Source of the DNA: Thermoplasmata archaeon
GTDB lineage: Archaea; Thermoplasmatota; Thermoplasmata; Thermoplasmatales; Thermoplasmataceae
Direction: 5' to 3'
Assembly (NCBI GenBank): GCA_021810045.1
Contig: JAJZJR010000005.1
Span: 1-64,000 of the forward strand
DNA: 64,000 nucleotides
The notes beneath the pieces are model-generated. The model ran no database searches, was not told where the DNA came from, and was given only the letters and a program-made list of their open reading frames with translations. Within the stretch, counting starts at the first letter, position 1. Each line of letters begins with the position of its first letter. Shown one piece after another: positions 1-64,000 of the stretch. The position numbers and the translations under genes are program-made.

Positions 1-86
1 CAGAGGAATGTCCTTTCAGACAGTTCCAGTGATTCCTTCCTATATCCACACCTTGAGCATGTACGTGATGTGTATCCTGGATCCAC
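1..86 (-). pseudogene. tnpB: tnpB 3' fragment (zinc-finger region)
   Basis: The minus strand from 86 encodes VDPGYTSRTCSRCG followed by YRKESLELSERTF. This matches the conserved TnpB block just before the last RuvC motif: a (V/D)P-x-x-T-S-x-x-C-x-x-C-G zinc knuckle. It directly follows tnpA sequence in a different frame, so the N-terminal two thirds of TnpB is missing here. The C-terminus runs off the window. Confidence 0.7.
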
Positions 87-87
87 C

Positions 88-338
88 AGTACCACTTCTC
101 TGCAGGAAATTCCGCCCTGAGCAGCCTTGAGGTTGTACCTTTTATCCTCCCAATTATGTTATTGGGTGCCACCGTGGGAGGTGTCTTGATGAACATGATC
201 GGGCATCGTCTCCAGAGCTATGATTTCCCATCCATTTTCCCTCGAAATAGATGTTATCAACTCTTTGAGTCTCATTTCCACCTTCTCTGTGATGACTTTT
301 CTTCTATACTTCGGGCACCATACAAAATGGTAGTTCAT
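88..338 (-). pseudogene. tnpA: tnpA fragment (IS200-type Y1 transposase), frameshifted
   Basis: Starting at the ATG at 338-336 the minus strand encodes MNYHFVWCPKYRRKVITEK, the typical TnpA N-terminus. It continues to MPDHVH (206-189), which contains the HUH metal-binding motif. The frame then breaks near 188 and soon meets a stop. A neighbouring frame resumes with KTPPTVAPNNIIGRIKGTTS and RAEFPAEKWYWW, both TnpA-like, and ends near 88-90. A few bases just after the HUH motif appear to be deleted. The Tyr-bearing C-terminal helix is absent. This is a dead transposase gene. Confidence 0.75.
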
Positions 339-430
339 GAAATGAACCGATGTCTCCTAAGCAATATATCCATTTGAGATTATAAATATAGTTAGATGCC
401 AGAATTATATAGAATGTTTGGTTCGCTTTC

Positions 431-455
431 ATCCCACCCATAAATGGTGTGGGAT
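431..455. repeat. Imperfect hairpin upstream of tnpA (possible IS left end)
   Basis: ATCCCAC (431-437) pairs with GTGGGAT (449-455). The stem continues inward as CCAT/ATGG with one bulged base at 448. It lies about 95 bases upstream of the tnpA start, where IS200/IS605 elements carry the hairpin recognised by TnpA. The assignment is by position only, because no second end is in the window. Confidence 0.45.
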
Positions 456-501
456 TTCCCGCTCACAGTGTTAAATATGGCCCGGATTATTTGTTCCAGC
501 C

Positions 502-1563
502 TCATGGACAGGGAACACTGTCCTCAATTCTCCTGAACTTGTAATACGCCATGGATATGATCCAGGTCATTACGAATATGGTTACTACAATGTAGCCAAT
601 CTTGGAGAAATCCAATCCCGTTATCCATGACCAGAAAGGTCCGGTTGGTTTCAACTCAAGTGACAGTACCTGTATAACTTCCACTGTACCAATGGCAATG
701 GCAATGAGCACGGATATAACCGTGAGTGTAAGATTGTAGTATATTTTCCTTATGGGTTTTATGAATGCCCATCCGTAAGCCCTCCTCATGGCGATTCCAT
801 CTGTTGTGTCCACCAGAACCATGCCGCATGTGAACATGAAGGGGAGAACAAGAATCATCCACAGTGGTATTGCACCGGAAACACCGGCACCCACACTTAT
901 TGCAATAAGTGCAACTTCGCTGGCCGTGTCAAAGCCCAGTCCGAAAAGTAACCCTACAGGGTAAATCTGCCATGGTTTGTTTACGATTTTGAACAGTGGA
1001 TTGAGGTACCTGTTCATGAAACCTCTCTTGTTAAGGAGTTCTTCCATGTCCTGCTTTTCCTTTTCTCCGGTCCGCACATCCCTGTATATCCTGTAAATGC
1101 TCACTGCTGTTACTATGTTGAGCAGTCCAATAAGCCAGAGAAATCCGCCTGATATGGCTGTTCCTATTATTGCACCATCACTCTGGAGTGCCGGAATACC
1201 TCCAGCAACAGTCCTGGTGAAGAAGATTAATGCCACAATGAGGCCCACAACAATTGTTGAGTGGCCAAGGGAAAACCATGTCCCCACTGTAATTGGATCC
1301 TGATCCTGCTGCATCAGTTTCCTTATGGTGTTGTCGATGGCAGCTATATGATCCGCGTCAAAGCCATGCCTTAAGCCAAGGGTATAAGCAACAATTCCAA
1401 GCCCTGCGAGAACCACTGATACTTTTCCAATGATGGTGGAGGCAGCGAAACCTATGACTGTGGCAGCTATTATCGGTATGTAAAGGAGTGTAATCATGGT
1501 TCTGCCCCTGTTTACTGTTCTTTCTGGATCATTATCTGTTGATTTATCCGGGACCAGTGACAT
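502..1563 (-). CDS. nixA: High-affinity Ni2+/Co2+ permease (NiCoT family)
   Basis: Membrane permease of the HoxN/NixA family that imports nickel or cobalt using the proton gradient. The family signature RHGFDADH (residues 65-72) holds the His-Asp-His metal-binding helix. A second family motif, LGFDTASE, is at 209-216. About eight hydrophobic segments are visible, and 353 residues is a normal length. The chosen start has GGAGG six bases upstream (minus strand, 1574-1570); Met 23 is an alternative. It is divergent from the ogg gene. No nickel enzyme is visible in the window, while a cobalamin gene (cbiB) lies at 40307-41251, so cobalt is as plausible a substrate as nickel. Confidence 0.9.
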   Translation of the reverse strand: MSLVPDKSTDNDPERTVNRGRTMITLLYIPIIAATVIGFAASTIIGKVSVVLAGLGIVAYTLGLRHGFDADHIAAIDNTIRKLMQQDQDPITVGTWFSLGHSTIVVGLIVALIFFTRTVAGGIPALQSDGAIIGTAISGGFLWLIGLLNIVTAVSIYRIYRDVRTGEKEKQDMEELLNKRGFMNRYLNPLFKIVNKPWQIYPVGLLFGLGFDTASEVALIAISVGAGVSGAIPLWMILVLPFMFTCGMVLVDTTDGIAMRRAYGWAFIKPIRKIYYNLTLTVISVLIAIAIGTVEVIQVLSLELKPTGPFWSWITGLDFSKIGYIVVTIFVMTWIISMAYYKFRRIEDSVPCP

Positions 1564-1569
1564 TGATTT

Positions 1570-1574
1570 CCTCC
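1570..1574 (-). promoter_or_regulatory. Shine-Dalgarno site of the Ni/Co permease
   Basis: GGAGG on the minus strand, six bases before the ATG at 1563. It supports this start over the internal Met 23. Confidence 0.6.
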
Positions 1575-1609
1575 GTATTATGCGTATTTCCCCACCATAT
1601 TAATAATCA

Positions 1610-1624
1610 TTTGAATAATTCAAA
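1610..1624. promoter_or_regulatory. Palindrome in the divergent nixA/ogg promoter region
   Basis: TTTGAAT-A-ATTCAAA, with perfect 7-base arms, lies about midway between the two divergent genes. The likely TATA box of ogg (TTTTTATCC, about 1632-1640) is just downstream. The position would suit an operator acting on one or both genes. No regulator is identified. Confidence 0.4.
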
Positions 1625-1659
1625 AAAACGTTTTTATCCGTACCGGGATAGGGAGATTA

Positions 1660-2316
1660 ATGGAGACTCTTCCTCATTCAGGCAGCCAGCAGGTTTCAAT
1701 TATTGAGAAGGTACGCAACCTTGCGTCATCGCCATTTTCCAATGAAGTGAACAGAAGGTCGGAAGAGTTTCTTGAATTCAGGAAGGCATCTGGAGAGCAG
1801 ATATTCGGGGAGCTTTGTTTTTGCCTGCTCACTGCAAACACATCTGCGGAAATGGGCGTGAGAACCCAGAAAGCTATTGGCCTGGAAGGATTTCTGCACC
1901 TTGACCAGCCGTCCCTGAGGAATGCCCTCAGGGATTCAAAATACAGGTTCTATAATCTCAGGAGCAGATTTATAGTGGATTCCAGGTGGATAGTGGATGA
2001 ACTGCCTGATCTGATCAATTCGGGGAACCCTTTCAATGCAAGGGAATACCTGGTTGAAAACATCAAGGGTATAGGTTACAAGGAAGCTTCGCATTTCCTG
2101 AGAAATGTTGGAGTTTTTGATTTTGCAATTCTCGACAAGCATATCCTGAAGATGCTCCTGTCTGAGAAACCTGATCTTAATATCAGGGTTGCCACAAGAA
2201 AAAATTACCTGGAAACGGAACAGGTGATTCTAGGAATGGCGAGAGACATGGGGCTGGAACCCGGCATCCTTGATCTGTACATGTGGAAAATAGCCACTGG
2301 AAAACTAATAAAATAG
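1660..2316 (+). CDS. ogg: Type 2 8-oxoguanine DNA glycosylase/lyase (Ogg2)
   Basis: Removes 8-oxoguanine from DNA and cuts the abasic site (HhH-GPD superfamily). The helix-hairpin-helix is at residues 133-150 (NIKGIGYKEASHFLRN), with the Schiff-base lysine at K141. The catalytic aspartate is D159 in AILDKHIL. The 18-residue Lys-Asp spacing matches archaeal Ogg2. The protein is 218 residues, within the usual range for the family, and looks intact. A TATA-like box 20-28 bases before the ATG suggests a short or absent leader. The next gene, nnr, follows after 25 bases. Confidence 0.88.
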   Translation: METLPHSGSQQVSIIEKVRNLASSPFSNEVNRRSEEFLEFRKASGEQIFGELCFCLLTANTSAEMGVRTQKAIGLEGFLHLDQPSLRNALRDSKYRFYNLRSRFIVDSRWIVDELPDLINSGNPFNAREYLVENIKGIGYKEASHFLRNVGVFDFAILDKHILKMLLSEKPDLNIRVATRKNYLETEQVILGMARDMGLEPGILDLYMWKIATGKLIK

Positions 2317-2341
2317 CCCGGCATGTTATATTGGATTTATC

Positions 2342-3745
2342 ATGTCTCTATCTTTCCTTGACGTGAAGAGAGCGGACTCAAACTACCAGTTCTTTTACGG
2401 TAATCTGTACCACCTGATGGTCAATGCCGGAACCAGGGTTGCCAATGCTGTACAGAAGGAGTACGGAAAGGGCAAGAGGATTTTTGTTGCCTGTGGCACG
2501 GGAAACAACGGGGGAGATGGATTCGTTGCGGCAAGACTGCTGTCCGCCTCCAACGAAGTGGTAGTCTGTGCAGTTTCAGGAAGAGGTGGGATGAAGACAC
2601 ACGAATCCCTGAAGGCTGCAGGGTATTACAAAGGGAAGATCATAGAGGTAAAGGAAGCCAAAAACGCCATGGAAAATTCCGAAATTATTATCGACGCCCT
2701 TCTGGGATCAGGAATAAAAGGGGACCCAAGGGAGCCATACTCAGGACTTATCAGGGCAATAAATTCTTCCGGGAAAACCGTGGTTTCAGTGGATGTACCA
2801 TCTGGTTTTGGCTCAGGAATCTGCGTAAGCCCAAAGATGACAGTAACATTTACTGATGTGAAGGAAGGCATGGACGCAGATAATTCGGGAAAAATCGTTA
2901 CAGCAGATATAGGAATCCCGGAAAAGGTCTTTTCGCATAACGGACCTGGTGATTTTGCGTATTACCGGCTTCCAGGAAGGGAATCCCACAAGGGAATGAA
3001 TGGCAGCGTGTCCCTGGTGGCAGGTTGGACTTACTATGGTTCAGCGGTTATCGGGGCTCTGGGTGCCATAAAAGCAGGTTCAGATCTGGTCCGCATCTAT
3101 TCCGGGCACGAGAACCGGAGTATCCTTTCTTCATACAGTCCTGACATAATTGTGCGTAATGCCGAAGACAGCAAGGTACTCCAGGATCTTGCAAAATGCG
3201 ATTCTGTTCTCATAGGTTCCGGACTCGGCAGGAACCAGGCGATCAGCAATGTTATCAGGGCTCTGGACGGATACGGTGGAACTATTGTACTTGATGCGGA
3301 AGGCCTGGATCAGCTTGATGTATTAAGGAAGAAATGTCCCTCGGCAGGAATAATCCTGACTCCCCACAAAGGTGAATTCATTAGGATATCGGGTAAGGAA
3401 CCCACTGAGGAGAATGCGGTGAAATTTGCAGAAGAGAATAAATGCACTGTACTTCTCAAAGGCGTGGTTGACATCATAACAGATGGAACCAGAACAAGGT
3501 ATACTGAAGGCGGGAACCCACGGATGACAATGGGTGGAACAGGAGATTTACTTGCGGGCATAACATCAGCTGTATCTACACGCATGGAAGATCCGTTCCT
3601 TGCTGCATGCCTCGGATCATTTGTCAACAAGAGGTGCGGTGACCTGTGTTTCGGGGAAAAGGCCTACTGGTACACAATCGAAGACATGATAAATGCAATC
3701 CCTGAGGTAATGAAAATGTCACTGGGTATTTCCATGATCTCGTGA
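2342..3745 (+). CDS. nnr: Bifunctional NAD(P)HX epimerase / ADP-dependent dehydratase
   Basis: Repairs hydrated NAD(P)H (NADHX/NADPHX), a damage product favoured by heat and acid. The N-terminal YjeF epimerase domain contains GTGNNGGDGF (residues 52-61) and a later SVDVPSGFGSG. The C-terminal ribokinase-like dehydratase contains LTPHKGEF and the nucleotide-site motif GGTGDLLAGI (about 398-407). At 467 residues it is slightly short for the fused enzyme, with a compact N-terminus. It follows ogg on the same strand, so two damage-repair genes are adjacent. Confidence 0.9.
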   Translation: MSLSFLDVKRADSNYQFFYGNLYHLMVNAGTRVANAVQKEYGKGKRIFVACGTGNNGGDGFVAARLLSASNEVVVCAVSGRGGMKTHESLKAAGYYKGKIIEVKEAKNAMENSEIIIDALLGSGIKGDPREPYSGLIRAINSSGKTVVSVDVPSGFGSGICVSPKMTVTFTDVKEGMDADNSGKIVTADIGIPEKVFSHNGPGDFAYYRLPGRESHKGMNGSVSLVAGWTYYGSAVIGALGAIKAGSDLVRIYSGHENRSILSSYSPDIIVRNAEDSKVLQDLAKCDSVLIGSGLGRNQAISNVIRALDGYGGTIVLDAEGLDQLDVLRKKCPSAGIILTPHKGEFIRISGKEPTEENAVKFAEENKCTVLLKGVVDIITDGTRTRYTEGGNPRMTMGGTGDLLAGITSAVSTRMEDPFLAACLGSFVNKRCGDLCFGEKAYWYTIEDMINAIPEVMKMSLGISMIS

Positions 3746-3816
3746 TATTTTAAAAACAGGAAGATATTTTATTCGAATAGTTTTAAATCAGTTAAGGAGT
3801 TTTTAGTGGTAGCTTC

Positions 3817-5460
3817 ATGGAATCTTCCAAACTGCTTGAATCCAGGAATGATGAACATCAGCACTGGAATAACCTTTACGAGATTTTCAAATCTAAGGTT
3901 GATCAGAACAGAAGCAGCCCTCTTATCATATTCCATGGAAAGCATGTCTCATACTATTCAATACTCTCAATGGCAGATTCAATGGCCGAATCCATGAAAA
4001 ACCGGCTTAACATCAGGAAAGGGGATTATGTAGCTATATGCCTCCCCCTCTCACCTCAGTTTTTCGTTTCCTTCCTGGCATTGCAGAAAATCGGGGCCAT
4101 CGCAGTTCCTCTCGATCCGGAAATAAAGATGTACGAGCTGAACAATGTCATGAGCCTGCTCAAGCTGAAGACAGTGATCTGCATTAACACCACAGATCTT
4201 GAACTGGAGCACAGCCAGGGTCTGGAATCAGTAATCCTTGTTAAAATACAGGATTTTCTCCCGTTCGAGAAAGCTGTTGCAAGAACTGCCAAGACCCTGG
4301 GAAAAAATGCAAGCAGGATTTCCAAGGATCTTACAGTTACAAGATTTTCAGATCTCATATATGACGTGAAAGGCGATGGCGAATTTACGGATCCAGAAAG
4401 AGATCCATCGGTTGCCATAATATCTGCATCAAGAAATGGTGAACTCCAGGCCATGCTTTTCACTCCGGCCAGTCTGCTCAATACTGCATCTTCAATTGCG
4501 AAATCTCTTTCACAGTCCAGGGGCAGATTCAAGATCGCATCATTTCTTCCACCATTTGTTCCCGCATCATTCCAGTTTTCAGTAATTCTCCCGATTCTGC
4601 TTGGTGGTACAGTAATCACTTCATTTGAACGCGTCAACTATTACAGGACATTCTTCCTGAGCAGCCTTTTTGACTGCGATTATATGTTTGCTTCTCCATG
4701 GGATCTCAGTGAGATACTGAGGGAAAGAATACCCAATATGGCAATAAAGAGCCTGAAAGGCATCATAACGAGCACCTATCTTCTGAGCGGAGAAATCCGG
4801 AATAATGTGGAAAAGATCTATGGAACCAGGGTCATAGAATACTATGGATTGCCTGAAATGCTGGGAGTTACCCATATACAGCCAACAGACAGGACCAAAC
4901 AGAAGCCAGGAAGTCCCGGCATACCTATTCCAAATGTAGAGTCAAAGATACTGGAGGAAAAAACCCATGAGGAACTGGAACAGCCCGCAACCGGTGAACT
5001 TTACATAAGAGGACCGGGGCTGTTCACATCAGTGTTTCCGGAACTGGCAGATCCGGAAGAGTATTTCATTGACGATTACTTCGATACAGGTGATCTGGCC
5101 AGCATGGACCAGGACGGCCTTTATTACATAGAGGACAGAAGAAGGGAAGCAATAACTTCTCATGGTATACTGGTAAGCTCCAGGGAAATAGAGACCCTGA
5201 TTTCCGGGGTGGAAGGGGTAAAGGAAGTTGCAGTGGTGGGTATTGCTGAAAATAATGCCAACGAATCGATCCTGGCGGTTGTATCATCAGACAATGCGAC
5301 GGAAAGCCTTACAACAAAAATAATGCAGGTCTGCCGTAAATCCCTGTCTCACTACAAGGTCCCCCAGAGGGTTGAAATAAGGAAGGAATTGCCCAAAAGC
5401 ATGTCCGGAAAAATCCTCAAGAGGCAGATTATTGAGGAGCACCATAAACAGGACCAGTAA
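3817..5460 (+). CDS. Adenylate-forming (acyl-CoA synthetase-like) protein with degenerate P-loop
   Basis: ANL-superfamily fold of 547 residues. Recognisable parts are YYGLPEMLG (normally YGxTE), FDTGDLASMDQDG (ATP-ribose Asp), the hinge EDRRREAITSHG, and a C-terminal KSMSGKILKR with the catalytic lysine. The normally near-invariant phosphate loop (S/T-S-G-T-T-G-x-P-K-G) is replaced at about residues 199-215 by ISASRNGELQAMLF, with no Gly-Thr-Thr-Gly. Either ATP is bound differently or the protein is a pseudoenzyme. Substrate unknown. It starts 71 bases after nnr. A second ATG frame overlapping the first 200 bases is a shadow. Confidence 0.75.
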   Translation: MESSKLLESRNDEHQHWNNLYEIFKSKVDQNRSSPLIIFHGKHVSYYSILSMADSMAESMKNRLNIRKGDYVAICLPLSPQFFVSFLALQKIGAIAVPLDPEIKMYELNNVMSLLKLKTVICINTTDLELEHSQGLESVILVKIQDFLPFEKAVARTAKTLGKNASRISKDLTVTRFSDLIYDVKGDGEFTDPERDPSVAIISASRNGELQAMLFTPASLLNTASSIAKSLSQSRGRFKIASFLPPFVPASFQFSVILPILLGGTVITSFERVNYYRTFFLSSLFDCDYMFASPWDLSEILRERIPNMAIKSLKGIITSTYLLSGEIRNNVEKIYGTRVIEYYGLPEMLGVTHIQPTDRTKQKPGSPGIPIPNVESKILEEKTHEELEQPATGELYIRGPGLFTSVFPELADPEEYFIDDYFDTGDLASMDQDGLYYIEDRRREAITSHGILVSSREIETLISGVEGVKEVAVVGIAENNANESILAVVSSDNATESLTTKIMQVCRKSLSHYKVPQRVEIRKELPKSMSGKILKRQIIEEHHKQDQ

Positions 5461-5538
5461 GATTTTCAACAAAAATTATCCAGAATTTCATTATCAGTAA
5501 AAGAAAAGGTTTTTCAATTATATATACTGAAGAAGATT

Positions 5539-8505
5539 ATGTTTAAGGGGCGAAAGGGTCCTGAGATCACAGCATTAGTTGCCCTCATAGTTGTTCTATC
5601 AGTCCTCATGGTAAACTTACCATTTCACAATACAGGCTCCAATACTATTTCTCATGTTGCAGATACAAATGAGTATTCACTCAGGCAGGTATCCTCGCTG
5701 GGAGGAACTACGGAACTCAACTCAAGTGCTTTTAATGGAAACATCGGTGTTGATGTTATTTTCAACTTCAGCAACCAGGCATCCCTGAACTCCCTTCTCA
5801 ATAATCTTTCAAACCCGGCAAGCAGCCAGTACCAGCATTATCTCACAGCTTCGCAGTTCAACAGCAGATTTGCACCATCCCTTTCCACTTACAGTGCCTC
5901 CATATCATATTTCAGGGAATATGGAATAAATGTAAAGGAGACGTTTTCCAACAGGCTTATGCTTGCCCTTTCAGGCTCTGCAGCCAATTTTTCAAAAGCC
6001 TTCCACACCAGCATCGAGGGTTATAATAATGGAGGAACCGGATTCTTCGCACCGGATTCAGCTCCCATGCTCCCTGCCTGGCTTTCCGGTTCAGTCAATA
6101 CCGTTATAGGCCTGAACAGCCAGTACAGTGATTCTTCCCTCAACATGAATATAGCAGGCCTCCATCAGTTCAGCAACTCCTTATCCCGGAATAATGGGTC
6201 AGCACCATCAGCTGATCTCCAGAACAATGTCGGTGTACAGGTCAAACAGGGAATACAGTACTTCTTCGGATCTGTTTTCCAGCATGCCTATAATGAAACA
6301 CCTCTCCTTGACAAGGTGCTCCCTACCCATGCTGTTATTGCAACGCTGCTTTGGGGTGGCTCTTACAAATCAGGAGGCGTCACCCATTACACAGGAGCCT
6401 TCAACCCGGCAGATATTTCATACTACTTCAATTATACACTGCCGGCAGGTGAACAGCCTCATGTTTACGGTGTTCCGGTAGGAAACGCATTGCCTCCGGG
6501 AACCTCTGCAAACAACGACACATCAGGTGCTGTGGTTGAAAATACACTGGACCTGGAAATGGCCGGCAGCCTTGCTCCCGGGGCATCAGTTTATAATGTC
6601 TATGGCCAGAACAGCACTCTCCTGGATGTAACAACAGCATTCGAGGAAGTTCTCAGCCCTCCATCCCAGTATTCCGGCCTGGACAACGTTTCAGTAATAT
6701 CAAACTCGTGGGGATCAAATGACACAGTAATCACCCAGTGGAACCAGCTGCTCAAGGAGGCTCAGGCCAGGGGAATATCGGTACTGGCCAGCACTGGAGA
6801 CAGCGGAAACGACTACAACAGTGCCAAGAGCGTCAGCAACAGTGAATATGTCCAGTTCCCTTCAACAGCCGCATACAATTCCTACGGTGTCCTGGCAGTC
6901 GGAGGTACAAACATATCCCTCGATCTTAACAAGGCAAGCAGCAATTATCTTTCAATTTCCAGCCAGCAGGCATGGTATGAACCGGGCCCTCAGTTCTCAT
7001 CTGCCACCCTTGGAACTGTTGGAGGCATAAGTAACCTGTACCCGGAACCGATCTGGCAGCTGGATTCTCAGGCGAACAGTGTTATAAAGGGCGGAGGAAG
7101 AGGAGTGCCGGATATTGCAGCTGTTGCCAACAACACAATTATTTACTTCTCCAACACAACAAAGGGCGACTTCTACGTGGTTTCCGGAACAAGTGTCTCG
7201 GCACCGGTTTCTGCCGGAATCATAGCAGAAATGAATGCCTACAGGGCTTCACAAAATCTTGGAAACCTAGGTTTCCCGGATCCCTATGTGTACTTCCTCG
7301 GGACCCAGCAGTACGGCGGTTCACACAGCACAGCATATCTGTCTCCGTATTTTGACGTTACAGCAGGTCACAACAAAGTTTACAGTGCCCTGCCGGGGTA
7401 CGACCTTGTTACTGGAATGGGTTCATTCAATGCGTACAACTTTGTTGCAGATCTGTCCCAAAAAACTTATAACCTGACCTTCAACGAGTCAGGCCTTGCC
7501 AGGGGAACCACCTGGTCTGTGCAGGTCAATGGGGTGGAGTACAACTCAACAACACAGTATCTGAATGTCAGCCTTATCAACGGTACTTACATTTTCCAGG
7601 TTCTTAATTCGGGGAGTCTCGTTTCTGTGCCAACCGGTGGGCATGAAACCATAAGTGGCTCACCCATAATCAGGAATCTTACATTTGTGCAGGGTTACAA
7701 GGTAAACTTTTTGGAGAATCCACAGAAAAGCCTTCCATCAGGGACTTCATGGAATATACAGGTATGGAATTATACGCAGGTAACGTTCTCCAACCAGATC
7801 TCCCTGCTGTTCCCCGCCGGAACCTATGAATATAATGTAAGATCAGGCGACCCGAATTACTATGGTTCATCCGGACCGTTTACAGTGAAGGCATCTTCAA
7901 CAGCCCAGACTGTAAGCGTCAACTTCACCAGGGGAATTTTCAATGTATCATTTGTTGAGACAGGACTCCCTTCTTCAGGACAGACCTGGTCTGTTACCAC
8001 GGGAAATATCACCAACTCAACATCAGGCACTGCCCTCAATTTCTCACTTCCGGGAGGTGAGTATACATTCAGTATACCCCCATCCGGGCATTATGTGGGT
8101 AATTACACTTCACTTACTATGAACACGGAAGGCATGAACAGGACCTTCTACATCAGCTTCGGATATGGATATTATGTAACCTTCAATATGACAGGTCTTC
8201 CATCAGGTTACAACTGGAACCTGCTGATCTCCACCTATAATCTGTCCAGTTCTGCAAACAACATACCGCTGATGCTTCAGAATGGTACATATGCCTATTA
8301 CGCATATTACACAACTACGCAGAATGGTGGCCAGACCACAGTATCATTCCATGGAAACGTCACTGTGAATGGAGCCAACCAGATAGTTGAACTTTCAACC
8401 TCCTACCATCCATTCGACATTTCATACTATGTCTTCTACGGTGCTCTTTTCATTGTGGGAATAGCTGTTCTTGGGATTGGACTGTTGCTGTTGAGGAAGA
8501 AGTAG
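5539..8505 (+). CDS. Secreted, membrane-anchored S53 (sedolisin/kumamolisin) peptidase
   Basis: Acid serine-carboxyl protease acting outside the cell. In order: a hydrophobic signal or anchor segment (residues about 10-27); a pro-kumamolisin activation domain (about 50-210); the S53 catalytic domain with Glu334 and Asp338 in ENTLD, the oxyanion Asp421 in STGDSG and Ser552 in SGTSVSAP, so all catalytic residues are present; about four repeats of an NESGLxxGTxW-type beta domain (about 645-950); and a C-terminal membrane helix ending RKK. It is 988 residues long. Many N-x-S/T sequons fit a glycosylated surface protein. It probably supplies peptides in an acidic habitat. Confidence 0.9.
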   Translation: MFKGRKGPEITALVALIVVLSVLMVNLPFHNTGSNTISHVADTNEYSLRQVSSLGGTTELNSSAFNGNIGVDVIFNFSNQASLNSLLNNLSNPASSQYQHYLTASQFNSRFAPSLSTYSASISYFREYGINVKETFSNRLMLALSGSAANFSKAFHTSIEGYNNGGTGFFAPDSAPMLPAWLSGSVNTVIGLNSQYSDSSLNMNIAGLHQFSNSLSRNNGSAPSADLQNNVGVQVKQGIQYFFGSVFQHAYNETPLLDKVLPTHAVIATLLWGGSYKSGGVTHYTGAFNPADISYYFNYTLPAGEQPHVYGVPVGNALPPGTSANNDTSGAVVENTLDLEMAGSLAPGASVYNVYGQNSTLLDVTTAFEEVLSPPSQYSGLDNVSVISNSWGSNDTVITQWNQLLKEAQARGISVLASTGDSGNDYNSAKSVSNSEYVQFPSTAAYNSYGVLAVGGTNISLDLNKASSNYLSISSQQAWYEPGPQFSSATLGTVGGISNLYPEPIWQLDSQANSVIKGGGRGVPDIAAVANNTIIYFSNTTKGDFYVVSGTSVSAPVSAGIIAEMNAYRASQNLGNLGFPDPYVYFLGTQQYGGSHSTAYLSPYFDVTAGHNKVYSALPGYDLVTGMGSFNAYNFVADLSQKTYNLTFNESGLARGTTWSVQVNGVEYNSTTQYLNVSLINGTYIFQVLNSGSLVSVPTGGHETISGSPIIRNLTFVQGYKVNFLENPQKSLPSGTSWNIQVWNYTQVTFSNQISLLFPAGTYEYNVRSGDPNYYGSSGPFTVKASSTAQTVSVNFTRGIFNVSFVETGLPSSGQTWSVTTGNITNSTSGTALNFSLPGGEYTFSIPPSGHYVGNYTSLTMNTEGMNRTFYISFGYGYYVTFNMTGLPSGYNWNLLISTYNLSSSANNIPLMLQNGTYAYYAYYTTTQNGGQTTVSFHGNVTVNGANQIVELSTSYHPFDISYYVFYGALFIVGIAVLGIGLLLLRKK

Positions 8506-8641
8506 ATTATTCCTGTCATTATTTTTAATAATTATTACTTTCAAATGCCTAAAATTACGTATTCCTTAGAATATATTGAAGGGAAAAAATGTCTAAAGAT
8601 TAATTAGCTGAAAAGGACTTCTAGAGAAACAGGCGTTAATT

Positions 8642-9793
8642 ATGGCTGATACAAATGAAGTTCAATTCTCAAGAGGACTGGAAGGCGTAATTGCTGCCGA
8701 AACAAAGATTGGCTTTGTCGATGGCGTAGAAGGCAGGCTTGTATACAGGGGATACGACATTGGAACCCTTGTTGAACAGTCGAATTTTGAGGAGGTATCC
8801 TACCTTCTTCTATACGGAAATCTTCCAAACAAACAGCAGTACAGTGATTATGTGGCCAAACTGAAGAAATACCAGGTTCTTCAGAAGGATGAGCTTGATC
8901 TCATAAGGGACATTGCTTCGAGAGGGCACCCCATGTCCGCATTAAGGACAGTTGTCTCATACATAGGAGCCAAGGATGGCAGGACAGTTGAACCCGGGAA
9001 TGATGTACAGGAGGAACTGGGTGTTGAAATTATCGCCAAAATACCCACCATCGTGGCTGCCATCAACCGTATACATGAAGGGCAGCAGATAATCGAACCG
9101 GACAATGATCTCTCTTACTCGTCCAATTTCTTCTACTGTTCGCTTGGCAGGAAACCCAGCACCATTGAGGCAAAGATGCTTGATGCCGCCCTGATACTGC
9201 ACGCAGACCATGGGATGAACGCGTCCACTTTCTCAGGAATGCTTACAATCTCCACCCTGTCAGATATGTATTCCACTGTAACATCTGCCATATCAACACT
9301 CAAGGGACCGCTTCATGGTGGTGCCAACGAGAGAGCTCTTGCCCTTATACAGAAGGTCGGAACACCAGAGAATGCAGAAAACGTAATCGGCGGAATGATA
9401 GAGAGGAAAGAGAAGATCATGGGATTCGGCCACAGGGTATACAAGGTATATGATCCAAGAGCAAAGATTCTCAAGCAGTTTGCAGAGCAGATTACAAAGG
9501 CAAATGGCAAGGAAACACTTTTCAGGACCGCCAACAGGATTGAGGAAGTCATGATCTCAAAGCTGGGTTCAAAAGGAATCTTCCCAAATGTAGACTTTTA
9601 CTCAGGTCTCATGTATTATTCCATTGGATTTGATCCTGAAATATTCACTCCAATATTTGCAGTAAGCAGGGCTTCCGGATGGGTTGCCAGGGCACTGGAA
9701 TATGTAAGGGACAACAGGCTCTTCAGGCCTAAGGCACTCTATGTTGGCGAAAAAGGCCCGAGAAAATACACACCAATAAACGAAAGGGACTAA
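8642..9793 (+). CDS. gltA: Citrate synthase
   Basis: Condenses oxaloacetate with acetyl-CoA to form citrate. The length of 383 residues is typical of archaeal and Gram-positive enzymes. The catalytic histidines lie in GPLHGGANE (about 222-230) and GFGHRVYKVYDPRA (about 262-275), and the catalytic Asp in PNVDFYSG (about 315-322). Together with acs, the acetate transporter and icd elsewhere in the window, it gives an acetate-to-TCA route. Some archaeal homologues also use propionyl-CoA, and sequence alone does not exclude 2-methylcitrate synthase activity. Confidence 0.93.
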   Translation: MADTNEVQFSRGLEGVIAAETKIGFVDGVEGRLVYRGYDIGTLVEQSNFEEVSYLLLYGNLPNKQQYSDYVAKLKKYQVLQKDELDLIRDIASRGHPMSALRTVVSYIGAKDGRTVEPGNDVQEELGVEIIAKIPTIVAAINRIHEGQQIIEPDNDLSYSSNFFYCSLGRKPSTIEAKMLDAALILHADHGMNASTFSGMLTISTLSDMYSTVTSAISTLKGPLHGGANERALALIQKVGTPENAENVIGGMIERKEKIMGFGHRVYKVYDPRAKILKQFAEQITKANGKETLFRTANRIEEVMISKLGSKGIFPNVDFYSGLMYYSIGFDPEIFTPIFAVSRASGWVARALEYVRDNRLFRPKALYVGEKGPRKYTPINERD

Positions 9794-9819
9794 AATCCCA
9801 ATTTATTTCTTATTTCGAA

Positions 9820-10320
9820 TTGAACTCTGAAATTTTTGTACTGGACACTTCTGCAATACTTTCAAGAAAATTCAATCTTACACAGGAAAATTTAGTGATT
9901 CCCGAATCTGTTATGGAAGAAATCAGGCTTGGAAAGATCGCCAGAAATCTTTCATGGCAGGAAGAGGATCTGAGAATTTTTCGCCCCGGTGCATCCAGTG
10001 TCTCCAAGGTAAGGGAGGCCGCATCACTTACAGGTGATCTTGAAAAACTCAGTGCAACTGACATAGACGTGATAGCAGTGGCACTGGAAGTTGGTGGAAC
10101 GGTTGTTACAGATGATTTCGCAATAGAGAACGTTTCATCCAGACTTGGGCTAAAATTTCTCGGGGCTGACCTGAAACCCATTTCCCGGGAGATCAAATGG
10201 CAGTTCAGGTGCACAGGTTGCGGAAAAAGATTCAGCAGTCACCTGAAGGAGTGTCCGGTCTGCGGCCACGATGTGAGAAGGATAGTAAAACGTTATAGCA
10301 AAAGGGACATGAACAAATAA
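9820..10320 (+). CDS. nob1: Nob1-like endoribonuclease (PIN domain + zinc ribbon)
   Basis: Endonuclease that matures the 3' end of 16S rRNA. The N-terminal PIN domain starts FVLDTSAIL and carries further acidic residues in ATDIDVIAVA and VTDDFAIENV. The C-terminal zinc ribbon has CTGC and CPVC (about residues 130-150). It is 166 residues, the usual archaeal size. The start is TTG; no ATG lies near the conserved beginning. Its stop overlaps the start of the next gene by one base (TAATG), so the two are translationally coupled. Confidence 0.88.
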   Translation: MNSEIFVLDTSAILSRKFNLTQENLVIPESVMEEIRLGKIARNLSWQEEDLRIFRPGASSVSKVREAASLTGDLEKLSATDIDVIAVALEVGGTVVTDDFAIENVSSRLGLKFLGADLKPISREIKWQFRCTGCGKRFSSHLKECPVCGHDVRRIVKRYSKRDMNK

Positions 10321-10913
10321 TGAAGGATATATCTCTCCCCCTGGACAGGAATCTTATAACCTATCCGGGAGACGCAAAACTGGAGCTTTATGATTATTTT
10401 ACCCATGAAAAGAACGGAGTACAGATAACAAGAATTCTCATGGAAACGCATACCGGTACGCACATTGATGCACCATTACATGCCATAGATGGGGGTAGTA
10501 CACTTGGCACAATTCCACTTTCAAAAATGATTGGCCCGGCAACAGTAATCAATGTGTCAGGAGATGCAGTTCATGCAGGGGATATCCCTGACAATACTGA
10601 GAAGAGACTTCTGATCAGAACGAAAAACTCAGGACTTTACCAGGATGAATTCAGGAAGGATTTCTGCTACATATCCATGGATGCTGCAGAGAAGATCGCT
10701 GAGCTCAAGCTCGATCTTGTGGGTCTTGATTACCTTTCAATTGAAAAATTCGGAACCACTGGAATGCCTGTTCACAAGAAACTCCTCGGGAATTCCGTGG
10801 TAATAGTTGAGGGGCTTTACCTTAAGGATGTTGAGCCTGGCAGATATGAACTTCTTTGCCTACCGCTTAAGCTGGATCTGGATGGCGGACCATGCAGGGC
10901 AATCCTGAAGTGA
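10320..10913 (+). CDS. Cyclase-family (arylformamidase-like) metal hydrolase
   Basis: The metal-binding signature HTGTHIDAPLHA (about residues 42-53) is characteristic of the cyclase/kynurenine formamidase family, and YPGD near the N-terminus also fits. Family members hydrolyse amides such as N-formylkynurenine or act on isatin-like rings. No tryptophan-degradation gene is near, so the substrate is unknown. The protein is 197 residues and looks complete. It is coupled to nob1 by a one-base overlap. Confidence 0.82.
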   Translation: MKDISLPLDRNLITYPGDAKLELYDYFTHEKNGVQITRILMETHTGTHIDAPLHAIDGGSTLGTIPLSKMIGPATVINVSGDAVHAGDIPDNTEKRLLIRTKNSGLYQDEFRKDFCYISMDAAEKIAELKLDLVGLDYLSIEKFGTTGMPVHKKLLGNSVVIVEGLYLKDVEPGRYELLCLPLKLDLDGGPCRAILK

Positions 10914-10975
10914 GAAGAAGAACCGGAAAGAAAATTTAAGGCATTCCTATATTATTCCTTTAAAAGGTCTAAATC

Positions 10976-12019
10976 TTGGTGGAATCAGAACAGGATCGGG
11001 GTATCATTGAACTTCTCAATGAGTTTTGCAGGGAACTGCTTAATGATGAGGAAACTCTTTCAGGCATTAAGGAGAAATTCAGGAAAATTGATGCTCCTGA
11101 TCTTGAAAACCTTGACAGTATTACAAGAACTGCAGTGGAAAGGGAGATAGGGCAGATCCTGTCGTCAAGGACGATTGAAAGGGCCAGGTATTATGCCAGA
11201 AGTCTTCAGAATGGCCTGAAGAGTTATTCTGAAACGGAAAATGAAGCCATAAATCTCAATCTGTGGAAGGGCTACGATCACATTATCACCGACAGTCTCT
11301 GGAACCTTGGAGCCAGAGCCAGGGAAGGCCATCACAAAGCATGGTACTGGGGTAACTTTGTGCCGCAGATCCCATTCCAGCTCATTTCCAGATACACTAA
11401 CCCGGGAGACTGGATCGTGGATCCTTTCTGTGGATCCGGAACTACCTTGCTTGAAGCAACCAGACTTGGGAGAAATGCCCTTGGTGTGGAACTCAACCCT
11501 GAAGTCTACAGGAAAACAACAGATGTACTGAAGGAAGTTACGGGAACTGAAGACTCGAAGGCTGTTCTTGAAAACCATGATTCCTTGCGGTTCGATTTTT
11601 CAGCTTTTCTGAAGAAAGAGAACCTCCCCGGATTCAAGCTGGCAATACTGCATCCTCCATACTGGGACATAATAAAATTTTCAGAGAATCCCAGCGATCT
11701 TTCCATGGCAGATAATGTGGAAGATTTCACGGAAAAACTGGCCAGACTTGCTGGAGGATTGCTTCCAGCAATGTCACCCGGAAGCCATATTGCACTGGTC
11801 ATAGGAGATATCTACAGAAAAGGTGAGGTTATCCCTCTTGGTTTCAGGAGTATGGATGCCCTTTCAGGTCTTGGCCTGAAGCTGAGGGGAATAATCGTCA
11901 AGGACATACAGAACACCAGGGCCAAACGCAACTCAGAAAGCCTGTGGAGATACCGGGCTCTTAAGTCGGGATTTTACGTCTTCAAGCACGAATACGTCTT
12001 TGTGTTCAGGTATAAATGA
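10976..12019 (+). CDS. DNA methylase, N4/N6 family (orphan, unusual motif order)
   Basis: SAM-dependent methyltransferase of 347 residues. Motif I is DPFCGSGTT (149-157), preceded by WYWGNFVPQIP, which resembles the motif X region, and followed by LGRNALGVELNPE. The catalytic motif IV, HPPYWD (226-231), lies after motif I. The common beta-class N4 enzymes have IV first, then X-I. The first D/S of (D/S)PPY is His here. No restriction endonuclease is adjacent, so it is either an orphan DNA methylase or an RNA methylase with the same fold. The start is TTG at 10976 or the GTG after it. Confidence 0.72.
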   Translation: MVESEQDRGIIELLNEFCRELLNDEETLSGIKEKFRKIDAPDLENLDSITRTAVEREIGQILSSRTIERARYYARSLQNGLKSYSETENEAINLNLWKGYDHIITDSLWNLGARAREGHHKAWYWGNFVPQIPFQLISRYTNPGDWIVDPFCGSGTTLLEATRLGRNALGVELNPEVYRKTTDVLKEVTGTEDSKAVLENHDSLRFDFSAFLKKENLPGFKLAILHPPYWDIIKFSENPSDLSMADNVEDFTEKLARLAGGLLPAMSPGSHIALVIGDIYRKGEVIPLGFRSMDALSGLGLKLRGIIVKDIQNTRAKRNSESLWRYRALKSGFYVFKHEYVFVFRYK

Positions 12020-12159
12020 CACGAACAAATGAGGCATATACGGAACATCTTCGTTTTTCAGGTTCAAATCATAAGAGGCCACCACAGGACTGCTCCTGAA
12101 TCAGTACGAGTCTGACTTATGCTATTTTTCCTGCATTGCTGGTAACATTGGCAAGGTTT

Positions 12160-12768
12160 TCAGATCAAAGCCTGAAGTCCTGAAGGAATGTCCTCTTTGT
12201 GTCCTGACAGGAGACCTTCTGCCCCGGTTTTCCTGATTACTGGTATCAAGGCATCGGCATTTAACCTGGCTTTGTTGCCATCTTCGTCAGGCCACATGCC
12301 GCTAGGATAAAAATGCAATTTTCCATTTATGCCATATGCGGTATCTCCTACCACAAGAAAATTCTCAAAATGCAGGGAAAATTCATGCCTGCTATGAATT
12401 AAATGTGCTTTAATTCCCATGGGAAGGCTGGTATTCTCGCCATATTGCTCCCCTTTCATTTTGTATAAATCAATAAACATCCTTGTAATTTCCTCGTCTT
12501 CATCTGCCTCTTTGATGTCTGGAATATACAAAGGTATGTTCCACTGCCTTGAAATCAACGGTGAACCCCTGATATGGGGGTAATTTGTCATTATTATTGC
12601 TTCAGGTTCACCTAGGACTTTCACCATTCTGATGAGGTTTGGCATCATAATTGGATCTATTAAAACCGCCTTCCCATCCTTCAACAGGAGATGAGAATAC
12701 ATCATTAATCCTGATTCCCCGTCTAAAGTCCCCCATCTAAAAATGTTTTTTGTGATCGGTTCAAACAT
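12160..12768 (-). CDS. MBL-fold protein lacking the metal-binding motif
   Basis: The 202-residue layout resembles metallo-beta-lactamase-fold hydrolases: a DGKAVLIDPI strand, AIIMTNYPHIRGS where HxHxDH should be, VVGDTAYG, and LLSGHKEDI near the C-terminus. Only one His of the HxHxDH block remains (TNYPHIRGS), so the usual dinuclear zinc site cannot form. The Asp and final His sites look kept. It may be a non-hydrolytic or structural relative. It is isolated, with about 140 bases of gene-free sequence on each side. Confidence 0.6.
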   Translation of the reverse strand: MFEPITKNIFRWGTLDGESGLMMYSHLLLKDGKAVLIDPIMMPNLIRMVKVLGEPEAIIMTNYPHIRGSPLISRQWNIPLYIPDIKEADEDEEITRMFIDLYKMKGEQYGENTSLPMGIKAHLIHSRHEFSLHFENFLVVGDTAYGINGKLHFYPSGMWPDEDGNKARLNADALIPVIRKTGAEGLLSGHKEDIPSGLQALI

Positions 12769-12908
12769 TATTTATGGACGAATGGCAGATATATAATCAT
12801 TTCAGAAACCAGGACTTATATGCACACTTTGTAGGAACAAGTCCATTCTATCATCTTCATGGGCCCCCACATTATGCTTCGTCTCCCTATAAGTAAAGCG
12901 TTCAGGAA

Positions 12909-14645
12909 TCAGGGGTCCATATCTCCCTCCAGATACTTAATAAAACCTGCCACAAACTCGTGTATATCTGCAACAATTCCGTAATCCGAATACTGGAATA
13001 TGGGTGCATTTTCATCATTGTTTACTGAAATGATTTTTCCTGCATATCTGATACCAACGACATGATTGGCCTGTCCTGATATCCCCAGAGCAAGGTAAAC
13101 TCCTGGCGATATGGAAATTCCTGTAAGGCCAATCTGCTGCTGTCTTGGGATGAAATTCATGTCAACCAGCGGCCTGGTTGCACCTACGGATGCATCAAGG
13201 AGGCTGGCAAGTTTGAGAATATCCCCAACCTGATCTCTTTTCTTCACTCCACGGCCAAAGCCGATAACAACCTCTTTTGATCCGAGGGGAGCATATTCCG
13301 AGGGAACCGGAGTTTCTTCATGTTTCTCGTAAATCCTTCCCGGACTGTATTCAAGGTCGAATACCTTGGGCACATTAACGGGAACAGCCCTTGGAAACAT
13401 TCCCGGCCTCACGGTGGTCATCTGTGGTTCAGTTTTTGAATATATCTCTGCAATAATTCCACCGCCAAAGGCAGGTTTGTACTGGATTAGTCTTGACTCC
13501 TTTATTTCAAGATCAACACAGTCGGCAGTCAGGCCTGTTTCAAGCCTGGCAGCAATGGTTCCCGCAGCTTCCCTGCCCTTTATGGTTGAAGGGAAGACCA
13601 CATATTTCGGTTTCTTCTCTTTTATGAAATCGGTTAAGGCATCCGTGAACGCCTCAACACTTTCAGTATTGTAAAAATAATACTCATGGCCGGCCAGCCT
13701 GGCACCTGAAGGGTCTAGGTTTCCGAAAAGAACCGCCTTAAGGCTATGTTCATTGGCAAGCTGAGAAATCTTTGTTGAGATTTCCTCTCCCAGCATGGGT
13801 TCGTCCAGCATTATGCCAAGTATGGCTGCGGCATTCTCAGCCGGCTCCTTAAGGTCTATTTTTTCCGCCTGCTGTTCTTTGGCCCTATGGCTCTTTATTA
13901 TCTCATAGATTTCCTGGTATACATTATGATCAAAGGGGAGCATCCTGACTTTCCTGGTACTTTCAAGACTTGATGTTCCTGTAACAACTGTTGGGCTGTA
14001 TTCATTTCCCTTGAAGGGGATTCCCAGGGTTTCTGCATTTAGTTCCCTGATGAGATCAGTTTTATCGGGCACATCAGGCTTGACTGCCCTGGCCCTGTTT
14101 ATTTTCTCGCTTACAGACAGCACTGCAGGAAGAGGGATAGTATATGTTTCAGAACCGCTTTCATTCTCCTGCTCCACCTTCAGGGTTCCCTCTTTTTCAC
14201 CGGGTTCAATCCTCGATACGGACGACTTGAAGGCAAATCCCGAAAAGACAGCTATTTCCGGAGGAACCTGAGCGGTTTCACCGTCAAGTGAATATTTTCC
14301 GGTGAGCACGAGATCAGGCTTTACTTTCATCACGAGAGCAGAAAGGATCTTTGCCGTTGCCAGGGTGTCGGATCCTGCAAAATTCCTGTCCGTAACAAGG
14401 TAAGCTTCATCTATGCCCATCCTAAGGGAATCATTGAGAATTTCCTTTGCCTGAGGCGGCCCCATTGTAGCCACAGCGGTTTCCCACCCAAGCTTCTCCT
14501 TCATCCTGACTGCTTCCTCAACAGCTTTCCTGTCAAAGGAATTCATCGAAAGAGGGACATTTTCCCTCACTATTCTGTTGGTATGAGGATCAAACTTTAC
14601 CTGATTGACATCCGGAATCTGCTTTGCAAAAACAAGGACCTTCAT
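12909..14645 (-). CDS. Fused electron transfer flavoprotein, beta-alpha (EtfBA)
   Basis: One 578-residue chain carries both ETF subunits. EtfB covers residues 1 to about 250 (VLVFAKQIPDVNQVKFDP, GSDTLATA, TGKYSLDGETAQVPPEIA). EtfA covers about 270-578 (FPSTIKGREAAGTIAARL, the FAD motif GATRPLVDMNFIPRQQQIG, then SPGVYLALGISG and NNDENAPIFQYSDYGIVAD). It moves electrons from acyl-CoA or similar dehydrogenases to the membrane. No ETF-quinone oxidoreductase is in the window. A Rieske ferredoxin gene lies just upstream on the same strand, and the 67-base gap between them holds a palindrome and a TATA-like box. Confidence 0.9.
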   Translation of the reverse strand: MKVLVFAKQIPDVNQVKFDPHTNRIVRENVPLSMNSFDRKAVEEAVRMKEKLGWETAVATMGPPQAKEILNDSLRMGIDEAYLVTDRNFAGSDTLATAKILSALVMKVKPDLVLTGKYSLDGETAQVPPEIAVFSGFAFKSSVSRIEPGEKEGTLKVEQENESGSETYTIPLPAVLSVSEKINRARAVKPDVPDKTDLIRELNAETLGIPFKGNEYSPTVVTGTSSLESTRKVRMLPFDHNVYQEIYEIIKSHRAKEQQAEKIDLKEPAENAAAILGIMLDEPMLGEEISTKISQLANEHSLKAVLFGNLDPSGARLAGHEYYFYNTESVEAFTDALTDFIKEKKPKYVVFPSTIKGREAAGTIAARLETGLTADCVDLEIKESRLIQYKPAFGGGIIAEIYSKTEPQMTTVRPGMFPRAVPVNVPKVFDLEYSPGRIYEKHEETPVPSEYAPLGSKEVVIGFGRGVKKRDQVGDILKLASLLDASVGATRPLVDMNFIPRQQQIGLTGISISPGVYLALGISGQANHVVGIRYAGKIISVNNDENAPIFQYSDYGIVADIHEFVAGFIKYLEGDMDP

Positions 14646-14667
14646 GGATCAAAAATAGAATTTTGTT

Positions 14668-14688
14668 ATTTAGTTGTTGACTAAATTA
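14668..14688 (-). promoter_or_regulatory. Palindrome and suf-like word in the etf leader
   Basis: ATTTAGT-TGTTG-ACTAAAT (14668-14686) has perfect 7-base arms. On the minus strand, 14688-14677 reads TAATTTAGTCAA, identical to 56229-56240 in the sufR/sufC control region. A TATA-like TTTATAGG lies just upstream on the minus strand (about 14692-14700), so the palindrome is near the expected transcription start of etf. It is a candidate operator. Confidence 0.5.
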
Positions 14689-14712
14689 GAACCTATAAAA
14701 ATAATGGGAAAA

Positions 14713-15030
14713 TCAGAGTTCAATCATGATTTCGCCGTTCTCAACCTTTGTTTTGTAGGACTTTAGAGGGTCAATGTCTCCAGCACTCTCAGGAGGACTG
14801 ATGACAGAACCATCCTTGGGGTTGAACGTAGCAAAGTGGTTAGGGCAGATGAGCTGATGATCATCCAGGAAACCTTCGGCTAGATCATAATCTTCATGTG
14901 TGCAAAGATGTGATGTTGCGAAATAGTTGTTCCCATCCCTTATGATGAGTATCTCCTTTCCCTCAATATCCGCCTTGAAAAGATCGCCATCTTTCATTGC
15001 TCCTTCTTTCAGTACTTTGTACCAGGTCAT
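14713..15030 (-). CDS. Rieske-type [2Fe-2S] ferredoxin
   Basis: Small soluble electron carrier of 105 residues. The cluster ligands are C43 and H45 in CTHE and C62 and H65 in CPNH, giving C-x-H-x16-C-x2-H as in dioxygenase-type Rieske ferredoxins. There is no signal peptide or membrane helix, so it is cytoplasmic. It lies directly upstream of the fused ETF on the same strand, which suggests a shared electron pathway. No oxygenase is present in the window to serve as its partner. Confidence 0.88.
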   Translation of the reverse strand: MTWYKVLKEGAMKDGDLFKADIEGKEILIIRDGNNYFATSHLCTHEDYDLAEGFLDDHQLICPNHFATFNPKDGSVISPPESAGDIDPLKSYKTKVENGEIMIEL

Positions 15031-15131
15031 GGTTAACGATTATGCAATCCTGCATTTATAGGTTTCTGGATTCTGCCTCTTGCGTTAGCTTTTATACAAA
15101 TAAGCGATTTTTGGACAGGCGTTGATATCAG

Positions 15132-16004
15132 GTGGATCCGGAAGTTAAGGAAAAATACAGGCTGGCAGGTTCCATTGGAAAGAAGGCACTGGAGTACGGG
15201 AAAAGCCTTGTGGAACCAGATGCTCTATTATTTGACATAGCCACTGGCATAGAGAAACACATAATGGAGCTTGGTGGTAAACCATCATTCCCCGTTAACA
15301 TTTCCATAAATAATGAGGCAGCCCATTATACGCCTTTTCAGGGAGACAGGAAGAAGCTGAGGACAGGGGACGTGGTAAAACTGGACGTTGGTGCACAGGT
15401 TGACGGGTACCTGTCTGATAACGCTGCAACCGTAGAGGTTGGAGAGAAGGGAGAATACTCGACACTCATCGACGCAACCCGGGAAGCACTCAATGCCGCA
15501 ATCAGGAAACTAAGACCCATGATTCAGGTGAGGCAGATTGGGCAGGAGATTGAAAGCACAATCAGGAAATACGGTTACAAGCCAGTTAGGAACCTTGGTG
15601 GACATGGAATCAACAGGTACGATCTGCACTCCGAAATATTCATCCCGAACTACGATGACGGAAACAGCAAGACACTTCACAATGACATGGTTATAGCAAT
15701 AGAGCCATTTGCCAGTACAGGAATAGGCATGATTCACAATGGCCCTGGAGGGAATATCTATATTCTCAGTGGAACAAAGATCCGGGAAGATGAGATACTC
15801 TACAGGAATTTCAACACCGTTCCATTTGCACAGAGGTGGGTTGCAGATCTCATGCCGGATCCTGACGATTATCTGAAGAAGATGATGAAGTCAAGAGAAG
15901 TAAGCGAATTCGCTGTACTCAAGGAACACAAAGGTTCAATGATATCCCAGGCGGAACACACCATTATGATACTTTCCGATGAAATTATAGTAACTACTGC
16001 CTGA
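15132..16004 (+). CDS. map: Methionine aminopeptidase, type II
   Basis: Removes the initiator methionine from new proteins. Metal ligands are recognisable in VKLDVGAQVDGYLSDNA (two Asp), GGHGINRYDLH (His), AIEPFAS (Glu) and the final SQAEHTIM (Glu). The helical insert after HGI and the length of 290 residues mark type II, the archaeal/eukaryotic form. The start is GTG. A TATA-like box (TTTTATAC) lies about 37 bases upstream. Its 3' end overlaps the convergent tmk gene by 11 bases. Confidence 0.93.
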   Translation: MDPEVKEKYRLAGSIGKKALEYGKSLVEPDALLFDIATGIEKHIMELGGKPSFPVNISINNEAAHYTPFQGDRKKLRTGDVVKLDVGAQVDGYLSDNAATVEVGEKGEYSTLIDATREALNAAIRKLRPMIQVRQIGQEIESTIRKYGYKPVRNLGGHGINRYDLHSEIFIPNYDDGNSKTLHNDMVIAIEPFASTGIGMIHNGPGGNIYILSGTKIREDEILYRNFNTVPFAQRWVADLMPDPDDYLKKMMKSREVSEFAVLKEHKGSMISQAEHTIMILSDEIIVTTA

Positions 16005-16593
16005 TTCTATCGGTCAGTATCCCATTTATTTCCTTGAAATTCTTTTCCACTGATCCGGAACCGTCAAGGGTAATTTTTCCCTCATAGGATATGGCATTGT
16101 AGAAATCCCGTACAGCTGACAGGTATTCCTTTTCCTCAAAACCTGTGAAAGCACCCCTCCTCGATATCCTTTTCATGGAGATCTCAGGATCAACATCGAT
16201 GTAGAACGTAATGTCAGGCCTGATCTTTATTGCATCAGAAACTGCCGACATCCATCCTATTGTCTTGGCACGGCTTTGAAAGTATTTTTCCAGTAGGACT
16301 CCCTGGTATGCCATTGATGACAGTATGTACCTGTCACAGAGGACAATCTCGCCCTTCTCAAGGTGCTCTGATATTTCACGCTGGTGCACAAAACGGTCTT
16401 CAGTGAACCTGAAAAAAAGAGAAAGCCCTGAAACAGCATCTCTGGATTTCACAATATCTTCTGGAACATGGAATCTTTCAGTAGGTTCCCTGGTAGCAAA
16501 TACCCTGTATCCTCCTTTTTCAAGTTCTTTTGTGAGCATGGAAACAAGGGTTGTTTTTCCTGTGCCATCTATTCCTTCAAGAGCCACAAACAT
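15994..16593 (-). CDS. tmk: Thymidylate kinase
   Basis: Phosphorylates dTMP to dTDP. The P-loop GIDGTGKTT is at residues 7-15, the nucleotide motif TREPTE near 36-41, and the DRYILSSMAYQG motif near 88-99. It is 199 residues, a normal size. It is convergent with map and overlaps its end. The upstream divergent gene is an MFS transporter. Confidence 0.92.
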   Translation of the reverse strand: MFVALEGIDGTGKTTLVSMLTKELEKGGYRVFATREPTERFHVPEDIVKSRDAVSGLSLFFRFTEDRFVHQREISEHLEKGEIVLCDRYILSSMAYQGVLLEKYFQSRAKTIGWMSAVSDAIKIRPDITFYIDVDPEISMKRISRRGAFTGFEEKEYLSAVRDFYNAISYEGKITLDGSGSVEKNFKEINGILTDRIRQ

Positions 16594-16690
16594 TGGAAAC
16601 CTGTGATTCCAATCTCAGATCACTTATTAAAATCATCCATAGCTCATGATTATATCCTTCTCTGCTATAGCACTGAACTCTTGGACAGGC

Positions 16691-17920
16691 ATGAAAATAC
16701 CCGGACTAAACTTCAGTATACTTTCGAACCACTACGTTGGAGCCATTTCTATGGCACAACTGATCAGGATCCTTGGAAGATCACAGGCCTGGGTATTCAT
16801 TCCCCTTTACCTTTCTAACGTTCGGCACATACCTTATGTTTATGTCGGGGTCCTCTTCTTTCTAACGGCCATGGCAACATTGCCTTTTTCCATTTATGGC
16901 GGCAATCTCATAGACAGGATCGGGAGAAGGTTCGCAGCCATATGGCTCCCTCCCATAATCATTGCTCTACTTATGGCAATGACCCTGGCTGTATATCTGC
17001 ACCTGCCTGATATCATCCTCTATATTTCCTTCATACTCATTGAGCCATTCAGCAGTATACAGGGTATTCTGGATAATGTGGTCCTGACAGACACAACAAG
17101 TGAATCTGAGCGAACAGACGCGTTCAGCATGATCAGGATCGGAGGGAACGTCGGTTTCGCCCTAGGCCCCGCAATTGGTGGTTTTCTGTCGGTCATAAAT
17201 TACTCACTCGTCTTCCTTTTTCCAGCCATTGCATCAGTTGGGGAATGGTACCTGTATTACAGGTATGTTCACGAAACAAGACCGGCGGAATCCGAAAGCA
17301 AGGAGAAAATGCAGATACCGATCTCCGACAAGCCATTCATACTGCTGTGTTTCCTTATTGCATCGGTATGGTTCATTGCCGGTCAGTGGGGGACAACGCT
17401 CACATTGTTCTGGAGCAACGTGGATAAGATTTCCAACAGCTTTATCGGTATTCTGTATGCCATTAACGGACTGGTGGTGGTTTTCCTGCAGATACCCACA
17501 AACTGGCTGCTTGCAAGAATGAAGGATTACAGGAGAATTGCCCTTGGGGGCCTCATTTATGCCTTCTCATTCTTTGCACTGGTGTTCAGCAGGAACATTT
17601 TATTCCTTGCCATTGACGTGGTATTCATAACAATGGCTGAAAATGTACTTTCGCCGGTTGCTTACAGTGTTGTTGGGAAAATGGCCCCTTCAGATAAAAG
17701 GGGTCAATATTATGGGGCATTCCAGCTTATTATGGGGCTCATAATGCCTGTCGCACCAATAATAGGGACCATTCTGCTTACAAGATATTCCTCGGATCCT
17801 CTTTACATGTGGGGGCCCCTTATGCTTTTGGGCGTGGCACTTTCCCTTACTGTCCTTAAATTTGGAGGGAATACACTGGTACAGGACAGAAGAGAACCAA
17901 CACAGACAAAGATCGGATGA
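16691..17920 (+). CDS. Major facilitator superfamily transporter
   Basis: About 12 membrane segments. The MFS loop motif between helices 2 and 3 is visible as GGNLIDRIGRRFA. The start is placed at ATG 16691 (MKIPGLNFSIL), because the 15 residues of the longer reading from 16646 (MIISFSAIALNSWTG) are not conserved in character. Length is then 409. Substrate unknown. It is convergent with acs across 189 bases that hold two hairpins. Confidence 0.82.
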   Translation: MKIPGLNFSILSNHYVGAISMAQLIRILGRSQAWVFIPLYLSNVRHIPYVYVGVLFFLTAMATLPFSIYGGNLIDRIGRRFAAIWLPPIIIALLMAMTLAVYLHLPDIILYISFILIEPFSSIQGILDNVVLTDTTSESERTDAFSMIRIGGNVGFALGPAIGGFLSVINYSLVFLFPAIASVGEWYLYYRYVHETRPAESESKEKMQIPISDKPFILLCFLIASVWFIAGQWGTTLTLFWSNVDKISNSFIGILYAINGLVVVFLQIPTNWLLARMKDYRRIALGGLIYAFSFFALVFSRNILFLAIDVVFITMAENVLSPVAYSVVGKMAPSDKRGQYYGAFQLIMGLIMPVAPIIGTILLTRYSSDPLYMWGPLMLLGVALSLTVLKFGGNTLVQDRREPTQTKIG

Positions 17921-17982
17921 ATCTCTTCAACAATTTTCCTGTCAATGGGTGCGAGCTGTTCCAATCACTTTAATGGCAATTC

Positions 17983-17996
17983 ATCCTGACCAGGAT
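17983..17996. terminator. Small hairpin between convergent genes
   Basis: ATCCTG-AC-CAGGAT has perfect 6-base arms and lies 62 bases after the MFS stop. The same arm sequence (ATCCTG/CAGGAT) occurs at 45293-45307, also between convergent genes. It may be an end-of-transcript or RNA-stability element for either strand. Confidence 0.35.
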
Positions 17997-18010
17997 AATT
18001 TCCCGGAAAG

Positions 18011-18028
18011 TTTTCATCCTGATGAAAA
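18011..18028. terminator. Second hairpin between convergent genes
   Basis: TTTTCATC-CT-GATGAAAA has perfect 8-base arms and lies 82 bases before the acs stop on the other strand. With the hairpin at 17983-17996 it fills the gap between the two convergent 3' ends. Confidence 0.4.
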
Positions 18029-18109
18029 GGTGAGCCATTTATTGATCAGCTGAATGTTAAGTACAAAAAGGGAAAAAAGAATAAAAAATTCAAAAATAGG
18101 GAAAATGGC

Positions 18110-20056
18110 TCAGGAAGTTTCCTTCTTGAACAGGTCTATTGCTGCCTTTACTTCTTCCACAGAGGCGGAATTCTCAAGTGTGCTAATATCGCCAGGCAGC
18201 TGGTTTAATGCTACAGCTTTGACCACACGCCTCATGATCTTTCCGCTTCTTGTCTTTGGAAGAGATTTTACAATATGGATTTCCTCGGGAACGTAAATCG
18301 GACCCAGTTCGGACCTGATCCTTTTCCTGATGGAATTTACCACTTCACCGTCTCCATCGTAATCATCCTTAACAACCACAAAGGCCACGATGACTTCTCC
18401 CTTTACCGGGTCAGGTCTTCCGAAAACTGCGGACTCAGCAACCTCAGGTGATGCTATAAGTGCATCCTCCACTTCTATTGTACCAAGGCGGTGTCCAGAT
18501 ACATTGAGGACTTCATCTGCTCTTCCGAGAAGCCAGTAGTATCCGTCCTTGTCCTTGATTGCATAGTCTCCACAGTAATACAAGCCGGGATATTTTGTGA
18601 AATAAACACTCTTGAACCTTTCCGGATCGTTGTTCAGAGTCATGAACATACCCGGCCATGGCCTCTTGTATGCTATGTATCCTTTTTCTCCAGGGGGTAC
18701 TTCATTGCCCTTTTCGTCAAGGATCACAGGTGCAACACCTGGCATGGGGAATGTCCCGGATCCAGGCTTTAGCGGTGGAAGTCCAAGTGCAAGAGGTGGG
18801 GCAATCATGAAACCACCTGTCTCAGTTTGCCAGTATGTATCAATGATTGGGCTGTTGGAATGACCTATATGGTCGTAATACCATTTCCACGCAGCAGGAT
18901 TGATTGGTTCGCCCACAGTCCCCAGAACTCTGAGGGAACTGAGATCATGCTTTTCAGGATACTTTTCACCGTATCTCATAAGTGTCCTGATTGCGGTGGG
19001 TGAAGTATACAGGAGATTTACCCTGTACTTTTCAATTATTTCCCACATCCTGTCAGGTGCCGGATAGGTTATGGCTCCCTCAAACATTATTGAGGTAAGG
19101 CCAAGGAAAAGAGGAGCAAACACGATGTAGCTGTGTCCGGTGACCCAGCCGATATCCGCAGCACACCACCACCTGTCATTCTCTCCAGGATTAAAGGCCC
19201 ACTTGAGCGTATTGGCAGTCCATACTGCATATCCTCCGTTGCCATGTACTGCACCTTTTGGCTTTCCGGTTGTACCTGATGTATACAGAATGTAAAGCGG
19301 ATCCGTTGCATCGAGCCATTCCGGCTCCACATAAGTTATTCTCGTACCTACAATGTCATGCCACCAGAGATCCCTTCCTTCCTGCATCTGGATATCATGT
19401 TTTGTTCTCTGGACAACCACAACAGTTTCAACCGTTGATGACTGTACAAGTGCCTCATCCACAATATCCTTGAGTTTTACGATCTTTCCTCCCCTGAATG
19501 CACCGTCTGCCGTGATTACAAGTTTTGCCTTTGAATCATTGATTCTTTCAGCAAGGGCCCCAGCTCCAAATCCGGCAAAAACGAAGGAGAAAACTGCCCC
19601 AATTCTTGCTGCAGCAAGCATTGCAACAGGTGCCTCCAGAAGCATAGGGAGATAGATAATGATCCTGTCGCCTTTCTTTATGCCCAGATCCAGTAGTGAC
19701 TGAGCAAAGCTGTTAACCCTCTGGTAAAGACCATCGTAAGTTATGATCTTCTCGTTGCCATTTTCTGCTACCCATATGAAAGCGGCCTTGTTTCTCCTGT
19801 TTCCCTGAACATGTCTGTCAAGTGCATTGTATGACGCATTGAGTTTCCCGCCAACAAACCATCTGTAGAACGGTGGATTTGAGTCATCAAGGACCTTGTC
19901 CCATTTCCTGTGCCAGTCCAGAATGCCTGCCTGCTTCTCCCAGAATTTCTCGGGGTTTTCAATGGATTCTGCATATACCTGTTTGTAAGATTCTATGTTT
20001 GGGTGATATGTTTCCGATGTGGGTAACACGTCACCGCTGCCAGAAGTTTCTACCAT
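18110..20056 (-). CDS. acs: Acetyl-CoA synthetase (AMP-forming)
   Basis: Activates acetate to acetyl-CoA through acetyl-AMP. It has the P-loop YTSGTTGKPKG, DTYWQTETGG, YCGDYAIKDKDGYYW, GRADEVLNVSGHR and a C-terminal KTRSGKIMRR with the catalytic lysine. The length of 648 residues is typical. It lies 92 bases downstream of a SatP-type acetate transporter on the same strand. Together they would take up and activate acetic acid, which is both a carbon source and a toxin in acid. A second, more divergent paralogue is at 25660-27528. Confidence 0.93.
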   Translation of the reverse strand: MVETSGSGDVLPTSETYHPNIESYKQVYAESIENPEKFWEKQAGILDWHRKWDKVLDDSNPPFYRWFVGGKLNASYNALDRHVQGNRRNKAAFIWVAENGNEKIITYDGLYQRVNSFAQSLLDLGIKKGDRIIIYLPMLLEAPVAMLAAARIGAVFSFVFAGFGAGALAERINDSKAKLVITADGAFRGGKIVKLKDIVDEALVQSSTVETVVVVQRTKHDIQMQEGRDLWWHDIVGTRITYVEPEWLDATDPLYILYTSGTTGKPKGAVHGNGGYAVWTANTLKWAFNPGENDRWWCAADIGWVTGHSYIVFAPLFLGLTSIMFEGAITYPAPDRMWEIIEKYRVNLLYTSPTAIRTLMRYGEKYPEKHDLSSLRVLGTVGEPINPAAWKWYYDHIGHSNSPIIDTYWQTETGGFMIAPPLALGLPPLKPGSGTFPMPGVAPVILDEKGNEVPPGEKGYIAYKRPWPGMFMTLNNDPERFKSVYFTKYPGLYYCGDYAIKDKDGYYWLLGRADEVLNVSGHRLGTIEVEDALIASPEVAESAVFGRPDPVKGEVIVAFVVVKDDYDGDGEVVNSIRKRIRSELGPIYVPEEIHIVKSLPKTRSGKIMRRVVKAVALNQLPGDISTLENSASVEEVKAAIDLFKKETS

Positions 20057-20148
20057 AAAAAATCAAGGCATTAATTCTATATTAAACTTATTAGGACAAT
20101 ATATTGATTAGCATTTTAAAAATTAAAAAAGAATGGAATTTTTATAAA

Positions 20149-20748
20149 TTAAGCTTTTTTCTTAAATAGTCCCGGTCCAAGAGGTAGAGTTCCAGGTCTT
20201 ACAGAGTTGGTTACTATTGCAAAGCTTGTGTAAGCTGCAAAGAATGCTGTAAAGAATCCGAGATATCCACCCACATGGGTAATTGCTGCGGTGCCTGTAA
20301 TTGCTCCAATTCCAAGTACAAAGAATGCCAGCCACAGGAATAGGAAGGTCAGATTCAGTGAAGTACTTGCCATCATTGCCGGAAGCCACATGTACAGTGT
20401 GAAGAAACCCCAAAGGATAAGGGAATACCCTACTTCTGTGCTGCTAATGGTAATCATGCCGCTGCCTGCAAACAGATTCAGCAGTGCATAGAAGAGCCAG
20501 AAGCCACCATAACTGGAGAATGCGGTGAAACCAAAGGTGTTACCCTTTCTCATTTCAAACACACCTGCCAGAAGCTGTCCAAGACCTCCATAAGCGATAG
20601 CCAGCGGCACTACTGCCCCTGCATCCTTCAGGATGCCTGCATTAGAGAAACTCAGCAGGAAAGTGGTAAACGCGAAACCTGCCAGTCCCAGTGGCGCTGG
20701 ATCAGCTAGTAAAGCCTTGGAAAAAGGACTATCCATAGCATCAGCCAT
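20149..20748 (-). CDS. satP: Acetate/succinate transporter (GPR1/FUN34/YaaH, SatP family)
   Basis: Membrane protein of 199 residues with six hydrophobic segments. The family signature NPAPLGL appears as DPAPLGLAGFAFTTFLLS near residues 16-33. The start at 20748 (MADAMDSPFSK) is chosen because GGAGGT lies five bases upstream; the longer reading from 20772 would place that site inside the gene. TTTTATATAAG at about 20806-20816 is a likely TATA box, which gives a real leader, unlike many genes here. The upstream position to acs supports acetate as substrate. Confidence 0.9.
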   Translation of the reverse strand: MADAMDSPFSKALLADPAPLGLAGFAFTTFLLSFSNAGILKDAGAVVPLAIAYGGLGQLLAGVFEMRKGNTFGFTAFSSYGGFWLFYALLNLFAGSGMITISSTEVGYSLILWGFFTLYMWLPAMMASTSLNLTFLFLWLAFFVLGIGAITGTAAITHVGGYLGFFTAFFAAYTSFAIVTNSVRPGTLPLGPGLFKKKA

Positions 20749-20753
20749 ATGTA

Positions 20754-20759
20754 ACCTCC
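20754..20759 (-). promoter_or_regulatory. Shine-Dalgarno site fixing the satP start
   Basis: GGAGGT on the minus strand, five bases before ATG 20748. It decides between that ATG and the one at 20772. Confidence 0.65.
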
Positions 20760-21016
20760 AATTTTGTGTCATTATTTGACATTAGCAGTAATTAGCCTGA
20801 AACTTATATAAAATTTTCTTAAACAAGATATTGGCCGATATAATTAATAATTTTCAATAAAATGCACCTGTTCCAAAGGTCCAGCAATCAAAACAAAGAT
20901 GATTTTTATAATGGTTAAAATCCATGAAAACTTTCAGCAAGATGAGGAGAAACGGTGAAGCATGTTTTGCAACTGCAGGAAATCCAGTTTACAAGGGCAT
21001 CATTAAGCCTGACAGT

Positions 21017-21376
21017 CTAAAGTAACGGATAATCGCCCGTTATTGGCTCAATAACATTTTCTTCAACAGGGCCCATACCCAGGCAAGTGGCGGTGCCGGG
21101 GGCTATCTGAGTCCGTCCCGCATCGTTTACAAGTTCATTCACAATTCCCAGTGGCTCTATTTTTCTCTTGAGTTCCATCAGGGCTGCCTCATTATCCACT
21201 CTGATCACTATTTTTTTCTGACCTTCCATGAGCCATTCCCTGAAAAGTTTTTTCTCATACTTTTCCGCCTTGAGGGCACAGTTTACTGCTGCATGAGCCA
21301 CCTGTGCCGCAATCTTGCCCTTTCCAAGGTCAAGGTCTCTCCTGACTGCAATTACCATCTTTACGTTCTCTACCAT
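21017..21376 (-). CDS. pth2: Peptidyl-tRNA hydrolase, archaeal/eukaryotic type (Pth2)
   Basis: Releases tRNA from stalled peptidyl-tRNA. The conserved start [20 protein letters not shown] and the [11 protein letters not shown] helix are present, with [19 protein letters not shown] near the C-terminus. The start at 21376 gives 119 residues, the family length; the frame stays open upstream but that sequence overlaps carS. The ATG overlaps the carS stop (ATGGTAG), so the two genes are coupled. Confidence 0.92.
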
Positions 21377-21933
21377 GGGACATCCTTTTTCTTCATCTTG
21401 TATCCGATTATGTTTACTGCCCTGTGAAGAGGAGGGGTTATAAGAAGAATGGTCAGGGCACCTATAATGTTTCCATAGTATATCATAAAAAACCCTCTTG
21501 AGAATATAAACAGAAACAGGAATGAGACAAGTGCAAAAGGCCACTGGTCAAGTAAAGAACCTTTCCCGCCCCTCTGGATCCCTATTCTCCTCTTTATGAA
21601 TGATCCAGTTACGTCTCCGGTAAGTGATCCAAAAGACATGGCAAGAAGTGTTACAAGAATTATGGGGAATGTGCTGCCATATGATATGGAACCTGCGACA
21701 TGAAACAGGAGGAAAAACCCTGTAAGTATGAGTCCTGAAAGAACTCCAAGGAGTGAGCCACCAAAGTATCCACTCCATGTTTTCCCATCTCCCAGTATTC
21801 TTTTGCCATCGGTGAAATTTCTGCCTCCGTCCATGGGAAAATGGCCGCCGGTTATTACTGCGGCCGGATTGGCTATAAAACCTGGAATGAACAGGACGAA
21901 AGCCTCAATTATTGCAAGCGGGATGTTAAGCAT
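21370..21933 (-). CDS. carS: CDP-archaeol synthase
   Basis: Integral membrane enzyme that forms CDP-archaeol (CDP-2,3-bis-(O-geranylgeranyl)-sn-glycerol) from CTP and the unsaturated archaetidic acid precursor, an essential step of archaeal lipid synthesis. It has about five membrane segments in 187 residues. The family motif [21 protein letters not shown] (split: [24 protein letters not shown]) lies at about residues 29-54. Its start overlaps the end of the XRE-CBS gene by 8 bases and its end overlaps pth2 by 7, giving a tightly coupled three-gene operon. Confidence 0.9.
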
Positions 21934-22504
21934 ATTCTTCTACTGCCTTGAGAATATCGGCTTTGGTTATAATTCCCTTTAGTTCTCCACCATCAACTAT
22001 GAGGACAGCGTTTGAAAACTTGAGAAGCGGGTAAATCATGGAAATTGGAGAATTTTTGTCAAGTTGAGGCAGTGTTACTCCCATTACCTTTCGCACAATG
22101 AGCGATCGCAGTGAATCAGGAGTAGAACCTTTGAGAAGCATATCATTTATGTCTGATTCAGAGACAGTGCCTATGATCTTGCCATCCATTGTAACAACAG
22201 GCAGCTGAGAAAATCCTTTTTCTCTCATGGTATTCAGTGCAGATATTATGGAATCTGTGGGATAACATGTCAGAACGGAAGAACTCATAATCCGCTCAGC
22301 GGTAATATCGATGGTGTTTGCCTTCTGGCCAGTCTTGTTCAGGTACTCGAAAATTTTTCTTACCTTGTCATAAGTGGGATTGATGCTTCCTTTTTCAAGT
22401 CGGGCAATATAAGACTGGCTCACCCCACTGATTTTCGCCAGTTCTTTCTGGCTTATTCCGAGGTTCTTCCTCATCTTTCTGAGTTCCTCGATGGAAGGTA
22501 ACAT
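21926..22504 (-). CDS. XRE-family HTH regulator with two CBS domains
   Basis: Residues 5-60 form a helix-turn-helix of the XRE/Cro type ([25 protein letters not shown]). Two CBS domains follow: about 68-125 ([21 protein letters not shown]) and about 130-190. CBS pairs usually bind adenosine nucleotides, so this looks like a nucleotide-sensing transcription factor. It is the first gene of an overlapping operon with carS and pth2. TTTATATATTTG, about 25 bases before the ATG on the minus strand, is a plausible TATA box. Confidence 0.85.
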
Positions 22505-22686
22505 ATTCTCACGCCATTTATTACAAATATATAAAAAGTATTAATGCTGATAATTACCCATAATAATTGTTCACAACAAAATCCCGAAATTCAGGGTTTT
22601 TCAGGAATACAGGTATTATGAACTGACAAATGCCATAAAACCTCCAATATGATACCTAATTTATAGGCAGATGTATTCTACCTGTA

Positions 22687-23469
22687 TTGAATATAAACAA
22701 GCAGTGGATTTATGACCATAACAAGGTAGTTGCGCCTCTTCTGGCAATTATATTCTCAATTCTGGCCAGTCTCCTTGCGATATATACCGTTTCTGAACTC
22801 ATATTTGTATTAGTCCCTGCTGTAACTTTTTTCACTTTCCATTACACGAAACTTTACAAAATGAAACTCAGGCTTTATGGGAGCCTTATCGTATTCATAG
22901 TTGTGTTACTTGTGGTAGTGGCAATGTTGACCAGCATAGTCTACTATTCACAACCCACTTACAAGACACAATTCCTGAATTCAAACGGAAATGAAACAGG
23001 AAGCACAGTTTTGGCATCTGTTACGCCTTATTCCGGGAGTTCCCAGAGTTACACATTTCATTTCTATATAGTTCCAAATGGCAGCTTTGATTACAGCTCA
23101 CTGAATCTTAACATTAAGGAAGTTGGCGGGCAGGTAAAGACCGTATCCTACGCCCAGATGCATTACCAGACTTATCCTGGAAACCTTACTGAGAATATAA
23201 CTTATACAACATCCCTTGGTTCCGGACTTTACTCATATAATCTCACAGTGAGTAATAATGGAACATTCAGTACACCCAGTATAAGCGGTCCTCTAAACGC
23301 CTCATTTTTCGCAGTATATGAACATCTGCTTCCCACGTACGCCGTTTTCTACACCATCATATTTGAGTTGGTCTTCTTTGTAGGAGTCTTCGTGGGGAGG
23401 AGTATTTCCAGTTCCAGAAGATACAGTCAGCAGATGCCACCCCAGCAGGGAAACAGGAAACAGCCCTGA
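22687..23469 (+). CDS. Membrane protein with large extracellular domain, unknown function
   Basis: 260 residues with a TTG start. Three hydrophobic regions sit near the N-terminus (about residues 14-55, possibly two helices, then 62-86) and one near the C-terminus (about 222-242). Between them lies a Ser/Thr/Asn-rich extracytoplasmic domain of about 130 residues with several N-x-S/T sites. The C-terminal tail is short, polar and Gln/Pro-rich. TTTATAGG about 26 bases upstream of the TTG fits a leaderless promoter. I do not recognise a family. Confidence 0.65.
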   Translation: MNINKQWIYDHNKVVAPLLAIIFSILASLLAIYTVSELIFVLVPAVTFFTFHYTKLYKMKLRLYGSLIVFIVVLLVVVAMLTSIVYYSQPTYKTQFLNSNGNETGSTVLASVTPYSGSSQSYTFHFYIVPNGSFDYSSLNLNIKEVGGQVKTVSYAQMHYQTYPGNLTENITYTTSLGSGLYSYNLTVSNNGTFSTPSISGPLNASFFAVYEHLLPTYAVFYTIIFELVFFVGVFVGRSISSSRRYSQQMPPQQGNRKQP

Positions 23470-23554
23470 AATGGGTGGAACAGCTTTCATTTTCATGCGA
23501 AACCAAACGGGAAATATTTAAATTATAAATATATGTATATTACTTGGTGATAAA

Positions 23555-23740
23555 ATGGCCAAGTATCAGTTCAAATGCAGAGAAATAGGCTTGGAATGTG
23601 ATTTCCAGGTCACAGGAAAGGAAGCCGCCGATCTTATACCTCAGATCGCTGAACATGCCAGATCAGCTCACCAGATGGACGAAATCAGTGATGACATGAA
23701 GGAAAAGATCAATAATTCAATAAAAAGGAAGTTTCTCTAG
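23555..23740 (+). CDS. DUF1059-like small protein
   Basis: 61 residues starting MAKYQFKCREIGLECDFQV. This resembles the DUF1059 pattern: Cys-Arg-x-x-Gly-x-x-Cys-x-F, then EHARSAHQMDEISDDM. The two cysteines and the histidines could bind a metal. Function unknown. AT-rich sequence with a TATA-like TATAAATATATG precedes the ATG by about 25 bases. Confidence 0.75.
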   Translation: MAKYQFKCREIGLECDFQVTGKEAADLIPQIAEHARSAHQMDEISDDMKEKINNSIKRKFL

Positions 23741-23764
23741 GTTCTTTCATTATAATATATAGAG

Positions 23765-23813
23765 ATATAGTCTATATTGTGATATATAGTGAACAATAGG
23801 ACAGTCTATATAG
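23765..23813 (+). promoter_or_regulatory. Repeated AGTCTATAT sites before the AbrB-PhoU gene
   Basis: ATATAG-T-CTATAT (23765-23777) is a perfect palindrome. Its AGTCTATAT half (23769-23777) recurs at 23803-23811, 34 bases on, where it overlaps the likely TATA box (TCTATATAGG) about 25-30 bases before the ATG. The layout suits binding of a dimeric repressor to two sites, possibly autoregulation by the AbrB-domain product. Confidence 0.45.
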
Positions 23814-23836
23814 GTAAATTGAATCTTATCTTATAA

Positions 23837-24820
23837 ATGGCATCATATACCAGGCGAATACAGTTAACAGGTGGCTCCACTTATATTGTTTCTCTTCCAT
23901 CCAAATGGATCAGAGACAACAGGCTGGAGAAGGGCAGCGAACTCATCATAGACGAAACAAATGGAAATCTGTTAATTTCACAGTCTTCTCAGACGAAAAA
24001 CGAACTGGTAAAAAAGATCAATGTGGAAGGAAAGGTGGACCTTGAAAACTTCCAGAGATCCCTTACCTCTCTTTACATATCTGACTTTGACACCCTGGTG
24101 ATAAGGAGTTCACAGTATATTGATGACAACTTAAGGGAAACAGTAAAGAAATTTTCAAGACTCGTCATGGGTGTGGAAATATTCGAGGAATCCTCGAGGA
24201 CTATAGTTCTTCAGAACGTTCTGGATGCAAGTTCATTCCCCATGGCCAATGCTGTGAGGAGAATGAGCCTCAACGTGGAAACCATGCTGGGAGATGTTGT
24301 CAAGGGAATCGAGGACAATGATTACAAGCTCCTTGAAAGTGTAATAAGCAGGGATGATGACGTTGACAGGTACCAGTTTTATGTTTACAGGATGGTAAAC
24401 AGAAGAAAGAATGAGGCTGAAAACAGCATTTTTTACCTCATATTCTCAAGGATACTGGAAAGGATAGCGGATCACGCGGTTAACATTTGCAAGATATGGG
24501 CAACCGGTGAGCATGACGGGAATGAGGAAAAAGCTGCAATGGTGGAATTCATGAAAAAGGCCACTGAACTTTATAATTCATCAGTGGAAGCGTTCTATGC
24601 AAAGAAATTTGAGATTCTAAACTCCATAATATCAAGAAAACCAGCGTTTCTGAAAGAGAAGGATGCACTTTTGGAGGGCGTTGAAGGCACTGAGTTCGCT
24701 CATTATGCATCTTCAATATCCGAGGAGGCCCTCAGGGTGGCCCTTTACGCCACTGACATTGCAGAACTGGCCATGGATATCATTCTTGCAAATAAGATGG
24801 AATTCACCATATTTTCATAA
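23837..24820 (+). CDS. AbrB-PhoU family regulator (phosphate uptake type)
   Basis: 327 residues. The N-terminal SpoVT/AbrB DNA-binding domain (about 1-48: RRIQLTGGSTYIVSLPSKWI) is followed by a PhoU-like helical region with two repeats (about 120-327). Archaeal proteins of this layout are linked to phosphate regulation. No pst transporter gene is near, so the target is not shown. The upstream repeats at 23765-23813 suggest autoregulation. Its 3' end overlaps the convergent MBL hydrolase gene by 6 bases. Confidence 0.85.
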   Translation: MASYTRRIQLTGGSTYIVSLPSKWIRDNRLEKGSELIIDETNGNLLISQSSQTKNELVKKINVEGKVDLENFQRSLTSLYISDFDTLVIRSSQYIDDNLRETVKKFSRLVMGVEIFEESSRTIVLQNVLDASSFPMANAVRRMSLNVETMLGDVVKGIEDNDYKLLESVISRDDDVDRYQFYVYRMVNRRKNEAENSIFYLIFSRILERIADHAVNICKIWATGEHDGNEEKAAMVEFMKKATELYNSSVEAFYAKKFEILNSIISRKPAFLKEKDALLEGVEGTEFAHYASSISEEALRVALYATDIAELAMDIILANKMEFTIFS

Positions 24821-25639
24821 TTCCACGGATTCTATCTTTGGGTCATCTACCGTTCCGGTGAGCACTGCAGCAGGGACCTCTGTATCATGGTTGAATATGC
24901 AAATGGAGTGGTTTCTTATTGCTCGGCCTATGAGTTTCCTTTTCATCTCCACAGTGCTTAGGGGGAATGTGTCAATTGCCGTTACATATGGAAGTTTCAG
25001 GTGGAATGTCGTGGGTATCACATCGCCAAAGTAGATCAGTTCTTTGCCTCCATTGCTGTAAACTACGGCCTGGTGCCCGATAGTATGGCCCCCTGTGTGA
25101 ATTGCCATCAGGCCATGTTTTAGCCTTGTGGTGCCTTCGAGCTGTATTTTTTTAACTTTTGAGAGTAGCTGTAGATCAAGTTTCCCATAATTTGTCCTGG
25201 TAAACTCATTTGTTTTCCTTGAAGCAGTGAATTCTGCCTTCTGTGCAACAACCCTGGCCTTCGGAAACACCCATCTGTTGCTGTCGCGCTCAAGGCTGTG
25301 ACCAAAATGATCAAAATGAAGATGAGAATGAACCGTCAGATCTATGTCTTTTGGATTCCCGATTTCCCTTATCTGGTCAAGAAGATCATCCGGCTTTTTG
25401 ATTTCGAAAATCTTCCTGTATTTTTCATCTGGAGTTGACCCGATACCTGTATCTATGAGCGCGCTGAACCCTTTTGCGTAAATATAGGGTATACGGGTTG
25501 CCAGAGTAACTCTTCCAGCCTCCGTTCGTGTTACTCTCTTTTCCCAGAACTGATGCGGAACTATTCCAAAAGCGGCTCCGGGATCAAGAGTAAAAGTACC
25601 GTCAGAAAGCAGTTTAACCTCAGAATCTCCAAATTTCAT
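24815..25639 (-). CDS. MBL-fold metal-dependent hydrolase
   Basis: 274 residues. The metal motif HSHLHFDHFGH lies at 104-114 (HxHxDH = H106, H108, D110, H111). Later ligands are in HTGGHTIGHQ, YFGDVIP and FNHD. The arrangement resembles lactonase-type family members, but the substrate is unknown. It lies 20 bases downstream of an Acs-like ligase on the same strand, so it may hydrolyse a related ester or thioester. Confidence 0.82.
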   Translation of the reverse strand: MKFGDSEVKLLSDGTFTLDPGAAFGIVPHQFWEKRVTRTEAGRVTLATRIPYIYAKGFSALIDTGIGSTPDEKYRKIFEIKKPDDLLDQIREIGNPKDIDLTVHSHLHFDHFGHSLERDSNRWVFPKARVVAQKAEFTASRKTNEFTRTNYGKLDLQLLSKVKKIQLEGTTRLKHGLMAIHTGGHTIGHQAVVYSNGGKELIYFGDVIPTTFHLKLPYVTAIDTFPLSTVEMKRKLIGRAIRNHSICIFNHDTEVPAAVLTGTVDDPKIESVEL

Positions 25640-25659
25640 ACTATTTCATCCCCAGAATA

Positions 25660-27528
25660 TCAGTTATCATAAAGCATCCCTACCTCTTTTATGTAGTCTA
25701 TTACTCCGGTATCTTCCATATTGCTCAGATCACCAGTATCCATATTCAGGAAAGCAGACCTTACGACTCTTCTCATTATCTTTCCGTTTCTTGTCTTTGG
25801 AAGCTGTGGAAGCCATATAACATATTTTGGTGCAAATGATTTACCCAATCCGTTGACTACCGCTTCCCGGATGTTATCCCTGGTTCTGTCCGTGTTGGTT
25901 CCGGTGTAAAAAACCAATACCGACTCACCCTTTATGTTGTCGGGAATGCCTGCCACTGCAGCCTCTGTAACTCCTTCGACCGTCATGGCAAGGTTTTCCA
26001 CTTCATTTGGACCCAGCCTTTTTCCGGCTACCTTCAGTACGTCATCTGATCTCCCGAAAAGGAAGAAGTACCCGTCCCTTGTCATCTTTGCCCAGTCTCC
26101 CTGTATCCAGTAACCCGGAAACTTAGACCAGTAGGTTTCCAGATATTTATCCTCATTCTGCCAGATTCCTCTTGTCATGGAGGGGCAGTGCTTTCCTGCA
26201 ACGAGATACCCCACCTGATCGTAAACCTCCTCTCCATTCTCGTTTAAAACAGACACATTCATTCCAAGCCCTCTGTAAAGGCACCTTGGCATCAGGGGGA
26301 TGGCAGCCGTTGAGGCCAGGAAACAGCCTATTATGTCTGTTCCACCTGAAACATTGGCAATGGGCACCTTTCCCTGGCCAAGATCCCTGAAGAGCCACAA
26401 CCAGGAATCCTCATCCCACGGTTCACCGGTTGAACCAAAAAGCCTGATTCCCTTGAGCGGTTTCCGGATTCCCCTGGATTTAAGTGTTCTCACGAGTGAG
26501 GGGGACACTCCAAGGAGTGTTACGTCGTGAGATGAGATGAGGTTCCACAGCCGGTTTGAGTCCGGGAAGTCAACTGCCCCATCGTATACGAAAATGGAGC
26601 CTCCCAGTGCATTTGCCCCTATAATTGACCAAGGACCCATCATCCAACCCAGGTCGGAAATCCAGAATAGTGTATCCCGGGATGTCATATCCATGTAGTA
26701 ACGGACCTCTTTGGCTATGTTGATGAAACTGCCGCCGTGCACATGCACTGTACCTTTTGGTTTTCCTGTTGTTCCTGAAGTGTAAAGCATTAATGCAGGG
26801 TCTTCTGAATCTGTATCTGTGGAGGATGTATATTCTCCCTCCTCCATAAGGCGGTAAAAATCAAGTTCATCCTCCCTTTCAGGATGAATGAGGATGAGCT
26901 TCACTCCATCAAGAGCTTCAAGGGTTTTCCTCACATTTACAAGTTTTCCCTTCCTGCTGTATTTTGAAAGGGAAAAGAGGAATTTTATGCCTGCATCCTC
27001 AATCCTGGTGCTTACCGCATCTGTTCCGTAACCTGAAAATATGGGGACCGCTACAGCTCCAATCCTCATTATGGAGTACAGGGAAATTATGCTCTCCGGG
27101 TTTGGGGGCATGTATATTCCAATCCTGTCTCCCTTCTTTATCCCCAGTTTTAGGAGTGATCCTGCCATTTTTCCTGTCATCCTGTCCAGTTCACTGAATG
27201 ATAAGGCTCCGGCTGTTCCATCCTCACGCTCGAATTTTATTGCGGGAGCAGAACTGTCCTTATGGTTCTCAACACAGTTCTTAGTTATGTTTATCCTGCC
27301 ATCAACAAACCATCTGGACCATGGAATGCCGTCTTTATCTTCAACAAGCTGCCTGAACGGAACATCGAACCTAATGCCGCAGTCTTCAATAACTGCTGGC
27401 CAGAACCATTCCTGGTCCGAATCAGCCCTTTTGTAAAGTTCCTCTATGGTTTCAACTCCGTGCTTTTTGGCTAATCTCATGAGGTTTGTGTCCTGTGGGT
27501 TGGGAGGGACATAAATGAACTGATCCAT
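25660..27528 (-). CDS. Acyl-CoA synthetase of the Acs family (second copy)
   Basis: 622 residues with intact catalytic motifs: YTSGTTGKPKG, WISDLGWMMGP, GSTGEPWD, GRSDDVLKVAGKR and KTRNGKIMRR. It resembles acetyl/propionyl-CoA synthetases but differs clearly from the copy at 18110-20056, so it may use another short acid. The start at 27528 (MDQFIYVPPN) is preferred over 27552, whose extra eight residues (MNLCICKS) look unrelated. An MBL hydrolase follows in the same operon; a class V aminotransferase is divergent. Confidence 0.88.
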   Translation of the reverse strand: MDQFIYVPPNPQDTNLMRLAKKHGVETIEELYKRADSDQEWFWPAVIEDCGIRFDVPFRQLVEDKDGIPWSRWFVDGRINITKNCVENHKDSSAPAIKFEREDGTAGALSFSELDRMTGKMAGSLLKLGIKKGDRIGIYMPPNPESIISLYSIMRIGAVAVPIFSGYGTDAVSTRIEDAGIKFLFSLSKYSRKGKLVNVRKTLEALDGVKLILIHPEREDELDFYRLMEEGEYTSSTDTDSEDPALMLYTSGTTGKPKGTVHVHGGSFINIAKEVRYYMDMTSRDTLFWISDLGWMMGPWSIIGANALGGSIFVYDGAVDFPDSNRLWNLISSHDVTLLGVSPSLVRTLKSRGIRKPLKGIRLFGSTGEPWDEDSWLWLFRDLGQGKVPIANVSGGTDIIGCFLASTAAIPLMPRCLYRGLGMNVSVLNENGEEVYDQVGYLVAGKHCPSMTRGIWQNEDKYLETYWSKFPGYWIQGDWAKMTRDGYFFLFGRSDDVLKVAGKRLGPNEVENLAMTVEGVTEAAVAGIPDNIKGESVLVFYTGTNTDRTRDNIREAVVNGLGKSFAPKYVIWLPQLPKTRNGKIMRRVVRSAFLNMDTGDLSNMEDTGVIDYIKEVGMLYDN

Positions 27529-27606
27529 TGATTTACAAATACACAAATTCAAAATAAATTTGTGGCAGGAATGCTAATTTATTAAGTTAGATGCATTTAA
27601 TATCTC

Positions 27607-28779
27607 ATGGTTTCGAGAATATTGTTGCATGTTGGACCGTCAGTGGCCAATTACGGCGTACAGAGTTCTGCTGTGGTCCCAAATATTGGCTTTGCTTCTC
27701 CTGAGTTCAATAGAGCTATGAAATACTCACTGGAACAGTTCAGGCTGGTTACAGGTGCTGACGAAACCTACATGCCTTTCATAATACCCGGGGGCGGAAC
27801 TGCTGCTATGGAAAGCATAGTTTCTTTCCTGGCAAAGGATTCCAATATCCTTATTGTTACAAATGGGGTTTTTGGAGACCGGTGGGAGGGAATTCTTTCA
27901 AGATACCCGGTAAAATTCAAGGTACTGAGGGCCCAGGCAGGAAAGGCTGTTACAACAAGCCAGATAGTATCAGAACTGAGTGGCGGCAATTTTGATGCAG
28001 TAACTATAACACAGGTTGAAACAAGCACTGGTGTCAGAATGCCCATGAAGGAAATAGCAGAAGCTGTAAGACCTTATGTAAAACTCATAATCGTTGATGG
28101 GGTAGCCAGTATTGGCGGAGAGAGGATGAATGCGTCACAGTGGGACATTGATGTCTGCCTTACCGCCAGCCAGAAGGCCATTGGTGCACAGACAGGAGCG
28201 GGCCTTCTCGTTGCTTCCCGGAGGGCGATGGAAATGCTTCAGCAGCCATCCATCTCAGGATACCTCCTGGATTTGAGAAACTGGCACAAAATCATGGAGA
28301 ACTTTCTATCGGGAGGCGGAGGGTATTTCGCAACTCCGCCAATAGGCACCATATTCTCCCTGGCTGAGAGCTTCAGCAGGATTGAAGAGGAAACAATGGA
28401 TGCGAGAATTTCAAGGCACAGAACCTGTTCAGAGGCTTTCAGGAAAGGCGTAATGGAAATGGGCCTGGATATAGTTGCACTGGAAAATCTAAGGAGCAAT
28501 ACAGTTACGGGTGTTTATATCGAGAACGTTGACATTCAGAAATTCATCAGGACAGCAATGGATAGAGGCGTTGAATTTGGTGCAGGTGTCCACCCTGAGA
28601 TAAAGGACAGATATTTCCGTGTCGGCCACATGGGATGGGTCGAACCCTCACATATAATCAAAGCCCTGAACGTAATAGGGCAGTCCCTGAATGCACTTGG
28701 ATACAATATAGAAAAGGATTCGGGAACACTTGCTGCAAAGGCTGTTTTCGATCGATACCCTGAAAAAGTTCAGCAGTAA
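27607..28779 (+). CDS. Class V aminotransferase (alanine-glyoxylate/serine-pyruvate type)
   Basis: PLP enzyme of 390 residues. Near the N-terminus are LHVGPSVANY and a PGGGTAAMES phosphate-binding turn. DGVASIGGE holds the Asp that contacts the PLP pyridine, and K190 in TASQKAIG is the Schiff-base lysine. RVGHMGW sits near the C-terminus. Likely reaction: transfer of an amino group between serine or alanine and glyoxylate or pyruvate. The exact substrate is not fixed by sequence. It is divergent from the Acs-like gene, with 78 bases between the starts. Confidence 0.87.
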   Translation: MVSRILLHVGPSVANYGVQSSAVVPNIGFASPEFNRAMKYSLEQFRLVTGADETYMPFIIPGGGTAAMESIVSFLAKDSNILIVTNGVFGDRWEGILSRYPVKFKVLRAQAGKAVTTSQIVSELSGGNFDAVTITQVETSTGVRMPMKEIAEAVRPYVKLIIVDGVASIGGERMNASQWDIDVCLTASQKAIGAQTGAGLLVASRRAMEMLQQPSISGYLLDLRNWHKIMENFLSGGGGYFATPPIGTIFSLAESFSRIEEETMDARISRHRTCSEAFRKGVMEMGLDIVALENLRSNTVTGVYIENVDIQKFIRTAMDRGVEFGAGVHPEIKDRYFRVGHMGWVEPSHIIKALNVIGQSLNALGYNIEKDSGTLAAKAVFDRYPEKVQQ

Positions 28780-28819
28780 GGCAAACTTATATTAAACGAA
28801 GGGAATAACGCCTGATAGC

Positions 28820-29335
28820 TTGAACGGTAGTGTTTATGAAAGGGAGCTTGCTGGTATTTTTGCAGGGACAGAGAATGTTTTGCAGAAATATGCCAAGCGC
28901 CTGGATGAAGGCAACAGGGGTATTGCCCTTGGAATGCTTTCAAAACCATTTTTTGTTACAAGATCAGCTGGGTCTCTCGGGGCAGATCTGATTGCAATGA
29001 GGCATGATTATTCTCTGGTCATAGAGGTGAAATCCTCCATAAATGAATCCCTCCTCTTCACGGAAGCGTCGGGAAGAATGCAGGATCAGGCCAACCGCCT
29101 GCGGGATCTGTGTCAGAGAGCAGGCCTGTTTGTTGTTTACGCATACAGGATGAAGAGTGTACCGGGAGATCCGTGGAGAATGTTTACCATACCTGCAGAA
29201 CCCACAGGCAGAATCCGTCATTTGTATGATATTCTTCCAAAAGTGGGCGAAACAAAAAATGGCAATTTCAGTTTAAAATGGAAGGAGGGAATGCCTCTCT
29301 CCAGACTTATTGACTATATGAACCAGGAAATTTAG
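28820..29335 (+). CDS. hjc: Holliday junction resolvase (Hjc-like), extended
   Basis: Archaeal four-way-junction nuclease fold. Active-site residues: Glu near the N-terminus (YEREL), D56 in GADLIA, E69 and K71 in VIEVKSS. RSAGSLGADLIA matches the Hjc core, and the Asp-to-Glu spacing of 13 is the family value. At 171 residues it is longer than typical Hjc (about 120-140), with extra sequence between the first Glu and RSAGS and a C-terminal tail. The start is TTG. The 3' end overlaps the convergent aminotransferase by 4 bases. Confidence 0.8.
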   Translation: MNGSVYERELAGIFAGTENVLQKYAKRLDEGNRGIALGMLSKPFFVTRSAGSLGADLIAMRHDYSLVIEVKSSINESLLFTEASGRMQDQANRLRDLCQRAGLFVVYAYRMKSVPGDPWRMFTIPAEPTGRIRHLYDILPKVGETKNGNFSLKWKEGMPLSRLIDYMNQEI

Positions 29336-30696
29336 ATAGTGGCTTTTATGGCCTTTTCTATGGCCTCTATCCCCATTTCTGCCTGTTCTTCGCTGAGGTT
29401 AAGTGGTGGAATGAACCTCATGGCACTTAGTCCTGTGGGAAGGGAAAGGAGCCCATTCCTGAAGGCATTAAGCTCGAAAGTGTCTCTGAGCTTTGTATCA
29501 GGTTCTTTGGTCTTTCTGTCCTTTACAAAATCAACTGCAAGCATGAGGCCAAGTCCTCTGACATCCCCAATTGCACTGTACTTTTCGGAAAGTTCCTGAA
29601 GCCTCTTCTTCAGGTAAGCACCTATCCTTGTTGCATTTTCAAGCAGTTTCTCCTTCTTTATGACCTCTATTGTTGCTACGCAGGCAACACTGGCAAGTGC
29701 GTTTCCGCCAAAGGTGTTGGAGTGCAGTGACTGTTCCGGGAAATCAAAACTGTCCTTTACCACGACTGCACCCATCGGTATTCCCGATGCAATTGACTTC
29801 GCCAGTGACATTATTTCAGGTTCGACACCGAAATGTTCTGATCCAAAGAATTTCCCGGTTCTGCCGAATCCAGTCTGAACTTCATCCATGATCACGACAG
29901 CGTTGTTTTCATCCGCCAGTTTCATGAGTTTCCTGTGGAATCCCTTCGGAGGCACAATATAACCCCCCTCACCCTGTACTGGTTCCACTATGAACCCGGC
30001 GAGGTTATCGGGGTGTACATATGTATGAAGCATGTAGTCTTCAATGTAGTCAATGACCCTGTTCTCAAGTTCATCAGGATTCTCATACCCGTCTATGCCA
30101 AACGGGTTCCTGTAAGGGTTGGGAAAAATAGCATGTTCAACCCCAGGCATGGTGGGAAAGAAACCCTTCTTCTGGATTGCCTTGGATGCTGTCATGGAAA
30201 GTGCACCCTGTGTCCTTCCGTGGAATCCTCCTATAAATGCGATGAACTCCTGCTTCTTTGTATGGGCCTTGGCAAGTTTTATGGCTGCTTCATTTGATTC
30301 GGCACCACTGTTGCTGAAGAAAACCTTCTTCTGGAAAGTTCCCGGTGTGTTTTCAGCAATTGCTCTTGCAGCATCCACCTGCTCCCTGTAATAGAAATCT
30401 GTTCCTGCAAAATGCCATAGTTTGTCAAGCTGGATTGCAACTTTATCCCTGACATAGGGGTGAATGTGTCCAATATTTGTTACACTGATTCCAGTGGAGA
30501 AATCGAGGTATATGTTTCCATCAACATCCTGTACAAATGCTCCCTGTGCCTTTTCTGCTACAATTGGGAGTGACTTAGTGGTTTTCACCAGGTATTTTGT
30601 ATCTTCTTCAACAATTTTCATGGCGTTTGGACCTGGGGGTGGCACTTTTATGGATATCCTGCTCATTTTCTCCACAGAATGTGTAGAGTCTGTCAT
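29332..30696 (-). CDS. Class III aminotransferase (4-aminobutyrate/acetylornithine type)
   Basis: PLP enzyme. It has SNSGAESNEAAIKLAK, GGFHGRTQGALS, the cofactor Asp in MDEVQTGFGRTG, and the lysine in SLAKSIASG. The start at 30696 (MTDSTHSVEKM) gives 454 residues. A longer reading from 30789 adds 31 residues unlike the family and runs through the AT-rich promoter. Closest in character to archaeal enzymes called 4-aminobutyrate aminotransferase; the substrate is not proven. It is divergent from the iron transporter gene. Confidence 0.85.
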   Translation of the reverse strand: MTDSTHSVEKMSRISIKVPPPGPNAMKIVEEDTKYLVKTTKSLPIVAEKAQGAFVQDVDGNIYLDFSTGISVTNIGHIHPYVRDKVAIQLDKLWHFAGTDFYYREQVDAARAIAENTPGTFQKKVFFSNSGAESNEAAIKLAKAHTKKQEFIAFIGGFHGRTQGALSMTASKAIQKKGFFPTMPGVEHAIFPNPYRNPFGIDGYENPDELENRVIDYIEDYMLHTYVHPDNLAGFIVEPVQGEGGYIVPPKGFHRKLMKLADENNAVVIMDEVQTGFGRTGKFFGSEHFGVEPEIMSLAKSIASGIPMGAVVVKDSFDFPEQSLHSNTFGGNALASVACVATIEVIKKEKLLENATRIGAYLKKRLQELSEKYSAIGDVRGLGLMLAVDFVKDRKTKEPDTKLRDTFELNAFRNGLLSLPTGLSAMRFIPPLNLSEEQAEMGIEAIEKAIKATI

Positions 30697-30773
30697 ATCG
30701 ATCAATAACTTATATGAGTCAAAAATATATATTTTATCAAATGTAAAACGAATATTTATTACGTATTTCGTAG

Positions 30774-30788
30774 TGACAATGAATGTCA
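30774..30788. promoter_or_regulatory. Inverted repeat upstream of the iron transporter gene
   Basis: TGACA-ATGAA-TGTCA lies just before CTTTTTAAC (about 30800-30809), which is the likely TATA box of the gene at 30830. It is also within 100 bases of the divergent aminotransferase start. It is a candidate metal-regulator operator by position; the sequence does not match a consensus I know. Confidence 0.4.
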
Positions 30789-30829
30789 ATCAGTAGATGA
30801 CTTTTTAACAACAAAAGAAATCCTTCGGC

Positions 30830-31819
30830 GTGCCAATGCCTGTAAATTTGAAGGAAATTCAGGAATTCTGCAGAGATGAACTCACCGATCTTGAGTTTTA
30901 CAGAGGATTATCGGAAAAGGTAAAGGATGATTACCTGAAGAAGAACCTGTTGAGACTTTCAGAAGTTGAAAAACAGCATTCACAGTTCTGGATCAGCTAC
31001 CTTCAGAAGAATGGCGTAGACACTTCAAGATTAAGGCCGAAAAGGCTGAAGATCCGGTTCATGCTGTTTATTTTCAGAATTCTTGGAATAGGTCTTTCAG
31101 TGAATCTCCTTGAATACGGCGAGGTTGAAACCGTTGCAAAGTACAGGGACTATGCCAAAAGAGCCGGAGAAGACAAGGAATTCAAGGAAGGCATAGAAAG
31201 AATCATCAAAGAGGAAATAGAGCACGAGGACGTATTCAGCTATACGCTGGAACAGAATAAGGAGAAGCTAGACCGCAACAGGGATATCATATATGGTATA
31301 AGCGACGGCCTGGTAGAAGTCCTGGCATCAATAGCAGGACTTACCGCACTCCTAACAAATCATCTTGACGTTGCACTTGGAGGCCTTGTAGTGGGAGTCA
31401 GCGGTACAATGAGCATGAGCGTTGGGGCTTATCTGGCAAAGGATTCAGAATCACAATACAAGATTTCAGGCCTCAGACGGTTGGCAATCCTTAGGAATCA
31501 GTCACACGACACCAAAAAAGTTGGCCAGTACAAAGGAGAATCCAGGAGGTCAGCATTCAACGTGGGAATGTTTTACATACTAGGTGCAGCAATCCCCATA
31601 CTGCCTTTCCTGTTTCTCCCAAGAGATTTTGCCCTTGTTATCTCCATCATACTCGTTGCCGTGACGCAGGGTCTTGCAAACTCTATTATAGCAATTTCCA
31701 TGAACATGAGGATACTGAAGGAGGCAGTTAAGGCTTCAGGCCTTGCACTGCTCGCTGCTCTTGCATCTTACCTGGTTGCACAGGTATTCCACATGATACT
31801 TCATGTGTCTTTGATCTAG
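30830..31819 (+). CDS. Ferritin-like domain fused to VIT1/CCC1-type iron transporter
   Basis: The N-terminal ferritin-like (rubrerythrin-type) domain, about residues 1-140, has two E-x-x-H motifs: E47/H50 (EKQH) and E129/H132 (EIEH), enough for a di-iron site. A VIT1/CCC1 membrane domain (about 145-329) has about five helices and the conserved DGLVEVLASIAG turn. Such fusions move Fe2+ or Mn2+ across membranes, and the soluble domain senses or loads iron. 329 residues. GTG start, or ATG two codons later. It is followed by an ABC exporter pair 22 bases downstream. Confidence 0.87.
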   Translation: MPMPVNLKEIQEFCRDELTDLEFYRGLSEKVKDDYLKKNLLRLSEVEKQHSQFWISYLQKNGVDTSRLRPKRLKIRFMLFIFRILGIGLSVNLLEYGEVETVAKYRDYAKRAGEDKEFKEGIERIIKEEIEHEDVFSYTLEQNKEKLDRNRDIIYGISDGLVEVLASIAGLTALLTNHLDVALGGLVVGVSGTMSMSVGAYLAKDSESQYKISGLRRLAILRNQSHDTKKVGQYKGESRRSAFNVGMFYILGAAIPILPFLFLPRDFALVISIILVAVTQGLANSIIAISMNMRILKEAVKASGLALLAALASYLVAQVFHMILHVSLI

Positions 31820-31841
31820 TGCGGGACCTTAATGTACCCGG

Positions 31842-32633
31842 ATGAAAAATATGTCTAACAGTTCCATAGTAATAAGAGATCTCTACAAGAGTTACGGAGA
31901 AGTTCAGGCACTTGGCGGTATAGACCTGGAAATCCCAAATGGCCAGATTTTTGGAATACTCGGTCCAAACGGATCAGGCAAAACCACTCTCCTGAAAATA
32001 ATCACTTCCATAATGGAGCCTACATCCGGCCTAGTGGTGGTTAACGGCATAAATGCAGGGGAAAATCCCATGAAGGTGAAAACCATCGTAGGATATGTCC
32101 CGGAAACGCCAACTCTCTATGAATCCCTTACCCCTCTTGAGTTCCTGGGATTTGTTGGCTCCATAAGGAAAGTCGATCATAACATCCTGTCAGAAAGGAT
32201 AAACAGGTTCGCAAGTGCATTTGAGATAGAGGACAAGATGAATAATTTCATCGGCTCCCTTTCATTCGGAACCAAACAGAAAGTGGCCATAATATCTGCA
32301 TTCATCCATGATCCGGAAATTATAGTTCTGGACGAGGGAATGAACGGACTGGATCCAAGATCCGCCAAGATCCTTAAGAATCTCCTTCTTGATTTTGTTT
32401 CAGCAGGAAAAACTGTATTGTTTTCAACTCACGTACTGGAAGTGGCCGAGAGTGTCTGCCACAGGATGGCCATTATCTACAAGGGCAATATAGTTGATGT
32501 TGGAACACTGAAGGAACTCAGGGAATCAGCAGGTGAGAAAGATGCCAAACTGGAGGATATATTCCTCAACGCCACAGGGGACAGCGATCTTAAACCAGTG
32601 ATAGAATCACTAAAAGAGACACTGAGCAAATGA
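31842..32633 (+). CDS. ABC transporter ATP-binding protein
   Basis: 263 residues. Walker A GPNGSGKTT (about 41-49), Walker B IIVLDEGMNGLD, and the H-loop in FSTHVLE. The signature is SFGTKQ instead of LSGGQ, a noticeable departure. Homologous to drug/Na-type ABC-2 exporters. Its stop overlaps the permease start (ATGA), so it works with that permease. The substrate is unknown; position after the iron transporter is suggestive only. Confidence 0.88.
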   Translation: MKNMSNSSIVIRDLYKSYGEVQALGGIDLEIPNGQIFGILGPNGSGKTTLLKIITSIMEPTSGLVVVNGINAGENPMKVKTIVGYVPETPTLYESLTPLEFLGFVGSIRKVDHNILSERINRFASAFEIEDKMNNFIGSLSFGTKQKVAIISAFIHDPEIIVLDEGMNGLDPRSAKILKNLLLDFVSAGKTVLFSTHVLEVAESVCHRMAIIYKGNIVDVGTLKELRESAGEKDAKLEDIFLNATGDSDLKPVIESLKETLSK

Positions 32634-34243
32634 AAAGCCTCATATGGGAACTTAGCAGCAGAATAGTCAGTGAACAGAGGTACCTCGCACTGAAGGACTC
32701 AACAAAGTTTCAGGAAAGAGCCAGCACTTCATCAAAACAGGGGTACAGGTATATCAGGAGGCTCATAAGGACCAGCTACGCCCTTACATCAATAATGATG
32801 TTTGTATTCTCTTATTTTCTTGTAATAGCAAATACGGGAGTGGGGAACCCTCTTGTCCATGTCCAGCTCATATCCTTCATAATCTATGCATACATTTTCA
32901 TTTTCAGTCTTTACAGTGCCATAATGTTCATCAACATCATCCGGAGCTATGGTCTTTTTGAACCTCTCAAACCCCTTCCAACAAGCATTGGCCGGCAGGT
33001 ACTGCACATATCGTGGTTTGTCTACAATGGTTCAAGCAGCCTTTTCATCGTGATTCCGCTCATATATGAGTATATTGTCATAACCGGGTCTTATTATGCT
33101 GTCCCGCTGGGACTGATATGGGCTTTTACAACCATGGGCCTTGGCTACATGATCGGGGTTGTTCTCGTAACATATGTGGTGGGAAGACACAACTCATCAA
33201 GGAGAGGAAAACTTGGAGCTTTCTCAAATATGGCAAGACTGCTCGGAGTAATTGTTGCTTTTGTGGTATTCGAGGTAGCTCTTCAGGAGCCCGGGAGCCT
33301 CCCGGCACTACCAGCAATCTCATTTCACCCCTATCTGATGTTTGTTCCGTTGATCAATATCTCCTACACGGCGTTTCCTGTTTCCTATCTGTATGGGACA
33401 ATATTTACGGAAATTTTTGTTACAGTGTTTTATGTAGGGATTATTGCAGCACTCTTCCTGAAGTTCAACAGCATTATATTTGGCAGGTTGACACAGGCTG
33501 AGAATCATTCCAGCAATTCTTATGATGGTTCAAGCAAGAAAGCCATTGTCCATGGTTTTTACAGAAACACCTTCATAAAGGACATGAGAAATATTTTCAG
33601 AAAGCCCCAAAACTCAATACTCATCATCGTTCCAATAATTTTTGTGACACCAACGCTGTTCCAGCTCTTCTTTTACTCTTCCAGTGTTTCCTTCGGAACA
33701 GTTTCACTATATTACGCACTTATGTCCATAGTTGTTATCTCATCATCATTCTATGCAATTGCCCTGATTATATCCGAGGGAAACGGCATAAGTGTACTTC
33801 AATCACTTCCACTGAAGCTCAGTGAGATAATTTATTCAAAGAATATGGTGGGAACTGTAATCTTCGCAGTAATCGTAACACCAATTTCAATACTTTTCCT
33901 CCTCAAGGAGTCCCCCGGCATTGCGGTAATGCTGCTGCTTCCTGCGAACCTTGTGGTGGTATATGTCTATACCTCTCTGTTCAACATACGAAGACTTGTG
34001 AGGAAACTTCCAAAGGGGGCAACAACAGTTAATTTCTACTCATTTGGGGGAGGTATAGCCCTTACAATCATGTTTCTCATGACTGTGACAATAGCATCTG
34101 TCCCAACAGGCATTGCCACTGCCCTGTCGCACGAGGTGATTATTGGCACCTTTTCCTATCCTCTCTTCTTTTATCTTGCAACCCTGGCTCTTAACCTCGC
34201 TGCCCTGTTTATTGTGATGAATGTTGTAAACCGTTCTGTATAG
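32630..34243 (+). CDS. ABC exporter permease, large ABC-2-like
   Basis: 537 residues with about 12 hydrophobic helices in two halves separated by a polar stretch (about residues 295-325: SSNSYDGSSKKAIVHGFYRN). It overlaps the ATP-binding gene by four bases, so one gene supplies both membrane halves of the transporter. No substrate-binding protein is nearby, which fits an exporter. Confidence 0.82.
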   Translation: MKSLIWELSSRIVSEQRYLALKDSTKFQERASTSSKQGYRYIRRLIRTSYALTSIMMFVFSYFLVIANTGVGNPLVHVQLISFIIYAYIFIFSLYSAIMFINIIRSYGLFEPLKPLPTSIGRQVLHISWFVYNGSSSLFIVIPLIYEYIVITGSYYAVPLGLIWAFTTMGLGYMIGVVLVTYVVGRHNSSRRGKLGAFSNMARLLGVIVAFVVFEVALQEPGSLPALPAISFHPYLMFVPLINISYTAFPVSYLYGTIFTEIFVTVFYVGIIAALFLKFNSIIFGRLTQAENHSSNSYDGSSKKAIVHGFYRNTFIKDMRNIFRKPQNSILIIVPIIFVTPTLFQLFFYSSSVSFGTVSLYYALMSIVVISSSFYAIALIISEGNGISVLQSLPLKLSEIIYSKNMVGTVIFAVIVTPISILFLLKESPGIAVMLLLPANLVVVYVYTSLFNIRRLVRKLPKGATTVNFYSFGGGIALTIMFLMTVTIASVPTGIATALSHEVIIGTFSYPLFFYLATLALNLAALFIVMNVVNRSV

Positions 34244-34344
34244 GATAGTAGGAATCTGATGTAAAACATGAACCTGGCGAATTTTCTCAGCTTCCAGAAA
34301 GAATTATAAGCAGTTTTCAAATTCACCCCTATTCGTGATGTTTA

Positions 34345-34794
34345 ATGGTAAATGTTAAGGAAGTACCTCCAGAGCTCCTCATGAAACAACTCGCAGAGGA
34401 GTTCAAGAAGAAGAAATTAGAGGTTCCCGAATGGGCCGACTACCTTAAGGCAGGAATTCACAAGGAAAAGTCATGGGAAGATCCGGAATGGTTCTACATC
34501 AGGCTTGCCTCAACTCTTAGAAAGGTATTCGTCAAGGGACCTATTGGAATTTCAAGATTGAGTGAAGAATACGGCGGCAGAGTGGACAGAGGCTCCCAGA
34601 GATACCATCCCGCAAAGGGAAGCAGGTATATCGTAAGACAGATGCTCCAGACTCTTGAAAAACTCGGATACGTTAAAAAAGACAAGAAAGGCAGATCAAT
34701 CGCTCCGGAAGGGGCATCAATCCTGGACAAGGCATCAAAGGAGGCTATGAAAACACTTGCCCAGTCAGATCCTTCGCTCGAGAAGTATCTATGA
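34345..34794 (+). CDS. rps19e: Small ribosomal subunit protein S19e
   Basis: 149 residues with EVPEWADYLKAGIHKEKSW, WFYIRLASTLRKVF, GSQRYHPAKGSRYIVRQ and a winged-helix C-terminus typical of S19e, which is specific to archaea and eukaryotes. It is the first gene of a five-gene cluster (S19e, PDCD5-type, L39e, L31e, aIF6) with gaps of 12 bases or less. Confidence 0.95.
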   Translation: MVNVKEVPPELLMKQLAEEFKKKKLEVPEWADYLKAGIHKEKSWEDPEWFYIRLASTLRKVFVKGPIGISRLSEEYGGRVDRGSQRYHPAKGSRYIVRQMLQTLEKLGYVKKDKKGRSIAPEGASILDKASKEAMKTLAQSDPSLEKYL

Positions 34795-34804
34795 GTGATA
34801 GGAA

Positions 34805-35146
34805 ATGGATAACGAAGACGAACTTGAAGCATTAAGAAGAAAAAAGCTTATGGAGATGCAAGGTAACCTTGCAGATCAGAAGCAGGCAGAGGAACAGCAG
34901 AAAGCTCAGGAAGCAGAAAAGGCCAGAAAAGCCCAGATCCTGAGACAGATACTGGCTCCGGATGCCAGAGAGCGTCTTTCCAACGTACGGCTGGTAAGGC
35001 CGGATATTGCAGAAAATGTTGAAAATCAATTGATTCAGCTGGCATCCATGGGCAGGATAAACCGCCTGCTCACTGATTCAGACATAAAGGACATCCTTGC
35101 CAGGTTAACTGAAACAAAAAGGGAAACAAAGATAGAGAGGAGATAA
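34805..35146 (+). CDS. PDCD5/TFAR19-family DNA-binding protein
   Basis: 113 residues: a charged coiled N-terminal helix ([20 protein letters not shown]) followed by the three-helix PDCD5 core ([20 protein letters not shown]). Usual neighbour of S19e and L39e in archaea. Its precise role is unsettled; the family binds nucleic acid. Stop and next start are separated by two bases. Confidence 0.92.
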
Positions 35147-35148
35147 CA

Positions 35149-35304
35149 ATGAGCAGAAACAAGGAACTTGGCCGAAAAACAAGGCTATTGAGAAAAGTAA
35201 AGGAAAACAGAAGAGTACCTGGCTGGGTCATGATGAAGACTGCCAGAAGAGTTACTTCTAATCCCAGAAGAAGAAACTGGAGAAGGAACAATCTTAAGCT
35301 TTAA
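35149..35304 (+). CDS. rpl39e: Large ribosomal subunit protein L39e
   Basis: 51-residue, Arg/Lys-rich protein beginning [20 protein letters not shown] and containing VPGWVMMKT and RRRNWRRN, the L39e signature. It is too short for most gene callers but fills the gap exactly between PDCD5 and L31e. GGAG lies 10 bases upstream. The stop overlaps the next start by one base (TAATG). Confidence 0.94.
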
Positions 35305-35585
35305 TGGTGACTGTAATGGTAGAAAATGAATTAACCAACGAAATAGTGCTGAACGTCCCGCTCAGGGCCGCAAAAAGATCATCAGCCTCAAGAAGGGCAG
35401 ACACGGCAATTGAGGTTCTCAAGGAATACGTGTCAAGAAGCACAAAGGTTGAAAAATCCAAGATCTGGATAGACAACCGTGTCAATGAATCAGTTTGGGC
35501 ACAGGGCAGGGAGAAGATAAAATCAAAAATTTCCGTCAAGGTTATTAAATTACAGGACGGAACGGCAGAAGTAATTCTGCCATAA
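35304..35585 (+). CDS. rpl31e: Large ribosomal subunit protein L31e
   Basis: 93 residues: IVLNVPLRAAKRSSASRRAD, then AIEVLKEYVSRST and VNESVWAQGREKI match L31e. ATG 35304 overlaps the L39e stop. ATG 35316 (MVENELTN) is an alternative start four codons on. Confidence 0.93.
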   Translation: MVTVMVENELTNEIVLNVPLRAAKRSSASRRADTAIEVLKEYVSRSTKVEKSKIWIDNRVNESVWAQGREKIKSKISVKVIKLQDGTAEVILP

Positions 35586-35597
35586 AATCCAACCTAA

Positions 35598-36251
35598 ATG
35601 ATACAAAAGATCTCTATTTTAAGAAGCAATTTCATAGGCGTTTATGGAAAGGCATGGGAAGATGTGGTATTTCTTCCAAAAAACGTAGAAGAAGAGATAG
35701 CTGTACAGATATCTGAAGGGCTTCAGGTACCTGTTGAGAAGCTTTTCATAGATAATTCCAGTCTTATCGGTACTTTCATAGCTCTTAACTCAAACGGTAT
35801 TGTTCTTCCAAGAGGCGGGGCAGATCACCAGTTTTCAGATTTCCTTCAGGATCGCAATATACTGGTGTTAAAGGATAAGGTTAACGCAATCGGAAATGAT
35901 GTAATTGCAAACGATAAGGCAGCAATGATCCACAAGGCATTCACGGCAGCTTCGCAGAAGAAGATTGAGGACGCACTTGGTGTGGAAGTGGTAAAAGGCA
36001 CCATTGGCGGAATCAAAACGGTTGGAAGCGCAGCAGTACTAACGCAGAAGGGAATGCTTGTTACTCCAGAGGCAACAGAAGAGGAAATGAGAACCCTTTC
36101 GGAATATTTCAAGGTCCCCGTGAAAGAAGGGACTGCCAATTTCGGCAATATGTATGTAGGGTCATCGATAATCGCAAACAGTAAAGGTGTATTTGTTGGA
36201 AAGGACACCACTCCAATAGAAATTGGAAGAATAGATGATATTCTTTCCTGA
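35598..36251 (+). CDS. eif6: Translation initiation factor 6 (aIF6)
   Basis: Binds the 50S subunit and prevents early joining with 30S. 217 residues built from repeated alpha-beta units. Visible elements: NFIGVYGKAWEDVVFLP, LNSNGIVLPRGG and NMYVGSSIIANSKGVFVG. Last gene of the ribosomal cluster, 12 bases after L31e, and convergent with pyrE. Confidence 0.94.
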   Translation: MIQKISILRSNFIGVYGKAWEDVVFLPKNVEEEIAVQISEGLQVPVEKLFIDNSSLIGTFIALNSNGIVLPRGGADHQFSDFLQDRNILVLKDKVNAIGNDVIANDKAAMIHKAFTAASQKKIEDALGVEVVKGTIGGIKTVGSAAVLTQKGMLVTPEATEEEMRTLSEYFKVPVKEGTANFGNMYVGSSIIANSKGVFVGKDTTPIEIGRIDDILS

Positions 36252-36257
36252 TCTTTT

Positions 36258-36791
36258 TCACTGATGGCTGTCAGCAGGCATTATCTCGGATATTCTAATG
36301 AGGGGAACCAGCTGAACATCGTTGGATTCCAGAAGTTCCCTTCCCCCTTCTTCACGGTCAACAACACAGTATGCTTTTTTCACAATTGCACCGCTCTCTC
36401 TAAGATAATTCACTGCTTTCATTATTGATCCTCCGGTAGTGACCACGTCTTCCAGGATTTCTATTTCCTCACCCTTTTCCACTTCTCCAATAGTTAGTTT
36501 TCCGGTACCGTGTTTTCTTTCCTTTCTTATGATGATGTACGGGAGTCCCTTTCTTATAGCAGTTGCAACAAGCAATGGTACAGCCCCAAGCTCAACACCT
36601 GCGATCTTCTTTTTTCCGATGGCTCCCGTGAATAATTCAGAGATGAGTCCAAGCACATCCGGATCAGTAGCTGCGTCTTTAATGTCCACATAGTATCTTG
36701 AACGCTTGCCGGATGTGAGAACAAAATCACCGAATTTTATGGCTCCCTTTTCAAGAAGTATTCCAGAAAGTTTTCTGTTGAGCTCTTCCAT
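36258..36791 (-). CDS. pyrE: Orotate phosphoribosyltransferase
   Basis: Joins orotate to PRPP in UMP synthesis. The PRPP motif is EILEDVVTTGGS, and TSGKRSRYYVDIKD is the conserved N-terminal part. I place the start at 36791 (MEELNRKLSGILLEKGAI), giving 177 residues; a longer reading from 36824 adds 11 residues. pyrF, the next step, is 2.9 kb away at 39676. Confidence 0.9.
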   Translation of the reverse strand: MEELNRKLSGILLEKGAIKFGDFVLTSGKRSRYYVDIKDAATDPDVLGLISELFTGAIGKKKIAGVELGAVPLLVATAIRKGLPYIIIRKERKHGTGKLTIGEVEKGEEIEILEDVVTTGGSIMKAVNYLRESGAIVKKAYCVVDREEGGRELLESNDVQLVPLIRISEIMPADSHQ

Positions 36792-36963
36792 GAAAATGTG
36801 ATACTTCCCATGTGTATAAGCCATGTGCGAACCATATTACCATTTAGGATCATTTATGTTTTAGATTGAATTTCAGGATTCCATATATGTGCGCAGACAG
36901 CACCTATGAAGGGGGCATTTAGTTACGGATTCCTACGGAAAGAAGATAATCTCAGTAACAGGA

Positions 36964-38331
36964 ATGGGCACGTTTCTATCTGTCGTTAACACTTCTTCTC
37001 TCATAATTGCCATTCCTGCAATCATTTTCGGCCTTAGGATCTCATTCTTCCTTGCAATATGGATAATTGTTGCATATTCCCTTGCACTTACAGTTCTCAC
37101 ACCAGTATTGGGCAAGTATTCCGATATAGTGGGAAGAAAGAGACTTTATTCATTGGGTTACCTGGTTTTTCTTGCAGGTTCTGTCCTGTCTGCAGCTTCA
37201 GCAGATGGTTACATGCTTCTCACAGGAAGAATTATCCAGGGAATCGGTGGAGCTTTCCTGTTTTCAAACAGCCTTGCCATTATAACTGACACTTTCAAGT
37301 CTGTGGAACTCAGGGGAGCAATGGGAATCAACGCTGCAGTTCTGGCCATTGGCACATCCATTGGTCCGCTTCTTGGAGGTATTCTTACAGTGGTGTCATG
37401 GAGAGCCATTTTCATTTTCAACATCCCGATTACACTGGTCGGATATGTAATGGCAAATCGGATCATAAGGGAGATCAACAAGGGCAAGAAGGGAAAAATC
37501 GACGGAAGAGGCGCGCTCTTTCTTTCCCTGACTATTATCACAGGAATCATTTTCCTCACCATAATTCCCGGATCAGACCTTCTCACTCCTTCACTTCTTT
37601 TCCTTCTTGCAGGGCTGGTGGTTTTCTTCTCACTGTTCTGGTATCAGGAACGGAAATCAGAGAAACCCATACTGAATCCGGGAATCCTGAAGAACCCTGC
37701 AATTGCGGTAGCGACTCTGGCCCTTGTTATGGCCTCCATCTCCCGGTTTTCCGTTATCTTCCTTTACACCCTCTTCTATCAGGGCCCATTGAGGTTTTCA
37801 GCTCTTGTTGCAGGCATACTCCTTATACCTCTTGCCGGATCTATGGGTATTCTCAGTTACATGTCAGGCCACCTGAAATCAAGATTTTCTGACACATTTC
37901 TTGAAAATCTGGGGCTCGTCCTCACAGGATTAGGTTCATTCCTGGGGGCGGCGCTAATTCTTCTAAGGTCCCCGTACCTCCTTTTTGCATTCCCTATGAT
38001 AATAATGGGTGCAGGAAATGGACTATTTTACACACCAAACAGCACCTCGATAATGCTGTCAGCACCTGCTCAGTTAAGAGGAGAGACTGCAGGAGTAAGA
38101 ACACTTATGGTGAACCTGGGGTCAGTCATGGGCCTTACAATCGTATTTCTGATCATAACAGCAATGATACCTGCAGGCATAGTCGACTCAATATTCCTTG
38201 GAGTTGGCCAGCTTGCACAGAAGTCCTACATTTCAATGTTCTACACGGCCTCGGCAATCGTTTTGCTTATTTCCGGTATTATTTCGTTTATACCGGTTCC
38301 GTTGATAATGAGTCGCAGAAACCGCCATTAA
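36964..38331 (+). CDS. MFS transporter, DHA2/EmrB-like drug exporter
   Basis: 455 residues with 12-14 hydrophobic segments. Loop motif GKYSDIVGRKRLY after helix 2 and the helix-5 motif NAAVLAIGTSIGPLLGGIL are typical of proton-driven multidrug exporters. Helix 1 begins almost at the Met (MGTFLSVVNTSSLIIAIPAI). The same frame stays open upstream for about 15 codons (TDSYGKKIISVTG) but has no ATG, GTG or TTG there, so the short N-terminus is accepted. Confidence 0.82.
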   Translation: MGTFLSVVNTSSLIIAIPAIIFGLRISFFLAIWIIVAYSLALTVLTPVLGKYSDIVGRKRLYSLGYLVFLAGSVLSAASADGYMLLTGRIIQGIGGAFLFSNSLAIITDTFKSVELRGAMGINAAVLAIGTSIGPLLGGILTVVSWRAIFIFNIPITLVGYVMANRIIREINKGKKGKIDGRGALFLSLTIITGIIFLTIIPGSDLLTPSLLFLLAGLVVFFSLFWYQERKSEKPILNPGILKNPAIAVATLALVMASISRFSVIFLYTLFYQGPLRFSALVAGILLIPLAGSMGILSYMSGHLKSRFSDTFLENLGLVLTGLGSFLGAALILLRSPYLLFAFPMIIMGAGNGLFYTPNSTSIMLSAPAQLRGETAGVRTLMVNLGSVMGLTIVFLIITAMIPAGIVDSIFLGVGQLAQKSYISMFYTASAIVLLISGIISFIPVPLIMSRRNRH

Positions 38332-38338
38332 AGGAATT

Positions 38339-38440
38339 TGTCAGACATTTAAAAACGAAGTTCTGCTTAATTGTGGAGCTAATATTTGTTTTTTTGTCTG
38401 ACAAAAAAATTATATAACCCTGTTATTATCTTATCAGACA
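38339..38440 (+). promoter_or_regulatory. ftsZ promoter with three TGTC-N-GACA-type sites
   Basis: TGTCAGACA (38339-38347), TGTCTGACA (38395-38403) and TATCAGACA (38432-38440, one change) precede ftsZ. The middle one is the core of a longer 21-base palindrome, TTTTTTTGTC-T-GACAAAAAAA (38389-38409). The TATA box (ATTATATAA, about 38409-38417) directly follows it and is 25-30 bases before the ATG, so the transcript is probably leaderless. A factor bound at the middle or last site would control ftsZ. Confidence 0.5.
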
Positions 38441-38441
38441 T

Positions 38442-39590
38442 ATGGTAGACATAGTTGACCTTCTCTATAAATCTGCAATGGACAATTCAGAGCAGCCTCA
38501 CATTAACGTGGAAAGTGAAGAAGACAGCTTCATATCCCCGGAAGATCGCGAAATTCTTGAAATAGCCAAGAGGCTCAGAGTAAGGATAAAGATCATAGGT
38601 TGTGGTGGAGGCGGTTCAAACACCATAAACCGACTTACCAGTGAAGGTATTGATGGGGCAGAACTCATAGCGGTAAACACTGATGCAAATCACCTTACAA
38701 CTATAAGATCAAAATACAGAATGCTCATCGGGAAGAAGAGGACCAGGGGACTGGGAACCGGTGCCATACCTAAAATAGGAGAAGAGGCCGCACTGGAGGA
38801 TCTTCCACAGATCCAGAGGCTCGTTCAGAGGACAGATATTGCCTTCATAACATGCGGCCTGGGCGGAGGAACCGGTACGGGGTCCGCACCAATAATAGCA
38901 AAAGCTGCAAAGGACTCAGGCGCCTTGGTCATATCCATAGCAACCCTTCCATTCTCTGCTGAAGGACATGTCAGAATGGAAAATGCCATTGCCGGACTCG
39001 AGAAACTTTCTCTCTATTCTGACACAGTGATCGCAATACCCAATGACAAGCTTCTCAAGGAAGTTCCAAAGAGACCTATTCAGGAAGCATTCCAGTATGC
39101 TGACTCAGTTCTTTCAGAGGCAATGAAAGGCATAACGGAAATGATCACGAAGACAGGATTGATAAACCTGGATTATGCCGACATAAAAACCATCATGAAA
39201 GACGGTGGTGTCGCAATGGTAGGCATAGGTGAAGCATCAGGTGGAGGAAACCGTGTCCTTTCCGCAGTTAACGATGCAATATCATCTCCTCTTGTTGAGG
39301 CTGATATATCGGACGCCAAAAACTGCCTTATCAGGGTCATTGGCGGCCCCAACATGACAATGAGCGAGGCAGAGAATGCAATGTCTGAAATCCAGAAGAG
39401 GATTGACAGGGATGCACGCATAATATGGGGTGCAAGCATAGAGCCTGAGATGGGTGACAAGATCAAGGTTCTTGTACTTCTCACAGGTGTAAAATCACCA
39501 TATATGATATCCGGCAGAAGCGAAGCCAGAAACATAAGAAAACTTCTTGGCGGATTTGACGAGGACCTTGGCATAGACATGGTCCAGTAA
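38442..39590 (+). CDS. ftsZ: Cell division protein FtsZ
   Basis: Tubulin-like GTPase that forms the division ring. GCGGGGSNTINRL binds nucleotide near residue 50, the tubulin signature GGGTGTGSAP lies at about 141-150, and the T7-loop residues are in NLDYADIKTIM. 382 residues: an N-terminal tail of about 40 residues, the GTPase and C-terminal domains, and a short acidic C-terminus. Palindromes upstream (38339-38440) suggest a dedicated regulator. pyrF follows on the same strand. Confidence 0.95.
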   Translation: MVDIVDLLYKSAMDNSEQPHINVESEEDSFISPEDREILEIAKRLRVRIKIIGCGGGGSNTINRLTSEGIDGAELIAVNTDANHLTTIRSKYRMLIGKKRTRGLGTGAIPKIGEEAALEDLPQIQRLVQRTDIAFITCGLGGGTGTGSAPIIAKAAKDSGALVISIATLPFSAEGHVRMENAIAGLEKLSLYSDTVIAIPNDKLLKEVPKRPIQEAFQYADSVLSEAMKGITEMITKTGLINLDYADIKTIMKDGGVAMVGIGEASGGGNRVLSAVNDAISSPLVEADISDAKNCLIRVIGGPNMTMSEAENAMSEIQKRIDRDARIIWGASIEPEMGDKIKVLVLLTGVKSPYMISGRSEARNIRKLLGGFDEDLGIDMVQ

Positions 39591-39675
39591 TTTATCTTTC
39601 AAGCTGAAGCCACCCTTTCCCTCCATTTTTTCCATAAATTAATTAAGCGTTAGTCATATGTTGTAAAGGTAAGAA

Positions 39676-40317
39676 GTGGACTCGAAGCTGGTTGTTGCCG
39701 TCGATGTTTTTGACTGTGATTTTGCCCTTGATCTTGCCAGAGAAATAGGCAAGGAAGTGTTTGCGTTAAAGGTCAACTGGCCTCTTCTTATGGTCAGGGG
39801 GTCATCTATTGTTTCCGAACTTTCCAGATATGCGAGAGTGATCTGTGACCTCAAGATTGCAGATATTCCCAACACCAACAGGCTAATTGTGGACAAAGTA
39901 TCCGGGGAAGGGGCGTGGGGAGTCATAAGCCATTCCTTTACAGGAGAGGACTCCCTGAAGTCTGTTGTTGAAGCTGCAGGTGATACAAAAGTATTCTCAG
40001 TAGTGGCCATGAGTCACCCGGGTGCCTCTCAATTCATTCATCCAAGAACCGATGAACTAATCGACCTTTCAATAAAAACAGGTGTATATGGGCTCATAGC
40101 TCCGGGAAACAACTATGAAATGCTTTCAGGGATCCGTGCAAGAACAAATGAACTCGTTCTCCTCACTCCCGGTATCGGTGCACAGGGTGGAACTCCAGAG
40201 GAAGCAATGCGACATGGTGCAGATCTTCTGATTGTGGGAAGAGCAATATACAACGCTGAAAAACCCATTGAAGAAGTAAGAAGATTCAACTCTGCCATAT
40301 CACAGTTTAGAAGATAG
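39676..40317 (+). CDS. pyrF: Orotidine 5'-phosphate decarboxylase
   Basis: Last step of UMP synthesis. Catalytic Lys/Asp cluster in ICDLKIADIPNTN, with DVFDCDFAL and FALKVNWPLLM before it and LLTPGIGAQGG and LIVGRAIYNA after it. 213 residues. GTG start. It overlaps the convergent cbiB gene by 11 bases. Confidence 0.93.
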   Translation: MDSKLVVAVDVFDCDFALDLAREIGKEVFALKVNWPLLMVRGSSIVSELSRYARVICDLKIADIPNTNRLIVDKVSGEGAWGVISHSFTGEDSLKSVVEAAGDTKVFSVVAMSHPGASQFIHPRTDELIDLSIKTGVYGLIAPGNNYEMLSGIRARTNELVLLTPGIGAQGGTPEEAMRHGADLLIVGRAIYNAEKPIEEVRRFNSAISQFRR

Positions 40318-41251
40318 GCAGGAAATAAATCAGAATCATCACCGGTATCACGAATATTATGAGGTAAATGTAGAAGGACATGTAATATGCCTTAAGGGCC
40401 CTTTTCACGTCACCAACGGATGGTTCAAATCCATTCTCGTTTATTATGTAATAACCGCTTTTTTCCAGCCTCAGGTTAAGGGAAGAAGCCATGGCCCCCA
40501 TTGCCCAGCCATTATTGGGACTATCAGTGGAAGTTCTTGCTGCAATGAATGAAATGCTGTTTACCCGGTAGTTCAGCAATTCGGTACCCATCATTATAAA
40601 GAGTGCCTCGATTTTTGCTGGTATATAATTAAAGACCGTGTGGATTATGGATGGCCATTTACCGAAGTCAATGTTCCTCCTGTTTTTCTGCCCTACCAGG
40701 GTGTCGAGCACGTTCGTGACCCTTGAAATAAAAGCACCCGCTATGCCGAAGAATGAAAAATAGAACAGGGGAGCAAAAACATCATTAAGCAAAGTCACGG
40801 AAATTGTCTCTATAACCGCAGAGGAAATGCCGGAAGCATCAAGATCAGTAGTATCTCTCTTTATTATCCTGGAAGCAAAAGTCCGTGCCTCTTCAACTCT
40901 GCCTTCTTCGAGGGCTTTAACCACGGGATTTATGTCCTGTCCAATGGAAGTCATGGAAAAGGATCCCTTAAGAAGAATTATGGCAATTATTGCATATGCG
41001 ATTACAAAACTGTATGCTGCATAAAGAACAACATAAATGAGTCCCCCGAACATTGCACTTATAAGCAAAACGTAGAGGAGTCCCGCCACCTGTTTGTTCT
41101 CAATTATTCTGAGATACGGGTCAAGAACCTGTCCCACTTTCCTTATCACAGTTACAGGGTGGACCCACTTCCTCGGTTCTCCAAATATAAAATCTATGGC
41201 TATGGAGCCTAGAAGGACGGCAAGTGATATCTCCAGTGCAATTGCTGACAT
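40307..41251 (-). CDS. cbiB: Adenosylcobinamide-phosphate synthase (CbiB/CobD)
   Basis: Membrane enzyme that attaches the aminopropanol arm to adenosylcobyric acid in cobalamin synthesis. Family motif IDFIFGEPRKWVHPVTVI near the N-terminus, then a conserved NNGWAMGAMA near residue 245. About five membrane helices, 314 residues. No other cobalamin gene is in the window. The 270 bases upstream hold AT repeats and a hairpin but no B12-box motif that I can see. Confidence 0.9.
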   Translation of the reverse strand: MSAIALEISLAVLLGSIAIDFIFGEPRKWVHPVTVIRKVGQVLDPYLRIIENKQVAGLLYVLLISAMFGGLIYVVLYAAYSFVIAYAIIAIILLKGSFSMTSIGQDINPVVKALEEGRVEEARTFASRIIKRDTTDLDASGISSAVIETISVTLLNDVFAPLFYFSFFGIAGAFISRVTNVLDTLVGQKNRRNIDFGKWPSIIHTVFNYIPAKIEALFIMMGTELLNYRVNSISFIAARTSTDSPNNGWAMGAMASSLNLRLEKSGYYIINENGFEPSVGDVKRALKAYYMSFYIYLIIFVIPVMILIYFLPIF

Positions 41252-41386
41252 ATGGATGCTATTTCCCGGTTATTTCACAATTGCTCAGCCAATAAAAGCT
41301 TTGGTCTTACAATAGATATAGATATTTGCATTATTTTCGCATTATCTATTTCTTAAAAGCCAACAATAGGGACATATCCAACAAAA

Positions 41387-41478
41387 GAAGTTTCCCGTCT
41401 GGCCTATGGGAAACTACGAAAAATCAACTGCAGATGCCATATGTAGAACTTGGCAAAGCGACTCTGGCCGTACGAAAG
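41387..41478. other. Gene-free stretch with hairpin and short direct repeat
   Basis: In the 270-base gap between cbiB and the coiled-coil gene, AGTTTCCC (41387-41394) pairs with GGGAAACT (about 41406-41413) as a perfect 8-base stem. Two copies of a CTGGCC...TACGAAA block follow each other (about 41399-41420 and 41465-41478). The TATA box of the downstream gene lies after them. This may be a small RNA or a control region; no known RNA class matches. Confidence 0.3.
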
Positions 41479-41520
41479 GTATTTATTTAAATCGGGCATT
41501 CTGAAAAAGCTTTTGCGTGA

Positions 41521-42417
41521 TTGGTGAGTATGAGCGAGCTTTTAGAAGACTTTGAGCAAAAACGTGAACTTATCAGAAAGATAGTGGAAGAACACATTAA
41601 GAAGAGAGACGATGCTGCTGGTGAGAGCCACAGGTTCGCTGAGGAAAGAGACATACTTAACAACAAAGTTCGCGAAATGCGCGAAGAAGTTAAGAAGAAG
41701 ATTGCTGAGAAGAACGATCTCATCGAGCAGGTTCAAAAACTTCGCGCAGAAAAGGAAGAACATTATAAGGAATTATCCGAACTAAGGAAGGAATATCGCA
41801 AGGTCAGGGAAGAAACCAACGTAGAAGGCGTCGATCGCAGAGGTCTCAGAGCAAAGGAAAAGGAACTCCAGAGACTGGAGACAAGACAGCAGACCACACA
41901 GCTGGACAAGAAGGACGAGGCCAAAGTTGTTTCTGAGATTAGAAAACTGAGCAACGAGATCAGACAGATAAAGAGCTTCAGGGAGAAAGAACTTGAAAGC
42001 AATGATTCAATCAAGGACCTCAGTCAGAAGATCAACGGCGAGAGAAAGAGTGGCGAAACCCTGAAGAAGGAGATCGACGAGATTTCCAAGAAGATAACTG
42101 CAATCAGCGAGGATATTAACAAAAGCCTTCAGGATCTGGATGAAACCAGGAAGAAGGCAGATGAATTCCACGAACAGTTTGTTAAATTCAGCCAGGAATC
42201 AACTAAGGAACATGAGGCTTTCATTCAGGCAAAGACTGAACTGAGGGACCTTGAGAAGGTTATTTCCAGCATAAGGACCAAATCCAGGGCCACAAAGAAG
42301 AAGGAAAAGGAAGGAGAACTCCAGAAGAAAGCTACAACATTATTTGACAAGTTCAAGAATGGTGAGCAGCTTACAACAGAGGATCTCCTTATTCTCCAGA
42401 AAGCCGGTTTTCTCTAA
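41521..42417 (+). CDS. Archaeal coiled-coil protein
   Basis: 298 residues, almost all highly charged helix with heptad-like spacing (RELIRKIVEEHIKKRDD onward), ending in a short non-coiled tail QLTTEDLLILQKAGFL. Of the archaeal coiled-coil type (COG1340-like) whose function is not known; structural or ribosome/chromosome-associated roles have been suggested for such proteins. It reads from TTG 41521 or ATG 41530. A TATA-like TATTTATTTAAA lies about 30-40 bases upstream. There are no neighbours on the same strand. Confidence 0.75.
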   Translation: MVSMSELLEDFEQKRELIRKIVEEHIKKRDDAAGESHRFAEERDILNNKVREMREEVKKKIAEKNDLIEQVQKLRAEKEEHYKELSELRKEYRKVREETNVEGVDRRGLRAKEKELQRLETRQQTTQLDKKDEAKVVSEIRKLSNEIRQIKSFREKELESNDSIKDLSQKINGERKSGETLKKEIDEISKKITAISEDINKSLQDLDETRKKADEFHEQFVKFSQESTKEHEAFIQAKTELRDLEKVISSIRTKSRATKKKEKEGELQKKATTLFDKFKNGEQLTTEDLLILQKAGFL

Positions 42418-42430
42418 ATTTTTAAAAAAA

Positions 42431-43528
42431 TTAATTCTCCTCTTCGACTATTTCTGAAGAGAGAGATACATTATATACTCTGGAATTACTCTGAAGATTA
42501 AGTTTTGGTGCAAGCACACTTTCGTGTATCTCACATTTTTGTCCAATTACTGTGCCTTTCATAATAACAGATCTTTCTATTTTCGCTCCGTCCAGAACCT
42601 TTACTCCGTCCATTAGGATTGAGTCAGTGATGGTGACATTCTTTCCGATCTGGACACCATCATATACTGCAGAGCCCTCAATAATAGTTCCCTCCATGGA
42701 ATTTACACCTTCACCGATAAAGGTGGGACCTGTAAGTTTTGATCCCTTAAAGTGTCGTAGTGACGAGTTGACTATGAGTTTCCCGGAAACCTCTGGATCG
42801 GAGAAAGTATATCCATATTTTTCAGTCATAAGCTGGTTTGCCCTTATCATGTCATTGGGTCTCCCGGTGTCAAGCCATGTGCCTTCTCCAACATACCCAT
42901 GGATCCTGATGCCGTTTTCAAGGAGTTTTGGAAAGAGTTCCTTGGCGAAATCATACGGCTTCCCCTCAGGAATAAGATCGAGAATTTCCGGTTCAATAAT
43001 GTAAAGACCGGCGTTTATCAGGTTGGAAAAAGCTTTGTCCGGAGTTGGTTTTTCAAGGAATTTTGTGACAACATTATCCTCCATTTCCACAATTCCAAAC
43101 TGCGAAGGATCGTCAACAGTTGTCAGTGCGATTGTAAGCTTAGATTTCTTCTCCCGGTGAAATTTAAGTATATTTGTAATGTTAAAATCCGCAAGAGTGT
43201 CCCCACTGCCTACTATGAATGTATCATCAAGAAATTTTGAAACCAGCTTGATACTCCCTGCAGTGCCCACAGGCTCCCTTTCAACAGAAAAAAGTATGTT
43301 CTGATCAGGATGCTTGAACTTTATAACACCATTTATCAGGGCCTCAAATTTGTATCCTGCAGTAATTATTGCATCCTTTATTCCTGCTTCATAGTATGAA
43401 TCCAGGACGTATCCTATACAGGGTTTTCCTGCTATTGGCACAAGTGGCTTCGGAATGGAATAGGTTATTGGTCTCAGACGGGTCCCTTTTCCACCTGCCA
43501 TTATTACTGCTTTCAATGACACAGCCAA
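42431..43528 (-). CDS. Sugar-phosphate nucleotidyltransferase with beta-helix domain
   Basis: 365 residues. The N-terminal nucleotidyltransferase has the pyrophosphorylase motif MAGGKGTRLRPITYSIPKPL (about 10-29) and GSGDTLADFN. The C-terminal part (about 250-350) is a left-handed beta-helix of hexapeptide repeats (IGEGVNSMEGTIIEGSAVYD). It makes a nucleotide sugar such as GDP-mannose, UDP- or dTDP-glucose; the base and sugar cannot be fixed here. Likely feeds surface glycosylation. Confidence 0.88.
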   Translation of the reverse strand: MAVSLKAVIMAGGKGTRLRPITYSIPKPLVPIAGKPCIGYVLDSYYEAGIKDAIITAGYKFEALINGVIKFKHPDQNILFSVEREPVGTAGSIKLVSKFLDDTFIVGSGDTLADFNITNILKFHREKKSKLTIALTTVDDPSQFGIVEMEDNVVTKFLEKPTPDKAFSNLINAGLYIIEPEILDLIPEGKPYDFAKELFPKLLENGIRIHGYVGEGTWLDTGRPNDMIRANQLMTEKYGYTFSDPEVSGKLIVNSSLRHFKGSKLTGPTFIGEGVNSMEGTIIEGSAVYDGVQIGKNVTITDSILMDGVKVLDGAKIERSVIMKGTVIGQKCEIHESVLAPKLNLQSNSRVYNVSLSSEIVEEEN

Positions 43529-43593
43529 ATAATGGCATTTAACACATTAAAATTTCCTTTTCAGAGTATTTACATTTATATTATTTATATACG

Positions 43594-43606
43594 GACTATA
43601 ATAGTC
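43594..43606. promoter_or_regulatory. Palindrome GACTAT-A-ATAGTC before an MFS gene
   Basis: Perfect 6-base arms around one base, in the divergent region between the nucleotidyltransferase and MFS genes, 57 bases before the MFS ATG. With 43651-43662 it makes a pair of palindromes in one promoter region. Confidence 0.4.
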
Positions 43607-43650
43607 ATTAATGCAATAAATTTTAGGATAAATTCATATTATTCATATTC

Positions 43651-43662
43651 TTAACCGGTTAA
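43651..43662. promoter_or_regulatory. Palindrome TTAACCGGTTAA abutting the MFS start codon
   Basis: A perfect 12-base palindrome ending on the base before ATG 43663. In a short-leader or leaderless gene, a protein bound here would block initiation. Confidence 0.45.
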
Positions 43663-44862
43663 ATGAACCGAACAGTATACCTGATTCCATACTGGATTCT
43701 GAACTTTACAATCGGCTTTGGCTGGTTTTCTCTGGCTCCTCTCGTACCAAGCCTCATAGGACAGTTTGGTGTACAGCTCTCTTCTATTACAATTCTAATC
43801 TCGTTATATGGATACACCATGGTAATATTTGCCCTGGTCTCCGGATATCTTTCTGCGAAATTCTCAGTTACGATTTCTCTTATCTCAGCGGCACTGATAT
43901 CAAGCATAGGGCTCTTTCTCAGGGCATTCTCGCCAAACTACGATTTCCTGTTTGTTGCCCAGTTTATTGCTGCAATTGCCTATCCTCTCGCTCTAGGGCC
44001 GGTCGGTTCCCTGGCTCAGTCCATAAGCAGGGAAAGAAGCCACATGATCGTAGGTGTAAGTGTTGGCATACTGTTTCTGGGGATGTCTGCAGGAGCTTTT
44101 CTCACTCCATCTTTGCTGGTTTCACTGGGAACAGTTAACCATGTATTCCTGCTGGAAGCAGCTTTCTCATTAATTGCACTTATTATGCTTCCATTCGTTA
44201 CAAAGAAATATCCAAGAGACTATGCGGGCCGATCCTTAAGGGGAGTATTCAAGGCAGGAATGTTCAAAAACTGGTACGTTGGTCTTATAATCTCATCCTT
44301 TTCAGTCATGCTGGGTGGCATTGCAGCAGAAGCACTTGGTGCATTCCCGACATTGAAATCTAACGCCATCCAGTACTCCGGGGTCCTTACCGGGTTATCG
44401 TTCCTTGGTTCAGCACTTGGGGCAATAATCCTTCCTCCAATATTTGAATCCCTGAAAAGAGTAAGAGCCGGCATGGTTTTCACATCAGTGTTGGCCGTAA
44501 TCTCGATGGCACTGCTTGGATACGGACTTGCATACAGCGGAAATTATGGAATACTGATTGCCTCATTCTTCATGTTCGGATTCTTTGGAAATGCATACTG
44601 GTCAATGGCAATGACGTCAACAACAAGATACTCTCCAGACGCAGCACAGGCTGGTTTTGCAACTTCCATGTACAGTGTAGCCACTAATCTTGGAGTTGCA
44701 TTTATTCCCACTTTCCTTGGACCGTACTTCCTGGGGAACCATGGTCCCGGAGTGGCTATTGTAATCGGTGCAGTTGCAGTTGGTTTTGTCCTGTCTTTCT
44801 TCCTCAAGGTTGCATCCAATTCAAAATCAGAAACCAGGGAAGCAAATACCAGCCAGGCATAA
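43663..44862 (+). CDS. MFS transporter, NNP/cyanate-permease-like
   Basis: 399 residues, about 12 helices, beginning MNRTVYLIPYWILNFTIGFG. No signature fixes the substrate. Two palindromes in its upstream region (43594-43606 and 43651-43662) suggest that its expression is controlled. A T-run hairpin follows the gene at 44879-44899. Confidence 0.78.
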   Translation: MNRTVYLIPYWILNFTIGFGWFSLAPLVPSLIGQFGVQLSSITILISLYGYTMVIFALVSGYLSAKFSVTISLISAALISSIGLFLRAFSPNYDFLFVAQFIAAIAYPLALGPVGSLAQSISRERSHMIVGVSVGILFLGMSAGAFLTPSLLVSLGTVNHVFLLEAAFSLIALIMLPFVTKKYPRDYAGRSLRGVFKAGMFKNWYVGLIISSFSVMLGGIAAEALGAFPTLKSNAIQYSGVLTGLSFLGSALGAIILPPIFESLKRVRAGMVFTSVLAVISMALLGYGLAYSGNYGILIASFFMFGFFGNAYWSMAMTSTTRYSPDAAQAGFATSMYSVATNLGVAFIPTFLGPYFLGNHGPGVAIVIGAVAVGFVLSFFLKVASNSKSETREANTSQA

Positions 44863-44878
44863 ATCCTGCATACTCAAT

Positions 44879-44899
44879 TTTTTCTTTGCGAAAGAAAAA
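44879..44899. terminator. T-rich hairpin after the MFS gene
   Basis: TTTTTCTTT-GCG-AAAGAAAAA has perfect 9-base arms and lies 17 bases after the MFS stop. The T-run on the coding strand fits archaeal termination. Confidence 0.5.
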
Positions 44900-44970
44900 T
44901 AAAGGAACGTTTAAATCAACATAACCATAGATACACTTAATCCAATGAAATTCCCAAGGATGCGAAAATA

Positions 44971-45276
44971 ATGGTAGTAACTTATCCTCCATTCCTGGAG
45001 CCATATGCTGCAGAGGTCACAATACTGCTTGTTTTCATAGACGGACTTCTCTTTGGATTTGCACTGAAGAAAGCCTTTGTTTCTGTTGTTCTTATCATTG
45101 TTGCCTTCATAATTGCATATTTCCTGGGACTGACATTCATACCCAATATCTCGCTTGGCTCCATTGTCCATCAGGTCATGAATTACTCATCGGCTGTGCA
45201 TTTCGGGAGCCTCATAGTCTCCTTCACAATTGTTGTGTTCTTTATCGGGTTGGGTATTGGTTTATGGAGAGGTTGA
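44971..45276 (+). CDS. Small membrane protein, unknown
   Basis: 101 residues with three hydrophobic segments (about 11-31, 34-55 and 75-98), ending in a short basic tail. The start follows a short AT-rich region with a TTTAAATC box 60 bases upstream. I do not recognise a family. Two hairpins lie between its stop and the convergent hutU stop. Confidence 0.6.
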   Translation: MVVTYPPFLEPYAAEVTILLVFIDGLLFGFALKKAFVSVVLIIVAFIIAYFLGLTFIPNISLGSIVHQVMNYSSAVHFGSLIVSFTIVVFFIGLGIGLWRG

Positions 45277-45292
45277 AAATTATCCATTGGAG

Positions 45293-45307
45293 AATCCTGT
45301 CAGGATT
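45293..45307. terminator. Hairpin between convergent genes (AATCCTG-T-CAGGATT)
   Basis: Perfect 7-base arms, 17 bases after the stop of the small membrane protein. The arm core ATCCTG/CAGGAT equals that of 17983-17996, which is also between convergent genes. Confidence 0.4.
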
Positions 45308-45332
45308 TCTCGGCATGGTCAAAAATTTATGA

Positions 45333-45349
45333 ATCCGGCCTGGCCGGAT
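45333..45349. terminator. GC-rich hairpin before the hutU stop
   Basis: ATCCGGCC-T-GGCCGGAT has perfect 8-base arms and is the most stable hairpin seen in any gap of the window. It lies 44 bases beyond the hutU stop, so it would be in the 3' end of both convergent transcripts. Confidence 0.5.
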
Positions 45350-45392
45350 CCGCAAATGGTTCTGTTTTTCCGATATTGAAAAAATTATGGAA

Positions 45393-47078
45393 TTATTCCT
45401 TGAAGTAAGGCACCTTGAACTTGGTTCCCTTTCGAATCAGACTCCTGGAACTCTCGTAACCTGCATCTGCATGCCTGATTACGCCAATCCCCGGATCCGC
45501 ATTGAGAACTCTGCTGATCTTTTCTGCAGCCTCATCTGTTCCGTCCGCAACCATGACAAATCCTGCATGAATCGCATTTCCTATGCCTGTGCCTCCTCCA
45601 TGATGCACTGACACCCAGGTTGCTCCTGATGATGCATTGAGCAATGCATTAAGGATGGGCCAGTCTGCAATTGCGTCGCTCCCGTCCAGCATGGCCTCAG
45701 TCTCCCTGTATGGGGAAGCAACCGATCCAGTATCATGGTGATCTCTTCCGATGGCGACTGGTGCAGATAGTATCTTGTTCTTGACCATGTCATTGATGAG
45801 AAGTCCGATTTTTTCCCTCAATCCATAACCGGCGTAACATATTCTTGCGGGAAGTCCCTGGAATTTTACTTTTTCCTTTGCAAGCTTGAGCCACTTTACC
45901 AGGTGTTCATCGTAGCCGAAGTTGTCTATTATGGCCTGGTCAATCTTGTAAATATCCTCCGGATCACCGCTGAGAGCCACCCACCTGAATGGGCCCGATC
46001 CAACGGCGAAGAGATCCCTGATGTATCCGGGGACATACCCCGGAATGTCGAATGCGTTTTCCAGGCCTCCTTCCATGGCTCTTGTTCTCAGGTTGTTTCC
46101 GTAATCGAAAACATTGGACCCGTTTTGCCTGAACCAGATCATGGATTTCACTTCCTTCACAATGGATGCATAAACGGCCTTCCTGTATCCATCAGGGTCT
46201 TTCTCCCTGAACTTCTCGGCTTCCTGGACATTGTACCCCTCCGGGATGTATCCAACATTAATGTCATGGGCTGCAGTCTGGTCCGTTATGATGTCTGGAA
46301 TGATGCCTCTTTTCTGCAGTTCAGGATAAATTGTTGCGGCATTTCCCAACAATCCGATTGAGAGAGGCTTTCCTTCCTTTAAGGCCTGGTCCTTGAGCTT
46401 AAGGGCCTCATCAAGGTTGTCAACCCAGGTATCAAGATACTTACCATTGATTCTCCTGTCGATCTTGCTCCTGTCAACCTCTACTATAATCCCAACACCG
46501 TCATTCATGGTAATTGCCAGGGGCTGAGCACCTCCCATCTCACCCAATCCGGATGAGAGGATCCATTTTCCTTTCAGGCCTTCCTGGTTGAACTCTTTCT
46601 TTCCTATTGCAGCAAGTGTCTCATAGGTTCCCTGAAGGATTCCCTGTGTACCTATGTATATCCAGCTTCCTGCAGTCATCTGCCCGAACATGGTGAGACC
46701 TCTTTTCTCAAGGTCCCAGAAGATGTCATCTGTGGCCCATCTTGGCACTATCTGGGCATTAACAATAAGGACCCTGGGTGCGTACTTGGTTGTCTTGAAA
46801 GCACCAACGGGCTTTCCGGACTGAATAAGAAGGGTTTCATCATTGTAAAGTTCCTGGAGCATGTGTGTTATTTCATCGAAGCTTTCCCAGTTTCTGGCTG
46901 CTTTCCCCTTTCCACCGTATACAATGAGATTGTCAGGATCCTTGGCTACTTCAGGATCAAGGTTATTCATTAAAAGTCTGAGAGCGGCTTCCTGTCCCCA
47001 GCCTCTGCAGTGCAACTCTTTCCCGCGGGGCGCTCTAATAACTCTCTTTCCTTCTGGTTTACTTTCAGCGGATTCCAT
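45393..47078 (-). CDS. hutU: Urocanate hydratase (urocanase)
   Basis: Converts urocanate to imidazolone propionate in histidine breakdown, using tightly bound NAD. Conserved stretches include [48 protein letters not shown] and [18 protein letters not shown]. The start at 47078 ([10 protein letters not shown]) gives 561 residues; an upstream Met at 47108 is less likely. No histidine ammonia-lyase or other hut gene is in the window. It is divergent from xth. Confidence 0.94.
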
Positions 47079-47173
47079 TCTAATCAACCCTATCATGATA
47101 TAAATCATGATTAATGTTTGCCATGGCTCAAAATGAAGGTAAATTTATTGGTACCTGAGTTAATCTACCCGTA

Positions 47174-47938
47174 TTGCCAACCAAGATCATATCATGGAAC
47201 GTTAATGGAATCAGAGCAGCAATCAGGAACGGTCTCCTTGACTTTGTCCTGGATGAAGACGCAGATATTTTCGCATTCCAGGAGATCAAGAATCACGAAT
47301 TCCAGATGCCCATGGAACTTACAGAAAAAAAGTACCTGGCATTTGCCAATCCTGCGGAAAAGAAAGGCTACAGCGGAACACTGATCATGACAAGAAGGAA
47401 ACCACTGTCTCATTTCACAGGACTGGGAGAATTTGGCGAGGAGACAGAAGGAAGGGTATTAGGGATAGAATTGGACGCTTTCTGGTTTGTGAACATATAC
47501 TTCCCCAATTCACAGAGGGAACTCACAAGACTGGACTACAAGATCGACTTCAACAACAGGGTGTTAAGACTGCTCGAGAAACTCAGGGAATCAAAACCGG
47601 TGATTGTGTGCGGTGACATGAACGTTGCACATACTGAAATTGACATAGCAAGGCCGAAGGACAACACCAAAAATGCAGGTTTCACGCAGGAGGAACGCCA
47701 GTGGTTCACTGAATTCCTGGATCACGGATATGTGGATACGTTCAGGCTTTTCAACAACGAGCCGGGAAACTATACATGGTGGTCATACCGGTTCAATGCA
47801 AGAGAAAAGAACATCGGCTGGAGAATTGATTATTTTGTTGTTTCATCTGAAATAAAGGAAAAGGTGGTTTCCTCCGACATACTGATGGAAGTAACCGGGT
47901 CAGATCATGCACCAATACGCCTTGTCATAGATGATTGA
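47174..47938 (+). CDS. xth: Exodeoxyribonuclease III / AP endonuclease
   Basis: Cuts DNA at abasic sites. It has KIISWNVNGIRAA, the metal Glu in FQEIK, catalytic GDMNVAHTEID, and the final SDHAPI His. 254 residues, normal size. TTG start directly at the conserved N-terminus. It complements the Ogg2 glycosylase elsewhere in the window. It overlaps the convergent purA end by 14 bases. Confidence 0.92.
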   Translation: MPTKIISWNVNGIRAAIRNGLLDFVLDEDADIFAFQEIKNHEFQMPMELTEKKYLAFANPAEKKGYSGTLIMTRRKPLSHFTGLGEFGEETEGRVLGIELDAFWFVNIYFPNSQRELTRLDYKIDFNNRVLRLLEKLRESKPVIVCGDMNVAHTEIDIARPKDNTKNAGFTQEERQWFTEFLDHGYVDTFRLFNNEPGNYTWWSYRFNAREKNIGWRIDYFVVSSEIKEKVVSSDILMEVTGSDHAPIRLVIDD

Positions 47939-49223
47939 GCCTGGAACCCTGGGTTACAATGGTGTTTTCCCTCCCTTCACCCAGAGACAGGACTTCAACA
48001 GGGACCTTGAGCTCATCCTCAATTATCCTGATGTAATCCTTCATTTTCTGAGGAAGCATCGAATAATCATGCTTCTTAAGGATCTCAGGATCAAGTTTAC
48101 CCCATGACTCAACCTCCCTGAAAGTGAGTTCAAGCTCTTCAAGTTCCTTGAAGCTTCTGGGGATGTAGTTGAGCTCTTTTCCGTTTTTCTTGTAGGAGGT
48201 ACAGATCTTTATGGTGTCCATTTCTCCTAGAGTGTCTAGCCTGGTGAGAGCTATAGCATCAACATCATTCATCCTTATGGAATATTTTAGCATAGGGAGG
48301 TCCAGCCAGCCAACTCTCCTGGGCCTGCGGGTGACCGTCCCGTATTCATTCCCAACGTCTCTTAACCTGTCTGCCAGCTCGCCATGGATCTCGGTTGGAA
48401 AAGGCCCGGCTCCAACCTTTGACATGTATGCCTTGACCACTCCAAGAACATAGTCAACTCTCCTGAAGGGAAATCCTGCACCAAGTGAAAGGGCACCAGC
48501 AAGAGCATTTGATGAAGTTACAAAGGGATACATTCCAAAGTCTATGTCCAGCATCGTTCCCTGTGCCCCTTCGAACAAGATGTTCTTTCCATTCTGGTAA
48601 AGATCGTAAATTGTTGCTTCTGTATATTCAAGATAGGGTTCAAGCTCCTGTCCTGCCTTATGGAGATCAAGGGCAACTTTTTCCCTTACTGATGGGTCTG
48701 AAAATTCCGTATCAGACAGGAGGTTTAGCTTCATCCTGTAAATGATCTCTATTTTTTCACGGAGAATTTCAAGGTTCTGCAGGTCATTCATCCGTATTCC
48801 GGTTCTGGCGTATTTGTCCTCGTAAGTTGGCCCTATGCCTTGTGCTGTAGTGCCAAGGCTCAGTTTTGACCTTACTTCCTCTTCCTTCCTGTCCAACTCC
48901 TTGTGCATAGGGGTAACAACGTGTGCAAGCTTGCTGATTTTAATCCTGGCCTTACACCTGGAAGATTTAAGGTTGCTTATCTCATCAATAAGCGCCTGCG
49001 GATCGATGACCATCCCGTTTCCAAGAATTACTGTTTCGCACCTGAGAGATCCAGATGGGACAAGCCTGAATTTGTATTTCTCGCCATTGGCAACCACTGT
49101 ATGGCCTGCATTTGCCCCGCCGTTGAATCTTACCTCAACCTGGAACTTGTCGCTGAGGAAATCAGAGATCTTGCCCTTTCCCTCATCACCGAACTGTAGT
49201 CCAAGAACTGCGCCAATCATCAT
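47925..49223 (-). CDS. purA: Adenylosuccinate synthetase
   Basis: First committed step from IMP to AMP. The GTP/IMP motif is LQFGDEGKGKISD with the general base Asp, followed by NAGHTVV, GTTAQGIGPTYEDK and FEGAQGTMLDID. 432 residues, full length. Upstream, 49224-49484 is gene-free and contains a nested hairpin at 49249-49296. Confidence 0.95.
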   Translation of the reverse strand: MMIGAVLGLQFGDEGKGKISDFLSDKFQVEVRFNGGANAGHTVVANGEKYKFRLVPSGSLRCETVILGNGMVIDPQALIDEISNLKSSRCKARIKISKLAHVVTPMHKELDRKEEEVRSKLSLGTTAQGIGPTYEDKYARTGIRMNDLQNLEILREKIEIIYRMKLNLLSDTEFSDPSVREKVALDLHKAGQELEPYLEYTEATIYDLYQNGKNILFEGAQGTMLDIDFGMYPFVTSSNALAGALSLGAGFPFRRVDYVLGVVKAYMSKVGAGPFPTEIHGELADRLRDVGNEYGTVTRRPRRVGWLDLPMLKYSIRMNDVDAIALTRLDTLGEMDTIKICTSYKKNGKELNYIPRSFKELEELELTFREVESWGKLDPEILKKHDYSMLPQKMKDYIRIIEDELKVPVEVLSLGEGRENTIVTQGSRLNHL

Positions 49224-49248
49224 GCATCACGCCTTAAGACAAAAGGCC

Positions 49249-49296
49249 TTTCAGCAATGAACAGAGGCTGATGGGGCTCAGGGGAGCGAGCTGAAA
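49249..49296. repeat. Nested inverted repeats upstream of purA
   Basis: TTTCAGC (49249-49255) pairs with GCTGAAA (49290-49296), and inside it GCTC (49276-49279) pairs with GAGC (49284-49287). It lies 26 bases beyond the purA start in the 261-base gap before icd. The rest of that gap holds AT-rich promoter-like sequence before icd (TTTTAATAAATATG about 49400). It could be a leader structure or chance. Confidence 0.3.
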
Positions 49297-49484
49297 CAAA
49301 GTTATCTTCAAAATAGTGAATTCCCGTTGTAAGGTTCACTCAAGTTCCATGGTGGCATGCCTAATAATGTTTCTGGAGTATGGAATCAGGGTTAATGCAC
49401 TTTTAATAAATATGTATTTAAAGTCATTATCCTGAATCAAGGTAGAAAGTATAAGACCTTCAAACAAATTATGGGTTTGATACT

Positions 49485-50705
49485 ATGAGTTACATCAAAG
49501 TAATAGACGGAAAGGGCCTAGATGTGCCAAACAACCCTACCATAGGCTACATCGAGGGAGATGGAATTGGCCCTGATATTACAAAATCATCAATTGCCGT
49601 GATTAATGCGGCACTGGAAATCGCATATAACGGAGATAAGAACATAGTATGGGAGAAAGTTCTTGCTGGCGAAGAGGCCATGGAAACAACCGGAAAACTC
49701 CTTCCTCAGGAATCTCTCGACCAGCTGAAGAAATGTATTGTTTCAATCAAGGGACCACTGACCACACCAATTGGTCAGGGATTCAGGAGCCTGAATGTTG
49801 CATTAAGGCAGTACTTTGACCTGTACGCCAACATAAGACCTGTAAAATTCTTCCCGGGAGTTCCCTCACCTGTCAAAAGCCCAGAGAAAATGAACATGGT
49901 TGTTTTCAGGGAAAACACTGAGGATCTTTACGCAGGAATAGAATGGAAATACAATTCACCGGAAGCCCAGATGGTGAGAAAGTTTTTTGCTGATAATTTC
50001 GAGATTTCCCTGACCGATGATACTGGTATAGGGATTAAGCCAATCAGCAGGTTCAGATCACAGAGGCTTGTCAGGAAAGCCATAGAATATGCCGCTCAGA
50101 ACAAAAGAAGAAGTGTTACACTGGTGCACAAGGGCAACATCATGAAGTACACAGAGGGGGCATTCAAGGAATGGGGTTACGAACTGGCAGCGAGTGAATT
50201 CGGTGATGTTACAGTAACCGAAGAGGAATACAACAAGTCCCCGGAATCATATGAAGGCAAGATCGTGGTTAAGGACAGGATAGCCGACAATATGTTCCAG
50301 CAGGTTCTTACCAGGACAGAGGATTATGACGTAATAGCAACAACAAACCTGAACGGTGATTATCTATCAGACGCACTTGCAGCCCAGGTTGGAGGCCTCG
50401 GTCTTGCACCAGGCGGAAACGTTGGCGATGCATATGCTATTTTTGAAGCGGTTCACGGCACTGCACCAAAATATGCAGGCCTTGACGTTGCAAACCCAAC
50501 CTCACTTATGCTTTCAGGAGAAATGATGCTCAGGCATCTTGGCTGGATGGAAGCTGCAGACATTCTGGAAAGTGCAATTATGTCTGCATACAGGGACCAG
50601 AAGGTTACCCAGGATCTTGCAAGGGTCCTCAACATAAAGCCTCTGAAGTGCTCTGAATTCGGAGACGAAGTCATTAAGAGAATGAGAGCAAAGAAAACAG
50701 AGTAG
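49485..50705 (+). CDS. icd: Isocitrate dehydrogenase
   Basis: Oxidises isocitrate to 2-oxoglutarate. Substrate residues are in GFRSLNVALRQYFDLYAN (S-x-N-x-x-L-R) and FRENTEDLYAGIEW; metal-binding Asp residues are in the VVKDRIADN and GDYLSDALAA region. EAVHGTAPKYAG fits the coenzyme site. 406 residues. Most relatives of this type use NADP; I did not prove the coenzyme. A degenerate aldehyde dehydrogenase gene converges on its 3' end. Confidence 0.93.
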   Translation: MSYIKVIDGKGLDVPNNPTIGYIEGDGIGPDITKSSIAVINAALEIAYNGDKNIVWEKVLAGEEAMETTGKLLPQESLDQLKKCIVSIKGPLTTPIGQGFRSLNVALRQYFDLYANIRPVKFFPGVPSPVKSPEKMNMVVFRENTEDLYAGIEWKYNSPEAQMVRKFFADNFEISLTDDTGIGIKPISRFRSQRLVRKAIEYAAQNKRRSVTLVHKGNIMKYTEGAFKEWGYELAASEFGDVTVTEEEYNKSPESYEGKIVVKDRIADNMFQQVLTRTEDYDVIATTNLNGDYLSDALAAQVGGLGLAPGGNVGDAYAIFEAVHGTAPKYAGLDVANPTSLMLSGEMMLRHLGWMEAADILESAIMSAYRDQKVTQDLARVLNIKPLKCSEFGDEVIKRMRAKKTE

Positions 50706-50721
50706 AGTTCACCTCTACCCT

Positions 50722-52089
50722 CTACTTTTTCAATTTTACTATTTTTGTTCTTGAAAATTCCCTGCGAAGATCTACTATATTTTCCGGCATATTGTGTGCG
50801 TTTTCAAGTCCCCTGTGCCAGAATCCGCTGTAGGGGCCAGGAGCCTCGTTTATGAGTACGTTTGCAAAATGGAGCTTTTCAGCCGCACCTGTTGCCAGAT
50901 CAATGTCAGATGTGAAAATAGAAGCCTGTACATGTTCATGGAACCTGTTTGCTGATTTGATGGCCTCATCCAATGAACCGACCTGTTCAAGGCAGAGAAA
51001 CGGGGCACACCCCTCTCCACGAAGCAATGGCGAATCCTCCGGCATATATTCCATTATTGTTGGGGGGAGCAGGTTTCCATTGCCTACACCCCCCGTCAGG
51101 ATGCTTGCACCTTTGTTTACAGCTTCAAGGATCTGTTCTGCAGCCTCCTCTGCATAAAGTTCATCAGGCAGTGGACCTATTGCAGTATCCTCATCTTCAG
51201 GAGTCCCTGTCTTTAACTGGGAAGCCAGTTCAACCAGCCGGTTTTTGAAATACTCATAGGAATCCTCCCTGAGAATAACCTTCCTGGCCCATGAGTAGCC
51301 TCCCTCGTGGTTGTAGAACGCGGATTCAGCAACATACTGGGCTGCGGAATCAAGATCAGCATCGTCCCATACTATTACTGGAGATGCTGATTTACCTCCA
51401 AGCAGGACATTCCTTCCGGAGATTTCTTTGCGGATATATTCGAAGTCGGTTCTCCTGCCTATGAGGGTAATTTCGCCTATTCCTTCATTCCTGATCACAT
51501 CCCTGAATACCCTGGAGTGATTTCCAAGGAAAAGTATCTGGAAGATATCCTTGGGGAGAGTTGTGTGTTCAATTATTTTTTTCAGTTCCTCAAAAGGTCC
51601 GGGAGAAAGTGAAGGGGGAACAGAAATGACTGAATTCCCAGAGGAAATTGCCTGGGCAAATACCTTTGCGGAATGTGAAAAACTTTCCAGTGGGGATGAA
51701 AACACAAGAATAATCCCAAGTGGGGACTGCTTCTGAAAAGTCATGAGGGAAGCGTCATTGGGTTCAACCGGGATTGTTGTTCTCTCTGTAAACTTTGAAA
51801 AGAGATGGTAGGCAGCCATTCTGAATTCCTGTGAAGCCATGTGAAGATCCTCTCTTGATCTTATAATCGCCATGCCGGTTTCCACTGAAATCGTTCTGCT
51901 AAGTGAATCTGTATTGTTCAAAATTGCATCAGATATGGAAAGAAGGCCTTTTGCAAGCTCGTCTACCGGAAGGGAGTCCAGATCATCACATGCGACCAAC
52001 CCTTTACCAATTGTATCTTCTGCTTCAGAACGGGTATTTTCACGCACTTCACGCAGTAAATTGCCTGTGGATTTGTCTCTTACTTCCAT
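50722..52089 (-). CDS. Aldehyde-dehydrogenase-fold protein lacking catalytic residues
   Basis: 455 residues that align across the ALDH superfamily: SGNSVISVPPSLSPGPFEEL, LLGGKSASPVIVWDDADLD, FYNHEGGYSWARKVI and a late LLRGEGCAPFL. Key residues are missing. The general-base Glu of ELGGK is Leu229. The nucleophilic Cys after FNxGQ is replaced (Tyr265/Ser266 in GGYSWARK). The PWN Asn is lost (FSSPLES) and the KPS lysine is Val/Pro (SVPPS). The frame is intact, so this is a maintained pseudoenzyme or an enzyme of altered chemistry rather than a decaying gene. It is convergent with icd. Confidence 0.75.
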   Translation of the reverse strand: MEVRDKSTGNLLREVRENTRSEAEDTIGKGLVACDDLDSLPVDELAKGLLSISDAILNNTDSLSRTISVETGMAIIRSREDLHMASQEFRMAAYHLFSKFTERTTIPVEPNDASLMTFQKQSPLGIILVFSSPLESFSHSAKVFAQAISSGNSVISVPPSLSPGPFEELKKIIEHTTLPKDIFQILFLGNHSRVFRDVIRNEGIGEITLIGRRTDFEYIRKEISGRNVLLGGKSASPVIVWDDADLDSAAQYVAESAFYNHEGGYSWARKVILREDSYEYFKNRLVELASQLKTGTPEDEDTAIGPLPDELYAEEAAEQILEAVNKGASILTGGVGNGNLLPPTIMEYMPEDSPLLRGEGCAPFLCLEQVGSLDEAIKSANRFHEHVQASIFTSDIDLATGAAEKLHFANVLINEAPGPYSGFWHRGLENAHNMPENIVDLRREFSRTKIVKLKK

Positions 52090-52183
52090 GCATGGTTATA
52101 TGTTTAAAGTACAAAAACAGCCAGTGAAAAAATCCAGGAACCCAATCAGAACCTGAAGATCAGAAATGTTTTGGTCCCCTACT

Positions 52184-52576
52184 TCAGAGTTCCTTTCCCT
52201 CCTTCACTTCAAATTTCCACATTGGCAATTCCGCATTCACTTCATCAACAATGAACTTGCATGCAGAAAGGGCATCATCAACTCTTCTTGCAGCCACGGA
52301 TACCAGGAGAGCGCATTCCCCTAAAGGTATCTTTCCAACCCTTTGCACTACATTTACATCAGAGATTCTGAACCTTTCGGTGGCATCTTTCTGGATCCTT
52401 TCCATAACCTCTGTAGCAATATCCTCATAGGTTTCAAAAACAATCGAATTAACTCCATCCGAATCAGCAAATCTGGCGCTTCTCACCACTGCAGTTATTA
52501 TGTTCCTTGCATCCGGATCCGATGCTTTCACTTCCTGGGTGAGATCAATCCTGCTGCTGACAATCCTTACACTCAT
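52184..52576 (-). CDS. moaE: Molybdopterin synthase large (catalytic) subunit, MoaE
   Basis: Adds the dithiolene sulfurs to precursor Z in molybdenum/tungsten cofactor synthesis. FETYEDIATEVM, VQRVGKIPLGECALLVSVAA and the C-terminal PMWKFEV match MoaE. The start at 52576 (MSVRIVSSRIDLTQEV) gives 130 residues, the family size; a longer frame to 52663 adds an unrelated leader. No MoaD or other moa gene is in the window. Confidence 0.88.
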   Translation of the reverse strand: MSVRIVSSRIDLTQEVKASDPDARNIITAVVRSARFADSDGVNSIVFETYEDIATEVMERIQKDATERFRISDVNVVQRVGKIPLGECALLVSVAARRVDDALSACKFIVDEVNAELPMWKFEVKEGKEL

Positions 52577-52716
52577 GAAAGGTGCCCGTTTTCCATGAAC
52601 ATGGGTATATTTAAAAATGTCCATTGGCGGCATGACATTCTCTACACACCACAGAATGAGCATTTTATGACCGTCCCAATGGTTTTTAAGTGTCTTGTCA
52701 ATGCCTTCACCATCTC

Positions 52717-53667
52717 ATGACTAGAATACTTGTAACGGGTGCACTGGGACAGATTGGTACTGAACTTGCTGCGGAACTTTCAGCCAGATACGGGAAATCA
52801 TCTGTTGTCATCTCTGATGTCAGGAAACCGGATGAGGTTGATGGAAAGCTTAAATTTGTCAGTCTGGACGTTACGGATTCTGAAAATATAGCAAAAGTCC
52901 TGGTGGAAAATGAGATTACAGATATATTCCACATGGCTGCTATTCTTTCTGCATCGGGCGAAAAGAACCCTGCACTGGCCTACAGGGTAAACTCTGACGG
53001 TACATTCAACATACTTGAAGAGGCAAGAAAAGCAGGAATAAACAGGGTAATGATTCCCAGCACCATCGGCGTATTCGGGCCTGAGACTCCAAGGATCAAC
53101 ACTCCGGACATTACTGTACTTAGACCAACTACCATGTACGGGATCACCAAGGTGAACGCGGAACTTCTTGCCCTGTATTATAGAGATAAATTCGATCTTG
53201 ATGTCCGTGGACTCAGATTCCCCGGTATCATAAGCTACCTGACTCCACCTTCAGCAGGGACCACCGATTATGCAGTTGACATTTTCTACCACGCTGTCCA
53301 GGAAAAAGATTACAAGTGCTATCTGAAGAAGGATACTCCACTTCCGATGATGTATATGCCGGATGCTCTCAATGCCCTTATACAGCTCTTCGAAGCCAAG
53401 AGGGAGAATCTCAGGCACTGCCTTGAATACAATGTTTCTGCTTATTCCTTCACACCTGAGGAGATTTACGGGAAAATCAGGGAAGTGTATCCCGATTTCA
53501 GGATTACATATGAACCGGATTTCAGGCAAAACATTGCTGAAACGTGGCCCGCATCTCTTGATACGCATTTTGCAAAAGAGGACTGGAATTTCACTCCACA
53601 GTATGATCTGAAACGCACTGTTGATGACATGATCATGAACCTGAAGCGAATTCTCATCCATCAGTAA
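52717..53667 (+). CDS. tdh: L-threonine 3-dehydrogenase, SDR (epimerase-like) type
   Basis: Oxidises L-threonine to 2-amino-3-ketobutyrate with NAD. It is an extended short-chain dehydrogenase related to UDP-galactose epimerases: NAD motif VTGALGQIG (about 6-14), DVRKPD, HMAAILSASGEKNP, PSTIGVFGP and catalytic YGITK. The start at ATG 52717 (MTRILVTG) gives 316 residues. This type is known from Thermoplasma; a sugar epimerase is the alternative. Confidence 0.85.
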   Translation: MTRILVTGALGQIGTELAAELSARYGKSSVVISDVRKPDEVDGKLKFVSLDVTDSENIAKVLVENEITDIFHMAAILSASGEKNPALAYRVNSDGTFNILEEARKAGINRVMIPSTIGVFGPETPRINTPDITVLRPTTMYGITKVNAELLALYYRDKFDLDVRGLRFPGIISYLTPPSAGTTDYAVDIFYHAVQEKDYKCYLKKDTPLPMMYMPDALNALIQLFEAKRENLRHCLEYNVSAYSFTPEEIYGKIREVYPDFRITYEPDFRQNIAETWPASLDTHFAKEDWNFTPQYDLKRTVDDMIMNLKRILIHQ

Positions 53668-53752
53668 AGTTCTCCCGGAAGCACTGCAAAGGATTACCGT
53701 TATAAATCACCTGCAGATAGGGCCTGCTCACAAATGGGGTTGGATCTTTTTT

Positions 53753-54676
53753 ATGTCAATGCCGCTGGAATCAAAATCACTGAAGAAAATATACAGGAAC
53801 AAAGGCAGGAAAACCGTTGCCATAAATGACTTCACTTTCTACGTAAAGGAAAAAGGCGTATTTTCACTCCTGGGGAGGAATGGGTCGGGCAAAACCACCT
53901 TCGTAAAGGTCTCCACAACACAGCTGACTCCTGATGAGGGTTACGTGAGGATTTTCGGGAAGGATGTGGTTGGCGACGAGAAGGAACTCAGGCACATGAT
54001 ATCCCTCGTGCCGCAGGAAAGCAGGCCTTTTCCGCACATGACTCCCTATGAACACGTATACCTTTTTCAGAAAATGAATGGCAACAACAGGGAAGGTTCA
54101 AAGGACAGGGCAGACACTGTTATAGACCTACTGGGGATGAAGGAGTTCTCAAAGACGGAATGCGTCAACCTTTCTGGAGGGCAGAAACAGCTCACCATGG
54201 TTGCAATGGCCCTGTCTCTTGACGTCCAGATGTATTTTCTGGACGAACCCACCATCGGCCTTGACATAATAACAAGGAAAGGGGTCTGGAATGCCATAAA
54301 CAGGTACAAGAACGCAGGCAAGTCCATTCTCCTCACCACACATTATCTCGACGAAGCAGCCTTCCTGAGCGACGAAATAGGCATTGTGAGCTATGGGAAC
54401 TTCATAAAACAGGGAAATCTGGATCAGCTCAGGTCCACGCTTGAGTACGACACAAGAATAGCAATACGGGGTTCTCATGAGGGACTTGATCTTGAGCAGT
54501 TCGGAAAAGTACACAGTGATAACAAAGGCTCTGTTCTATTTACCAATCAGGAAAATGTGGAAAAAATTCTCTCCAATTCCACTATCAGAAAAGAAAGGAT
54601 AGAAATTGGCCCCATAGGGCTTGATGATGTATTCATTTCTCTTGTGGGGGAAGACATAGAGGTGGATGAGAATTGA
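53753..54676 (+). CDS. ABC transporter ATP-binding protein
   Basis: 307 residues. Walker A GRNGSGKTT (about 39-47), signature NLSGGQKQL, Walker B MYFLDEPTIGLD, H-loop LTTHYLDEAAF. This is the DrrA-like class of ABC-2 exporters, with a C-terminal extension of about 70 residues. Its stop overlaps the TTG start of the permease (TTGA). Confidence 0.92.
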   Translation: MSMPLESKSLKKIYRNKGRKTVAINDFTFYVKEKGVFSLLGRNGSGKTTFVKVSTTQLTPDEGYVRIFGKDVVGDEKELRHMISLVPQESRPFPHMTPYEHVYLFQKMNGNNREGSKDRADTVIDLLGMKEFSKTECVNLSGGQKQLTMVAMALSLDVQMYFLDEPTIGLDIITRKGVWNAINRYKNAGKSILLTTHYLDEAAFLSDEIGIVSYGNFIKQGNLDQLRSTLEYDTRIAIRGSHEGLDLEQFGKVHSDNKGSVLFTNQENVEKILSNSTIRKERIEIGPIGLDDVFISLVGEDIEVDEN

Positions 54677-55413
54677 TCAGGGAGATATCCAGGGCAATTG
54701 CAAGCCTTACCATGATCAACGGAACCATTCCGCTTTGGAGAAGGCCAATTTCCCTGATTGCAGTTATATCCACTCCTTTCTCGTTCCTGTTCTTCATATA
54801 CCTCTTCGGGGGCCCATCCAAAATTCTGCTTGGGGCAATAGGTGGTGTACTTTTCACCATTGTGAACGCATCAACAATGCTCCAGACCGATCTTCTGTTT
54901 TACAAACTCGATCTGAAGTTCCAGCAGATTGTGGCATCCACACCTGTGAATCCGCTTGTATATACCTTTGGTCTTGCAACAGGGAATATTGTTTTTACAC
55001 TTCCGGGACTGGCAATATTCATGCTTATAATAGTGTACGAATCACACATTGGTGTGCTTCAGATACTCTCGGTGATAGGTACCCTCATGGTAACCTGGGT
55101 GATATTTTCCCTGTTCTCTTTCCTGGTGTCTACGAGGGTCAGGGAAATGAGGGATATATGGCCCATTTCAGTGATGTTTTCGATTATATTCGGTGTAGTT
55201 CCACCAATTTACTACTCTATTTCAGTACTCCCCACCACTATTCAGTATGTGGCTTACTTGGTTCCTACGACCTGGGCAGCAATCCTTCTCAAAGGGATCA
55301 TCACCAAGAACTTTACGGGAATGGCGATCCCAGCAGTTGTATTTGTCCTGGAAATGATGGGTATAATGGTTTTCACCGCGAAATTCTCAAACTGGAGACT
55401 CAACAGGTCATAG
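54673..55413 (+). CDS. ABC-2 type permease
   Basis: 246 residues with six hydrophobic helices. It starts with TTG overlapping the ATP-binding gene. VSTRVREMRDIWPIS and PLVYTFGLATGNI fit ABC-2 export permeases. Together with 53753-54676 it forms a complete exporter; the substrate is unknown. A longer 252-residue reading in another frame (54666-55424) has implausible composition and was rejected. Confidence 0.88.
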   Translation: MIREISRAIASLTMINGTIPLWRRPISLIAVISTPFSFLFFIYLFGGPSKILLGAIGGVLFTIVNASTMLQTDLLFYKLDLKFQQIVASTPVNPLVYTFGLATGNIVFTLPGLAIFMLIIVYESHIGVLQILSVIGTLMVTWVIFSLFSFLVSTRVREMRDIWPISVMFSIIFGVVPPIYYSISVLPTTIQYVAYLVPTTWAAILLKGIITKNFTGMAIPAVVFVLEMMGIMVFTAKFSNWRLNRS

Positions 55414-55513
55414 GTCAGAAATGAAGATGACACCAGTCACCAGGACGCGGGAGTAGGAGAAATTTTTGCTTCCCCGTTTACTGAAACAGCGATTTCTGAA
55501 AAAATTGAAAGTT

Positions 55514-56191
55514 CTAGTTTATGTTGACCTCAACAACACATTTGTTGTTGCCGTCTGAAAACCTTTCCTTTATGTCGAATTTCTGGTTGATGGAACTTTT
55601 TATGATCTCTGATCCAAGGCTGCTGCATATGATCTTGTTATTGTTCTTTGCAAGTTCGTAGAAAATACAGTTGTGCCTTATGATCCTCACAACATCGTCA
55701 GTGACTTCCAGTCTGGCATAATAACCCAGTTTGTTAAGTGTATCAACGAAGTCATTGAGCCTGGAAATCTTGTCCTCACGTGAGAGTTTCAGGCCATCTT
55801 CTGCTTTGTCCCAACCGGATTCGCTTACAATCTTGTCAGCTACCTTGCCTAGAATTTCATTAACCTTTTCCCTGCCGAACTCGCTCTCAATCTGGTTGAC
55901 AAGCATTGTTGCAAAGGACACATATTTCTTCGGAAGAAGGTTCATTCCCTTTTCAGTCAGTTCGTAGAACTTCCTTGGTCTGCCTGCACCTCCACCTCTG
56001 AAGAATGATTTCACATATCCCTTGAGTTCCAGGTTTTCCATGTGTTCCTTGACCGCATTCTTGTTGATCTTCAAAAGCTGGGACAGGTCATCCATGCTCC
56101 TTTCCGAGTAACTTAACTCAGTAATGATATTCCCCTTAACTTTTCCAAGAAGCATGTTAAGGTCATCATCTACGTCATGGATTGCTTCCAT
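55514..56191 (-). CDS. sufR: SufR-like Fe-S-sensing transcriptional regulator
   Basis: 225 residues. A winged-helix domain (about 15-85: SMDDLSQLLKINKNAVKEHM, GGGAGRPRKFYELTEKG) is followed by a C-terminal domain with cysteines C175 (RHNCIFYELA), C189 (IICSSLG) and C218 (NNKCVVEV). Cyanobacterial SufR has four such cysteines; three are kept here in matching positions. It is divergent from sufC with 99 bases between, so it most likely senses cluster status and represses the suf operon. Confidence 0.85.
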   Translation of the reverse strand: MEAIHDVDDDLNMLLGKVKGNIITELSYSERSMDDLSQLLKINKNAVKEHMENLELKGYVKSFFRGGGAGRPRKFYELTEKGMNLLPKKYVSFATMLVNQIESEFGREKVNEILGKVADKIVSESGWDKAEDGLKLSREDKISRLNDFVDTLNKLGYYARLEVTDDVVRIIRHNCIFYELAKNNNKIICSSLGSEIIKSSINQKFDIKERFSDGNNKCVVEVNIN

Positions 56192-56228
56192 CTTTTATCA
56201 CTAATATTGTATCTCAGAGACGTATTTA

Positions 56229-56268
56229 TAATTTAGTCAATTTAGACATAAGAAAGTGTTTAAATATA
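56229..56268 (+). promoter_or_regulatory. sufR/sufC control region with tandem 9-base repeat
   Basis: ATTTAGTCA (56231-56239) is followed directly by ATTTAGACA (56240-56248), a tandem repeat with one change. On the minus strand it abuts a TATA-like AATTATAAATA (56233-56223) for sufR. On the plus strand it is 10-20 bases before the likely sufC TATA box (TTTAAATATAG, about 56258-56268), which lies about 28 bases before the GTG. A factor bound here could block both genes. The word TAATTTAGTCAA (56229-56240) recurs before etf. Confidence 0.55.
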
Positions 56269-56290
56269 GTTTCCCTATATTCTACCAAAG

Positions 56291-57037
56291 GTGCAAATGG
56301 TGCCGGAACTAAAGATTAAGGATTTAAAAGCGTCCGTGGAGGACAAGGAAATACTGAAAGGGGTAAACCTTACTGTCAAGGGCGGGGAAATGCATGCCCT
56401 GATGGGCCCCAATGGAGCAGGAAAAAGCACACTGGGAAACGTTCTCATTGGCCACCCCAACTATAAGATCACAGGTGGCTCAATTGTACTCGATGGCATA
56501 GATCTAACAGACAAGACACCTGAGGAGAGGGCCAGGGCAGGTCTTTTCCTGGCATTTCAGAGCCCTGTGGCAGTGGTTGGCGTAAAACTGTCAACATTCC
56601 TTAGAACCGCTTACAGGCAGACACACCCGGAAGACAAGGTAACTCTGACCGAGTTCTATGACAGGATGAAAGTCCACATGAAGAAAGTTGGACTTGACGA
56701 ATCTTTCATGTCCAGATCAGTCAATGATGGATTCTCTGGAGGAGAAAGGAAGAGATTCGAGATACTCCAGATGGTCATGCTAAGGCCAAAGATCATAATC
56801 CTGGATGAAATTGACTCAGGACTTGATGTCGATGCATTGAAACTAGTTGCAGACGAGATCAGGGATTATTACAGTGAAAATGTAGGATTTCTCATTATTA
56901 CGCACTACCAGAGGATTCTTAAAAACATTGAGCCTCAGTTCGTGCATGTACTGAAGGATGGAAAAATAGCAGTCGATGGAGACAACAAGCTTTCACTCCG
57001 TATTGAAGAGGAAGGCTACGACTGGATTAAAAATTAA
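56291..57037 (+). CDS. sufC: SufC, ABC-type ATPase of the SUF system
   Basis: Cytosolic ATPase that powers the SufBCD scaffold. Walker A GPNGAGKST (about 38-46), signature GFSGGERKR, Walker B IIILDEIDSGLD, H-loop ITHYQRIL. 248 residues, full length. GTG start (or ATG two codons on). It leads a six-gene operon with very small gaps. Confidence 0.94.
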   Translation: MQMVPELKIKDLKASVEDKEILKGVNLTVKGGEMHALMGPNGAGKSTLGNVLIGHPNYKITGGSIVLDGIDLTDKTPEERARAGLFLAFQSPVAVVGVKLSTFLRTAYRQTHPEDKVTLTEFYDRMKVHMKKVGLDESFMSRSVNDGFSGGERKRFEILQMVMLRPKIIILDEIDSGLDVDALKLVADEIRDYYSENVGFLIITHYQRILKNIEPQFVHVLKDGKIAVDGDNKLSLRIEEEGYDWIKN

Positions 57038-57043
57038 GGAGGT
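57036..57043 (+). promoter_or_regulatory. Strong Shine-Dalgarno site of sufB
   Basis: AAGGAGGT, six bases before the sufB ATG at 57050. It is unusually complete compared with other genes here and suggests high translation of SufB. Confidence 0.6.
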
Positions 57044-57049
57044 AAAAGT

Positions 57050-58498
57050 ATGGAAGTAGAATACAGCAAGGATGCAGAAATGGAAAAACTCCTGGAAGAC
57101 CTCAAGAATTCAAACGTAAAGAAAGAGGACTGGGAGTTCCACGACAATTACAAGCCTGTATATTCAACAGGCAATGGTCTAAACAGGAAAGTAGTGGAAG
57201 AAATTTCTGAAATTAAGAAAGAACCGGACTGGATGAGGAGATTCAGGCTCAAGGCACTGGAGATCTTTGAATCAAAGCCCGTCCCAACCTGGGGACCGGA
57301 TCTCTCAGGCATAGACTGGGAAAACACAAATTACTACAACAGGCCGGATGAAGTCAACGCAAACAACTGGGACGACGTTCCGGATGAAATCAAGGAAACA
57401 TTCAACAAGCTGGGTGTTCCTGAAATGGAACAGAAATACCTTGCAGGTTCAGTTGCACAGTACGACAGTGAAGGCGTATACCACAGCCTGAAGAAAGTCT
57501 GGGAGGACAAGGGTGTTGTGTTCATGGATCTTGACTCAGCGCTCAGGGAACATCCCGACCTCGTAAAGGATTATTTCTGCAAAGCAGTTCCTGCAACTGA
57601 CAACAAATTTGCGGCCCTCAATGCAGCAGTTTGGAGTGGAGGGTCATTCCTTTACGTTCCAAAAGGTGTCAAGATTGACATGCCGCTCCAGACATATTTC
57701 AGGATGAATGGAGAAGCAACAGGTCAGTTTGAGCACACAATCGTTGTTGCAGATGAAGGATCTAAAGTACACTACATAGAGGGATGCACAGCACCAAGAT
57801 ACGACAAGAACTCACTGCACAGTGCAATTGTTGAAATTTACGTCAAGAAGAATGCCCAGGCCAGATATACCAGCGTCCAGAACTGGTCAAAGAGCGTCTA
57901 CAACATGCCAACCAAGAGGGCATGGGTTGACGAAAACGCAAACATGGAATGGGTAGGCGGATCACTTGGTTCAAAGGTTACAATGCTGTACCCATCATCA
58001 TATCTCAGAGGACCCTACGCAACTACACATAACCTCAATGTTTCACTGGCAGGACCTGGAACAGTCAAGGACACAGGAGCAAAAGCACTTCACCTTGCAC
58101 CTCACACAAGTTCAAGGATCATTGCAAAGAGTATCAGTATAGAAGATGGAAAGGCCATTTACAGAGGTCTGCTGAGAATGAACAAGGGAGCAGAGCACTC
58201 AAGAAGCCATGTTCAGTGTGACGCACTTCTTATAAACGACAATTCAACAAGCTACACATATCCACACGATGAGATATATGAACCAACGGCAACCTTCGGA
58301 CATGAAGCGACTGTAGGAAGGATCGGAACAGAGGAACTCACCTATCTGAGGTCAAGAGGCCTGAGCGAAGATGAGGCAAGCTCAATGATCGTACTTGGTT
58401 TCCTCGATGATGTCATGAAGGAAATTCCAATGGAATTTGCTGTTGAAATGAACCGGCTCATCAAACTTGAAATGAACAAGCTTGGCGCAGTAGGATGA
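57050..58498 (+). CDS. sufB: SufB, Fe-S cluster assembly scaffold
   Basis: 482 residues, full length. It has EGCTAPRYDKNSLHSAIVEI, VQNWSKSVYN and a right-handed parallel beta-helix. The Cys in SHVQCDALLIND corresponds to the essential scaffold cysteine of SufB. GSKVTMLYPSSYLRG and HEATVGRIGTEELTYLRSRG mark the C-terminal part. It works with SufC and SufD. Confidence 0.95.
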   Translation: MEVEYSKDAEMEKLLEDLKNSNVKKEDWEFHDNYKPVYSTGNGLNRKVVEEISEIKKEPDWMRRFRLKALEIFESKPVPTWGPDLSGIDWENTNYYNRPDEVNANNWDDVPDEIKETFNKLGVPEMEQKYLAGSVAQYDSEGVYHSLKKVWEDKGVVFMDLDSALREHPDLVKDYFCKAVPATDNKFAALNAAVWSGGSFLYVPKGVKIDMPLQTYFRMNGEATGQFEHTIVVADEGSKVHYIEGCTAPRYDKNSLHSAIVEIYVKKNAQARYTSVQNWSKSVYNMPTKRAWVDENANMEWVGGSLGSKVTMLYPSSYLRGPYATTHNLNVSLAGPGTVKDTGAKALHLAPHTSSRIIAKSISIEDGKAIYRGLLRMNKGAEHSRSHVQCDALLINDNSTSYTYPHDEIYEPTATFGHEATVGRIGTEELTYLRSRGLSEDEASSMIVLGFLDDVMKEIPMEFAVEMNRLIKLEMNKLGAVG

Positions 58499-58504
58499 TC
58501 TTTC

Positions 58505-59752
58505 ATGGAGAGCTATCCAGAAACACTAAAAACAAGGCTTAACGACGAAGCATACGAATACAGGAGGGATGCATTTCTTGCATTCCTCAAGAGTCCCGTA
58601 AGAAATTACAAGGAAAGTCCAACAGTCAAGGATTACGTAGAGATAACAGACGATGAACTGCAGGAAATGCTTTACGGAGAGATGAAGGAGTCGAAGGAAT
58701 CCCCAGTTTTCTCTGAAACTGCAAATCTTAAAGTATTCAACGAAGAGATCACAGTATCTGATGAGCTCCTGAAGGAAGGTGTTGTTGTCACAACCATGGA
58801 AGATGCCCTCAAGACCCAGCCGGAACTGGTGAAGAAGTACGTCTTCCCGAGACTTGGAAAAGAGAGGATCGAGTTTCTCATTAACTCTGCCTGGAGAAAC
58901 GGGCTGTTCATATATGTTCCGGACAGCAGTAAAGTTTCAATCAGGGCACACACAATAAACAATTCCTCTGCATCCTTTGCCTCCAAGACCGTGATCATTT
59001 ACGGAAAGGAATCAAAGGTGAGATACACCGACACATACTCTACTATTGGCCAGGGAACAGGAATCCATGGAAAGAACATCTACTTCTTCGGTGGGGAATC
59101 CTCAAAGTTCGACTACCTGTATCTACAGGACAAGAGTGAAGGTGTAAGGGATATCACATTTGTTAAACAGTACCTTGAGAAATTTGCAGAATTCCAGTTC
59201 TTCCACATTAACCATGGAAGCTCAAAGACCCTGTTCGTTGACGAATCCCAGCAAACCGGAAACGGTTCATCATTCCGCGTCTACGGGGTAAACTTCAGCA
59301 CCGGAAACCAGAAGATGGACATCAGGGACAGCAGCTTCCAGGAGGGAGAGGAATCCAATGCGGATATCCAGGTTCGAGGTGTAGTAACCGGCAGCAGTTC
59401 AACCATCCACAGGGGTAACATTGACCTTGAGGAAAAGGCAATAAAAGCTACAGGCTTCTATGACTCAAAGATCCTTCTCCTCTCAAAGGACGGATTTGCA
59501 AACAGCAAACCGGGTCTTGAGATCAAGAATGCAAACACCAGATCAAAGCACGGTTCATCAATTAGCAACGTGGACGAGGAACAGATATTCTACCTCAGAT
59601 CCAGGGGTATTGATGATCAGGTTGCAAGAGGCATGGTAACTGCAGGGTTCGTAGGCTCCATTATAGAAAAAGCTAATGACGAAGAGTTTACCCGTAAGGT
59701 TTACCAATATGCAGAGAGTCTAGGTGCCAATGCTTTCCTGGCAACAAATTAA
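58505..59752 (+). CDS. sufD: SufD, Fe-S cluster assembly scaffold
   Basis: 415 residues. It has the beta-helix core with RGVVTGSSSTIHRGNIDLEE and the C-terminal KHGSSISNVDEEQIFYLRSRG shared with SufB, but no scaffold Cys. It partners SufB and SufC. Its last 29 bases overlap the start of sufS, and its stop codon is at the base of a hairpin (59751-59768). Confidence 0.93.
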   Translation: MESYPETLKTRLNDEAYEYRRDAFLAFLKSPVRNYKESPTVKDYVEITDDELQEMLYGEMKESKESPVFSETANLKVFNEEITVSDELLKEGVVVTTMEDALKTQPELVKKYVFPRLGKERIEFLINSAWRNGLFIYVPDSSKVSIRAHTINNSSASFASKTVIIYGKESKVRYTDTYSTIGQGTGIHGKNIYFFGGESSKFDYLYLQDKSEGVRDITFVKQYLEKFAEFQFFHINHGSSKTLFVDESQQTGNGSSFRVYGVNFSTGNQKMDIRDSSFQEGEESNADIQVRGVVTGSSSTIHRGNIDLEEKAIKATGFYDSKILLLSKDGFANSKPGLEIKNANTRSKHGSSISNVDEEQIFYLRSRGIDDQVARGMVTAGFVGSIIEKANDEEFTRKVYQYAESLGANAFLATN

Positions 59753-61007
59753 GGGGGATTTCCCCCTTCTTATTAATAAAGGCAAAAATCTTATTTTTCT
59801 TGACAACGCAGCAACCACACAGAAACCTAAGCAGGTTATAGATGCCATTGTTGATTATTACACAAACTGGAACAGCAACGTACGCCGCGGCATTTACAGG
59901 TTAAGTGAAGAGGCAACGGATCATTATGAAAAATCAAGGGAGAACATTTCCAATTTTATAGGTTCAAGCGACCCAAGACAGCTTGCTTTCGTTAGAAACA
60001 CTACAGAAGCACTGAATCTGCTGGCCTATTCCATGGGGCATAACCTCCATGAAGGGGATGAAATTCTGCTTACAATAATGGAACATCATTCCAACATTGT
60101 TCCATGGCAGTTCCTACAGGAAAAGGGCGTGAAACTGAAATTTGCCGACATAAATGAGGACGGAACTCTTGATATGGAGGATTTCAGGAACAAGCTCACC
60201 AGGAAGACAAAAGTTGTATCGGTTACGCACTGCTCAAATCTGCTTGGAACCATAAATGATGCAGCGGAACTGGCAAAACTTGCACACGACAACGGCTCCC
60301 TATTCATCCTTGATGGTGCCCAGAGCGTACCACACATGCCAGTAGATGTGGAAAAGCTGGACTGCGATTTTCTCGCCTTCTCAGGCCATAAAATGCTGGG
60401 CCCAATGGGAATTGGCGTTCTTTACGGGAAATACGATCTGCTGAACGGACTGCCGCCATTCAATGGGGGCGGAGAGATGATCAGCCAGGTTTACACGGAT
60501 CATTCAACCTATGCAGACGCTCCTGAAAAATTTGAGGCAGGAACTCCAAATGTTGAGGGTGCAATCGGCTTATCGGCAGCAGTGGATTATCTCCGTAACA
60601 TAGGAATGGATGAGGTCAGGTCACACGAAAAGGACCTAATCTCATATACCCTGAAGAAAGAGGAGGAACACCATATTGACATCCTGAAGTCTTATGGACC
60701 CAGGGATATGGAGAAAAGGGGTGGTATTTATACATTCAATCTCGGTGAATTCAATCCTCTTTCCATGAGTGAAGGCCTCATCAACGAGCAGATCAGGGTT
60801 GGAAGCAATGTTCATCCGCACGATGTCGCTACCGGACTGGACTCAAGCAATGTTGCTGTCAGGGCAGGCCACCACTGTGCAATGCCCCTCACCCACAGGC
60901 TTAATGTTGTAGCAACCTCCAGGGCTTCATATTACATTTATAACTCCAGAGAGGATGTTGATCTGCTCTTTGAATCCCTGGAAAAAATCAGGAGACTTTA
61001 CGCATGA
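59724..61007 (+). CDS. sufS: SufS, cysteine desulfurase
   Basis: Takes sulfur from cysteine for cluster assembly. PLP Lys in SGHKMLGPMG, persulfide Cys in GHHCAMPLTHRL, and MEHHSNIVPWQ. About 427 residues from the GTG at 59724, or ATG 59730. It overlaps sufD by 29 bases and sufU by 4 (ATGA), so translation is coupled. Confidence 0.95.
   Translation: MPMLSWQQIKGDFPLLINKGKNLIFLDNAATTQKPKQVIDAIVDYYTNWNSNVRRGIYRLSEEATDHYEKSRENISNFIGSSDPRQLAFVRNTTEALNLLAYSMGHNLHEGDEILLTIMEHHSNIVPWQFLQEKGVKLKFADINEDGTLDMEDFRNKLTRKTKVVSVTHCSNLLGTINDAAELAKLAHDNGSLFILDGAQSVPHMPVDVEKLDCDFLAFSGHKMLGPMGIGVLYGKYDLLNGLPPFNGGGEMISQVYTDHSTYADAPEKFEAGTPNVEGAIGLSAAVDYLRNIGMDEVRSHEKDLISYTLKKEEEHHIDILKSYGPRDMEKRGGIYTFNLGEFNPLSMSEGLINEQIRVGSNVHPHDVATGLDSSNVAVRAGHHCAMPLTHRLNVVATSRASYYIYNSREDVDLLFESLEKIRRLYA
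59751..59768 (+). repeat. Hairpin at the sufD/sufS junction
   Basis: AAGGGGGA-TT-TCCCCCTT has perfect 8-base arms, starts in the sufD stop codon, and lies about 20-27 bases inside sufS. It could slow ribosomes or protect mRNA between scaffold and desulfurase genes. It is also constrained by coding for KGDFPLL. Confidence 0.45.
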
Positions 61008-61399
61008 CAGATGAGGAAATAAGTACCGAAATACTTCTGGATCATTACAGGAACCCGCATAATTATGGGCAGATTGAAGATGCAAACGAGAAGCTTATTG
61101 AGTTCAATCCTGTATGCGGAGACACTGTACAGATAACAATCAGGATTGAGAATGACGTGGTTACTGACATTAAATTCATTGGCCGCGGATGTTCCGTGAG
61201 TCAGGGAAGTGCCTCCATGCTCACCGATAAGGTCAAGGGAATGAACATCGGGGAGATCAAGAAAATAAATCAGGAAGATATCCTGAACATGCTTGGACTC
61301 AAACTTGGTCCCAGCAGGGAGAAATGTGCACTTCTCTCCCTGAATGCACTGCACAAATGCATATCAAACCACGAAAAGAAGACTCATGGAGGAAACTGA
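61004..61399 (+). CDS. sufU: SufU/IscU-like Fe-S scaffold or sulfur acceptor
   Basis: 131 residues. The three conserved cysteines are in NPVCGDT, GRGCSVSQGSASM and SREKCALL, with the Asp after the first. YRNPHNYGQIE is the typical N-terminus. It accepts sulfur from SufS. It overlaps sufS by 4 bases and the downstream ferredoxin by 14. Confidence 0.92.
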   Translation: MTDEEISTEILLDHYRNPHNYGQIEDANEKLIEFNPVCGDTVQITIRIENDVVTDIKFIGRGCSVSQGSASMLTDKVKGMNIGEIKKINQEDILNMLGLKLGPSREKCALLSLNALHKCISNHEKKTHGGN

Positions 61400-61604
61400 T
61401 TTGGCAAATTACAAAGTATCAATCAACAGGGAAGGATGTATTGGCGACGCCATATGTACGGCACTTTCTAAGAACTGGTTCATGGACAGCGACGGAAAGG
61501 CCAGCTTTCACAGTGAAACCATCGAGGATCATGAATACGGATCCAACCACGAGGCAGAGATATCGTGTCCTGTGGCTGTGATAAGCGTTCGTAAAATATC
61601 CTGA
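61386..61604 (+). CDS. Small single-cluster ferredoxin of the suf operon
   Basis: 72 residues from ATG 61386. Ligand pattern C-x-x-D-x-x-C (GCIGDAIC) with a later SCPVAV, as in ferredoxins that hold a [3Fe-4S] or an Asp-ligated [4Fe-4S] cluster. It overlaps sufU by 14 bases, so it belongs to the operon and may supply electrons for cluster assembly. It is the last gene of the operon. Confidence 0.85.
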   Translation: MEETDLANYKVSINREGCIGDAICTALSKNWFMDSDGKASFHSETIEDHEYGSNHEAEISCPVAVISVRKIS

Positions 61605-61609
61605 ATTTT

Positions 61610-62176
61610 TTACTGATTCGCAGGTTGCATGGAAGATCTGGCTACCAGCAGCAGTACGCCGGTTACAACACCGTTGAAAATAAGGGCCAGGACGCCCAGT
61701 CCAATGGTGTTTTCATCATACGCTTCCTGATATTTTCCAGCATTGTAGTAATTCCTGATCCTGTTGATCCTGAAGAAGCAGTAGAGTCCAACAAGGAACA
61801 ATACAAGAGGTATCAGCGACAGTATTGCAACGATGGGAATGGCTGAGAACAGGACTGCCAGCAGGACTACGAAATATATGCCAAAACCGACAAGAGACAG
61901 GATTGAGAATACGAATGCAACAGTTATGAGAGTTCCATCGCCCCTGTTTCTGTTAATTGGATAAGCTTCCCTGTGACCAATAACTGTCCCGGATGAATTT
62001 ACTGTAACAATGTATTTCTTCATTGTTCCCGCAAGATAGCCCTCAACTCCAACCTCATAGTCAGAGCCTTTCCTTTCAAACTGGAATACGTGAAGGTCAT
62101 TTTGATTCATGCCTGTCTGCGTCGAAATCCATGTTTTGGCAGCATCCACAATTCGGGACGAATCAGATGATTCCAT
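61610..62176 (-). CDS. Membrane protein with N-terminal soluble domain, unknown
   Basis: 188 residues. The first about 85 form a soluble domain (HVFQFERKGSDYEVGVEGYL, KYIVTVNSSGTVIGH) resembling small PepSY-like repeats. Then come two or three helices (about 88-130) and a final helix (about 158-180). Unknown function. It converges with the suf operon. Confidence 0.6.
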   Translation of the reverse strand: MESSDSSRIVDAAKTWISTQTGMNQNDLHVFQFERKGSDYEVGVEGYLAGTMKKYIVTVNSSGTVIGHREAYPINRNRGDGTLITVAFVFSILSLVGFGIYFVVLLAVLFSAIPIVAILSLIPLVLFLVGLYCFFRINRIRNYYNAGKYQEAYDENTIGLGVLALIFNGVVTGVLLLVARSSMQPANQ

Positions 62177-62260
62177 AATGATATTATGAACATATTATAT
62201 AATAAATTTATGAATAAGCCCAGTTTTCTATAAAAGTAAAAATAGGAATTTCAGAGAAAT

Positions 62261-63721
62261 TTACTGCAGTGTTTCTCTGAATTTCCTGATTTCAGGATTG
62301 CCAATAATTCCGTATTCTATCAGTGAATCCATGCTGATCCTTGTCTGTTTTGTACTGTCTCTTTCTCTTACTGTCACAGTTTTCTCAGTAGCTGAATCAT
62401 GGTCAAGTGTTATACAGTAAGGGGTCCCTATTTCATCCTGCCTGGCGTATCTTTTACCAATGGAACCGCTCTGGTCGAAGTAAACGTATGGATCATTCAG
62501 AAGAAGTTTTTCGTGTAGTTCCTTGGCAAGTAAGTCAAGTCCATCCTTGTTCACAAGAGGCAGGACTGCTGCATGGTAAGGTGCAATCTTCTCTGGTATT
62601 CTCAGTACCTTGAATCCATTTTCCCGGGTATAGAATGAGTTCATGAGCAGTGACATGACCATTCTGTCAATACCATAGGCAGGTTCAATGATAGAGGGTA
62701 TGACATCAGCGTCATCCACCTTGACAGACACAGATTCGCCTGTGGCATCCTGGTGTTTTCTCAGATCGTTCCTGTCAGCTATTCCTACCACTTCCACCCA
62801 TGAATCGTCAAGGAGTGCTTCAGCATCCCACGTATCAACGGAGTAATGGGCAAGCTCATCATCATGCTGCTGCCTGAATCTTATGTTCTCATGTTTAATG
62901 CCAACGTTCTTCAGAATGTCATAGGTCTTGTTTATGAAATATGCCATTGCATTGCTGCTGATTATGCCTTTTTCGAAGGCACTCCTTACATCTGATGAAA
63001 CCTCTGGTCCGGTTTTCGGAACCAGTTTTATCTCATCGCCAGCGATCAGCTCCTTCCAGTACTTCTTATCCGGAATCACGAAAACCTCAACCTCACCCAT
63101 GTTGAGTTCCTTCATTCTGAGAAGACCCTGTCGTGGAGAGATCTCGTTCCTGAATCCCTTTCCCAACTGTGCCACAGCCATTGGGAGTTTTCCCCGGAAG
63201 ACTGTGTTAAGTAGCTTGAAATTAACAAAAATACCTTGTGCTGTCTCTGGTCTCAGATACAGGTTTCCAGAATTAACCTGGTCAGGTATCTTGAACATCT
63301 GCTTGGATTCAAAGGCTTTAGTAATTCTTGTTCCGCACTTGACACATTTTACTGTATTGGCAGCAAGGAACTCGTTTGCCTGGTTTTCGTCATTAATTAC
63401 ATTTTCATTGCCTGATGCCTTCATAACAGTCTCCAGTTTTTCCCTGTTATGGCATTTGGGGCATTCAGTGGCGAGATCAGAGAACTTTTCTATGTGACCT
63501 GATGTCCTGAACACTGATTCAGGAACAATTACCGGAGTGTCAATCATTATGCCCCCTTCCGAGACATAAGCCTCTTTCCATGTCCTGATGACATTGTCCT
63601 TCAGAAGAACACCAAGAGGACCATAATCGTAAAAGCCGGATTCACCGCCATATATTGAGTAAGAAGGCCAGAAGAACCCTCTTCTCTTCGCAAGTTCAAT
63701 TACCTGTTCGTAAACGTTCAT
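62261..63721 (-). CDS. glyS: Glycyl-tRNA synthetase, archaeal/eukaryotic alpha2 type
   Basis: Class II synthetase of 486 residues. Motif 1 region SGFYDYGPLGVLLKDNVIRT; a zinc-like insertion with CPKCHN and CVKCGT; motif 2 FRNEISPRQG; motif 3 YGIDRMVMSLL. C-terminal anticodon-binding domain from about 385. Its start overlaps the stop of the CBS gene upstream (ATGA). Confidence 0.95.
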   Translation of the reverse strand: MNVYEQVIELAKRRGFFWPSYSIYGGESGFYDYGPLGVLLKDNVIRTWKEAYVSEGGIMIDTPVIVPESVFRTSGHIEKFSDLATECPKCHNREKLETVMKASGNENVINDENQANEFLAANTVKCVKCGTRITKAFESKQMFKIPDQVNSGNLYLRPETAQGIFVNFKLLNTVFRGKLPMAVAQLGKGFRNEISPRQGLLRMKELNMGEVEVFVIPDKKYWKELIAGDEIKLVPKTGPEVSSDVRSAFEKGIISSNAMAYFINKTYDILKNVGIKHENIRFRQQHDDELAHYSVDTWDAEALLDDSWVEVVGIADRNDLRKHQDATGESVSVKVDDADVIPSIIEPAYGIDRMVMSLLMNSFYTRENGFKVLRIPEKIAPYHAAVLPLVNKDGLDLLAKELHEKLLLNDPYVYFDQSGSIGKRYARQDEIGTPYCITLDHDSATEKTVTVRERDSTKQTRISMDSLIEYGIIGNPEIRKFRETLQ

Positions 63722-63984
63722 AGGAATACACTGAGTATCTGAATATCGTGCAGCATGTCTACAAGCTGCCCAGTACCCTGAAGAACAGGAAGTTGATTAT
63801 AGTTTCCTGCCTCCATTTTTCTGACGGCAACCTCAAGTGTATCATTGCTGTTGGTTACAACAGGCTCAGTGATCATGAAATTCTTTACAGGCTCCCTGGG
63901 GAGGACTATGTTCCTCTTTTCAATGAGGTAAGTTACAACATTCCTGATGCCATCCCAGGACCATGGATCCTCGTCATCCGCCAT
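63718..63984 (-). CDS. CBS-domain protein, possibly continuing beyond the window
   Basis: The 88 visible residues end with one CBS motif (PVKNFMITEPVVTNSNDTLE, RKMEAGNYNQLPVLQG) and a short tail. The frame remains open upstream of ATG 63984 to the window edge, so the true start may lie outside. The last CBS half is incomplete after DMLHDIQILSVFL, so a short CBS protein rather than a full pair is likely. It overlaps glyS by 4 bases. Confidence 0.6.
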   Translation of the reverse strand: MADDEDPWSWDGIRNVVTYLIEKRNIVLPREPVKNFMITEPVVTNSNDTLEVAVRKMEAGNYNQLPVLQGTGQLVDMLHDIQILSVFL

Positions 63985-64000
63985 GCCGGTCTCTGAAAGT

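Follow-up and report, generated by a model that had tools for sequence, protein, structure and literature searches.

A strongly conserved element, confined to families that have a SufR-like regulator, lies between the gene for that regulator (sufR) and the divergent suf operon. Judged from its sequence and setting, this sufR-sufC intergenic element is very probably the operator of the SufR-like protein, which would repress suf and its own gene in a cluster-sensing manner and to which sufT would have been added as a target in relatives. The region belongs to the window, by which we mean the whole stretch of DNA analyzed here, 64,000 nucleotides from the contig of a Thermoplasmata archaeon. The initial annotation of the window had noted that a 12-base word, TAATTTAGTCAA, is shared by the suf and etf control regions and had proposed that the same regulator also governs the fused etf gene.

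The SufR-like protein and the suf genes

The regulator gene and the suf operon are arranged as follows.

55514..56191, minus strand: SufR-like regulator, 225 aa, with a winged helix-turn-helix and cysteines C175, C189 and C218; TIGR02702 SufR match at E=4.6e-9, below the cut-off
56291..57037, plus strand: sufC, first gene of the suf operon; TIGR01978 sufC match above the cut-off
57050..58498, plus strand: sufB; Pfam SUFBD_core
58505..59752, plus strand: sufD; Pfam SUFBD_core
59724..61007, plus strand: sufS-like cysteine desulfurase; Pfam Aminotran_5
61004..61399, plus strand: sufU/IscU-like scaffold; Pfam NifU_N

The match to TIGR02702 (SufR_cyano), an equivalog model for cyanobacteria, covers residues 26-182 and scores 36.3 bits against a curated cut-off of 178.8; all 44 aligned members match it at E<=0.001. 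A winged helix is indicated by PadR/ArsR/HTH matches below the gathering score and by winged-helix relatives of solved structure. C175 and C189 are invariant in the alignment (A3) and C218 is conserved in at least 90% of members, with the third cysteine displaced by about two columns in a second family of the order. The SufR-like regulator with three cysteines described in the initial annotation is therefore borne out, its cysteines being conserved and its gene divergent from suf. The cysteine spacing, C175-X13-C189-X28-C218, has each gap one residue longer than that of Mycobacterium tuberculosis Rv1460 (C203-X12-C216-X27-C244), whose function depends on these residues (PMC6034842), and by analogy we infer a putative cluster-binding site made up of the three cysteines. 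The AlphaFold model (mean pLDDT 71, pTM 0.45) is confident in the DNA-binding half alone and weak in the cysteine domain, and a fold search with this weak model returned mostly winged-helix matches of low TM-score.

A conserved element between two divergent promoters

The control region contains these features, in order along the plus strand.

56223..56230, minus strand: sufR TATA box TATAAATA, a conserved TATA-like block at alignment positions -34..-27, with a conserved AT 18-19 nt downstream
56232..56239, plus strand: upstream half-site-like element TTTAGTCA, the core of the shared word; 9 bp before the left arm and adjoining the sufR TATA box
56241..56264, plus strand: predicted minimal operator, the inverted repeat TTTAGACA-N8-TGTTTAAA (consensus TTTARACA-N8-TGTTTAAA); conserved in two families, and present before sufT in 10 relatives
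56259..56266, plus strand: sufC TATA box TTTAAATA, which overlaps with the right arm of the predicted operator; exactly this box is present in 23 of the 24 family promoters aligned, and TTTATATA in the other

Alignment of these 24 home-family promoters, with the first T of TGTTTAAATA as position 0, revealed a footprint of about 44 bp (-34 to +9; window 56223-56266) in which most positions carry 1-2 bits. Outside it, conservation is near background, apart from one AT pair per TATA box, located 18-19 nt downstream of the first base of the box (on the sufC side, 56277-56278). The blocks run from the sufR TATA box on the reverse strand through TTTAGTCA to TTTARACA 9 bp on, an 8-bp spacer and TGTTTAAATA, the last eight bases of which are the sufC TATA box; the full element TTTARACA-N8-TGTTTAAATA thus sits between two divergent TATA boxes. 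In the home family the upstream position usually reads TTTAGTCA or a close variant, and the block is present in every member read; model R1, searched against 25 family genomes, had its top match in each of them in the sufR-sufC intergenic region. In the second family this position is degenerate (TTTTATTR/TTTTATCA) and only the TTTARACA-like arm, the spacer and the right arm are well kept, so the minimal conserved unit is TTTARACA-N8-TGTTTAAA. The shared word would then correspond mainly to an accessory upstream element.

The distribution of the element was determined by scanning 117 genomes of the order with the pattern TTTARACA-N8-TGTTTAAATA, allowing at most one mismatch. It is present in 66 of 77 home-family genomes, where the reversed-pattern control gave 3 matches, and in 15/15 genomes of the second family, in five of which the flanking DNA was read and the SufR-like gene confirmed beside the site every time. 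None of the 25 genomes of four other families, which apparently lack the SufR-like gene, contains it at this threshold. A SufR protein search (E<=0.001) of 11 of these 25 genomes gave no match in 10 and, in the remaining one (G028), two weak matches and nothing else. The element is likewise absent from all nine SufC-orthologue promoters read in the four families and from a more distant SufC-like locus (L097, 35% identity). Within the genome under study, the suf site is the only match at one mismatch or fewer; at up to three mismatches the operator pattern gives 59 matches vs 133 for the reversed control. A different motif, similar to TACAAAA-n(2)-TTTAwAT, is common to several of the sufC upstream regions L088-L092. 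These come from family f4, in which no SufR was detected, and the motif may represent a core promoter or an operator of another kind.

Part of the footprint conservation surely reflects the core promoter, that is, the two TATA boxes and their flanks. Indeed, both TATA boxes and the AT pairs beyond them fall within or beside the footprint, as they would if the block were merely two back-to-back core promoters (BRE plus TATA) serving the basal machinery with no specific regulator. However, the element tracks the regulator-bearing families and is missing from the nine sufC promoters where the regulator was not found or only weakly matched. Moreover, sufT is precisely where the 26-bp element turns up again, as described below. 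Nor does TTTAGTCA qualify as a general BRE: in the 38 promoters of the window that were anchored, the bases preceding TATA are only weakly biased toward A. We therefore consider a purely basal origin of the block unlikely.

Could the ligand of the element instead be some other protein, such as a regulator that responds to iron or redox state, with the SufR-like gene merely adjacent? The genome does hold other winged-helix paralogues (a second, weak match), but the element and the SufR-like gene have the same family distribution, and the gene is adjacent to and divergent from sufC in all 29 loci whose contig carries both genes and whose spacer was read. In addition, the promoter of the SufR-like gene itself abuts the site, which is typical of autoregulation. 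A foreign regulator thus seems very unlikely, and we favor the SufR-like protein as the ligand of the element.

A mechanism can be proposed on this basis. The SufR-like protein would bind TTTARACA-N8-TGTTTAAA, an inverted repeat, as a dimer. Since the sufC TATA box is contained in the right arm, and that of sufR is directly flanked by the left arm together with TTTAGTCA, the bound protein would keep TBP/TFB off both divergent promoters; suf and, through autoregulation, sufR would be repressed. By analogy with bacterial SufR, the three cysteines (C-X13-C-X28-C) may hold an Fe-S cluster, whose loss under iron or oxidative stress would relieve repression. In the Ferroplasma/Acidiplasma relatives, the same site before sufT would bring sufT into the regulon.

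sufT and etf as candidate further targets

When the home-family sites were placed by tblastn, every one proved to lie in the sufR-sufC spacer or immediately upstream of sufT, the latter in 10 genomes. The sufT-linked sites belong to two genera of the Ferroplasma/Acidiplasma group. In these, the sequence becomes conserved abruptly from the left arm onward, and there is no TTTAGTCA. The downstream gene encodes a DUF59 Fe-S assembly protein (PF01883 and TIGR02945 matches); earlier work links sufT to suf operons and takes Thermoplasma Ta0200 as a reference (PMC4982691). In genus g6, probably the Thermoplasma group, sufT lies directly behind sufR. Follow-up of weak model matches bore out one alone, that in G014, which is sufT; those in G016, G001, G023, G007 and G002 led to no convincing Fe-S target and were set aside. 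The DNA upstream of sufT in G023 (L142) has the right arm TGTTTAAATA with a degenerate left arm, and from its sequence is a possible intermediate of the sufT operator.

The assembly studied here has two sufT-like genes (G000:C73:17055-17348 and G000:C56:1165-1458), which are 86% and 82% identical, respectively, to the SufT query from G014; each family relative searched has a single one. At 2.26 Mb the assembly is larger than those of genus mates (1.3-1.9 Mb), so a duplicate or stray contig is possible. The sufT promoter read in this genome (C73) is without the operator element and no other genomic site matches at one mismatch or fewer, so the predicted regulon here comprises suf and sufR only.

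The following features were assigned at etf.

14677..14688, minus strand: second copy of TAATTTAGTCAA, upstream of etf; judged a chance match
14666..14673, minus strand: probable etf TATA box CTAAATAA, the right palindrome arm; 28 nt before the ATG and kept in the genus as CTAAATAAC/CTATATATC

The initial annotation described the word itself accurately. TAATTTAGTCAA occurs at 56229-56240 (+) and 14688-14677 (-), and these are the sole exact copies in the 2,258,164-base genome, both of them upstream of genes. The suf region around it reads TATTTATAATTTAGTCAATTTAGACATAAGAAAGTGTTTAAATA and contains the tandem repeat ATTTAGTCA/ATTTAGACA with a 9-bp period; the etf region, on the minus strand, reads TAATTTAGTCAACAACTAAATAAC and contains the palindrome ATTTAGT-TGTTG-ACTAAAT. 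As a marker of a regulon, however, the word is ruled out by chance expectation, by the genome-wide control and by its lack of conservation at etf. Different intergenic stretches of the window have six 12-mers in common, vs a mean of 4.6 under a null of first-order Markov sequence matched in lengths and composition to the 43 intergenic stretches (5,470 bases) of the window, and 95% of the simulated sets contain at least one. Because random intergenic sequence yields about 4.6 such words, the sharing of TAATTTAGTCAA is by itself uninformative. Genome-wide, its matches at one mismatch or fewer number 8, fewer than the 18 of the reversed control.

ETF matches were obtained in 35/41 genomes, and etf upstream DNA was read at 25 loci (the genome's own gene, 23 relatives with a full-length fused gene, and L063, a partial gene match). 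The word is upstream of etf in none of the 23 relatives, five of which are of the same genus. The expectation that it would be conserved in the promoters of relatives thus holds at suf, where it falls within the conserved block, and fails at etf. In the five genus members, the start-proximal half of the region is retained, reading CTAAATAAC or CTATATATC followed by ATTTTT ahead of the ATG, and the half corresponding to TAATTTAGTCAA, the left palindrome arm, is variable. The kept half includes CTAAATAA, which we take to be the probable etf TATA box because it lies 28 nt before the ATG; the etf transcript leader would then probably be short or absent.

Scored with the suf-element profile, the etf word reaches just 4.5 bits, for which E is about 3 in the window by itself, and a scan of the genome with the operator pattern TTTARACA-N8-TGTTTAAA found no match at etf or at the Rieske gene. 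Moreover, this minimal element, which the suf and sufT promoters have in common, excludes the word. In many relatives etf lies directly 3' of the Rieske gene and there is therefore no room for a separate etf promoter. Control of the fused etf gene by the SufR-like protein through TAATTTAGTCAA, perhaps as a species-specific addition, is accordingly highly improbable even with two exact copies before genes, and the copy at etf most plausibly arose by chance. The broader idea of an Fe-S regulon extending beyond suf survives in altered form: the sequences point to a regulon whose second target, in relatives, is sufT and of which etf is not a member.

Two further observations concern the etf locus (12909-15030). 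The Rieske gene immediately precedes fused etf in many family members; the two are further apart in this genome, and in three close genus mates no Rieske gene was detected in the roughly 1.5 kb before etf. One genus member has, besides an 81% orthologue, a second full-length fused ETF gene (G001:C60:13217-14941) with 57% identity to that of the window.

Comparison with known regulators

The analysis thereby predicts, for iron-rich acidophiles, a SufR-like regulator together with the precise operator it would bind and a second target gene. Among such organisms are isolates (Ferroplasma acidarmanus, Acidiplasma aeolicum), so that a single protein and a short piece of probe DNA would suffice for a test of the idea. 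Operator gain at sufT in two genera would be a clean case of a regulon growing by one gene. The fuller proposition, a previously undescribed archaeal SufR regulon in which a cluster-sensing repressor has its half-site within the TATA box of its targets, a new operator copy has brought in the unlinked sufT of the Ferroplasma/Acidiplasma relatives and TTTAGTCA, as a third half-site, tunes sufR autoregulation, we regard as evenly balanced.

A 2021 review gives Cyanobacteria and some Actinobacteria as the only sources of SufR; in these bacteria the protein represses while it carries its cluster, and repression is lifted once the cluster is lost (PMC8593673). We found no study of an archaeal SufR, Thermoplasmatales included, in the open-licence literature. 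Like the bacterial proteins (sll0088, Rv1460, Streptomyces avermitilis SufR), the archaeal one is a winged-helix regulator encoded beside suf, an arrangement that is often divergent; its C-terminal cysteines have nearly the spacing of Rv1460, its predicted operator is an inverted repeat overlapping promoter elements, and autoregulation is presumed. Unlike them, it faces an archaeal TATA/BRE promoter, scores far under the curated cut-off and has a separate sufT target in two genera. The predicted operator, TTTARACA-N8-TGTTTAAA, also differs from the bacterial CAAC-N6-GTTG, its arms being 4 bp wider apart if AAC/GTT are taken as cores. The bacterial operator is absent at suf: CAAC-N6-GTTG has no match in 56192-56290, even with one mismatch. 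A perfect copy at 55534-55547, inside the 3' end of sufR, is probably due to chance, although near-matches in the window are slightly more frequent than in shuffles (37 vs 25). Given the curated score and the absent bacterial operator, we class the protein as an archaeal variant resembling SufR and not as an established SufR.

IscR, of the Rrf2 family, likewise exerts Fe-S cluster-dependent control over cluster-assembly operons; Rrf2 was not among the families matched by the regulator in family profile searches. The best solved-structure matches of its DNA-binding half are Pyrococcus Phr and PadR/ArsR-type winged-helix regulators, a likeness mainly limited to the winged helix and with different targets. 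Finally, the second target belongs to the same Fe-S assembly family as SufT (DUF59/MIP18; Ta0200 of Thermoplasma acidophilum), and in the Ferroplasma/Acidiplasma relatives sufT lies away from suf, yet with the same predicted operator.
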